37,241 bases of DNA from Thermoanaerobaculia bacterium (GTDB taxonomy: Bacteria > Acidobacteriota > Thermoanaerobaculia > Multivoradales > JAIOJS01): NCBI GenBank assembly GCA_030429235.1, contig JAUIDB010000035.1, positions 1 through 37,241 on the forward strand, given 5' to 3'. Position 1 is the first letter of the stretch, and the number at the start of each line of letters is the position of its first letter. The notes under the pieces were generated by a model. The model made no database searches and had not been told where the DNA came from. It saw nothing but the letters and a program-made list of their open reading frames with translations. Both the position numbers and the translations under genes were made by a program. Positions 1 to 37,241 of the stretch are shown here, in pieces.

Positions 1-27
1 TGGACCGTCGTAGCGCGAGTTTCTGGG

Positions 28-44
28 CTAGCAACTGCTAGAAT
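28..44 (+). promoter_or_regulatory. Putative promoter with overlapping inverted repeat
   Basis: A TAGAAT hexamer (39-44, five of six matches to the -10 consensus) ends 9 nt before the GTG start of the first gene. It overlaps a perfect 6-bp inverted repeat, CTAGCA-AC-TGCTAG (28-41). No convincing -35 box and no Shine-Dalgarno are visible, so the transcript would be leaderless or nearly so. The inverted repeat could be an operator. This rests on motif matching only. Confidence 0.35.
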
Positions 45-53
45 CGGCGGATT

Positions 54-776
54 GTGGAGCCGTCTGTACTCAGTAGTACCGAGTTTCTCGACTTCCCCTC
101 GGAAGCGGAAATCCTCACCTTGTTGGAGGGGCTCGATAGTACGTCGGAGGATCTCGGAGGCCTTTTCCGCTCGATTGCCGGTCGTCTGGGTGCTAGGACC
201 TACGAACGATCGGCGGCAGCCTTCTTGCTGATCGAGTCGATCTACGACTACCAGGATGTGGTGGGTCGCGAACTCAGCTATCTCTTGCCCCGGTGCGTCT
301 TCGCCCTGACGGGAGATCGCGATCTGGCCCTCTCGGCGCTGTCGGCATTCAACGAGATCCACGACGCGTTGCGACTTCAGGGACCGATGGTCGTCGAGCC
401 GGAACCGGATCGCATCGACGACCCGGGCCTCGACGCGGCGCGGGCTCAAGATGCGCACGACGCGGCGGTGCTGGACGACACGGTTCCCGTTCCGCCGCCG
501 ATCACCAACGAGTCGGGGTCGGGCCATTCGCGGGCTGACGAGGCCCTCGCCGAACTGCAGGTGGCGCAGAAAGAAGTTGCCGATGCTGGATTGTCGGCTC
601 GCATCTCGCTCGATCTGTCGGCCCGTCGCCCCACTCCCGAGAGGCTTCGCCGAACTCAGCAGGATCTCGACCTGCTGCGAGCGTCTCTGGCGGGGTTTAG
701 CCGTTTGATCGAGTCAGCGGAGGTCGAGTTGCTCGGAGACCTGTCGAGTCGGGACGAGTCCGAGACCGGTTCGTGA
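54..776 (+). CDS. Hypothetical protein, predicted helical, acidic middle
   Basis: A 240-residue protein that I do not recognise. The first 120 residues look helical and moderately hydrophobic. Residues about 120-165 form an acidic, Pro/Ser-rich linker, and the last 75 residues are again helical, with Leu/Arg/Glu spacing suggesting a short coiled coil. No signal peptide, membrane segment or catalytic motif is apparent. The start is a GTG just downstream of a TAGAAT hexamer without a Shine-Dalgarno. The stop overlaps the GTG start of the SpoU gene (GTGA), so the two are probably translationally coupled. GC-rich third positions and the coupling support a real gene. The function is unknown. Confidence 0.65.
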   Translation: MEPSVLSSTEFLDFPSEAEILTLLEGLDSTSEDLGGLFRSIAGRLGARTYERSAAAFLLIESIYDYQDVVGRELSYLLPRCVFALTGDRDLALSALSAFNEIHDALRLQGPMVVEPEPDRIDDPGLDAARAQDAHDAAVLDDTVPVPPPITNESGSGHSRADEALAELQVAQKEVADAGLSARISLDLSARRPTPERLRRTQQDLDLLRASLAGFSRLIESAEVELLGDLSSRDESETGS

Positions 777-1393
777 CCGACGAGCGTTCGGTTGGGGTCG
801 GCCCGCATTCCGAGCCCTGGCCCGAGGATCCTCGGCTGGATAGCGACCTGTTGGCGAACGGGGATCGCCGCAATGTCGTCGACCGCTACCGCTACTGGAG
901 CAAGGAGGCGATCGTCGCGGATCTCGATCGCCGACGCCACCCCTTCCACGTAGCCGTAGAGAACTGGCAGCACGATTTCAACATCGGAGCTCTGGTCCGG
1001 AACGCGAACGCCTTCCTGGCGGAATCCGTGCATATTGTCGGCAAGCGTCGCTGGAACCGCCGCGGGGCGATGATGACGGAGACCTACCAGCACGTGGTGC
1101 ACCATCCGACGCTCGAACAGTTGTGGGCCTGGGCCCAGCGGGTCTCGCTACCGATTCTGGGTATCGACAACCTACCGGGCTCGCAGCCGATCGATCGCAG
1201 CGAACTGCCACGGGCTTGCGTCCTCCTGTTCGGTCAGGAAGGGCCGGGACTGTCGGCGGAGGCGAGGGAGCACTGTGCCCATCTGCTGTCGGTACCGCAG
1301 TTTGGCTCGACTCGCTCGATCAACGCGGGGGCCGCTTCGGCGATCGCCATGTACGAGTGGTGTCGGCGGCACTCCCCGGTGGACCGAGGCTGA
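773..1393 (+). CDS. SpoU/TrmH-family RNA 2'-O-methyltransferase
   Basis: This 206-residue protein belongs to the SPOUT superfamily, which transfers a methyl group from S-adenosylmethionine to the ribose 2'-OH of tRNA or rRNA through a trefoil-knot fold. The three family motifs are visible: motif 1 around residues 70-78 (N, GALVRNA), motif 2 at 151-161 (LLFGQEGPGLS) and motif 3 at about 173-193 (SVPQFG through SINAGAASAIAMYEW). It is close to minimal family length, with only a short N-terminal extension. The GTG start overlaps the stop of the preceding gene by 4 nt. Whether the target is tRNA (TrmH-like) or rRNA cannot be decided from sequence alone. Confidence 0.9.
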   Translation: MTDERSVGVGPHSEPWPEDPRLDSDLLANGDRRNVVDRYRYWSKEAIVADLDRRRHPFHVAVENWQHDFNIGALVRNANAFLAESVHIVGKRRWNRRGAMMTETYQHVVHHPTLEQLWAWAQRVSLPILGIDNLPGSQPIDRSELPRACVLLFGQEGPGLSAEAREHCAHLLSVPQFGSTRSINAGAASAIAMYEWCRRHSPVDRG

Positions 1394-1449
1394 AGCGGGT
1401 CGATTCTCGGCTCCGTACGGGTGCGGGCTGGCGTTGTCGAGCGGCTCGA

Positions 1450-1455
1450 TATACT
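1450..1455 (+). promoter_or_regulatory. Possible -10 hexamer upstream of PilZ gene
   Basis: TATACT lies 38 nt before the ATG of the PilZ-domain gene, in the 100-nt gap after the SpoU gene. No good -35 element is seen at 16-18 nt spacing, so support is weak. Confidence 0.25.
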
Positions 1456-1493
1456 GTGTTGGCATTCGTGTAGCCTCGAGGGACGACGACAAC

Positions 1494-2195
1494 ATGCCGC
1501 AGCGTAAGAAGATACTGGCGATCAACCTCGAAGCCGAGGCCTACGACAAGATCGCGCCTCTGCTCGATCGAGGTGAGTTCGATCTCGATCGGTTTCCCCG
1601 CGCGAGCCATGCGGCCGAGATCCTGGCGGTCGTCGAGTTCGATGGGCTGATCGCCGGATATCCGTTGCCCAACGGGTCCGCGAGGCCCTTCTTCGACCAG
1701 CTGCGAGCCCCGGGAGCGAAGAACCGCAGCACGCCGGTCCTGCTCCTGGTGCACGACGAAGACGAGGAAGATGCGCGACACTTCCTGGGGCGAGGTGCCA
1801 GCCGAGTGGTGCGGATCGACGACACCATCGAGAGCCTTCAGCGCGAAGTCGGTGCCCTGATGAACGTGGCCCCGCGCACCGATCTGCGCTTCATGCTGCG
1901 ATTGAAGGTGGAGCTAGAGGCGGGCAAACAGCTAGCGCTCGGCCAGACCGAGAACGTGTCCCGAACCGGCATGCTGGTCAGCGGCGGAGAGCTCTATCCG
2001 ATCGGCTCCCAGGTCAGTTTCGAGTTCTTTCTCGGCCAGGAGTCGCAGCCCGTCTGTGGACAGGGCGTCGTGGTACGACATGCCACCCCAGGTCGCGAGT
2101 CGCCAGGTGGAGTAGGGATCCAGTTCCGCTCCCTGGAGAAGGACGGCCAGCGGCGCCTCGACCGCTATCTCAGCGAAGGACCCCGCTCCGCTTGA
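1494..2195 (+). CDS. Pseudo-receiver and PilZ domain c-di-GMP effector
   Basis: A 233-residue two-domain protein. Residues about 5-122 resemble a response-regulator receiver fold, but the position of the phosphoacceptor Asp, just before the YPLP segment, is occupied by Gly55, so it is probably a degenerate, non-phosphorylated receiver. Residues about 125-225 form a PilZ domain with both c-di-GMP signatures: RxxxR (Arg128, Arg132) and NxSxxG (Asn154, Ser156, Gly159). Ligand binding is therefore expected. The ATG at 1494 is chosen because the open frame upstream reads back into the SpoU gene and lacks protein-like content; a purine-rich GAGGG lies about 11 nt upstream. Known proteins of this layout relay c-di-GMP to motility or polarity machinery. 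The partner here is unknown. Confidence 0.85.
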   Translation: MPQRKKILAINLEAEAYDKIAPLLDRGEFDLDRFPRASHAAEILAVVEFDGLIAGYPLPNGSARPFFDQLRAPGAKNRSTPVLLLVHDEDEEDARHFLGRGASRVVRIDDTIESLQREVGALMNVAPRTDLRFMLRLKVELEAGKQLALGQTENVSRTGMLVSGGELYPIGSQVSFEFFLGQESQPVCGQGVVVRHATPGRESPGGVGIQFRSLEKDGQRRLDRYLSEGPRSA

Positions 2196-2252
2196 AGCCC
2201 CCTTGCGCCACCGCGGCGCTTCCGTCATCCTACGGCCCGATCGGAGATGATG

Positions 2253-2735
2253 ATGGCGAAGCAGTTTTGGTTGATGAAGTCCGAGCCCGACGTGTATTCC
2301 TACGCTGACCTCGAGCGAGAAGGTCGAACGCATTGGGAAGGAGTCAGGAACTACCAGGCACGCAACTTGATGCGGGAGATGAAGGCGGGGGATCAGGTCC
2401 TGTACTACCACTCCCGGAGTACTCCGCCCGGAGTCGTGGGGATTGCCGAAGTCGTCAAGGAGGCCTATCCCGACTTCACGGCCCAGGATCCGGACAGCCA
2501 CTACTACGACCCGAAGTCGAGCGCCGAGAACCCGCGCTGGTCGATGGTCGATCTGGCGCCGGTGCGCCGCCTGGAGTCGCTGGTGAGTCTCGCGGCACTC
2601 AAAGGAAATCCAGAGCTCGAAGGGATGGCCGTGGTCAAGAAGGGCCAGCGGCTTTCGGTACAGCCGGTGCGACCGGAGGAGTTTGCCATCGTCCTGGAGA
2701 TGGCCGCCAGCGGGTCGCCGCGGGCTCCTGAGTGA
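2253..2735 (+). CDS. EVE domain protein (THYN1-like)
   Basis: This 160-residue protein is almost entirely an EVE domain, a PUA/YTH-like fold that binds modified bases in DNA or RNA. Hallmarks are the N-terminal FWLMKSEPDVYS, the WEGVRNYQARN segment (about residues 28-38) and GDQVLYYHS. Three ATG codons lie in tandem at 2247, 2250 and 2253. The third is chosen because GGAG at 2243-2246 then sits 6 nt upstream, and the protein would begin MAKQFW as homologs do. Its TGA overlaps the GTG of the helicase gene (GTGA), indicating coupled translation. EVE proteins are often linked to nucleic-acid modification or restriction. The role beside a helicase is inferred to be substrate recognition. Confidence 0.88.
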   Translation: MAKQFWLMKSEPDVYSYADLEREGRTHWEGVRNYQARNLMREMKAGDQVLYYHSRSTPPGVVGIAEVVKEAYPDFTAQDPDSHYYDPKSSAENPRWSMVDLAPVRRLESLVSLAALKGNPELEGMAVVKKGQRLSVQPVRPEEFAIVLEMAASGSPRAPE

Positions 2736-5389
2736 CCACGGACGACGCCACGGAGTCGCCCCCGGTCGTCCCGTCGGAGGGCGGCCCCAGGCCGGGTCGG
2801 CCCCTGGGCCAGCGGGTCGCACCAGGAACGCTGCACGACCCCGACGAGATCCTGGACCGATTCTTGGAGTGGGCCCTCGACCGAGGTCTCGAGCTGTACC
2901 CCGCCCAGGAGGAGGGGTTGCTGGAGTTGATGAGCGGCCGGCACGTCGTGCTCAACACGCCCACCGGCTCCGGCAAGTCGCTCGTCGCGCTCGGTCTGCA
3001 ATGGAAGGGCCTCTGCGAGGGCAAACGCTCGTACTACACCAGTCCGATCAAGGCGCTGGCCAGTGAGAAGTTCTTCTCGTTATGCAGCGAACTGGGGGCC
3101 GAGAACGTCGGGATGCTCACGGGCGATGCCAGCATCAACCCCGAGGCTCCGGTGATCTGTTGTACTGCCGAGGTGCTGTCGAACCTCGCGTTGCGCCTCG
3201 GCGAGGAACTCAGTGCCGACTACGTGATCATGGACGAGTTCCACTACTACTCCGACCCGGAGCGAGGCGTGGCCTGGCAGGTACCGCTGATCACGCTGCC
3301 GCGGAGCCAGTTTCTTCTGATGTCGGCCACCCTGGGGAACACAGCGTTTCTGCGCGAAGACCTCGAACGACGTACCGGGGTCGGGGTGGCGCATGTCAGC
3401 ACCTCGGTGCGTCCGGTCCCGCTGGACTACGAGTACCGCGAGACGTCACTGCACGAGACCGTGGAAGGGCTGGTCGCCAAGGAACGAGTGCCGGTCTACA
3501 TCGTCAACTTCACCCAGCGTGAGTGTGCCGAACTCGCCCAGAGCGTGACGAGCATGAAGGTAGCCAGCCGGGAGGATCGGGAGAAGGTCTGGCAGGCGAT
3601 CGCGGACTTCCGCTTCGATACCCCGTACGGCAAAGAGCTCAAGCGGTTTCTCGGCTTTGGCATCGCGGTCCACCATGCCGGGCTACTGCCCAAGTACCGG
3701 TTGCTGGTGGAGCAATTGGCCCAACAGGGACTCCTCAAGGTGATCTGCGGCACGGACACCCTGGGGGTAGGAGTCAACGTTCCCATCCGCACCGTGCTCT
3801 TCAACAAGCTCGCCAAGTACGACGGCTCCAAGGTGGGCATACTGACCGTGCGGGACTTTCGCCAGATCGCCGGCCGAGCCGGTCGCAAAGGTTTCGACGA
3901 CCGAGGCCACGTGGTGGTGCAAGCACCGGCGCGCGCCATCGAGCGGCGCAAGGCCGAACTGTCCGGGAAGAAAAAGAAGAAGCCGTCAGGTTCGAGCCGG
4001 CAAGAGGTCGAGTGGTCCGAAGAGACCTTCCAGCGCTTGCAGAGTGGTGATCCCGAACCGCTCGAGTCGCGGTTCACGGTCACCCACGGCATGGTCCTCG
4101 ACCTCATCCAACGGGACGCCGCCGTAAACGATCCCGACCATCGAAACTTCCACTCGCTACGACAGCTGATCGAACGCAGCCATGCTCGCGAGGTGGAGAA
4201 GGGAGAGCTGCTCCAGAGAGCGGCTCAGTTGGTCCGGTCGCTGGGGCGTACGGGCATTCTCCGCCTGGAGAAGGACCGTCGGTCGAACTACCGCTGGGTC
4301 GTGGTCGACCAGGACCTCCAGCTCGAGTTCTCTCTCCACCAGACCCTGTCCCCCTGGTTGGTCGAGGCTCTCGAGACACTCGATGCAGAGCGCCCGGAGT
4401 ACGCGACCAGTCTGCTGAGTTTCGTCGAGGCGATTCTGGAGAATCCCCGGATCATCCTGCTGCGCCAGGCCGATCACCGGAAGACCGAGCTGATGGCCAG
4501 AATGAAAGCCGAAGGCGTCCCCTACGAGGAGCGCATCGAGAGACTCGAGGAGGTCTCGCATCCGACACCCTGTGCCGAGGAGATCTTTGCCTCGTTCGAT
4601 CGGTTCCGAGAAGAGCACGTCTGGGTTCGCGGCGAGAATCCCCGGCCCAAGTCGATCGGGCGCGAGCTCTTCGAGAACTACTGGTCCTTCGCCGACTTCA
4701 TCCGGAGGTATGGGCTGCAACGGAGCGAGGGCATCCTGCTGCGCTACCTGAGCCAGCTCTACAAGACCCTGGTGCAGAACGTTCCCGAGCGATTCAAGAC
4801 CGAGGAGGTCTACGACCTGATCGGCTTCTTGAGAACCCTGCTCGAAACCACCGATACCAGCCTCTTGGAAGAGTGGGAGAGCCTCCTCCACCCCGAACTG
4901 AGGTTCGAGGAGGCAGGGAAGCAGCAACAGAGTCGAGAGGCCCTGCGCTCTTACGAACTCTTCCATGACCCCAGGGCCTTCCAGGCCAGGGTCCGGGCCG
5001 AACTCCATCAGCTCGTGCGTTCACTGGCCCGTGAGGACTGGGACGGCGCGCTGGGCGGGCTCAGGTCGGTGGAGGAGGTTTGGACCCAAGACGGTCTGAT
5101 GGAGAGCCTTGGGGGCCACTCCGTCGTCTTCGATCACGAGGCCCGTCGGACTTATCACACCAGGATCGAGGAGGTAGCACCCCGACGTTGGAGCGTCGAG
5201 CACACCCTGCGATTGCGTCCGCCAAGCCTCACGGAGGACGAGGGCGTCCCGGCTTCCTCCGTTCCAGAGTTCGAAGAGGAGGCGGGGGAGGACGAGTGCG
5301 GGACCGGCGTCCTGCGGGCGCGGATCGATCTGGGACCTGGGAAGCCGCTCGAGGGCCCCTTGCTCGAATTACTCGCAGTCGAAACGTAG
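2732..5389 (+). CDS. Ski2-like DEAD/DEAH-box helicase with DUF3516-type C-terminus
   Basis: An 885-residue superfamily 2 helicase. Visible motifs are Walker A TPTGSGKS (Lys82), the Walker B box DEFH (168-171), motif III SAT (198-200), HHAGLLPKYR, GVNVPIRT and motif VI QIAGRAGRKG. A Lys/Arg-rich insertion (KKKKK) follows the helicase core. The C-terminal half (about 430-885) resembles the DUF3516 region of actinobacterial and proteobacterial helicases, including the ENYW, LYKTLVQNVPE and RTLLETTD segments. The GTG start overlaps the EVE stop. It is an ATP-dependent nucleic-acid translocase, most likely RNA-directed by analogy with Ski2/Mtr4, although the substrate of DUF3516 helicases is not something I can establish here. 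Coupling to the EVE protein suggests they act together. Confidence 0.85.
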   Translation: MTTDDATESPPVVPSEGGPRPGRPLGQRVAPGTLHDPDEILDRFLEWALDRGLELYPAQEEGLLELMSGRHVVLNTPTGSGKSLVALGLQWKGLCEGKRSYYTSPIKALASEKFFSLCSELGAENVGMLTGDASINPEAPVICCTAEVLSNLALRLGEELSADYVIMDEFHYYSDPERGVAWQVPLITLPRSQFLLMSATLGNTAFLREDLERRTGVGVAHVSTSVRPVPLDYEYRETSLHETVEGLVAKERVPVYIVNFTQRECAELAQSVTSMKVASREDREKVWQAIADFRFDTPYGKELKRFLGFGIAVHHAGLLPKYRLLVEQLAQQGLLKVICGTDTLGVGVNVPIRTVLFNKLAKYDGSKVGILTVRDFRQIAGRAGRKGFDDRGHVVVQAPARAIERRKAELSGKKKKKPSGSSRQEVEWSEETFQRLQSGDPEPLESRFTVTHGMVLDLIQRDAAVNDPDHRNFHSLRQLIERSHAREVEKGELLQRAAQLVRSLGRTGILRLEKDRRSNYRWVVVDQDLQLEFSLHQTLSPWLVEALETLDAERPEYATSLLSFVEAILENPRIILLRQADHRKTELMARMKAEGVPYEERIERLEEVSHPTPCAEEIFASFDRFREEHVWVRGENPRPKSIGRELFENYWSFADFIRRYGLQRSEGILLRYLSQLYKTLVQNVPERFKTEEVYDLIGFLRTLLETTDTSLLEEWESLLHPELRFEEAGKQQQSREALRSYELFHDPRAFQARVRAELHQLVRSLAREDWDGALGGLRSVEEVWTQDGLMESLGGHSVVFDHEARRTYHTRIEEVAPRRWSVEHTLRLRPPSLTEDEGVPASSVPEFEEEAGEDECGTGVLRARIDLGPGKPLEGPLLELLAVET

Positions 5390-5526
5390 CCGCACTTGGG
5401 GCGGGGAGGTGACGAGCGAGCTTGTGCCACCTAGGCACAAATTGGCATCGACGCTGCCGGATCGTGCCAAATCTGCGGTTCGACTCCAGAGTGCGAACGT
5501 GGGCCTCGGAGGGTCGGGAGCCCCAG
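5390..5526. other. Intergenic stretch with inverted repeats, no gene seen
   Basis: This is the plus-side part of the 401-base region between the helicase and ligD stop codons. It holds a perfect 7-bp inverted repeat, TTGTGCC-ACCTA-GGCACAA (5422-5440), and a second partial repeat TTGGCA/TGCCAA (5442-5470). A short open frame on either strand has no protein-like composition and runs through a terminator hairpin. I see no gene here. Confidence 0.5.
5422..5440. repeat. Perfect 7-bp inverted repeat downstream of helicase gene
   Basis: TTGTGCC (5422-5428) and GGCACAA (5434-5440) flank a 5-nt centre, 32 nt after the helicase stop. There is no U-tract, so it is unlikely to be an intrinsic terminator; an operator or RNA hairpin is possible. 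Confidence 0.5.
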
Positions 5527-5555
5527 ATACAACAACGCCCGCCTTGCGGCGGGCG
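5527..5555 (-). terminator. Intrinsic terminator of the putative orphan RNA
   Basis: On the minus strand, an 8-bp all-GC stem CGCCCGCC/GGCGGGCG (plus coordinates 5548-5555 and 5536-5543) closes on a GCAA tetraloop, and is followed by the T-rich run TTGTTGTA (5535-5528). On the plus strand the hairpin is not followed by a comparable T-run, so the minus orientation is favoured. Confidence 0.65.
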
Positions 5556-5757
5556 CCCGTTTCAGCTGACTTTCTGTCTCTAAAACGGCTAAATGGACTC
5601 GGGAAAAACCGTTCTGGGGTTGGCTTGATGGCTTTACCCCCGTAAGACTAGGGGGAAGCAGGTAAGCTAATGAGAGGTGGAGACCGGACGGCCTCACTAG
5701 ATGTGGTGGGATGTGTTGGCTAGCGGAGTCTCCCGATGTTGTTTAGGTTGTCCATGC
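5528..5757 (-). ncRNA. Putative sigma-54-dependent small RNA, about 230 nt
   Basis: No protein-like reading frame exists here, yet the minus strand is bounded by a full-consensus -24/-12 promoter (5784-5768) and a GNRA-capped intrinsic terminator (5555-5527). With the -12 C at 5769, the predicted start is near 5757, giving a transcript of about 230 nt. Inside it, GCUUCCCCC (5659-5651) can pair with GGGGG..AAGC (5641-5631), and AACGG/CCGUU form a second arm. An 11-codon ATG frame (5755-5720) starts almost at the predicted 5' end; it may be a leader peptide or chance. I recognise no known riboswitch or sRNA family. RNA identity is inferred from boundaries and folding, not from homology. Confidence 0.55.
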
Positions 5758-5767
5758 CTCAAGCAAG

Positions 5768-5784
5768 AGCAAGTGGCGTGCCAA
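5768..5784 (-). promoter_or_regulatory. Sigma-54 (RpoN) -24/-12 promoter
   Basis: Reading the minus strand from 5784 to 5768, the sequence is TTGGCACG-CCAC-TTGCT. It matches every specified base of the -24/-12 consensus TGGCACG-N4-TTGC(A/T), with GG and GC correctly spaced. It starts 7 nt past the ligD stop codon and points away from ligD into the 5.5-5.76 kb non-coding region. Sigma-54 promoters need an enhancer-binding protein, whose site would fall inside the ligD 3' end. Confidence 0.7.
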
Positions 5785-5790
5785 CTATGG

Positions 5791-8301
5791 CTATTCGGTC
5801 GCCGATCGCAGGAGAAGGGCCAGTTTTCCCAGGGCATCAGTGAGGTTGGGAGTCTCCGCCAGGACCGGGAGCACGGGGTCGGCGGCCAGCGTCTGGAGCC
5901 GTTCTGGCATCGTCTGCAGAGTGAAGTGCCCGATCGACAGGTTGTCGTCGACCTCGTCCCAGTGGAGAGGAGCCGAGACCGGAGCCTCCGGCAGCGGGCG
6001 AAGGGAGTAAGGGGCGACCAGCAGTTGTCCCCGTCGATTCTGCAAGTAGTCCAGATAGACCCTGCCCTGGCGAGCGTCGAGCGTGCGGGCCAGAGTCGAG
6101 ATCTTCGGATGTCGGCTGTGGATCACGCGGGCCAGAAGTTCCGCCAAGAGACGGCTCTGGGTGTAGTCGCAAACCCCACCCAGCGGGATCAAGACGTGGA
6201 GGCCGGTGGAGCCGGACGTCTTGACCACCGCCGGTAGGTCGATCTCCTGGCAGAGGGTATGAGCCTCCCGAGCCAGGACGACGACATCCGCGAACGGCGC
6301 TTCCTTGGGATCGAGGTCGATGATGCTCCAGTCTGGCTTCTCCAGTCTGCCCACCCGACTCGCCCAGAGATGGAAGGGGATCGCGCCCAGGTTGGCCAGA
6401 TAGAGCAGGGTGTCGCGGTCGTTGCACACGAAGTACTCGATCGCCTTGGGCGGGTCCCCGCTCCACACCTCGATGGTCGGGACCCAGTCGGGAGCGTGGT
6501 CCGGAGCGTTCTTCTGGTAGAAGGACTTGCCATCGATTCCATCGGGGTAGCGATCCAACACCAGAGGGCGATCGCGCAGGTAGGGGAGCATCCACTGGGC
6601 CACGGTTTCGTAGTAGTCGAGCAGGTCTCCTTTGGTGAGGCCGCTCTTGGGCCAGAAGACCTTGGACCGGTTGCTCTGGCGAGCCCGGCGGGTGGGCGCG
6701 TCCGGTGGGAGTGGCGTCGCGGGTGGTGGGCTCGGCAGGCTCGCCGGTGGAAACTCCTCCAGGGGAAGCAGGCGGAGAAAGACTGGATGGCGGAGGTTGC
6801 CGTCGTCGGTTCGCTCCTTGTAACGAACTTCGCAGCGCAAGAGGGGGCGAATCCAACGGTCGGGCTCGGCGACGGGAACCTCGAGGCCGGGGCTGGGCTC
6901 TTCGATTCGCAGCTCCTCGAAAAGGGGTTCGAGGTCGCGGCGATCGGCCTCGGAGAATCCCGAGCCGACCCGTCCGGAGTAGACCAGCCCGTCTTCGGTC
7001 TGGGCGGCTACGTGCAAGGCGCCGACGCCCTGGGTCTGGTCCTTGGGTGGGCGGTACCCGACGATGACGAAGTCGTCGGTGTTGTCGGCGCGGATCTTGA
7101 GCCAATGGTCCGAGCGGCGGCCGCTGTGGTAGACGGAATCCCGCCGCTTGGCCATGATGCCCTCCAGCCCGAGCGTCTGGATCTGACCAAAGAGGGCTTC
7201 GCCTCGCTCCGCCAGGTCGTCGGCATAGCGCAGGACCCCGAGGCGCGGCACGATCCGAGCGAGCAGCTCCTTGCGTCGCTCCAGGGGCAGACTCCGCAGG
7301 TCCTTGCCGTCGAGCGCCAGGAGATCGAAGGCGTAGTAGGTCGCCGGTTGCTCGAGCGTCGCGCGGAGCACGTCGAGTCGACGACTGAGCTGAGCCCGAC
7401 GCTGGAGCCGCTGGAAGCTGGGACGACCGTCGTCCTCCAGGACGACGACCTCGCCGTCCAGAACGATGAACGGCGTGGGCAGCGAGAGGAGAGCTCGGGC
7501 GACGTCCGGGTACAGGCTGGTGGCATCGCGACCGCTGCGGTAGGTGAGCCTGGGATCGCCACCGTCGCGACCCGCGATCAAACGGAATCCGTCGTACTTC
7601 AGTTCGAACGTCCAGTCGGGGTGCGAGAAGGCCTTCTCCCGAGTCTCTGCCAGCATCGGTTGCAGGTCCGCGGCTTCGCCAGGCCAAGCGGGGAGGTTCA
7701 GCCGTTCCACCTCGCTTCGGGCCTCGGTCGCTCCGGAGGATCCCTCACCGAGCTCTTCAACCGTGAGTCCCGACAGGATGGAGGTCTCGACCGGTGCGAA
7801 CTCGTCGCTGCGGCGGGACCAACCATCCTGCTTTTTCAGCAGGAGCCACTCTCGCTTCTCTCGTTGGGTGGGGAAGAGGGTCCAGACCCCGCGGAGCTTG
7901 TGGCCCCGGAGTTCGAACAGAAGCTTGCCCTCTCGTTCCTCCTTTTCCGTGACGGGAAGGGGTACGAACTGACCTCGATCCCAGACGATCATCGCTCCGG
8001 CGCCATAGTTCCCGGCGGGGATGACCCCTTCGAAATCAGCGTAGTCGAGGGGGTGGTCCTCGGTCTGAACGGCGAAGCGCTTGACGGCGGGGTCGAGGCT
8101 GGGCCCCTGGGGCACCGCCCAGGACCGCAGCACTCCGTCGTACTCGAGGCGGAGGTCGTAGTGCAGCCGTCGAGCGGCATGCTTCTGGACCACGAAAACC
8201 CTCGGCCCACCACTGGGAGTAGCGCCACCGAACGGCTCGGGTGTCTGGTTAGCGTCTCGTTTGGCCCGATACTCGGCCAGCTGGTCTTTGGGGGTGGTCA
8301 A
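5791..8301 (-). CDS. ligD: Multifunctional NHEJ ligase/polymerase/phosphoesterase LigD
   Basis: An 836-residue ATP-dependent DNA ligase D for Ku-dependent non-homologous end joining. Domain order is PE-LIG-POL. The 3'-phosphoesterase spans about 32-160 (VVQKHAARRLHYDLRLE). The ligase spans about 212-520, with adenylated Lys235 in KYDGFR, DGEVV (282-286) and motif EGIMAKR (380-386). A Pro/Ser-rich linker at about 515-540 is followed by the primase-like polymerase (about 548-805), with metal ligands Asp662 and Asp664 in IIDLDP and a third Asp at 751. The TTG start at 8301 is preferred because the protein then begins with the usual LAEYRAKRD..TPEP segment; no in-frame ATG fits. It diverges from ku across a 75-nt shared region. 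Confidence 0.95.
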   Translation of the reverse strand: MTTPKDQLAEYRAKRDANQTPEPFGGATPSGGPRVFVVQKHAARRLHYDLRLEYDGVLRSWAVPQGPSLDPAVKRFAVQTEDHPLDYADFEGVIPAGNYGAGAMIVWDRGQFVPLPVTEKEEREGKLLFELRGHKLRGVWTLFPTQREKREWLLLKKQDGWSRRSDEFAPVETSILSGLTVEELGEGSSGATEARSEVERLNLPAWPGEAADLQPMLAETREKAFSHPDWTFELKYDGFRLIAGRDGGDPRLTYRSGRDATSLYPDVARALLSLPTPFIVLDGEVVVLEDDGRPSFQRLQRRAQLSRRLDVLRATLEQPATYYAFDLLALDGKDLRSLPLERRKELLARIVPRLGVLRYADDLAERGEALFGQIQTLGLEGIMAKRRDSVYHSGRRSDHWLKIRADNTDDFVIVGYRPPKDQTQGVGALHVAAQTEDGLVYSGRVGSGFSEADRRDLEPLFEELRIEEPSPGLEVPVAEPDRWIRPLLRCEVRYKERTDDGNLRHPVFLRLLPLEEFPPASLPSPPPATPLPPDAPTRRARQSNRSKVFWPKSGLTKGDLLDYYETVAQWMLPYLRDRPLVLDRYPDGIDGKSFYQKNAPDHAPDWVPTIEVWSGDPPKAIEYFVCNDRDTLLYLANLGAIPFHLWASRVGRLEKPDWSIIDLDPKEAPFADVVVLAREAHTLCQEIDLPAVVKTSGSTGLHVLIPLGGVCDYTQSRLLAELLARVIHSRHPKISTLARTLDARQGRVYLDYLQNRRGQLLVAPYSLRPLPEAPVSAPLHWDEVDDNLSIGHFTLQTMPERLQTLAADPVLPVLAETPNLTDALGKLALLLRSATE

Positions 8302-8337
8302 GGCGCCGCGTGTTCCCGCACTGTGAGGTCGTTCTGA

Positions 8338-8371
8338 GTGGCAATCCTGGCCCAAACATGCTATAACAGCA
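8338..8371 (+). promoter_or_regulatory. ku promoter with inverted repeat over the -10 box
   Basis: GTGGCA (8338-8343, four of six -35 matches) is separated by 18 nt from TATAAC (8362-8367, five of six -10 matches). The -10 lies inside a perfect 5-bp inverted repeat, ATGCT-ATAAC-AGCAT (about 8358-8372). The ku ATG is only 9 nt after the -10 and has no Shine-Dalgarno, implying leaderless translation. The repeat may be a regulator site affecting both ku and divergent ligD. Confidence 0.45.
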
Positions 8372-8376
8372 TCACC

Positions 8377-9264
8377 ATGCCAGCACGCTCGATCGCTACC
8401 GGCACGATCTCGTTTGGTCTCGTGGCCATTCCGGTGCGGATGTACTCGACCGGTGAGACGTCCCGCTCCATCTCGTTCAGCTGGCTGCACGAGAAGTGTC
8501 ACGGGCGAGTGAAGCAGCAGTACTACTGCCCAACGGACGAGGTGACGGTCGACCGCAAGGATCTCGTGAAGGGCTACCAGTTCGCCAAAGACCAGTACGT
8601 GGTCTTCACGCAGGAAGAACTCAAGGCGTTCGATGCCAAGGCCACCCACTCGATCGATATCGCCGAGTTCGTGCCCGCCGAGCAGGTGGATCCGCTGTAC
8701 TACGAGAAGGCCTACTTCCTAGGACCCAACGTGGGCGGGGATCGACCCTACCGCCTCCTGACGGCGGCGATGCGCGCGACGGGGCGGGTCGCGATCGCCC
8801 GGTACGCCGCGCGGGGCAAGATGTACATCGTCCTGCTGCGGCCCTACCAGGACGGCGTGATCATGCAGCAGCTGCGCTATGCCGACGAGGTGCGCTCCTT
8901 CGAGGAGGTTCCCCTCGGGGACGTCGAAGTGGAGGAGAAGGAACTCGAGCTGGCCAAGATGCTGGTCGACCAGATCGCCTCCGACACCTTCGATCCGTCG
9001 GCCTACGAAGACAAGACCAAGCAGGCCATCCGCGAGATGATCGAGCAGAAGATCGAGGGCAAGGAGATCACGGCGGCGACGCCAGAAGAGCCCAAGGGCC
9101 AGATCATCGATCTCATGGAGGCTCTGAAGGCCAGCCTGGGCGGAGCCGAGGGCGAGGCCGAAGCCGAACGCAAACCCCCCAAGCGTTCCCGCGCCTCGAA
9201 GTCCAGCAAGAAGGCCTCCAGCGGAGGACGCAAGCGTGCAGCTGGTGGATCTAGCGACGGTTAG
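8377..9264 (+). CDS. ku: Ku protein, NHEJ end-binding
   Basis: A 295-residue bacterial Ku. It forms a homodimeric ring on DNA double-strand ends and recruits LigD, which diverges next door. The N-terminus (ARSIATGTISFGLVAIPVRM) matches the family start, which is why the ATG at 8377 is chosen over an upstream in-frame GTG at 8338. The beta-barrel core occupies about residues 1-255, including FVPAEQVDPLYYEKAYFL. The last 36 residues are a Lys/Arg/Ser-rich flexible tail, as in Ku proteins that contact DNA and LigD through a basic C-terminus. The 3' end overlaps the MerR-TPR gene by 29 nt. Confidence 0.96.
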   Translation: MPARSIATGTISFGLVAIPVRMYSTGETSRSISFSWLHEKCHGRVKQQYYCPTDEVTVDRKDLVKGYQFAKDQYVVFTQEELKAFDAKATHSIDIAEFVPAEQVDPLYYEKAYFLGPNVGGDRPYRLLTAAMRATGRVAIARYAARGKMYIVLLRPYQDGVIMQQLRYADEVRSFEEVPLGDVEVEEKELELAKMLVDQIASDTFDPSAYEDKTKQAIREMIEQKIEGKEITAATPEEPKGQIIDLMEALKASLGGAEGEAEAERKPPKRSRASKSSKKASSGGRKRAAGGSSDG

Positions 9265-10150
9265 TCGGTTCCCGTCGCAGTCGTTCCTCGGTGGCTTGGG
9301 TCCCCAGTCTGGTGCACTCGGCTACCCGACGCGCGAGGTGGCGCAGCTCATCGGGGTCAGTGAAGCCCGGGTTCGCTACTTCGTGCGCAGTGGACTGCTG
9401 CAGCCAGCCCGGGGACGCAGGAACGAGTTTCGCTTCTCCTTCCAGGACGTCGTACTGCTGCGCACGGCCAAGGAACTTCTCGATGCTGGGATCTCGCCGC
9501 GACGGGTACGGCGAGCACTAGCCAATCTTCCGCGACAGCTCCCCAAGGGCCGTTCGCTCACCGGCGTCCGCATCCAGGCCGAGGGCGGCGAGGTCGTCGT
9601 CCGGGAGGGAGAGAGGCGATGGGTGCCCGAATCGGGGCAGCTGCTGCTCGACCTCGATGTCGGAGAATTGGCGCAGGCCGCCGCTCCCCTGGCGCCGCGG
9701 CTGGTGGAGGATGCCGAACGTTCGGTCGTCGACGCCGACGAGTGGTTTGCCGTGGGCTGCGAGGTCGAGGCCCTGTCACCAGCGGAGGCGATCCGCGCCT
9801 ACCAGCGGGTGCTCGAAGAGAAGCCGAGTCACCTCGACGCTCGCATCAATCTGGGTCGGATGCTGCACGAGACGGGCTGCATCGACGATGCGCGCGAGCA
9901 CTATCTCCAGGTACTGGAACGCTACCCGGGACACGCCATCGCGTCGTACAACCTCGGCGTAGCCTTCGAGGATCTGGGCCGCTTCGAGGAGGCAGCCCAG
10001 GCGTACGAGCTGGCGATCCACGCCGAGCCCGAACACGCAGATGCCTACTTCAATCTGGCGGGCGTGTGCGAGCGACTGGGGCGCAATCAGGAGGCGTTCC
10101 GTTACCTCAAAGAGTATCGACGTCTAGTGCTCGAGAGGCGGCAGGGCTGA
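9236..10150 (+). CDS. MerR-type HTH and TPR repeat regulator
   Basis: A 304-residue fusion. Residues about 30-98 form a MerR-like winged helix (YPTREVAQLIGVSEARVRYFVRSGLL) of the type that opens with recognition of a spaced promoter. A linker at about 100-175 is followed by three or more TPR units (about 180-300; NLGRMLHETG, NLGVAFEDLGRFEEAAQAYELAI, NLAGVCERLG). The GTG at 9236 lies inside ku but has a strong GGAGG (9223-9227) 8 nt upstream, which decides the start. MerR-TPR proteins of this layout occur in acidobacteria and related phyla; the TPRs may sense a protein partner. The overlap with ku suggests co-transcription and possibly control of the NHEJ genes, which is an inference. Confidence 0.85.
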   Translation: MQLVDLATVSRFPSQSFLGGLGPQSGALGYPTREVAQLIGVSEARVRYFVRSGLLQPARGRRNEFRFSFQDVVLLRTAKELLDAGISPRRVRRALANLPRQLPKGRSLTGVRIQAEGGEVVVREGERRWVPESGQLLLDLDVGELAQAAAPLAPRLVEDAERSVVDADEWFAVGCEVEALSPAEAIRAYQRVLEEKPSHLDARINLGRMLHETGCIDDAREHYLQVLERYPGHAIASYNLGVAFEDLGRFEEAAQAYELAIHAEPEHADAYFNLAGVCERLGRNQEAFRYLKEYRRLVLERRQG

Positions 10151-10539
10151 TGTCCTGCGGCCGGGCCAGGTCGCCGGTGGCCTCTGGCCCCAAGACATCT
10201 CCCGCTCCGAGCCTGGGAGTCCCGGCCAGGCTCGCGCTGGCGGCGCTCGTTCTGTTCTCCATTCTGGTTCCCGGCGTCGGCCTGCTAGGGCTCGGCTGGG
10301 TTGCGCTGGCGATCGTCGTCGGCGAGGCGCTCGTCTGCTTGGGCCAGGATCAGCCTGCGTCCCTCGGAGTCGCGGCCCTCGCCGAACCCCTCACTCTGTC
10401 CCCCTCCCGCGGTTCGCCCACCGGGTTCGTGTTCGCAGCCATCGAATACGAACCAATCCGGGAGGCAACATGGCGCAGCGGAGCCGCTGGTGGGCCAAGG
10501 TATTGCTTTACGGGGTGCTGGAGTTTGGCGCGCTTCTAG
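10150..10539 (+). CDS. Small hypothetical membrane protein
   Basis: A possible 129-residue protein whose ATG overlaps the stop of the MerR-TPR gene (TGATG). Residues about 28-65 form one long or two short hydrophobic helices (LALAALVLFSILVPG, WVALAIVVGEALVCL). Codon third positions are GC-rich in the first two thirds, consistent with coding. The last 70 nt overlap the next small gene in another frame, which weakens the case; the true gene may be shorter or absent. No function is recognised. Confidence 0.4.
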   Translation: MSCGRARSPVASGPKTSPAPSLGVPARLALAALVLFSILVPGVGLLGLGWVALAIVVGEALVCLGQDQPASLGVAALAEPLTLSPSRGSPTGFVFAAIEYEPIREATWRSGAAGGPRYCFTGCWSLARF

Positions 10540-10658
10540 GCATTCCGATCCGACCGCGGGACATCGAAGCGATGACCCGACAGATGAACGACACCCTCGT
10601 GGCCGAGGTACTCAAAGGAGAGCGAGAGGGGGAGGGAGAGCCTCCGCGCCCCGACTAG
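10470..10658 (+). CDS. Small conserved-looking hypothetical protein, 62 aa
   Basis: A 62-residue protein starting MAQRSRWWAKVLLYGVLEFGALLG. It has one short amphipathic or membrane-associated N-terminal helix (about 8-25) followed by a charged helix with IRPRDIEAMTRQMN and an acidic, Pro-ending tail. A good GGGAGG Shine-Dalgarno sits 4 nt before the ATG. It runs convergently into the HD-domain gene 11 nt later. I do not recognise a family; the start signal and clean composition argue that it is real. Confidence 0.6.
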   Translation: MAQRSRWWAKVLLYGVLEFGALLGIPIRPRDIEAMTRQMNDTLVAEVLKGEREGEGEPPRPD

Positions 10659-10669
10659 TTGTTGGGGGC

Positions 10670-11266
10670 TCAGTTCTGGGCGAGGCGACCGTCGAGTTCG
10701 AGGCGGGCGGCGGCGCCTTGCATTGCGGCCAGGACGTTGGCGACGTGATCCCACAGAGCGAGTTCGCCGCCGAAAGCGACGCGGCTGAAGTCTGCCGTGG
10801 CCGCCTCCACGTGGTCTCGATCAACGCCGCCGGCAAAGGCCCGCTCCTTCCAGCGTTTGCGAATCGACTTCAGCTTCATCTCGCGGATGTCCTTACTCGG
10901 ACGCACCAAGGCGCCGGCAATGATCAGACCCGTGACCTCATCGCAGGCGAGGAGGGCGTAGTCGATCAGCTCCTTGCGCTCGACTCCCGTGCCCTCGGTG
11001 TTGTGCGACAGGATGGCCTGGACCACCTCCTCGGGACAGCCCTGTTCGCGCAGGATCGGTGCGCCCTTCGCAGGATGATCCTCCAGGGTCGGGTGCACCT
11101 CCCAGTCGAAGTCGTGGAGCAGACCGGCCAGACCCCACAGTTCGGGGTCTCCGCCCAGGGTTTCGGCGTAGGCCCGCATCGCCGACTCGACCGCAACCAT
11201 GTGGCGTCGCAGACCGGGGGCGGCCACGTATTCCTGGACGATGCTCCAGGCTCGTTCTCTATCCAT
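10670..11266 (-). CDS. HD-domain (HDIG-type) phosphohydrolase-like protein
   Basis: A 198-residue HD-superfamily protein. Metal-binding positions visible are His22 (RRHMVAVE), the His51-Asp52 doublet (LLHDFDWE), His88 (ILSHNT) and Asp109 (ACDEVTGLI), spanning most of the chain. Such stand-alone proteins hydrolyse phosphate esters of nucleotides or small molecules; the substrate cannot be predicted. No signal peptide or partner domain is present. It reads convergently with the preceding small gene. The start lies directly after a TAGGTT -10-like box, without a Shine-Dalgarno. Confidence 0.85.
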   Translation of the reverse strand: MDRERAWSIVQEYVAAPGLRRHMVAVESAMRAYAETLGGDPELWGLAGLLHDFDWEVHPTLEDHPAKGAPILREQGCPEEVVQAILSHNTEGTGVERKELIDYALLACDEVTGLIIAGALVRPSKDIREMKLKSIRKRWKERAFAGGVDRDHVEAATADFSRVAFGGELALWDHVANVLAAMQGAAARLELDGRLAQN

Positions 11267-11272
11267 GGAGCA

Positions 11273-11301
11273 AACCTAACGGATCGGTGCGGCGGGAACA
11301 A
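11273..11301 (-). promoter_or_regulatory. Leaderless-type promoter of HD-domain gene
   Basis: On the minus strand, TTGTTC (11301-11296) is 17 nt from TAGGTT (11278-11273), which ends 6 nt before the ATG at 11266. There is no Shine-Dalgarno between them, so transcription would start at or next to the start codon. Confidence 0.4.
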
Positions 11302-11368
11302 GGGAGCGGGCTCGCGCGGGGCGACTCGCTACGCTCGCCCAAACTGACCAAACCAAGAGGTCGGGACC

Positions 11369-12220
11369 TCAGCAGTTGAACCCCGGCGTCCAGATCTTCG
11401 GGTCGGTGGCGAAGAACTCCTCGATCTCGTCTTCGGGAAGGTCCCCGCACACCTCCAGAATGGGAAACGTGATCGCGATGTCGCCGCCGACCGCTTGCTT
11501 GACACGCGACAAACGAAGGCCGGTGGAAGTGATGATCCAGTCCGACCACTCGAAGGCGCGCGGCTCGGCCTCTCCAGCACTGCCGTCTTCTTGCTGTAGG
11601 ACGTACTCCCAGCGTTCCATCAGGCCGCTGTCGCGGGACACCAGGCCCCAGTATCGATCGCCAGACGTCAGCCCGACGCCCGTGGAGAAGCTCAGCTGGA
11701 CGACATCGTAGGTGCTTCCGTCGATCTCACGGGGCGCCTCGGTCGAGAGATGGACCCCCGGGTCGAGCCACTTCCAGGGCATCAGGAACCAGTAGGTGTC
11801 GTTGATGAAGCGTCCCTGTGCCATTTCGAGAAGGCTGGCGAGGGAGTCGCCGGTCTGCTCATCGCCGTCGAGCCAGGCGGCGCCGAGGCCGGTGTTGGTA
11901 TTGAAGTCGACCCGATAGGCGGCGCCCTCGCGGGTGCTGCCTTCGACGCGGTAGTCCCCCGTCCAGCGATCCCACCAGTGGTGGTGGCGGGTCAGCTCCT
12001 CCTCGCCCCGGAGGACGACGAAGTCGAAACGGAAGAGGCGCGAGGCCTCGAACGCCGCCTCTCCTCCCATTGTCTGCTGCGTCTTTTCAGCCAGGGTCAC
12101 GGCTCCAGAGTCGCGAACCTCTGTGGGGTTCTCGTCGCTCCCGAAGGCGGGCACCACGAGCGTGAGGAGAAGGAGAAGGGACGTGACGGAGCGTCGGTAC
12201 TGGCTTGGCTTGGCACTCAT
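11369..12220 (-). CDS. Secreted protein of unknown function (DUF6503-like)
   Basis: A 283-residue protein with a signal peptide: positive RR, the hydrophobic core SLLLLLTLVVPAF, then GSDEN. The mature part is rich in Trp and Tyr and in beta-strand patterns (RFDFVVLRGEEE, DYRVEG, WLMPWKWLDPG-type segments). It resembles the LolA/LppX-like or DUF6503 family of periplasmic proteins that handle lipids or lipoproteins, but this is a loose match. The ATG at 12220 is chosen because it gives a normal signal peptide; an upstream extension would overlap the ferredoxin terminator. It sits alone between the HD gene and the ferredoxin. Confidence 0.7.
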   Translation of the reverse strand: MSAKPSQYRRSVTSLLLLLTLVVPAFGSDENPTEVRDSGAVTLAEKTQQTMGGEAAFEASRLFRFDFVVLRGEEELTRHHHWWDRWTGDYRVEGSTREGAAYRVDFNTNTGLGAAWLDGDEQTGDSLASLLEMAQGRFINDTYWFLMPWKWLDPGVHLSTEAPREIDGSTYDVVQLSFSTGVGLTSGDRYWGLVSRDSGLMERWEYVLQQEDGSAGEAEPRAFEWSDWIITSTGLRLSRVKQAVGGDIAITFPILEVCGDLPEDEIEEFFATDPKIWTPGFNC

Positions 12221-12264
12221 GAAGCGTTTCCTCGAGCGGGTGTACGAAGGGGAACCGAGATCCC

Positions 12265-12299
12265 GGAAAATAAAAAGGGCGCCCATGGAAAGGGCGCCC
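12265..12299 (-). terminator. Intrinsic terminator after ferredoxin gene
   Basis: On the minus strand, two GGGCGCCC arms (12299-12292 and 12284-12277) separated by 7 nt form an 8-bp GC stem, followed by TTTTTATTTT (12276-12267). It lies 28 nt past the ferredoxin stop and is the clearest intrinsic terminator in the window. Confidence 0.85.
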
Positions 12300-12326
12300 C
12301 GGGAGGGCGGTGTACCTCGATCCGAC

Positions 12327-12581
12327 CTAGGGAGCGGTGAGATCGAAGTGTTCGTAGTTCACGGCGATGTATTTCTCCCACTCGTCCGGGACCTCTTCCT
12401 CGGGGAAGATCGCCGTGACCGGGCAAGCGTCCACGCAGAGGCCGCAATCGATGCACTCCTCAGGGTGGATGTAGAGCATTTTGTGTTCGTCTTCCTGACC
12501 GTAGATGCAGTCCACCGGGCAGACATCGACACAGGACGTGTCCTTCACTCCGATACAGGGTTCCGCGATGATATGGGTCAT
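12327..12581 (-). CDS. fdxA: 7Fe-8S type ferredoxin
   Basis: An 84-residue electron carrier with two cluster motifs: Cys9-x7-Cys17-x3-Cys21-x3-Cys25 and Cys43-x2-Cys46-x2-Cys49-x3-Cys53, each ending in Cys-Pro. The long spacing between the first two cysteines is typical of FdxA-type [3Fe-4S]/[4Fe-4S] ferredoxins, and the start (MTHIIAEPCIGVKDTSC) is characteristic. It is shorter than the usual 105-110 residues, because the C-terminal extension is reduced. It appears monocistronic, with its own TATAGT box upstream and an intrinsic terminator downstream. A GGAG lies about 12 nt before the ATG. The redox partner is unknown. Confidence 0.92.
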   Translation of the reverse strand: MTHIIAEPCIGVKDTSCVDVCPVDCIYGQEDEHKMLYIHPEECIDCGLCVDACPVTAIFPEEEVPDEWEKYIAVNYEHFDLTAP

Positions 12582-12634
12582 GGGCGGTGTAGCTCCTTCG
12601 GGGCCCCGGAGGACCGCTAGTAGTTCGAGTGGTA

Positions 12635-12640
12635 ACTATA
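12635..12640 (-). promoter_or_regulatory. -10 box of ferredoxin gene
   Basis: TATAGT (minus strand, five of six matches) lies in the 69-nt gap between hemL and the ferredoxin gene, giving a leader of about 45 nt. No good -35 is seen; its place falls within the end of hemL. Confidence 0.35.
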
Positions 12641-12650
12641 CACCCGCCGC

Positions 12651-13937
12651 CTAGGAGCGTCGACCGAGTTCGGCAAACCCGGATCGGAAGGCCTCGAGGC
12701 TCTGGTCGATCACCTTCTCGTCGTGCGCGAGCGACACGAAGAGGGTCTCGTACGGCGAGGGAGGAAGGTGGACACCCCGCTCCAGGAGGTGGTGGAAGAG
12801 GCGGCCGAAGGCCGGCCGGTCGGAGGCGTCGACATCTGCCGATTGCCGTACCGAACCGGAGGTCAGGAAGAATGCCACCATCGATCCCTGACGGTGCACC
12901 ACGACCGGGACCCGAGCCTCGGCCGCCGCCGCTCGGATGCCTTCGGCCAGCCTTTGGGAACAACGGTCGAGGCGCTGGTAGGCATCGCTCGGCGGAGCCA
13001 GCTCGTGGAGCGTGGCCAACCCGGCGGCGGTGGCCAGAGGGTTCCCGGACAGCGTTCCCGCCTGGTAGACCGGACCCGCAGGGGCGATCTGCTCCATCAG
13101 GTCGCGTCGCCCGCCATAGGCTCCGATGGGGAGCCCCCCGCCGATTACCTTGCCGAGGGTCGTCAGGTCGGGAGTCACGCCGGTAACTCCCTGAGCGCTC
13201 GACCAAGCCACGCGGAACCCCGTCATGACTTCGTCGAAGACCAGCAGGGCGCCTTCGCGGTCGCAGAGCTTCCTCAGCCCGGCAAGGAATCCCACTGCGG
13301 GAGGCACCAGGCCCATGTTGCCGGCGAAGGGTTCGACGAAGACGGCCGCGATCTCACCCTGGTGGTGTGCGAAGAGTGCTTCGACCGCTTCGAGATCGTT
13401 GTAGGGGGCGAGCAGGGTATCCGCCACCACCGGCGCGGGGACGCCGGGCGAGGACGGGACTCCGAGGGTCGCGGCGCCCGAGCCCGCTGCCACCAAGAAG
13501 GCATCGCCGTGGCCGTGGTAGCAGCCCACGAACTTGATGAGGCGGTCGCGTCCGGTGGCGGCTCGGGCCAGGCGGAGAGCCGACATCGTGGCCTCGGTCC
13601 CCGAGTTCACCAGTCGTACCATCTCCACGCTCGGCAACGCGTCGACGATCACTTCGGCGAGTTCGATCTCCGAGCGACTGGGGGCTCCGAAGAGCACACC
13701 CCGCTCCAGCGCCGCCTGCAAGGCCTGCTCGACCCGCGGGTGTCGGTGGCCGAGGATCATCGGCCCGTAGCCCCCGATGAAGTCGACGTAGCGCTTTCCC
13801 TCCTCGTCCACGAGCCACGCGCCCTCGGCCTCCCGGATGAAGGGCGGGGTTCCACCGACACCGCGGAAAGCACGCACCGGGGAGTTGACCCCGCCGGGGA
13901 TCAGCTGCGTGGCTCGGGTCAGCAAGGCCCGACTCAT
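12651..13937 (-). CDS. hemL: Glutamate-1-semialdehyde 2,1-aminomutase HemL
   Basis: A 428-residue PLP enzyme converting glutamate-1-semialdehyde to 5-aminolevulinate, the second committed step of the C5 heme pathway. It is full length, starting with [17 protein letters not shown]. The PLP lysine is Lys263 in [32 protein letters not shown] (111-125) and [10 protein letters not shown] (234-243) are the cofactor-binding segments. The ATG overlaps the hemB stop (ATGA), so it is the last gene of the coupled ATPase-ATPase-hemB-hemL set. Its product feeds HemB, its neighbour, while HemA, which makes its substrate, is encoded 14 kb away. Confidence 0.96.
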
Positions 13938-14920
13938 GCTCCGTCTCCCGCCGCCAGGAGGCGAGCCGCGTCGACGGCTCCGTACGTCAGAATGAGGTCA
14001 GCACCGGCGCGGCGAATGGAGAGCAACGACTCCATGAGGACCCGTTCGTAGTCGATCCAGCCGTTGGCTGCTGCCGCCCGCAACATGGCCCACTCGCCGC
14101 TCACGTGGTAGGCCACCAGGGGATGGTCGTAGCGTTGGCGCAGGTCGGCGAGCACGTCGAGATAGGGCAAGGCCGGCTTGACCATGAGGAGGTCGGCGCC
14201 CTCGAGCACGTCCAGTTCGACCTCACGCCGTGCTTCCCGTCGATTGGCCGGGTCCATCTGGTAGCTCCGACGGTCGCCGAAACTTGGCGACGAGTCGGCC
14301 GCATCGCGGAAGGGACCGTAGAAGGCGGAAGCGAACTTCGCCGCGTACGAGAGAATCGGGATCTCCTCGTATCCCGCCTCGTCGAGGGCGTCGCGGATCG
14401 CTCCGACCCGTCCGTCCATCATGTCGGACGGGGCGATGATGTCGGCCCCAGCCGCCGCCAGGGAAACTGCCTGCAGCGCGAGGTTGGCGACCGTAGTGTC
14501 GTTGTCGACCGTGTCCCCGTCCAACACTCCACAGTGGCCGTGGTCGGTGTACTCGCAGAAGCAGACATCAGCGATCGTCACCAGGGTCGGAATCTCCTGC
14601 GACAGGGCGCGCAGGGCCTGCTGGACGATGCCGTGATCGGACCAGGAATTGCTCCCGATAGCGTCCTTGGTCTCTGGGATGCCGAAGAGCATCACGGCGG
14701 GTACTCCGAGTGCGTGGGCCTCGGCGGCGCTAACTAGGAGCCGGTCCACCGACTGGCGGGCCACGCCGGGCATCGAAACCACGGGCTGGAATACTTCCTC
14801 TCCGGGACAAACGAAGAGGGGAAGGATCAAGTCGGCGGGGGTGAGGTGCGTTTCGCGGACCATCCGGCGCAACGTCGGGGTCCGTCGGAGTCGGCGGAGT
14901 CGGGTCGAGGGGAAGTGCAT
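13934..14920 (-). CDS. hemB: Porphobilinogen synthase HemB
   Basis: A 328-residue 5-aminolevulinate dehydratase that condenses two 5-aminolevulinate molecules into porphobilinogen. It has the three-cysteine zinc site (Cys120, Cys122, Cys130 in [11 protein letters not shown]), so it is the zinc-dependent rather than the Asp-rich magnesium type. Schiff-base lysines are Lys195 ([15 protein letters not shown]) and Lys248 ([12 protein letters not shown]). The ATG at 14920 is preceded by a 15-nt gap from the second ArsA-type ATPase and the stop overlaps hemL. Full length for the family. Confidence 0.97.
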
Positions 14921-14935
14921 GGCGCGGCTGTTGTA

Positions 14936-15973
14936 TCACAAACGTCGACTGATCTCCGCGAGGCCGGTCAGGTCTGCCGGCTCGACCTCCAGCTGGGGCA
15001 ACACCACGGTCTGGGTCGCGCCGAGGAGGCTCCGCAACGCCGCGACTCCGCGCTGGTCTCTGGCACCCTGCCAGGCCAGGATCGAAGCTCCGTCGTCGGA
15101 GTTCCAGGGTGGCTGCCCGGGGTATTCGGGATGGACCCGGTTGATGACGACCGGGCCGAGGGGATAGCCCCCTTCGGCGAGCCGACGGGCGAAGAACAGG
15201 GCGTCGGGTATCCGAGCTTCGTCCGGACCGGTCACCAGAACGAACTGCGTGGCCTTGGATCGTAGGAGCTTCTGCACTTGCAGGGCTCGCTGCCGAAAGC
15301 CGTCGAAGAGGGGCTGGAAGGCTCGGAAGAAGTCCGCCATGTCGCGCAGGAGGTCGATCCCGACGAGTCGGTCGAGCCAAGCCTCGAGGCCGCGTCCCAG
15401 GCCCGGAATGCGACTCGCCCGCAGACGGCCGCGGTCGTCGAACCAGGGTTTCATCGCGACCCGCAACGCCCCGGAGTCGAGGAAGTCGACGATGCGCTGC
15501 GGTGCCTCGAGGAAATCCAATGCCTGGCTGGTGGGAGGGGTGTCGAGCACGATCCGCTGGTACTGCCCCTCTTCGTAGACCTCGAAGAGGCGCTCCACGG
15601 CCATGTACTCGAGGATGCCGGCCAGGCCGCCGGCCAGGTGGTGGTAGTAACGGTTGCCGAGGATGCAGTCGCGCGTAGCGGAGTCCTGCGAGTAGGTCTT
15701 GACCAGGCGGTCGAAGGTGGTGCGGGCGTCCAGCAGACTGGCCCAGAGCGGCGCCCCGGGGCCGGAGCGAGCCACGGCGACGGGCTGGTCGAGGGCGGCG
15801 GCGCCGACGCCCAGCGTGTCCTTCAGGCGTAGGGACGGATCGAAGGTCATGACCAGGGTCTCGTGGCCTGCTTCGGCCAGTCGCAGCCCCGCACCGGCGG
15901 CGACGGTTGTCTTCCCCACGCCGCCGGAACCGACCACCAGGAGCAGGCTCGGCGCTTCGTCGATCCAGGTCAT
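14936..15973 (-). CDS. ArsA/Get3-like P-loop ATPase, second of pair
   Basis: A 345-residue SIMIBI-class ATPase. Walker A is GSGGVGKT (15-22) with the catalytic Lys21, but the deviant signature Lys expected two residues after the first Gly is Ser16. DTPPTSQALDF (switch II region) and VINRVHPE-type segments complete the ArsA-like core. The ATG at 15973 overlaps the stop of the first ATPase by 4 nt (ATGA), so the pair is made in step. Tandem ArsA-like ATPases with one lysine-less copy are also known in actinobacteria. ArsA with ArsB exports arsenite, but no ars genes are here, so a role in targeting or assembly is more likely. Confidence 0.85.
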   Translation of the reverse strand: MTWIDEAPSLLLVVGSGGVGKTTVAAGAGLRLAEAGHETLVMTFDPSLRLKDTLGVGAAALDQPVAVARSGPGAPLWASLLDARTTFDRLVKTYSQDSATRDCILGNRYYHHLAGGLAGILEYMAVERLFEVYEEGQYQRIVLDTPPTSQALDFLEAPQRIVDFLDSGALRVAMKPWFDDRGRLRASRIPGLGRGLEAWLDRLVGIDLLRDMADFFRAFQPLFDGFRQRALQVQKLLRSKATQFVLVTGPDEARIPDALFFARRLAEGGYPLGPVVINRVHPEYPGQPPWNSDDGASILAWQGARDQRGVAALRSLLGATQTVVLPQLEVEPADLTGLAEISRRL

Positions 15974-16848
15974 AGTGCCCGCGCCAGTTCGGCCGCCAGG
16001 CGCGGTCCGTCGTCGATCGGCAGGAGAGGAAGCTGCAGTACGGGAGCAGGGGCGGCGGCGAGCCGCTCGAGGGCCTGGAGATTGGCCGCCCGCCGTTGTG
16101 ACCAGATCCGGGCGGTGGGGGACGAGGAGGATGCGTCGCTCGTCAGCGCAGGGTAGAGGCCGTTGGCCACGATGAGTTCCGCCCGTCGACCGTGCTCGGC
16201 TTCCAGGGACCGGCAGAGCTCGAGGGTCTCCTGCACAGCCAGGTCCTGGGCGTGGGTGACAGCGACCACGCCGCAACGTTCCGGATTGCCGATGAAGGTG
16301 GCGAGCTCGCCCGCAAGGCGTCCGAACGGTCCCTGTTCGATCACCTCGCTCACCAGTCGGGGAGCCGCGAGCAGGGCAAGACCATGACCGGTGGCCGGGG
16401 CGTCGAGCACGACGACCTGGAACGGCGTCGTGCGCGCGTGGGGAGGCTCGAGTTGCTCCAGAGCCGCGCCGAGGATCACCAGCTCCTCCAGGCCAGGGCA
16501 GCCGGCCACGAAGTGTTCGTAGATGGGGCTCGCCTGCACCTTGCGCACGATTGGCCCGATCCGAATCCGCTCCCGAACCAACCGATCGATGACACGACGG
16601 GGCTGGAGATTCTGAAAGTAGAGCCCCTCGCCGCACTCCAGGACCTCGCCGCCGGACGGAGGCAGTCCGAGCAAGCGGTGGGCACTCTCGCGGGGGTCCA
16701 TCTCCAGAAGGAGGACCCGCGCGCCGTCCTCGGCCAGTCGCCGCGCGAGGGCCGTGCTGACCGTGGTCTTGCCGACGCCGCCCTTGCCGGTGACGAGAAT
16801 CAAGCCGAGCCGACGAAGGCTCCTGAGATGGGAGGATCGTGGCGCCAT
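15970..16848 (-). CDS. ArsA/Get3-like P-loop ATPase, first of pair
   Basis: A 292-residue ATPase with a canonical deviant Walker A GKGGVGKTT (21-29), including signature Lys22 and Lys27. Following segments are LLEMDPRESAHRLLG (switch I-like, with the DP motif) and LDAPATGHGLALLAAP (switch II). It lacks the duplicated halves of E. coli ArsA and is the size of Get3-like or MinD-related single-domain forms. The ATG at 16848 is chosen because homology starts soon after; upstream codons run into the intergenic region. It heads the set ATPase-ATPase-hemB-hemL and diverges from the phaR-like gene. A TATCAT box lies 7 nt before the ATG, without a Shine-Dalgarno. Confidence 0.88.
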   Translation of the reverse strand: MAPRSSHLRSLRRLGLILVTGKGGVGKTTVSTALARRLAEDGARVLLLEMDPRESAHRLLGLPPSGGEVLECGEGLYFQNLQPRRVIDRLVRERIRIGPIVRKVQASPIYEHFVAGCPGLEELVILGAALEQLEPPHARTTPFQVVVLDAPATGHGLALLAAPRLVSEVIEQGPFGRLAGELATFIGNPERCGVVAVTHAQDLAVQETLELCRSLEAEHGRRAELIVANGLYPALTSDASSSSPTARIWSQRRAANLQALERLAAAPAPVLQLPLLPIDDGPRLAAELARAL

Positions 16849-16855
16849 AGTGGTG

Positions 16856-16861
16856 ATGATA
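16856..16861 (-). promoter_or_regulatory. Leaderless-type -10 box before first ATPase
   Basis: TATCAT (minus strand, five of six -10 matches) ends 7 nt before the ATG at 16848. No Shine-Dalgarno lies between them and the -35 position is poorly matched. Confidence 0.35.
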
Positions 16862-16898
16862 GTCGGCGCGAGGGGAATAGAATCATGCCGCGGTGCGG

Positions 16899-16906
16899 TA
16901 TATACT
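16899..16906 (+). promoter_or_regulatory. Possible -10 region of phaR-like gene
   Basis: TATATACT in the 151-nt divergent region; read on the plus strand it contains TATACT (16901-16906), which would give a leader of about 85 nt to the phaR-like gene. The -35 is unconvincing. Its near-palindromic TATATA core could also serve the minus strand. Confidence 0.3.
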
Positions 16907-16999
16907 CGGGTTCGCTGCCGCAGCATGGCATGCGCTCTACCTTTGGTCGCCCTGCCGCAGTCTCGTAGGGCGCCAGCTGCCGAACTCCGAGGAGACCCG

Positions 17000-17452
17000 A
17001 TGGTACGACTGATCAAGCGCTACGAGAGTAGGAAACTGTACGACACTGAGGAGAGTCGGTACGTCTCGCTCGAGGACATCGCGGGTTGGGTTCGGGCTGG
17101 TCAGGAGGTCCGGGTCATCGACAACGCCAGCTCCGAGGATGTGACCCAGCAGACCCTGGCCCAGATCATCCTCGAAGAGGGCCGCAAGGGCACATCCTTC
17201 CTTCCCAGCGAGCTTCTGCACGAACTCGTGCGTATGGGGGAGCGCGCCGTGCACAATGGGGTCGAGCACTTCCAGCACGGCGTCGACCGGGTTCTCAAGG
17301 CCTCGGTGGATCGACTCAGCCCCGTACGGCAAGCCCGCGAGGAGATGGCGCTTCTACGCCAGCGACTCGAAGACCTCGAAGGATCTCTCGTCGCCCTCGA
17401 GAACCAGTCGGGTACGGAGGGCAAAGGTTCTCCGTCTTCCAAGAAGGGTTGA
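17000..17452 (+). CDS. phaR: PhaR-type polyhydroxyalkanoate regulator
   Basis: A 150-residue protein whose N-terminal 60 residues match the PHB/PHA accumulation regulator DNA-binding domain (RLIKRYESRKLYDTEESRYVSLEDIA, then VIDNASSEDVTQQTLAQIILEE). In characterised systems PhaR binds both PHA granules and promoters of phasin genes, repressing phasin synthesis until polymer is present. Residues about 75-135 are a helical, coiled-coil-like region ending in a Lys/Ser-rich tail. GGAG lies 5 nt before the ATG. The next gene, 61 nt downstream, is a phasin, which is the expected target. No PHA synthase is in the window, so the polymer link is by family knowledge. Confidence 0.88.
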   Translation: MVRLIKRYESRKLYDTEESRYVSLEDIAGWVRAGQEVRVIDNASSEDVTQQTLAQIILEEGRKGTSFLPSELLHELVRMGERAVHNGVEHFQHGVDRVLKASVDRLSPVRQAREEMALLRQRLEDLEGSLVALENQSGTEGKGSPSSKKG

Positions 17453-17513
17453 TCGACAGGGTACGACAGGAAGAGGACGAAAGACCGAGCCAGAACGAAA
17501 CAAGGGGGACGGT

Positions 17514-18206
17514 ATGGGGAAGAAGAAGCGGAAAATCGAGAAGGAACTCAAGGACTCCGCGAATCGAATCTGGTTAGCGGGTCTCGGTGCCCTGAAGGTA
17601 GCGGAAGCCGAGGGTTCGAAACTCTTCCAGACCCTCGTGGCCCAGGGCGAGGACCTGGAGGTCAAGGGGAAGAAGCGCCTCGAGGACCTCAAGAAGACGG
17701 CCGAAAAGGCGAGTGAACGAGCTCGCGAGACGGCCGACCAGGAATGGACTCGATTCGAAAAGGGGCTGGACGAGCGGATCAACCGTCTGGTCGAGACCCT
17801 CGGAGTGCCGACCCGGGACGAGATTCGCGATCTGTCGCAGCGGGTGGAAGACCTGACTGAAGCAATCGAGTCCCTTCGAAAGCAGGAGACGGCTACCCCA
17901 GAAGCGGCACCGAAGACCCGGACGACCCGCGCCCGCAAGGCGCCGGCTCGCAAGACCGCAAGCCCAAAACGAGGCACGGCGGCCAAGAAGACCACCGCCG
18001 CGAAGAAGAGCACTGCCGCCAAAAAGACCACCGCCGCCAGCAAGAGCCCGGCGGCCAAGAAGCCCACCCGAGCGACCAGCAAGCCCAAGAGTGCTTCGAA
18101 GTCCACGGCCACCACTCGGCGTCGCGCGGCGTCAAAGTCATCGACGGGTGGCCAGGCCACCACCAAGAGTCCGACGACGAAGACCCCTGAATCCGCCGAC
18201 AGCTGA
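17514..18206 (+). CDS. PhaF/PhaI-type phasin with histone H1-like tail
   Basis: A 230-residue phasin. Residues about 10-125 contain the family block NRIWLAGLGALKVAEAEGSKLFQTLVAQGEDLE followed by a long amphipathic helix and coiled coil ending RVEDLTEAIESLRKQ. Residues about 130-230 are a low-complexity tail of Ala/Lys/Thr/Pro repeats (AAKKTTAAKK, KPTRATSKPK), as in Pseudomonas PhaF, where the domain binds DNA and helps distribute polyester granules at division. AGGGGG lies 6 nt before the ATG at 17514; longer in-frame starts would run through the phaR gene. It coats storage granules in the cytoplasm, inferred from family. Confidence 0.85.
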   Translation: MGKKKRKIEKELKDSANRIWLAGLGALKVAEAEGSKLFQTLVAQGEDLEVKGKKRLEDLKKTAEKASERARETADQEWTRFEKGLDERINRLVETLGVPTRDEIRDLSQRVEDLTEAIESLRKQETATPEAAPKTRTTRARKAPARKTASPKRGTAAKKTTAAKKSTAAKKTTAASKSPAAKKPTRATSKPKSASKSTATTRRRAASKSSTGGQATTKSPTTKTPESADS

Positions 18207-18211
18207 ACCGA

Positions 18212-19414
18212 ATGGCGCGACGCAAGATAGCGCTCGCTCTGGCGGGGGGCGGCCCGGAAGGTGCGATCTACGAGATCGGTGCTCTGCGGGCTCTGGCCGA
18301 GTCGATCGAGGGCCTCGACCTCAATCAGATGGACACCTACGTCGGTGTCAGTGCGGGGGCGTTCATCGGGGCCAACCTGGCCAATCGGATGACGACGGCG
18401 CAGATGGTGCGAGCGATCGTCAAGGCCGAACCTGGAGAGCATCCGTTTACGCCCGAGACCTTCTTTCAGCCGGCGGCCAAGGAGTTCCTGGGCCGACTGG
18501 GGCGGCTACCTCGACTCATCCAGCAGGCGATCGCCAAGGCGCGCCATCGGGGCAACGACCCGATCCTGGCCGACGTCCTGATGCGTCTGGGGCGGGCGCT
18601 GCCGGTGGGAGTGGCGCAGAACCATCCGATTCGGGACTATCTGGCCAAGATCTACTCGATCAAGGACCGGACCGATGACTTCCGCCAGTTGGATCGCCGC
18701 CTGTACGTCGTCGCGACCGAGCTCGAGACCGGCCGCGCCGTTCGTTTCGGGGAGCCAGGATGGGATCACGTCCCGATCTCCGAAGCGGTGCAGGCGAGTA
18801 GCGCACTGCCAGGGCTGTACCGACCGGTGGAGATCGAGGGGCGCAACTTCGTCGACGGGGTCTTGCTGAAGACGCTCCACGCCTCGGTGGCGTTGGAACA
18901 GGGGGCCCAGCTGGTCCTCTGCGTGAATCCGATCGTGCCCGTCGATCTGCACTCCGGCAACGGTCGAGTTCCTCAGGGTTACCTGGTCAATCGTGGCCTG
19001 CCGACGGTCCTGTCGCAGACCTTTCGCACCCTGATTCACTCCCGGCTTCATGTCGGCCTTGCTTCCTACGGCGAGAAGTACCCCGACGCCGACGTCGTGC
19101 TCTTCGAGCCTCGTCCCGACGACTACCGCATGTTCTTCACCAACATCTTCACCTTCTCGTCGCGGCGCGCGGTCTGCGAGCATGCCTACAACGTGACCCG
19201 GCGTCAGTTGCGGCGGCGAGCGGATGCCCTGGATCCCGTCCTGGCACGGCACGGCATGCGGCTTCGTCGGGAGGTCCTAGAGGAGCCCAGGAGCCTGTGG
19301 CAGGGTGTGGGCGTCTCGATCGAGGAGGGAGAGATCGCGCGACAGCCTACTCTCGATCGCTTGGATCGGTCGCTTGATCGCCTCGAGGCAGCGCTCGAGC
19401 GCGTCGGCGGCTAG
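18212..19414 (+). CDS. Patatin-like phospholipase
   Basis: A 400-residue alpha/beta hydrolase of the patatin type with a Ser-Asp dyad. The oxyanion loop is GGGPEG (12-17), the nucleophile Ser47 sits in GVSAG (45-49) and Asp215 in VDGVLL. The start is 5 nt after the phasin stop, so it belongs to the phaR-phasin unit. The C-terminal 80 residues are Arg-rich and end in a helix (LDRLDRSLDRLEAALERV). There is no signal peptide, so it acts inside the cell. It may hydrolyse phospholipid, or polyester or lipid on granules; the last is suggested only by its neighbours. Confidence 0.9.
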   Translation: MARRKIALALAGGGPEGAIYEIGALRALAESIEGLDLNQMDTYVGVSAGAFIGANLANRMTTAQMVRAIVKAEPGEHPFTPETFFQPAAKEFLGRLGRLPRLIQQAIAKARHRGNDPILADVLMRLGRALPVGVAQNHPIRDYLAKIYSIKDRTDDFRQLDRRLYVVATELETGRAVRFGEPGWDHVPISEAVQASSALPGLYRPVEIEGRNFVDGVLLKTLHASVALEQGAQLVLCVNPIVPVDLHSGNGRVPQGYLVNRGLPTVLSQTFRTLIHSRLHVGLASYGEKYPDADVVLFEPRPDDYRMFFTNIFTFSSRRAVCEHAYNVTRRQLRRRADALDPVLARHGMRLRREVLEEPRSLWQGVGVSIEEGEIARQPTLDRLDRSLDRLEAALERVGG

Positions 19415-19506
19415 GCCGGCCGTCGCTGCGTGGCCCGAGCATCGCCGCCGGGCGGTGGAGTACGATGTAGGCTCGACTTCGACCTCAATTGACGGGAGCC
19501 AAACCA

Positions 19507-20208
19507 ATGTTCAAGAAGATCCTCGGCCTTTCCTCTCTGGTGCTTGTCACCCTGTCTGCCGCCGCGCTGGCCCAGCCGCGCATCGTGCTCTACGCGGATG
19601 GCGGCTTCCGGGGGGATCGACTCGAGTTCGACGCTGCGTCTCCCGACCTCAGTCTCTTCCGCTTCAACGACCGGGCCTCGTCCCTCGAGGTCCAGAACGG
19701 GAGCTGGGAGATCTGCAAGGACTCCCACTACCGTGGGTGCATCCTGCTCTTCGATGGTGGTCGAGGCGAGATGAGTGACCTGAGCCGTATCGGCTGGAAC
19801 GATCGAGTGTCGTCGCTCCGTCCGGTCGACGTGGGGGCGCCAGCGGCAGGACAGGGCGACAATCCGGGACTGCAACCGCAGAACTACCGCTTCAGCGGCC
19901 GGGGGGCGCTCGCACTGGAGGGGGAGGAGGACCACTGGTTCAACAAGGCCTCCCTGCAGCTGGCCGCCAACGGGACGTTCGAACTGACGGTCAGTACCAA
20001 CCGCAGTCAGCGCTTCACCGGGACCTATCGCTGGAGTGGGCGGGAGCGCATCGAGATCGAAGTCACCGATGGACCGGGCCGGGGTCGGGGGATCGTCTAC
20101 ATGGACGGCAACACTCCCCGATCGGTCGAGATCATCGGCACCTTCCGCCGTACTGGCGTCTACACCTTCAGCTTCATCAACCAGCACTACGCTCCCTGGA
20201 ACGACTAG
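19507..20208 (+). CDS. Secreted beta/gamma-crystallin domain protein
   Basis: A 233-residue exported protein. The signal peptide is about residues 1-22 (FKKILGLSSLVLVTLSAAALA). Residues about 25-108 form one beta/gamma-crystallin domain of two Greek-key motifs, each with the calcium-clamp signature N/D-N/D-x-x-S-S: NDRASS and NDRVSS, both intact, so calcium binding is expected. The remaining 110 residues are a separate beta-rich domain with a tandem hydrophobic pattern (ALALEGEEDHWFNKASLQL, GTFELTVSTN, GTYRWSGRERIEIEVTDG) that I do not recognise. GGGAG lies 8 nt before the ATG at 19507. It stands alone, converging on the ubiB-type gene. Confidence 0.88.
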   Translation: MFKKILGLSSLVLVTLSAAALAQPRIVLYADGGFRGDRLEFDAASPDLSLFRFNDRASSLEVQNGSWEICKDSHYRGCILLFDGGRGEMSDLSRIGWNDRVSSLRPVDVGAPAAGQGDNPGLQPQNYRFSGRGALALEGEEDHWFNKASLQLAANGTFELTVSTNRSQRFTGTYRWSGRERIEIEVTDGPGRGRGIVYMDGNTPRSVEIIGTFRRTGVYTFSFINQHYAPWND

Positions 20209-20221
20209 CCGGCTAGCTCGG

Positions 20222-21931
20222 TCAGCTCCCGCGACGAAACGCGAAGAGGAACCCGAGCACGAAGAGAGCGGTCGACAGCGGCCAGGGAGAACCGAGGCCG
20301 GCCAGGATCGCGCCGGAGATCAGGCAGAAACCACCCAGGAGGGTACCCCGGACCCCAACAAATGGGTTCTCGGGGTGGCTGCGGGTGGCCTTGTCGAGGG
20401 CCTTGAGGCTCTGGGTGATCAGCATCGGCGCCTTCACCAGCGCGTCGACGAGTTCGGGAGCGCCGCGCAATCCCTCGCGCGCCAGCCGCATGGGGCTGAA
20501 CTGATGGATGAAGATGCGGTTGATGTGGCGTTGGGAGACCTCGGCGACGTCGAAACCAGGCAACAGCACCTGCCCGACCCCTTCGAAGGTGACGATGGCC
20601 TTCACCATCAGGACCATCTCGACCGGAAAGTACATGCGGTAGATGGCCCCGTAGCCCACCGATTCCATGATCAACTGACCGATCGAGAACTCGTCGAAGT
20701 TGGCGGTCCGGTGCCAACGTCGGCAGGTCTCCTCGACGTGCCGGATGAAACCCTTGACGTCGCTCTTGCCGTCGAAGTCCGCCAGGGCGGCGAGGTAGCG
20801 AGCGGCGTTCTCGGCGTCGCCGGTGACCAGGCAGTAGTAGTAGTAGAGAAGGTTGCGCTTGAGCTCCTCGTCGAAGCGCCCAACCATCCCGAGGTCGATG
20901 AATCCGGCGCGGGGGCCATCGAGAATCATCAGATTCCCGGGATGGAGATCGGCGTGGAAGAAGCCGTCTCGGTAGAGCATGCGGATGATCGCCGAGGCAC
21001 CCAGATCGATGATCTTCTCCTTGTCTTCCAGCGGCATGCTCATCGCTCGCTCGGAGTTGGGCTTGAAACCGTCGAAGAACTCCATGCAGAGGACGTTTTG
21101 GGTGGTGTAGTCGCGGTAGATCTTGGGGAAGACGATGTCGGACTCGTCCTTGAAGTTGGCCGCGAAGGTCTCGGCGTTGTCGGCCTCGATGCGAAGGTCG
21201 ACTTCGCGCAGCGTGTAGTGACAGAACTCGTCGATCACCCGTTTGGGTTGTAGCCGGGCCAGGAAGAGCTGCAGGATGAACCCGAGCAGACGCAGTAGGA
21301 TGACGTCCTTGCGTAGGGTCTCTCGGATGCCGGGTTTGACCAGCTTGAGGATGACCTCCTCACCAGTTTGGAGCCGAGCTCGCTGCACCTGTCCGATCGA
21401 GGCCGATCCGATGGGGCCGTGCTCGATCCAGGCGAAGATCTCCTCGACGTCCCGTCCGAGGTCCTTCGAGACGAGTTCTCGAAAACGCTCGTAGGGCACG
21501 GCGGGAAGCCGGTCGAGGAGGTTCTTTAGCTCATCGGTGATCTCTGACGGCAGGATGTCCTCGCGCAGACTGAGAATCTGTCCCAACTTGATGTAGGTCG
21601 GACCGAGGGTCTCGAGCCGCCGTCGAAGCTGGGTAGGGAAGGACCGCCGAGCGAGGTCTCGATCGAGAAAGGGTCGACCGAGCAGATCGAGTAGTTGGAG
21701 CAGTCGAAAACGGATCCCCTGGCGTAGGGGGGTTGGACGGTGGCGCAGGTGGGCGTTGAGGCCCCCGAAGATCAACCCGATGAAGTGCCTCTGGGTCGTG
21801 ACGAAGCGGCGGAGAAGGGTTGGATTGCTGGTTTCGACGAGGCGTTCGAAACCTCCTTCGATCAACTCCACCCCGTCACGATCGTCCCGGGAACCGGAGG
21901 GTTCGAGGGAGGGGGTAGGGTTTGCGCTCAT
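20222..21931 (-). CDS. UbiB/ABC1-family atypical kinase
   Basis: A 569-residue member of the UbiB/Coq8 protein-kinase-like family linked to quinone biosynthesis and lipid homeostasis at membranes. Marks of the family are the KxGQ motif (KLGQ, 115-118), the Ala-rich loop in GSASIGQVQRA, Lys196, the catalytic loop HADLHPGN (326-333) and DLG (346-348). The C-terminus has two hydrophobic helices (GTLLGGFCLISGAILAG, LSTALFVLGFLFAF) for membrane anchoring. ATG 21931 is preferred over TTG 21943 because GGAGG (21937-21941) then lies 5 nt upstream. It is 24 nt downstream of HMG-CoA reductase, which supplies isoprenoid precursors, making a prenyl-lipid or quinone role plausible. Confidence 0.92.
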   Translation of the reverse strand: MSANPTPSLEPSGSRDDRDGVELIEGGFERLVETSNPTLLRRFVTTQRHFIGLIFGGLNAHLRHRPTPLRQGIRFRLLQLLDLLGRPFLDRDLARRSFPTQLRRRLETLGPTYIKLGQILSLREDILPSEITDELKNLLDRLPAVPYERFRELVSKDLGRDVEEIFAWIEHGPIGSASIGQVQRARLQTGEEVILKLVKPGIRETLRKDVILLRLLGFILQLFLARLQPKRVIDEFCHYTLREVDLRIEADNAETFAANFKDESDIVFPKIYRDYTTQNVLCMEFFDGFKPNSERAMSMPLEDKEKIIDLGASAIIRMLYRDGFFHADLHPGNLMILDGPRAGFIDLGMVGRFDEELKRNLLYYYYCLVTGDAENAARYLAALADFDGKSDVKGFIRHVEETCRRWHRTANFDEFSIGQLIMESVGYGAIYRMYFPVEMVLMVKAIVTFEGVGQVLLPGFDVAEVSQRHINRIFIHQFSPMRLAREGLRGAPELVDALVKAPMLITQSLKALDKATRSHPENPFVGVRGTLLGGFCLISGAILAGLGSPWPLSTALFVLGFLFAFRRGS

Positions 21932-21955
21932 ACCATCCTCCAAGCGAGGTGGCTA

Positions 21956-23506
21956 CTAGCGGTTCCGCCCGTATTGCTCGTGCGACGACACCCAGTCGAG
22001 CGACGAGATCGCCGCGGCGAGCGAGAGCTCGCCCGCCAGGACCGCTCCGGCCACGATCTCGGTGAACTTGCGGACCTTGTCCCGGCCGCGGCAGCCCATC
22101 AGCTCGAGACACTCTCGCTGGGTCGGCAGGCTGGTGCCGCCACCGTAGGTGGCCACGATCAGCGAAGGCAAGGTGATCGAGATGTACAGGTCGCGCTCTT
22201 CGGTAACCTCGGTGTACACGATTCCGGCGGAGGACTCGGAGACGTTGGCCACGTCCTGCCCGGTGGCGATGAAGATCGCAGTGATCGCGTTCGGCGAGTG
22301 GCAGCCGTTGTTGTTGGCTCCCGAGAGGAAGGCACCGACGTTGGCGACGTTGGCGTGGTAGTGCAGCGTCTCGGGGTCGACGCGCATGTTCTGAATCAGC
22401 GCGTCGCGCGGAATGACCGCTTCGGCGATCACTCGCTTACCCCGGGTCCGCATGATGTTGACCTGGGAGGCCTTCTTGTCGGTGGCGAGGTTCGACTCCA
22501 GGTAGAACCGACGGACCGTGTCGACCTGCTCCAGGATCCAGCTACAGGCCGCGAAGGTGGCTCGACCGACCATGTTCTGGCCGGCGGCATCGCCGGTGTA
22601 GTAGTTGAAGCGCAGGTAGGCGAACTTCGAGGCCATGTAGGTGTCGATGCTCAGGAGCTTGCCGACCCGCGTCGTCGCTTCGGCCTCGGCTGCGATCTGG
22701 GCGAAGTGTTCGTCGACCCAGGCTCGAAAGTCGCGGGCTTCGCGGGCGGAGTCGAAGATGAAGACCGGAGCGCGCTGCATCTGATCGTCGACCACGGTGC
22801 ACTTGACACCGCCCGAGAGGTTCAGGAGTTTGATGCCGCGGTTGTAAGAGGCGACCAGGGTCCCTTCGGTGGTCGCCAGGGGAACCAGATAGTCGCCCTT
22901 GGCGTACTCGCCGTGGACCGTCAAGGGGCCGGCGATGCCCAGGGGAATCTGGGCGACACCGGTGAAGTTCTCGATGTTGCCCTGCGTTTCCTTGGGGTCG
23001 ATCGAGTACTTGGTGATGTGTTTGGGCTTGGCGCCGGAGAACTTCTCGATGAATCGGTTGCGCTTGCGGATGACGCCACGGCCGTAGTTGTTGTCCTTGT
23101 CGTAGGGAACGGTGACCCCTTTGTCCAGACTCTGTCCGATGGCGTCCTCGACCGAGAAGGCCAAGGTACCAAAGGGCTGCGCGTCGAAGGCGATTTCGAT
23201 GCTCTGCTTCCCGTCGTCGACACTGACCCCTTTGGCCTCGATGACGACCGTGCGGCCCACCGGAAAGACCAGGGGTTTTTTGACCGTGATGTCAGCCCCG
23301 CTGAGGCTCTGCTTCTTCTCCTCGGCTACGAAGCTCAGATGCAGGCGGTCGTTGGGAATCAGGTCGTCGTTGATCCGGATGCCTTCGATCCCCGAGAGCT
23401 TCGCATCGCTCAGCCGGTTTTTGACCGAGAAGCGGACTCCTCCCCGTACATTCTCCAGGCTGCCGAAGTTGTAGAGCTGTTTGAGAAGTAGCTTGGGGAT
23501 CTTCAT
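21956..23506 (-). CDS. Hydroxymethylglutaryl-CoA reductase, class I type
   Basis: A 516-residue HMG-CoA reductase that makes mevalonate using NAD(P)H. Catalytic residues are present: Glu214 in TTEGTLVAS, Lys345 (or 344) in DKKASQVN, Asp418 in GQDVANV and His509 in SSHEQYGRNR. ENFTGVAQIPLGIAGPL (180-194) and TYGGGTSLPTQ belong to the HMGR core; the sequence is of the eukaryote/archaea-like class I type, uncommon in bacteria. Residues about 1-120 are an N-terminal beta-rich domain that I do not find in standard class I enzymes and for which I have no function. The ATG overlaps the stop of the acyltransferase gene (ATGA). Confidence 0.93.
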   Translation of the reverse strand: MKIPKLLLKQLYNFGSLENVRGGVRFSVKNRLSDAKLSGIEGIRINDDLIPNDRLHLSFVAEEKKQSLSGADITVKKPLVFPVGRTVVIEAKGVSVDDGKQSIEIAFDAQPFGTLAFSVEDAIGQSLDKGVTVPYDKDNNYGRGVIRKRNRFIEKFSGAKPKHITKYSIDPKETQGNIENFTGVAQIPLGIAGPLTVHGEYAKGDYLVPLATTEGTLVASYNRGIKLLNLSGGVKCTVVDDQMQRAPVFIFDSAREARDFRAWVDEHFAQIAAEAEATTRVGKLLSIDTYMASKFAYLRFNYYTGDAAGQNMVGRATFAACSWILEQVDTVRRFYLESNLATDKKASQVNIMRTRGKRVIAEAVIPRDALIQNMRVDPETLHYHANVANVGAFLSGANNNGCHSPNAITAIFIATGQDVANVSESSAGIVYTEVTEERDLYISITLPSLIVATYGGGTSLPTQRECLELMGCRGRDKVRKFTEIVAGAVLAGELSLAAAISSLDWVSSHEQYGRNR

Positions 23507-24942
23507 GAAGGGGGAGGCTCCATCGGTTCCGAGGGTTCTGGGGAGTCCGTTCGATTGTACCCCGCTTGCTTTCGCGGCAGCAGGGCCTCGAGCTCGTCGT
23601 GGAAGCCGTTGATGATGGACTGCGGGTCGTCGACGAGCGCGGCGTCGGTCATCAGACCTACCCGGGCGGCACCGGCGTAGGTGAGAATCGAGAGGCCGAG
23701 ATTGAGCCCAGCCGATTGGGGGACCCAGAAGAACACATCCTCGATCGCGTGCCCCGCCAGATACAGCCGATGGCGCGGTCCCGGCACACTCGACATGACC
23801 ATCGAGCCCTTCCAGCCAAAGATCGCCAGCACCAGCTTTTGCACCCATCTGGGGAGGCGCCCGAGAACGCCGAGAGCCACCAAGGTCACCAGCGGTTGGA
23901 GCGAGTGCTTGAGCCGGTACATTCGTTGGCGCAGGGTGTGGAGTCGGCGCTGTGGATCCTGAGCCGCAAGGGGTAGCTTGAGGAAGACGAGTCCGAAGCG
24001 GTTTCCCAGGTCCCGCATCTCCTCGGCGGGACGCAGGCTCACCGGGATTACGGCTCGCAGGTCGCGTGGAGTCCCTCCTCGGTCTCGCCAGTAGCGACTC
24101 AGAGCGCCACAGGCCACGGTGGTCAGGACATCAGTGACCGTGCCGCCGAGGGCCTCGCGGAGCTCCTCGATCTGGCTCATCGGGATCGAACGGGACCAGG
24201 CCACTCGCTTGACTCCACCCATCCGCCCGGTGAACACCGAGCGCGGGTCGGGCGGGAGAAGGGTCAGTCGGAGGAAGGAGAAGATGCCCCCCACCCAGAG
24301 CACGAGAGGGTTGGTCCGGGCGAGCAAATCGGCGGGCTTGGTCATCAGTCGAGCGGCCTCGGGCATGACCGCTTCGATGTCGCGCAGCGCCGTGCGCGGA
24401 TTCAACTCGGGCCCGGTGAACAGTTCACGGAGTGGATTGGGCGCGTCGGCTTCCGCCGAAAGATCGGTCAACGAAAGCAGGAGCACCATCATCGCCACCC
24501 CATCGCCCATGGCGTGCTGCAGCTGCCAGAGCAGCGCGGAGCTTCCTCGGTACCCTTGGATCAGGTGGACTCGCCAGAGGGGTTTGTTCGGGGGCAGGGG
24601 CACTGCCATGCGCTCGGAAACCAGTCGCTGGAGGACCGAGTCGTCGTGGGGCGATGGGAGCTGGAGTTGGAGGAGGTGCTCTTCGAGCGCGATCTTTTCG
24701 ACCTCGCGCCAACGGTGCCGCTTTCCCGATAGGGTCCGCTCCTCGACGGCGATCGACCGAAACCGAGCCACGGGCAGGAGCCGCTCCCGGACCAGCTGGT
24801 GCAGGGCTGGCAGCGTCATCGGGCGCGCCAGGGTCATCACGCAGTTGATGGTCATCCAGTTGGTCGGACGATCCATTCTGAGCCAGGCTCGGTCCACGGC
24901 GGTCACCCGACTCTGAACTGGCGGTGATGCAGCTGGGGCCAC
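23503..24942 (-). CDS. Wax ester synthase/diacylglycerol acyltransferase family
   Basis: A 479-residue protein of the WS/DGAT family, which transfers an acyl group from acyl-CoA to a fatty alcohol or diacylglycerol. The active-site motif, usually HHxxxDG, is QHAMGDG (142-148): the catalytic second His143 and Asp147 are kept but the first His is Gln. PLWRVHL (121-127) and the C-terminal SSVPGP segment, equivalent to the usual NVPGP, are also present. The start is GTG. It is coupled to HMG-CoA reductase, so isoprenoid alcohol acylation is possible, but the substrate is not predictable. A 198-nt gap with a GC hairpin separates it from the carbamate kinase. Confidence 0.9.
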   Translation of the reverse strand: MAPAASPPVQSRVTAVDRAWLRMDRPTNWMTINCVMTLARPMTLPALHQLVRERLLPVARFRSIAVEERTLSGKRHRWREVEKIALEEHLLQLQLPSPHDDSVLQRLVSERMAVPLPPNKPLWRVHLIQGYRGSSALLWQLQHAMGDGVAMMVLLLSLTDLSAEADAPNPLRELFTGPELNPRTALRDIEAVMPEAARLMTKPADLLARTNPLVLWVGGIFSFLRLTLLPPDPRSVFTGRMGGVKRVAWSRSIPMSQIEELREALGGTVTDVLTTVACGALSRYWRDRGGTPRDLRAVIPVSLRPAEEMRDLGNRFGLVFLKLPLAAQDPQRRLHTLRQRMYRLKHSLQPLVTLVALGVLGRLPRWVQKLVLAIFGWKGSMVMSSVPGPRHRLYLAGHAIEDVFFWVPQSAGLNLGLSILTYAGAARVGLMTDAALVDDPQSIINGFHDELEALLPRKQAGYNRTDSPEPSEPMEPPPS

Positions 24943-25090
24943 GGTCGGACTCTACCAGGTGTCGCACCGAGAGCAGGCCGGCGCCGAAGTCGTGGAACGG
25001 GTTGATCTGGAGGGGGCCTGCGAGTGGTACGCGGTCCGGCGAGGCCTCCTGGGTGCGAGACATCGAACGTCCACAGAGATTCGGGGTCCG

Positions 25091-25118
25091 CCGGCCCGCA
25101 GAATCACCCGCGGGCCGG
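25091..25118. repeat. GC-rich inverted repeat after carbamate kinase gene
   Basis: A perfect 9-bp inverted repeat, CCGGCCCGC (25091-25099) and GCGGGCCGG (25110-25118), with a 10-nt centre, lies 23 nt beyond the carbamate kinase stop. No T-run follows on either strand, so it is not a canonical intrinsic terminator; it may stall or protect RNA between two minus-strand units. Confidence 0.55.
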
Positions 25119-25140
25119 GCCGCCACGCTCGGCTGAACGG

Positions 25141-26097
25141 CTAGGCGGTGATCCAGGTGCCGGTCTCGCCGGCCAGGGCGGCGCTGAGCGTGAAGACGTC
25201 GGTGATGAGAGTGCGGCTGCCGCCGCCTTCGATGAACCTGCACGCGGCGTCGATCTTCGGACCCATGCTTCCAGCTGGGAACTGTCCTTCTGCCAGATGA
25301 CGCCGAGCCTGCTCGACGCTGATGATGCTGAGCGGCCTCTCTTGAGGCGTTCCGAAGTCGAGCAGCACCTGTTCGACGCCGGTCAGGATGAAGAGTTCGG
25401 GCGCACCCAGCGCCAGGGCCATCACCGCAGAGGCGAAGTCCTTGTCGATCACTCCCTCCACTCCCTTGAACTCGCCGTTCGGCAGGCGCTTGACCGGAAT
25501 ACCGCCCCCGCCTCCGCTGATCACCACCGTGCCGGCATCGACCAGCGTCGAGATCTCCTGTCGCTGCACGATGTCGATCGGCTCGGGTGAGGGGACGACC
25601 CGCCGCCAACCCCGTCCCCGGTCCTCGCGGACGGTCCAGCCCCGCTCCTGCGCCTTCTGCTGGGCCGTGGATTCGTCGTAGAAGGGGCCCACGAACTTGG
25701 TCGGGTCCTGGAAGGCCGGATCGTCGGCGTTGACCTCGACCATGGTGAGCATGCAGCAAACGCGATGGGCCATGCCGTGCTGCCGAAGCTTGCTGCGGAA
25801 CACTCTCTCGATCATGTAGCCGAGTCCGCCCTGAACGTCGGCTCCCATCAGATCCAGCGGCAGGACGGGAGCTTCTGCGGCCGCCATCTCGACGCGGATC
25901 ATCTGATTGCCGATCTGCGGTCCGTTGCCGTGGGTGACGATCAGTTCGTAACCCTGCTGCAGAAGCCCGACCACGCCATCGAGGCTGTCCTGCAGGTTGC
26001 GGTAGTCCTCCTCGACGGTTCCGCTATCCCCGGGACGGGTGATGGCGTTGCCCCCGAGAGCGACGACGGCACGACGACGGTAGCTGGGTGGAATCAT
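25141..26097 (-). CDS. arcC: Carbamate kinase
   Basis: A 318-residue member of the amino-acid-kinase family, full length. Its reaction interconverts carbamoyl phosphate plus ADP with carbamate plus ATP. Motifs are ALGGNAI (near residue 13), THGNGPQIGNQ, GGGGIPV, GVIDKDFASA and GSMGPKI, all in the expected order. It lies 22 nt after hemD on the same strand, with no arcA or ornithine carbamoyltransferase in the window, so arginine fermentation is not supported locally. The gene may serve carbamoyl-phosphate supply or purine/agmatine breakdown. Co-transcription with heme genes is likely by spacing. Confidence 0.94.
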   Translation of the reverse strand: MIPPSYRRRAVVALGGNAITRPGDSGTVEEDYRNLQDSLDGVVGLLQQGYELIVTHGNGPQIGNQMIRVEMAAAEAPVLPLDLMGADVQGGLGYMIERVFRSKLRQHGMAHRVCCMLTMVEVNADDPAFQDPTKFVGPFYDESTAQQKAQERGWTVREDRGRGWRRVVPSPEPIDIVQRQEISTLVDAGTVVISGGGGGIPVKRLPNGEFKGVEGVIDKDFASAVMALALGAPELFILTGVEQVLLDFGTPQERPLSIISVEQARRHLAEGQFPAGSMGPKIDAACRFIEGGGSRTLITDVFTLSAALAGETGTWITA

Positions 26098-26119
26098 AGG
26101 CGGCGGATCCTAGCAGCAA

Positions 26120-26878
26120 CTAGGAGTCGAGGTGGCGAGCGATCGCGGCGGCCAGTTGCGCGTCCGAGGGTTCGCGGGCCTCGATCACCTGGTTCACGCC
26201 GACTCCCCGCAGCGCGGCGGTGGTCGTGGGACCGATGGAGGCCGCCCACAGGCCGTCGGACCCAGGACACCAGGAGCTTCCGGCGAGCTGTACGAAGTGG
26301 GCCACGATCCGGGGGCTGGTGAACGTGACCCAGCCGAACTCGCCACTAGCGAAGAGGAGTGAAAAGGCCCGCGGAGCATCGTCGGGAAGGCGCTTCTCGT
26401 AGGCCACCGGGTCGTCCACCCGGTGACCGGCAAGGCGCAGTCCCTCGGCGAGCCCCGGGCGCGCGTCTCCGGCGCGGGGAAACAGAACGTGAGAATGGGC
26501 GGGGAGCGTGGTGAGGAGGTAGTCCAAGACTCCTTCACCATGCTGCTGATCCGGCACTTCGGCCCTGCCGAGCTCTTCGGCAAGGAGCGCCTCGGCCGTA
26601 CGACGGCCCACGGCCACCAGCCGGGATGGCCGCGCCGGCGCGCCGGCGGCCCGCCAGCGCTCGACGAAGGGGCGCACCGCTGCCGCCGACGTGAAGAGCC
26701 AGATGCGGGGCTCTCGGCTGCCCGCCGCCCGGCGCAGGGCCGCGTCATCGGCCGGCGGCACGACTTCGATCAACGGGAGCGCTACTGGGGAGAGGCCGTG
26801 CGCTGCGAGGGCTCGTGCGAGGTTTTGCTGGCGCTCCCGAGGACGCGTCACCACGACCCGGTGCGAGGTGCGACTCAT
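26120..26878 (-). CDS. hemD: Uroporphyrinogen-III synthase HemD
   Basis: A 252-residue protein of the poorly conserved HemD family, which closes and flips ring D of hydroxymethylbilane to give uroporphyrinogen III. The identification rests on the start VVVTRPRERQQNLARAL, WLFTSAAAVRPFVERW, the second-domain TFTSPRIVAHF, and ASIGPTTTAALRGVGV, all characteristic, and on the position directly downstream of hemC. The ATG overlaps the hemC stop by 4 nt (ATGA). Length is typical. Confidence 0.9.
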   Translation of the reverse strand: MSRTSHRVVVTRPRERQQNLARALAAHGLSPVALPLIEVVPPADDAALRRAAGSREPRIWLFTSAAAVRPFVERWRAAGAPARPSRLVAVGRRTAEALLAEELGRAEVPDQQHGEGVLDYLLTTLPAHSHVLFPRAGDARPGLAEGLRLAGHRVDDPVAYEKRLPDDAPRAFSLLFASGEFGWVTFTSPRIVAHFVQLAGSSWCPGSDGLWAASIGPTTTAALRGVGVNQVIEAREPSDAQLAAAIARHLDS

Positions 26879-27813
26879 GGCGCTCGGCGAACGGCGTCGA
26901 GGATCGCGTCGGCTCCCTGCTGCCGGAGCAAGGCCGCCGCTTGATGGGCGGTGCTTTCCGGATCGGTACCCAGGGACTCGGCCCGGACTAGGCGCGAGCC
27001 ATCGGGCTGGGCGACCACGGCCACCAGACGGAGAGCCTGCCCCCCGTCCGTGCGAGCCCAGGCAGCGAGCGGCAGGGCACAGTCTCCACCGAGGGTCGCG
27101 ACCAGGGCTCGTTCACACTCGGCCGCACGTCGGCTGCCGTCGTCGTCGAGGGCGGCGCAGAGGGTTGCGACCTCGTCGCCCTCGCGGGTCTGGACCGCGA
27201 GCGTGCCTTGTCCCGGAGCGGGAACCAACTGCTCGGGGTCCAGGGGGTGGATCGGCTGGTCCGAGATCCCGAGACGCACCAAACCGGCCGCGGCGAGGAG
27301 CACACCGTGGGCGCCACTTCGCTGCCACTTGGCGATACGGGTCTCGACGTTGCCCCGCAGAGGACGGACCTCGAGATCGGGCCGCATCGCGAGGACCTGG
27401 GCTCGTCGCCGGGAGGCACCGGTGAGGAGGATCGCACCCTGGGGCAGCTCGGAGAGGTCGGTAGCCAGGTTCGAGAGCAGGGCATCTCGAGGGTCTTCTC
27501 GGCGCGGGAACGCGGCCACGCAGAGACCCGCGGGCTGATGGACCGGAAGGTCCTTCAAACTGTGCACCGCGAGGTCGAGCCGACCATCGAGGAGGCGTGC
27601 TTCGAGTTCCTCCGTGAAGAGGCCCTTGCCGCCGACCTTGGAGAGGTCGCCGGGCAGCCGGTCACCTCGGGTGACGATGGGCTCGAGCTCGACTCGCAAT
27701 CCGGGATGCGCCGCCTCGAGCCAGCGCGCCACCTGACCCGACTGCGCGAGTGCGAGCCGGCTGCGGCGAGTGCCGAGGCGGAGAACCCGGCGTGCGGGTT
27801 CCGCGCCAGTCAC
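26875..27813 (-). CDS. hemC: Hydroxymethylbilane synthase HemC
   Basis: A 312-residue porphobilinogen deaminase that assembles four porphobilinogens into hydroxymethylbilane. It has LRLGTRRSRLALAQ at the start, the catalytic Asp88 in HSLKDLP and the dipyrromethane cofactor cysteine Cys245 in LGGDCALPL. The usual Gly-Gly-Cys context is here GGDC, a variant seen in other bacteria. The start overlaps the stop of hemA and its own stop overlaps hemD, so hemA-hemC-hemD are tightly coupled. Confidence 0.95.
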   Translation of the reverse strand: MTGAEPARRVLRLGTRRSRLALAQSGQVARWLEAAHPGLRVELEPIVTRGDRLPGDLSKVGGKGLFTEELEARLLDGRLDLAVHSLKDLPVHQPAGLCVAAFPRREDPRDALLSNLATDLSELPQGAILLTGASRRRAQVLAMRPDLEVRPLRGNVETRIAKWQRSGAHGVLLAAAGLVRLGISDQPIHPLDPEQLVPAPGQGTLAVQTREGDEVATLCAALDDDGSRRAAECERALVATLGGDCALPLAAWARTDGGQALRLVAVVAQPDGSRLVRAESLGTDPESTAHQAAALLRQQGADAILDAVRRAP

Positions 27814-29135
27814 GGTTCCCGCTCCTCGTCGAGTTGGAAGAGGCGTCGAATCAACTCGAGGTGCGCTCGGGAGCCCTCGCCCACTCCGTGCCGGAGCTGG
27901 CGGCTGGGATGGTGGAGAACCCGTCGAACGAGGGAGCGGGTCAGGCGGTCCAGTTCTTCGTGATACTCGGCGGGAATGCTCTCCTTGGCCAGCTCGACTT
28001 CCCGACGACGAATCCCCTCGGCCTGGCGCTGGAGCTGCGCGACCAGGGGTTCGGCTTCCCGCCGTTCGTACCAGTCGAGGAAGTGGCGCAGTTCGGTTCC
28101 TACGATCGACTCTACGGCTGGGACTTCTGCCCGGCGACGATCGAGATTACGATCGATCAGGCCGCGCAGAGAGTCGATGTCGTGGAGGAATACGTTCGGC
28201 AAGGATCCGATCTCGGCTTCGACGTTGCGGGGCAGACCGAGGTCGACCACCAGAAGAGGCCGCGATCGTCGGCGTTGCACCACCTCGCGAAAGGGGGGCA
28301 ACGTGAAGATCGGTTCGTCGGCGCGGGTCGCCACGACCAGCAGATCGGCCACCGCCAGGTATTGGTAGCGCTCTTCCATCGCCAGACGCTCCGACTGGGG
28401 GAACTCCTCCTGGAAACGCTCGGCTCGCTGGTTCCCTCGGTTGGCGAAGGCGAGACTGAGGATCTCGCGCTCGAAAAGGGCGGTGGCCGCCAGGGTGGCC
28501 ATGTCACCAGCGCCGACTAGGAGGGCCCGCTGGTGGTCGATGCGGTCGAAGATGCGTCGCGCCAGCTCGACTACGGCGTAGCCCAGGGAGATGGCCCCGG
28601 CCCCGATCTCGGTCTCGGAGCGCGCTCGGCGCCCGGCCTTCATGGCGGTTCGCAGGAGCCGCTGCAGGATCGGCCCCGTGCTCCCCAGATCCGCCGCGAG
28701 ATCCGCCGCCTGTTTGACCTGACCGAGGATCTCGGGCTCTCCGAGCACCATCGACTCGAGTCCGGCCGCCACGGCGAGCAGCCGACGGGCGGCCTCCCGA
28801 TCGTGCAACACGAAGTAGCGACCGCCTTCGACGATTTCGGGTGCACGCTCGCCGAGGGCGCGGTCCAGGGCCAGCTTGAAGGCGGCGTCACCGTCTTCGG
28901 GCCGCAAGTAGAGCTCGGTACGGTTGCAGGTCGAGAGCACGAAAGCCTCGGCGATCTCGGAGCTCGCCATCAATCGCAACTGCAGGGCCTCGGCCTCCCG
29001 TGGGTCGAGGGCGACGCGCTCGCGCAGCTCGATAGGAGCGGTCCTGAAGTCGACTCCGAGGGCGAGTAGGGGAGGACCGACCTCTGGATGGGTGGTGTTG
29101 CGCGGGTGCGTCGTGGCGACAGGTGCCGGGCTCAT
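27810..29135 (-). CDS. hemA: Glutamyl-tRNA reductase HemA
   Basis: A 441-residue enzyme that reduces glutamyl-tRNA to glutamate-1-semialdehyde, the first committed step of C5 heme synthesis. The nucleophile Cys70 is in STCNRTE; ESMVLGEPEILGQVK, the NADPH-binding VGAGDMATLAA and the C-terminal dimerisation helices are present. The ATG at 29135 is chosen because the conserved LALGVDFRTAPIELRE begins soon after; the open frame upstream belongs antisense to other genes. It overlaps the stop of the hemX-like gene and the start of hemC. The N-terminal 20 residues are a variable extension. Confidence 0.95.
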   Translation of the reverse strand: MSPAPVATTHPRNTTHPEVGPPLLALGVDFRTAPIELRERVALDPREAEALQLRLMASSEIAEAFVLSTCNRTELYLRPEDGDAAFKLALDRALGERAPEIVEGGRYFVLHDREAARRLLAVAAGLESMVLGEPEILGQVKQAADLAADLGSTGPILQRLLRTAMKAGRRARSETEIGAGAISLGYAVVELARRIFDRIDHQRALLVGAGDMATLAATALFEREILSLAFANRGNQRAERFQEEFPQSERLAMEERYQYLAVADLLVVATRADEPIFTLPPFREVVQRRRSRPLLVVDLGLPRNVEAEIGSLPNVFLHDIDSLRGLIDRNLDRRRAEVPAVESIVGTELRHFLDWYERREAEPLVAQLQRQAEGIRRREVELAKESIPAEYHEELDRLTRSLVRRVLHHPSRQLRHGVGEGSRAHLELIRRLFQLDEEREP

Positions 29136-29956
29136 AAGCCGCCGTGAAAGCTGGTGAGGAGGAGACGGCTGAGGACCAGGGACCCCAGGATGAGTGCGAG
29201 CCCGGTCAGGCTGGCGAGCGCGGTCTGACGTCCCTGCCAGCGGCCGAGGCGCCGCAGGAGAAGGGAACCACCGTACAGAGCCCAGGTGAAGAGGGTCACC
29301 AGAATTGTCGGGTCGAGCAGCGTAGCGCCCGGCTCCCGCTGGATCAGCCAGATCGTTCCGATGATCAGGCCTCCGCTGAGGAACACCAGGCCCACCGTCA
29401 GACCACCGACTAGCATCCGTTCGAGGACCTCGAGCGGCGGTAGTTTGCCGTAGAAGAGTTGAAAGCGGGCCTTTTTCAGCTCGCGATACAACCGGAGGTA
29501 GAGGAACCCGTAGCCGGCGGCGACAGCGAACGAAGCGTAGCCCAGCAGGGCAAAGAGGGCATGGAAACCAAAGTAGGGGTTCTCGAACACTTCGCGATGG
29601 GGAGGGATCGGAGTGTGGAGGATCACGGCGAGGGACTGGAAGGTCGCCGCCTGCACCAGCATCCAGAAACCGCTGGTCCGTTCGCCCTCCCAGCGTTCGA
29701 GGAGCGCGTAGATCAACGCCACGGCGAAGGCGAGGACAGAGAAAGCCTGGGCCACGGTGGCCGCTGGAAACTGGTGCCACTGTAAGGTCAGGAGCACCAG
29801 ATAGAGTCCATGCAGCGCGACCGTGGACCACAACAGCGGCGTCCCCATCCGCCCGAGGGGGGAGCGACCGGCAAAGAAGAGAACACCGTACTCCGCGGCC
29901 ACCAGAAGGTGGAGAACCAGGATGAACACGGGGGCGGCGGGGAGAAGCTGGGTCAT
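29132..29956 (-). CDS. CcsA/HemX-type cytochrome assembly membrane protein
   Basis: A 274-residue integral membrane protein with about eight transmembrane helices. The block FENPYFGFHALFALLGYASFAVAAGYGFLYL matches the cytochrome c assembly protein (CcsA/CcmC/HemX) family. The heme-handling WGxxW motif of CcmC/CcsA is absent, GTIWLI being the nearest, so the HemX type, which modulates HemA abundance in Bacillus, is favoured. It is the first gene of the hemX-hemA-hemC-hemD series and overlaps hemA by 4 nt. Divergent purA lies 160 nt away. Confidence 0.85.
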   Translation of the reverse strand: MTQLLPAAPVFILVLHLLVAAEYGVLFFAGRSPLGRMGTPLLWSTVALHGLYLVLLTLQWHQFPAATVAQAFSVLAFAVALIYALLERWEGERTSGFWMLVQAATFQSLAVILHTPIPPHREVFENPYFGFHALFALLGYASFAVAAGYGFLYLRLYRELKKARFQLFYGKLPPLEVLERMLVGGLTVGLVFLSGGLIIGTIWLIQREPGATLLDPTILVTLFTWALYGGSLLLRRLGRWQGRQTALASLTGLALILGSLVLSRLLLTSFHGGL

Positions 29957-30036
29957 GGCAGAGCGCGGAAGACTCCGGGTCGACTCGGCATCGTACCAGA
30001 GGAGCGGCCTCCGGTCCCTGGTGGCGTGCCCGGTCG

Positions 30037-30058
30037 GAAGCCCCCCTAGGGGGTCTTC
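30037..30058. repeat. Near-perfect palindrome between hemX-like gene and purA
   Basis: A 12-bp perfect palindrome CCCCCTAGGGGG (30042-30053) is flanked by GAAG and CTTC, giving a 22-bp symmetric site with one mismatched pair. It lies in the 160-nt divergent region, 59 nt before the purA ATG, and could be an operator for either side. Confidence 0.45.
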
Positions 30059-30063
30059 GGATC

Positions 30064-30092
30064 TTGTGAGTACCTCCGGCGTCTGCTACTGT
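30064..30092 (+). promoter_or_regulatory. Possible purA promoter
   Basis: TTGTGA (30064-30069, four of six -35 matches) is 17 nt from TACTGT (30087-30092, three of six -10 matches), giving a transcript start about 20 nt before the ATG. The weak -10 keeps confidence low. Confidence 0.3.
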
Positions 30093-30116
30093 GGCGCGTT
30101 CGAACGGAGGGGATTC

Positions 30117-31403
30117 ATGGCCAATGCGGTAGTCGTCGGAATGCAGTGGGGAGACGAAGGCAAGGGGAAGATCGTCGATCTTCTCTGTCCCGACTTCGAT
30201 GTCGTGGCCCGGTACCAGGGTGGCCACAACGCGGGGCACACCGTCAAGTTCGGTGACCAGCACTTCTCGCTGCATCTGATCCCCTCTGGAATCCTCCGTC
30301 CTGGGATGGAGTGTGTCCTGGGCAACGGCATGGTGATCGCTCCGGAGGCCTTTCTCGAAGAGCTCTCAGGCCTCGAGGAGATGGGGATCGATCCGTCGGG
30401 ACGGCTCTTTCTCTCCGATCGCGCCCAGGTGATTCTGGCGGGACACGTCGATCTCGACGGCCAACGGGAACGGGCCGCGGGGAAGGGCAAGATCGGGAGC
30501 ACCCTGCGGGGCATCGGCCCGGCCTACGAGATGAAGGCGGCCCGTTTCGGGGTGCGGGTCGGCGACCTGTCCTCGAGTCATCTGGAGGACCGACTGCGGG
30601 CCCAGATCAGCCGTCTCGAGGCCGAGTTGGGAGCACTCGGCGGCGGGCGGTTGGAGCGGCCCAGTCGCGTGGCCGACGACTGCCGTCGCTGGGCCGAAGC
30701 GCTCGGACCCTACATCCAGAACACCACGGCTCTCCTCCACGGTTGGCTCCGTCAGGGCCGGCGAATTCTCTTCGAGGGCGCCCAGGGAGCACTGCTCGAT
30801 ATCGACCACGGTACCTACCCCTACGTCACCAGTTCGAACGCACTGTCCGGAGGAGCGTGCACGGGAACCGGGGTGCCGCCGACGGCGATCGACGCGGTGC
30901 TCGGGGTCCTGAAGGCCTATACCACCCGGGTGGGGAGCGGTCCCTTCACTACCGAGGACCATAGCGATGCTGGCCAGTATCTGCGCGAACGGGGAAACGA
31001 GTTCGGCACGACCACGGGTCGACCCCGCCGCTGCGGTTGGCTCGATCTCGTCGCTTCTCGGTACTCGGCGCGGCTCAACGGCGTGACGACCATCGCCTTG
31101 ACCAAACTCGACGTTCTCGACACCCAACGAGAGATCAAGGTGTGCACCGGATATCGGTACAAGGGCGACGTTCTGACCGACTACCCGGCGAGTCTGGACG
31201 TGCTGGAAGAGGCGGTGCCGGAGTACCGCACGCTGCCCGGTTGGCAGTGCGACACGGTGGGTCGCACGGACTTCGAAGATCTTCCGGTGGCTGCTCGCGA
31301 CTACGTGTCGTTCCTGGAGGACGAACTCGAGGCCCCGATCGGGGTCCTCTCGACCGGTCCGCGCCGCGAAGAGACCATCGTTCGTCAGCTGCCCTGGTCG
31401 TAG
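30117..31403 (+). CDS. purA: Adenylosuccinate synthetase PurA
   Basis: A 428-residue GTP-dependent enzyme joining IMP and aspartate, first of two steps from IMP to AMP. The N-terminus MANAVVVGMQWGDEGKGK contains catalytic Asp13; GGHNAGHT contains His41; KIGSTLRGIGPAYEMK, LLDIDHGTYPYVTSSN and TTTGRPRRCGW are the other family blocks. GGAGGGG lies just before the ATG at 30117, which fixes the start; earlier in-frame codons are non-coding. It is monocistronic and converges on the glycosyltransferase cluster, 9 nt apart. Confidence 0.97.
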   Translation: MANAVVVGMQWGDEGKGKIVDLLCPDFDVVARYQGGHNAGHTVKFGDQHFSLHLIPSGILRPGMECVLGNGMVIAPEAFLEELSGLEEMGIDPSGRLFLSDRAQVILAGHVDLDGQRERAAGKGKIGSTLRGIGPAYEMKAARFGVRVGDLSSSHLEDRLRAQISRLEAELGALGGGRLERPSRVADDCRRWAEALGPYIQNTTALLHGWLRQGRRILFEGAQGALLDIDHGTYPYVTSSNALSGGACTGTGVPPTAIDAVLGVLKAYTTRVGSGPFTTEDHSDAGQYLRERGNEFGTTTGRPRRCGWLDLVASRYSARLNGVTTIALTKLDVLDTQREIKVCTGYRYKGDVLTDYPASLDVLEEAVPEYRTLPGWQCDTVGRTDFEDLPVAARDYVSFLEDELEAPIGVLSTGPRREETIVRQLPWS

Positions 31404-31412
31404 TAGTCGCGG

Positions 31413-33971
31413 CTAGATCCGTCCCAGCAGCGCTTCGAAGGCTCGGCGGAGAACACGACCGACCGCCTCGTGGCTGAGTTCTTCGCGCACGGTTTGCCGG
31501 CCTCGGGCGTTGCGGGCTTCGAGGTCCCGGCCCCCGACTCGGGCCTGGCGTAGCCCCTCGGCGGCGTGGTCCAGGTCGGGGTCGGCCCAGCGGGCCCCGG
31601 CCGGATACGGACCCTCGTCGTGTGCCAGCCGGGTCAGCTCGTAGCGCACCGGGAAGCCGTTGTTGATACCGAAGAAGTCGCGGTTGCCAGAATACCCGGT
31701 CGCGATCACCGACTTGCCGTGGTACATCGCCTCCGCCAGGGTCAGACCATAACCCTCGGAGCGGTGGAGCGACACGTAGGCGTTGCAGCCCGCGATCAGG
31801 CTCGAGATCTCTGCGGCCGAGTAGTAGCCGTCGAGGACGGTCACCGGCAGGTCGCCGATGGCGGCGCGCAGGAGTTCGTGCCGCTCCGGGGCAAAGTCGG
31901 ACTGCGAGGTCTTGAGGACGAGACGAACTCCCCGCTGGTCCTCGGGACGGGGGAAAGCGCGGCGGAACGACTCGACCAGCCCGAGCGGATTCTTCCGTTC
32001 GAAGTAGCTGAGGAAGTTGAACAGGTAGAGAAACAGGAAGTCGTTCTCGGGGAGTCCGAAATGGGCGCGATCGTGTCGCGGCGGAGGAGGCACGACCGGC
32101 AAGGGCACGCGGCGCACCGGGATCGGAGCCACCGCGGAGAACGCGTCGACGCAGAAGGAACTCGGGGTCCACACCTCGTGGAGTCGACCGAAGGCGGCGT
32201 GGAACCGAGGGGGCAGAGTTTCGAGCTCCCAGAGCCAGAAGCCGAGGTTCAGTCGTCCTGCCGTCAAGGCGGCGCCGACCTGGTCCATTACCGCCGGTGT
32301 TTGATCGGCGTTGACCACGAACAGATTGATGCCGTAGGGCAGGTTCTCGACGTCAGAGGTGAGACGAGCGGCCAGTCGGTCGTCTCGATTGGGGGCGAGG
32401 ACGTTGAGATCCAGACTGTGCAGGGCGTGGGGGATATCCGCTGCCTCGAGTGCTGCGGCCAGCGATCGGGCTGCCTCGCCCATCCCGGTTTCGGCCTGGA
32501 GATAGCCGATGAGGTTGATCCCGGGCTGGTCGATCTGGCGCGGTAGTGCGAGAACCCGGGTGGGATGCTGCAGGGTACCGCGGGCCTCCGTGGAAGGGCC
32601 GGGTCCGATCTCTCGTCCCAGGCGGCGCTTCCAGCGGGCCGTGCGCTCGGGACCGAGCCAACCCTTGGCGCGATCCTTGAGGACCGCCGCTCGTGGCGAT
32701 CGCCAGAGCCGCCGTAGCCGATTCGCCAACCCCTGCACCGAGAGCTGGCGCACCCCGGTAGGGGCCGGGAGATCGTGTAGGAACTCGGACGCGAGCTTCA
32801 GCTCGTGCCGCCCGTACTCGTGGATCCACTGGGCGAAGGCCCGACGGTCCTGGCCGGCGGGATCCGGAAACCGAGCGTGGAGGTCCGGGCGCTGCCGGTA
32901 GAGACCCTGGAGGAAGCGGGAGAGCTCTCCCCGGGCGGACGGCTGATTGAGCCAGTACCAGAACGAGTCGTCACCCGCAGTGGCGAAGGGGTTTCCGAAG
33001 CGCTCGCGCTCTGTGGGCGAGAGATCGAGGTAGGACCTCCTTACGGAGGCGGGGATGGGTACCCCGTTGTCGAACGTACCGTAGGCGAAGGGCCACCGGT
33101 GGCATTCGCGGTACCCGGCCGCCAGCAACTCGTCGCGGTACTGGCGGTAGAGTTCGGCAGCGTGTCCGATCTCGGAGAGTCGGAACCGATCCTGGTGTTT
33201 CGAGACTCGCTCCAGGTTCTCTGGCTCGATCCCGCTGAAGTGGAAGAACACCAGCGGTGCTTCGCCGTTGACCCGCAGCTCTCCCTGGTGGTTCTCGACC
33301 CGCCGTCCGTGGAGGTTCCAATAGGCGACGTTGTAGCCTGGATCTCTAAGGATCGTCGTCTCTTCGACCAGGCTCGGTGCGAGGTCCATCCACTTCTGAT
33401 CGACGAACAGGCCGTCTTCGATCCGGACCACGCACTGGTCGTAGAGCCGTTGTTGCCACCACTTCAGATGCTTTCGCGTCGCGGGACAATCGCGGACGGC
33501 CAAGAAGCCGAGGTTGTAGGCTCCGCTCTGGAGAATCGCGGTTTCTCCGGGGTGGTAGGCATCGTCGATGGGGACGTCCAGATGCGGAGTGAGGACCAGG
33601 CTGGATTCTTCGACGGTGGCGGCCAGTCGGTCCAAGGAGGAGTAGATCCGGATATCGGGGTCGAAGTACACCAGGTTCGGCAGTTCGTACGTGTCGAGTA
33701 GGTACTCCAGGAGAAACGGCTTGATCGCGGTGTTGCTCTCGAGGATGGTGTACTTGAAGAGAAAGCCGTCCGGGTCGGGGAGATTCGTCACCTCAGCTGC
33801 TTCGAGGACCTCGAACGGCTCGGCGGCGGGGTCGAAGTAGTCGTCGACCCGGTCCACGAGCAGCACGAAGAAGCGCCCTTCGGGGTGGTGCTCGCGGAAG
33901 GAACTCGCCAGGACCCGGGCAAAGGGTAGGTAGTTCTTGGAGACGATGGTGCAGGCGTGGAGAACCCTCAA
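31413..33971 (-). CDS. Two-domain glycosyltransferase, GT-A plus GT4 halves
   Basis: An 852-residue protein with two glycosyltransferase-like parts. Residues about 1-310 resemble a nucleotide-sugar GT-A fold (HACTIVSKNYLPFARVLASSF, then NLVYFDPDIRIY with a DxD at 104-106, and NLGFLAVRD). Residues about 470-850 resemble a GT4 (GT-B) enzyme: GYLQAETGMGEAARSLAAAL, NFLSYFERKNPLGLVESF and EGYGLTLAEAM with Glu739 and Glu747 in an E-x7-E pattern. A less conserved region of about 150 residues lies between. The TTG start at 33971 overlaps the preceding GT4 stop (TTGA). The gene probably adds two sugars in one glycan; acceptor and donor are unknown. Confidence 0.8.
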   Translation of the reverse strand: MRVLHACTIVSKNYLPFARVLASSFREHHPEGRFFVLLVDRVDDYFDPAAEPFEVLEAAEVTNLPDPDGFLFKYTILESNTAIKPFLLEYLLDTYELPNLVYFDPDIRIYSSLDRLAATVEESSLVLTPHLDVPIDDAYHPGETAILQSGAYNLGFLAVRDCPATRKHLKWWQQRLYDQCVVRIEDGLFVDQKWMDLAPSLVEETTILRDPGYNVAYWNLHGRRVENHQGELRVNGEAPLVFFHFSGIEPENLERVSKHQDRFRLSEIGHAAELYRQYRDELLAAGYRECHRWPFAYGTFDNGVPIPASVRRSYLDLSPTERERFGNPFATAGDDSFWYWLNQPSARGELSRFLQGLYRQRPDLHARFPDPAGQDRRAFAQWIHEYGRHELKLASEFLHDLPAPTGVRQLSVQGLANRLRRLWRSPRAAVLKDRAKGWLGPERTARWKRRLGREIGPGPSTEARGTLQHPTRVLALPRQIDQPGINLIGYLQAETGMGEAARSLAAALEAADIPHALHSLDLNVLAPNRDDRLAARLTSDVENLPYGINLFVVNADQTPAVMDQVGAALTAGRLNLGFWLWELETLPPRFHAAFGRLHEVWTPSSFCVDAFSAVAPIPVRRVPLPVVPPPPRHDRAHFGLPENDFLFLYLFNFLSYFERKNPLGLVESFRRAFPRPEDQRGVRLVLKTSQSDFAPERHELLRAAIGDLPVTVLDGYYSAAEISSLIAGCNAYVSLHRSEGYGLTLAEAMYHGKSVIATGYSGNRDFFGINNGFPVRYELTRLAHDEGPYPAGARWADPDLDHAAEGLRQARVGGRDLEARNARGRQTVREELSHEAVGRVLRRAFEALLGRI

Positions 33972-35068
33972 GGCGCCGCCCCGGCCAGCCTCTGGTACAG
34001 CGCGAGGACCTCTTCGGCCGTCCGGTGCCACGAGAAGCTGCCGGCGTGGGCCAGGCCGTGCGTGGCGAGTTCGTGCCGCAGTTCCTCGTCGCGGAGGAGC
34101 CGAGAGAGACCACGACGGATCGACTCGGTATCGGTGGGGTCGACCAGGACGGCGGCTTCGCCGGCGACCTCGGCCATGGCGCTGCGGTCGGAGGTCAGCA
34201 CCGGCGTGCCGCACGACATCGCCTCGACGATCGGCAGTCCGAAACCCTCCGCCAGCGATGGATAGGCGAAGAGCGTAGCGCGGTTGTACAGGAGGACCAG
34301 ATCGTCGTCGTTCACCCGGCCGAGCCACCGTAAGCCTTCGAGCTCGCCAAAACGCTCCGCCAGATCGTCCTGTTTCCAGCCCCCTCCACCGGCGATCACC
34401 AGCGAGCACTGGCGCCGTTCGGAGAGATCGAGGCCACGATAGGCCTCGATCAAACGGCTCAGGTTTTTCCTCGGTTCCAGGGTGCCCACCGCCAGGATGA
34501 AGCACGCTGGCAGACCGAACCGATCCGTCGGGGGCGGTTCGGAGGATTGCAGCGTCAGGGGTCGGAACCTCTCCGCGGGGGCCGGGTAGATGACGTCGAT
34601 CCGCTCGGTACCGACGCCGAGACGCCGTTCGAGCTCGTGCGCCGTGGCCTCGGAGATGGCGAGAAAATGGCCTCCCCGCAGGTGAGCCCGCAGCGTTCCA
34701 GTGAGGCAGGCCAGGCGGTTCTCGAGGGTGTGAAAGTGGGCGTGGCTGAGAAAGGTGAGGTCGTAGCAGGTGAAGAGTACCGGGCCGTCGAAACCGAAGG
34801 GAAACACCCAGGTCGTGGAATGGACCAGGTCGAAGTCCGCACCGTCCGGTCCTCGCCGAGTTGGACTCGCGAGCCGAAAGTTGGCGGGGATCGAGCCGAA
34901 GTTCCGCTCGAGATCCTGCTGGGTCGCCTGACCGTGGGGCTGGAACAGTGTGTAGTCGTTCTCCGAGTCGAGGGCCATCAAGGCACGCAACAGCTGGTGG
35001 CAGTAGTGACCCACTCCGTCCACCGGGTCGAGCGCCTTGTCGAGATCCCAGCCGAGACGCAAACTCAA
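33968..35068 (-). CDS. Glycosyltransferase family 4
   Basis: A 366-residue GT4 enzyme of the GT-B fold. Signatures are LAVGTLEPRKNLSRLIEAY (192-210, donor domain) and PSLAEGFGLPIVEAMSCGTPVLTS with Glu274 and Glu282 in E-x7-E. There is no signal peptide or membrane helix, so it acts on the cytoplasmic face, most likely on a lipid-linked or cytosolic oligosaccharide. The TTG start overlaps the stop of the small membrane protein (TTGA) and the gene overlaps the two-domain transferase, so all are coupled. A mannosyl- or rhamnosyltransferase is possible but not shown. Confidence 0.9.
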   Translation of the reverse strand: MSLRLGWDLDKALDPVDGVGHYCHQLLRALMALDSENDYTLFQPHGQATQQDLERNFGSIPANFRLASPTRRGPDGADFDLVHSTTWVFPFGFDGPVLFTCYDLTFLSHAHFHTLENRLACLTGTLRAHLRGGHFLAISEATAHELERRLGVGTERIDVIYPAPAERFRPLTLQSSEPPPTDRFGLPACFILAVGTLEPRKNLSRLIEAYRGLDLSERRQCSLVIAGGGGWKQDDLAERFGELEGLRWLGRVNDDDLVLLYNRATLFAYPSLAEGFGLPIVEAMSCGTPVLTSDRSAMAEVAGEAAVLVDPTDTESIRRGLSRLLRDEELRHELATHGLAHAGSFSWHRTAEEVLALYQRLAGAAP

Positions 35069-35430
35069 TCCGCCTCTCCCGCGGTGGTAGGAGCGCGTCG
35101 AAGCTCAGTGGCATAACTCTCTTCGTAGAGATCCACCACAAAACGTCGTAAGTCGGGGAGCGCGGTAGAAGGAACCTCGCCGATGGCGACTCCGTACTCG
35201 ATCAGGCTTTCGAGGTAGGCGATTCGTTGCCGCTGGCCGGCGAAGTCCAGGAGCCGCTGCTGATGGTCGAAGCGGTGATCGGCGGCCAGGGCTCGTTCGT
35301 AGAGCTGCCGTTCGAGGTGGGCGCGCCCGTCTGCCGCGCGACGCAACTGGCGGTACGAGACCAGAGCCAGCCCCCCGAGGGCGCACAGGACGACCACCAG
35401 AGCCAGGCAGAGAAGCAGCAGGTACGACAC
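35065..35430 (-). CDS. Small single-pass membrane protein with coiled coil
   Basis: A 121-residue protein with one N-terminal membrane helix (about 3-25, LLLLCLALVVVLCALGGLALV) followed by a cytoplasmic helical, charged region (QLRRAADGRAHLERQLYERAL) likely to form a coiled coil. The GTG start at 35430 is the only one giving the membrane segment. It sits inside the glycosyltransferase cluster, 44 nt after the GT2 gene, and its stop overlaps the next GT4. It could anchor or organise the enzymes, or be a small polysaccharide-assembly factor. Family unknown. Confidence 0.65.
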   Translation of the reverse strand: MSYLLLLCLALVVVLCALGGLALVSYRQLRRAADGRAHLERQLYERALAADHRFDHQQRLLDFAGQRQRIAYLESLIEYGVAIGEVPSTALPDLRRFVVDLYEESYATELRRAPTTAGEAD

Positions 35431-35474
35431 GGCCGGAGTCTAGCAAGAATGGCGGGCCGGATCGGGCCGCCCGC

Positions 35475-36314
35475 CTAGTCGAGTAGCGCCAGAAGATGTC
35501 GCCGCTGGTGGGGGTCGGGATGGCGACGAAACCGTCGACGCAGGTGCGCTCTCAGCAGGAGGAATTCCCAGCGCGGTCGGTGGCGGGCGTAGTAGAGAAG
35601 CTGGGAGCGTCGATACTCCAAGTCGATGGTCGCGGGACTACCCGACCCGCCCTTGACGTGGACCGCTCGGGCCTGCGGCACTTCCGTCAGTTTCCAACCT
35701 CGGAGACGCAGTCGATAGCAGAGGTCGACATCCTCGAAGTAGAGGAAGAAGGCCTCGTCGAAACCTCCCACCTCGTCGAAGGCCCGACGACGCAGTAGGA
35801 CGCAGGCGGCGGTAAACCAGTCCTGGTCGAACACCGGGCGCAGGTACAACGGCGGCCGTTGGTGGGCCCGCGGCCGGTCCTCGAAGCGATTCCGAATCTT
35901 CTGCAGGAGTTCTCCCCAAAGGCCGGTCGCCGGGGCCCAGGAGAACTGCAGGCGTCCGTCCGGGTACCGCAGTCGGGGTGCCACCAGGGCGGTGCCTTCG
36001 TCCTCGTCGAGGGATTTCGAGAGCGCTCGGAGGGTGCCCGGCTCGGGCCAGGCATCGGAGTTGAGGAGCAGGAGCTGATCGCCTTGAGCGAGTTCCACGC
36101 CGCGATTGTTGGCCCGTCCAAACCCTACGTTCTGGTCGAGCGCGAGCACTCGGGCCCGCGGGAACTCCTCAGCGAGCATCTCGAGCGTCCCGTCTTGCGA
36201 GGCGCAGTCGACGACGATCAGTTCGTCCCACTCCTCTTCGACGGCCGCCAGGTGGCGGAGGCTCTGACGGAGCTGATCTCGGGTGTCGTGACTGACCACG
36301 ACGACGCTGATCAC
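35475..36314 (-). CDS. Glycosyltransferase family 2
   Basis: A 279-residue GT2 enzyme of the GT-A fold, similar to rhamnosyltransferases of O-antigen and capsule loci. The start [32 protein letters not shown] (metal-binding SDA in place of DxD) and [16 protein letters not shown] (catalytic ED) are typical. The GTG start at 36314 is chosen because homology begins there and it overlaps the stop of the preceding transferase by 4 nt (GTGA). The C-terminal 40 residues are His/Arg-rich. No membrane helix. Confidence 0.9.
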
Positions 36315-37009
36315 GTGCCGCTCCGGTGAGTTCGCTGAGCCAGCCGAAGCTGGTCGAGCCACTGTTGGGCGCACGAGCTCGTGGACAACGAGCGCACCCG
36401 ATCGGCACCCTCCCGTCCCACGGCAGCGCGCTGGGGATCGTTCAGGGCCCGGTCGAGCGCAGCGAAGAGCCCGGCTTCGTCGAGACTCTCGGCCAGGTAG
36501 GGATAGCCCTCCCACAGATCGTCCAACGCCAGACCCTTCCCGACCAGGACTGGAGTCCCGGAAGCCAGCGCCTCGAGGGGAGGGAGGCCGTACCCCTCAT
36601 ATTCCGAGGGGTAGAGTACCAATTCAGCCCCACGATAGAGCGCCGGGAGCGCCGTGTCGGAGACGTAACCGAGCCGGAGCACATGCCGGGCCAGGCCGGC
36701 GTCAGCGATCCACCGGTCGAGGTTCTCGGGACGGGGCAGCCGGTTGGGCCCAGCGACTACGAGCTGTAGGGGCGGCTGGTCGGCGTCTCGAGCCGCGAGG
36801 AGGCGGGCGAACGCTTGCAATACGGGACGTAGGGGGCGGCGGGGGAGCAGCGAACCGACGAAGAGCGCATAGGCTCCCGTGATACCGAGTTCTTGGCGGT
36901 GGGTCGGGTCCTCGCTCGCGGGCTGAGGCTGGAATGCGGCCGAGACGGCGATCGGCACCACTCCGACCCGCAGGGGAGCGAGGTCGTAGGTGGTGCACAG
37001 CTCGCGGGC
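36311..37009 (-). pseudogene. Glycosyltransferase family 4, lacks its N-terminal half
   Basis: This 232-residue stretch is the C-terminal half of a GT4 enzyme: [69 protein letters not shown] (E-x7-E intact), then helices to the stop. The N-terminal acceptor-binding half is absent. Instead the same frame continues without a stop into an internal piece of GlmS at about 37010. The stop overlaps the GT2 start. Either the gene is truncated and fused, or the sequence is chimeric at this point; the normal gene would extend a further 160-190 codons. Confidence 0.7.
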
Positions 37010-37241
37010 CACGGTCTCGGTGTCGGTATCGGTCGAATGCCCGATTCCTGCGGCGGTCAATTCGGCGCGCAGCTCACGAAAATTCTCGATGATTCCGTTG
37101 TGCACCACAGCGACGGAACCGGCCTGATGCGGGTGGGCGTTTTCGACGCTGGGTGCACCATGCGTGGCCCACCGAGTGTGACCGATCCCTGCTTTGCCTG
37201 CGAGCGGTTCATGCACCAGCAGGTCCGACAGGTTCACCAGT
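37010..37241 (-). pseudogene. glmS: Internal fragment of glmS, joined in frame to GT4
   Basis: Reading inward from the window edge, 77 residues match the glutaminase domain of glucosamine-6-phosphate synthase: [40 protein letters not shown] and TDTDTET. Glutamine-binding residues are kept (the Arg of HTRW, the Asn-Gly oxyanion pair of HNG, the Asp of TDTE), but the fragment lacks the N-terminal Cys1 region, which would be beyond the edge, and everything after about residue 145. Its codon choice (GCA, AAA, TTT, CGT, GAA) is less GC-biased than neighbouring genes, and the wording resembles alphaproteobacterial (rhodobacterial) GlmS. It is probably foreign to this chromosome segment. Confidence 0.7.

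What the first reader, a model, noticed from the sequence alone, without database searches (positions are those of the whole stretch)
5528..5784. Orphan RNA bounded by a full-consensus sigma-54 promoter and an intrinsic terminator
Seen: minus strand TTGGCACG-CCAC-TTGCT at 5784-5768, matching every specified base of the -24/-12 consensus, followed about 220 nt later by an 8-bp GC stem with a GCAA loop and a T-rich tail (5555-5527). No protein-like frame exists between them, and the element lies in the only stretch over 300 bases without a protein gene. Internal complementary segments (5659-5651 with 5641-5631; AACGG/CCGUU) support a folded RNA. Known: sigma-54 drives a few sRNAs (for example GlmY/GlmZ, CrcZ) in other bacteria. 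Inferred: a nitrogen-, stress- or development-responsive sRNA of about 230 nt, not recognised as any known family.
Basis: partly seen in the sequence, partly recalled or inferred. Interest (0 to 1): 0.78.

Follow-up and report, generated by a model that had tools for sequence, protein, structure and literature searches.

The report
New sigma-54-controlled structured small RNA family
This stretch encodes a small non-protein RNA with its own sigma-54 promoter and a shape kept across 25 genera of one bacterial order (probably Myxococcota); it is in no RNA catalogue we could search, so it looks like a new regulatory RNA family whose target is still unknown.

Summary
On the minus strand, a full-consensus sigma-54 element (5784-5768) is followed by a ~230-nt RNA (predicted 5757-5528) ending in an intrinsic terminator. 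The genome encodes RpoN. A same-genus genome keeps promoter, RNA (79% identity) and terminator at the same place. Covariance models built here found 65 copies in one order: about 45 of 72 genomes, 25 of 28 genera, none in the 77 other genomes of the class. All 23 base pairs show compensatory changes (0/500 shuffles). 47 of 65 copies carry a sigma-54 element at a fixed distance, against 1.6% of control windows. No Rfam 15 family matches. Elsewhere the RNA normally lies between dnaA (divergent) and mutY; the window's genus lacks that copy and has one after ligD. Tandem copies each have their own sigma-54 element; a second paralogue in one family uses other promoters, often with a CRP-type site. 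The RNA is not 6S, and it does not match the published description of Pxr. The unpaired strands are G-poor and carry repeated CC(N)ACC motifs, so I propose a trans-acting regulatory RNA. Its target (G-rich ribosome-binding sites or a protein) is unproven, and expression is unmeasured.

The parts
5768..5784 (-). sigma-54 -24/-12 promoter element TTGGCACG-CCAC-TTGCT
   Evidence: exact match; conserved as TGGCACGggggTTGCT in the same-genus genome; 47/65 family copies have it at a fixed distance
5528..5757 (-). predicted ~230-nt non-coding transcript (start inferred 12 nt after the -12 C; end at the terminator)
   Evidence: 79% identity to G001 over the transcript; fold z -4.15; matched by R1, which was built from it
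5600..5735 (-). conserved structural core, closed by helix P1 (5735-5726 with 5610-5600)
   Evidence: models R2/R3; covariation in P1
5680..5695 (-). hairpin P2 GAGGCC-GUCC-GGUCUC
   Evidence: 5 of 6 pairs with double-sided changes in 16 sequences, 6 of 6 in 65
5637..5655 (-). hairpin P3 CCCCC...ACGGGGG, the most conserved sequence block
5618..5641 (-). P3 3' strand plus conserved unpaired GGGGGUAAAGCCAUCAAGCCAACC, including a CC(N)ACC-type motif
   Evidence: conservation profile of 47 sigma-54 copies
5705..5719 (-). conserved unpaired CCAACACAUCCCACC, CC(N)ACC-type motifs
   Evidence: conservation profile
5557..5588 (-). 3' hairpin CCGUUUU...GAAACGG between core and terminator, only partly kept in G001
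5527..5557 (-). intrinsic terminator, GC stem with GCAA loop and T-rich tail
   Evidence: hairpin and first T-rich bases identical in G001; 23/47 sigma-54 copies have one within 110 nt of the core vs 4% of control windows
5791..8649 (-). ligD (upstream gene, same strand); context
   Evidence: Pfam LigD domains
2732..5389 (+). DEAD-box/DUF3516 helicase gene, convergent; context
   Evidence: Pfam; same gene order in G001

Best explanation
It is a stand-alone regulatory small RNA gene of a new family. RpoN-RNA polymerase, activated by an enhancer-binding protein not identified here, transcribes about 230 nt from 5757 to the terminator at 5557-5527 (promoter and terminator shown by sequence and conservation; transcription inferred). 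The RNA folds into a closed core: P1 joins its ends, P2 and P3 stand inside, and the joining strands stay single-stranded, poor in G and rich in repeated CC(N)ACC motifs (structure shown by covariation). It acts in trans (inferred: separate promoter and terminator, tandem and unlinked copies, no fixed downstream gene). The most likely action is pairing of these C-rich strands with G-rich translation-start regions of several mRNAs, lowering their translation when the sigma-54 signal is on (inference, about 0.4; protein titration about 0.3).
For: RpoN gene present. Promoter exact and unique in the window. Same-genus copy with promoter and terminator. Family in 45/149 class genomes with R3, all in one order; G014 added by a local search. 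All 23 pairs with double-sided changes, covariation score 0.393 vs 0.157 in shuffles and at most 0.09 when slid. Sigma-54 element in 47/65 copies. Tandem copies each with its own element: two in G005, G013 and G028, three in G021. Unpaired CC[ACU]{1,2}CC motifs 4.0 per molecule vs 1.8 in shuffles, above expectation in 43 of 47 copies. Same RNA in unlike surroundings: dnaA/mutY, ligD/helicase, upstream of sufT or of a short-chain dehydrogenase gene.
Against: No transcript data. No target or protein partner tested. Half of the sigma-54 copies have no recognisable terminator within 110 nt, and most lie 220-340 nt (core start to gene start) upstream of mutY on the same strand, so read-through is possible there. 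A strict anti-Shine-Dalgarno sequence is not conserved: the window copy lacks ACCUCC in P1. No conserved enhancer-binding site was identified.
Confidence: 0.6

Rival explanations
1. The RNA works as a protein sponge: its repeated CC(N)ACC single strands bind and titrate an RNA-binding protein, in the way CrcZ titrates Hfq or RsmZ titrates CsrA.
For: Several short repeats of one motif shown between hairpins; sigma-54 control and extra copies, as for CrcZ/CrcY (PMC6292655).
Against: The repeat is not the A-rich motif of Hfq targets nor a GGA loop of CsrA (family knowledge). Three g10 genomes have the RNA without a convincing Hfq, so Hfq is not obligatory. No partner known.
Confidence: 0.3
2. It is a cis-acting leader (riboswitch or attenuator) of the gene downstream, ancestrally mutY.
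For: At the usual locus mutY starts about 220-340 nt after the start of the core on the same strand, often with a terminator between; some secondary copies precede sufT or a short-chain dehydrogenase gene.
Against: In the window and in G001 the next gene is on the other strand. In G000/G001 mutY is still next to dnaA without the RNA. Tandem copies each have promoters. Downstream genes differ between subfamilies.
Confidence: 0.07
3. The conserved blocks are a DNA element (origin or promoter region of dnaA) and not an RNA.
For: The usual place is beside dnaA with paired DnaA boxes roughly 150-180 nt upstream of the sigma-54 element.
Against: Compensatory changes in RNA helices; conserved promoter and, in half of the sigma-54 copies, a terminator; in the window's genus the copy lies away from dnaA while the DnaA boxes stay.
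Confidence: 0.02
4. It encodes a small protein; the predicted start lies 2 nt before the ATG of an 11-codon frame (MDNLNNIGRLR).
For: An ATG frame with a stop at the same place exists in both G000 and G001.
Against: Most other copies have no ATG there; indels break longer frames; the conservation is in helices and loops.
Confidence: 0.02

Closest known systems
Pxr sRNA of Myxococcus xanthus and Cystobacterineae
   Same: Sigma-54 promoter, stand-alone sRNA, tandem paralogues each with its own sigma-54 promoter in Cystobacter (PMC5568312).
   Different: Pxr is 108 nt, lies after the sigma-54 regulator gene nla19 and before an NADH dehydrogenase gene, has three stem-loops and is limited to Cystobacterineae (PMC5568312). 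This RNA has a ~136-nt core closed by P1 and lies at dnaA/mutY or ligD. The two sequences were not aligned here.
CrcZ/CrcY/CrcX of Pseudomonas and Azotobacter
   Same: CbrB-driven RNAs with several copies (PMC6292655, PMC8871633; sigma-54 dependence and repeated single-stranded motifs from own knowledge).
   Different: CrcZ presents A-rich motifs to Hfq (own knowledge); here the motif is CC(N)ACC, and the family survives in genomes without a convincing Hfq. No Rfam match.
Qrr sRNAs of Vibrio
   Same: Several sigma-54-dependent paralogous sRNAs (own knowledge).
   Different: About 100 nt, Hfq-dependent (own knowledge); no Rfam match here.
GlmY/GlmZ
   Same: Sigma-54-controlled sRNAs in some enterobacteria (own knowledge).
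   Different: Different structure and location; no Rfam match.
C-rich-loop sRNAs that block Shine-Dalgarno sequences (LhrC, CcsR type)
   Same: Several C-rich unpaired segments in multicopy RNAs (own knowledge).
   Different: Not known as sigma-54 RNAs; different fold; targets of the present RNA unknown.
6S RNA (RF00013)
   Same: Long RNA closed by end pairing, with little sequence conservation.
   Different: This genome has a separate 6S RNA at 75 bits; the present RNA does not match RF00013.

Membership tests
sigma-54-dependent small RNAs (functional kind) | -24/-12 promoter matched to the RNA start | tested here: met
sigma-54-dependent small RNAs (functional kind) | host encodes RpoN | tested here: met
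sigma-54-dependent small RNAs (functional kind) | transcription lost without RpoN or its activator | not testable with these tools
   needs an rpoN mutant
structured non-coding RNA family | compensatory base changes supporting one fold | tested here: met
   those alignments were fitted to the model, but RNAalifold on independent MAFFT alignments also gave P1 and P3
any Rfam 15 family | score above the gathering cut-off | tested here: not met
   window, G001 copy and 20 other loci
Pxr | location after nla19 and before an NADH dehydrogenase gene | tested here: not met
   neighbours are ligD/helicase or dnaA/mutY
Pxr | about 108 nt, three stem-loops | tested here: not met
   about 230 nt, core closed by P1 with two inner hairpins
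Pxr | sequence similarity | not tested
   no Pxr sequence was obtained
6S RNA | match to RF00013 | tested here: not met
   separate 6S gene at G000:C40; no 6S match in the window
CrcZ-type Hfq-titrating RNAs | host Hfq | tested here: inconclusive
   Hfq found in G000 (63 bits) but not convincingly in g10 genomes that keep the RNA
CrcZ-type Hfq-titrating RNAs | repeated A-rich Hfq-binding motifs | tested here: not met
   the conserved repeats are CC(N)ACC

The most novel reading that the evidence does not exclude
The family is a new class of sponge RNA whose CC(N)ACC repeats bind an RNA-binding protein not yet known to be regulated by RNA. Sigma-54 signals switch it on, and in one family a second copy answers to a CRP-type signal, so two global regulators meet on one RNA mechanism, usually encoded beside the replication-initiation gene.
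Probability: 0.25. Interest if true: 0.8.

Novelty: new member of a known kind. Interest (0 to 1): 0.62.

Why it matters
Few sigma-54-driven RNAs are known, and in the Myxococcota literature found here the described case is Pxr, which gates multicellular development. This family is conserved across an order known here mostly from fragmented assemblies, usually beside dnaA, and comes with covariation-supported helices, a working covariance model and a promoter motif. It gives ready candidates for testing how sigma-54 and CRP-type signals reach translation in these bacteria.

Tried and rejected
Rfam at gathering and relaxed thresholds: only chance-level matches, mostly to the terminator. Protein-coding reading: frames not conserved. 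6S RNA: separate gene exists. cis-leader of mutY: excluded for the window copy. Phage carriage: six viral contigs hold a 16-base core motif, none matches the model. A dnaA-upstream copy was sought in 20 genomes, most without a hit: only G014 gave one (25 bits). A shared enhancer-binding site was looked for by eye in upstream sequences without a convincing result. Hfq co-occurrence: the 21-genome genus g3 lacks both, but this may be a single loss, and g10 breaks the link. Literature searches found no description of such an RNA.

Full report
OBSERVATION. On the minus strand the sequence TTGGCACG-CCAC-TTGCT lies at 5784-5768, just after the ligD stop codon. It is the only TGGCAC-N5-TTGCW site in the window, where 0.028 are expected from base composition. 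The predicted start is 5757. An intrinsic terminator with an 8-10-bp GC stem, GCAA loop and T-rich tail lies at 5557-5527. The 230 nt between fold at -80.8 kcal/mol against -61.5 +/- 4.7 for shuffles, z = -4.15. The genome has one RpoN gene, 220 bits for the sigma-54 DNA-binding domain.

HOMOLOGUE IN THE SAME GENUS. G001 carries the RNA at 79% identity, between ligD and the convergent DUF3516 helicase as in the window. LigD itself is 67% identical. The promoter reads TGGCACGggggTTGCT, and the terminator hairpin with its first T-rich bases is identical. Gaps of 1 and 2 nt inside the RNA exclude a conserved reading frame.

FAMILY. A covariance model from the two sequences (R1) found further copies in the class. 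Sixteen judged genuine share GGGGAGGUUCC ... UCCYACC ... hairpin ... ACCC ... CCCCU...ACAGGGGUA-AGCCAC-AA-GCCAACC ... GGAACCUCCCC. The refined model R2 found matches in 44 of 72 genomes and 24 of 28 genera of the order; R3 gave 45 of 149 genomes of the class, all in that order, 25 genera. One more, G014, was seen by a local search at 25 bits. In 396 genomes of the phylum only members of this order matched; that search scored few candidates per genome, but it did recover order members in the sample that other searches had shown to carry the RNA. The large genus g3 (21 genomes) has none.

STRUCTURE. In 65 copies, 23 of 23 pairs have at least one double-sided change; 93.8% of cells are paired; the covariation score is 0.393 against 0.157 +/- 0.007 in shuffles and at most 0.09 when partners are slid. 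The alignment was fitted to the model, which favours the structure. RNAalifold on MAFFT alignments made without the model also gives P1 and P3, and the numbers for the first 16 sequences are similar.

PROMOTERS. 47 of 65 copies have a sigma-54 element (at least 9 of 11 positions) whose -12 C lies 27-50 nt before the core; control windows reach this in 1.6%. Tandem copies in family f5 each have their own. The 18 secondary copies, all from family f2, lack it. Ten of them have TTGTGA-N6-TCACAA, the consensus of CRP-type sites, 37-54 nt before the core, followed in several by a -10-like TATNAT. Others lie upstream of a SufT-like gene; several of the CRP-site copies lie upstream of a short-chain dehydrogenase gene. 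An intrinsic terminator follows within 110 nt in 23 of 47 sigma-54 copies, 1 of 18 secondary copies and 4% of controls.

GENOMIC PLACE. The usual order is dnaA (divergent; in some families with an sppA-like gene between), RNA, mutY, then a convergent gene with cyclic-nucleotide-binding-domain similarity (gene names from sequence resemblance, not all checked against Pfam). In G000 and G001 dnaA and mutY are still neighbours, about 220 nt apart, with a DnaA-box pair and dnaA promoter-like sequence but no RNA. So the window's genus has either moved the gene or kept only a duplicate. This rules out a leader role for mutY in the window and makes an origin DNA element unlikely.

MECHANISM. Shown by sequence: promoter element, terminator, fold, independence from a fixed neighbour. 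Inferred: transcription, RpoN dependence, trans action. Unpaired positions are 38% C, 33% A, 19% U and 11% G, and CC[ACU]{1,2}CC occurs 4.0 times per molecule against 1.8 in shuffles. This suggests repeated contact sites, either for G-rich start regions of mRNAs or for a protein. I rate pairing slightly above protein titration because Hfq is not obligatory and no protein with this preference is known to me. Neither was tested.

COMPARISON. Pxr is the closest described case in kind, but it differs in length, fold, location and host range (PMC5568312); the sequences were not compared. CrcZ and Qrr are parallels in control logic. 6S RNA is a separate gene here. No Rfam 15 family matches any copy tested.

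LIMITS. Most genomes are fragmented assemblies. E-values of session models are rough. No expression data were available.

Noticed in passing
L094, L045, L096, L112, L113, L114, L117, L118, L119, L124, upstream of the core: Second paralogues in family f2 have a CRP-type site TTGTGA-N6-TCACAA, followed in several by TATNAT, in place of the sigma-54 element; one sigma-54 copy (L108) has the same site over its predicted start.
   Followed up: partly
L115, L121, L122, L123, L126, L128, L130: A third group of copies lies about 220-350 nt upstream of a SufT-like gene, with TAGANT-like sequences upstream and a recurring TTTTCTGACA downstream.
   Followed up: partly
L047, L054, L059, L098, L120, L135 and others, roughly 150-180 nt before the sigma-54 element; also L137 around 1317-1337: Inverted DnaA-box pairs (such as TTTTCCACAGCCTGTGGAAAA) and a dnaA promoter-like TGTGCTATNATC separate dnaA from the RNA; this may be part of the replication origin.
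   Followed up: no
L044, L046, L058 and others, gene after mutY: A gene that looks like a cyclic-nucleotide-binding protein is conserved convergent to mutY beside the RNA; it could be linked to the CRP-type sites.
   Followed up: no
window 5420-5472: Inverted repeats TTGGCA...TGCCAA and TGTGCC-TAGGT-GGCACA lie between the RNA terminator and the helicase stop codon.
   Followed up: no
G000:C37:107916-108095 and order-wide: Hfq is present in G000 and most genera of the order but missing from all 21 genomes of genus g3, which also lack the RNA; genus g10 has the RNA without a convincing Hfq.
   Followed up: partly
window 8338-9264 and 5791-8649: Ku and ligD lie head to head as an end-joining repair pair; the listed open frames overlap at their 5' ends, so the true starts are probably later.
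   Followed up: no
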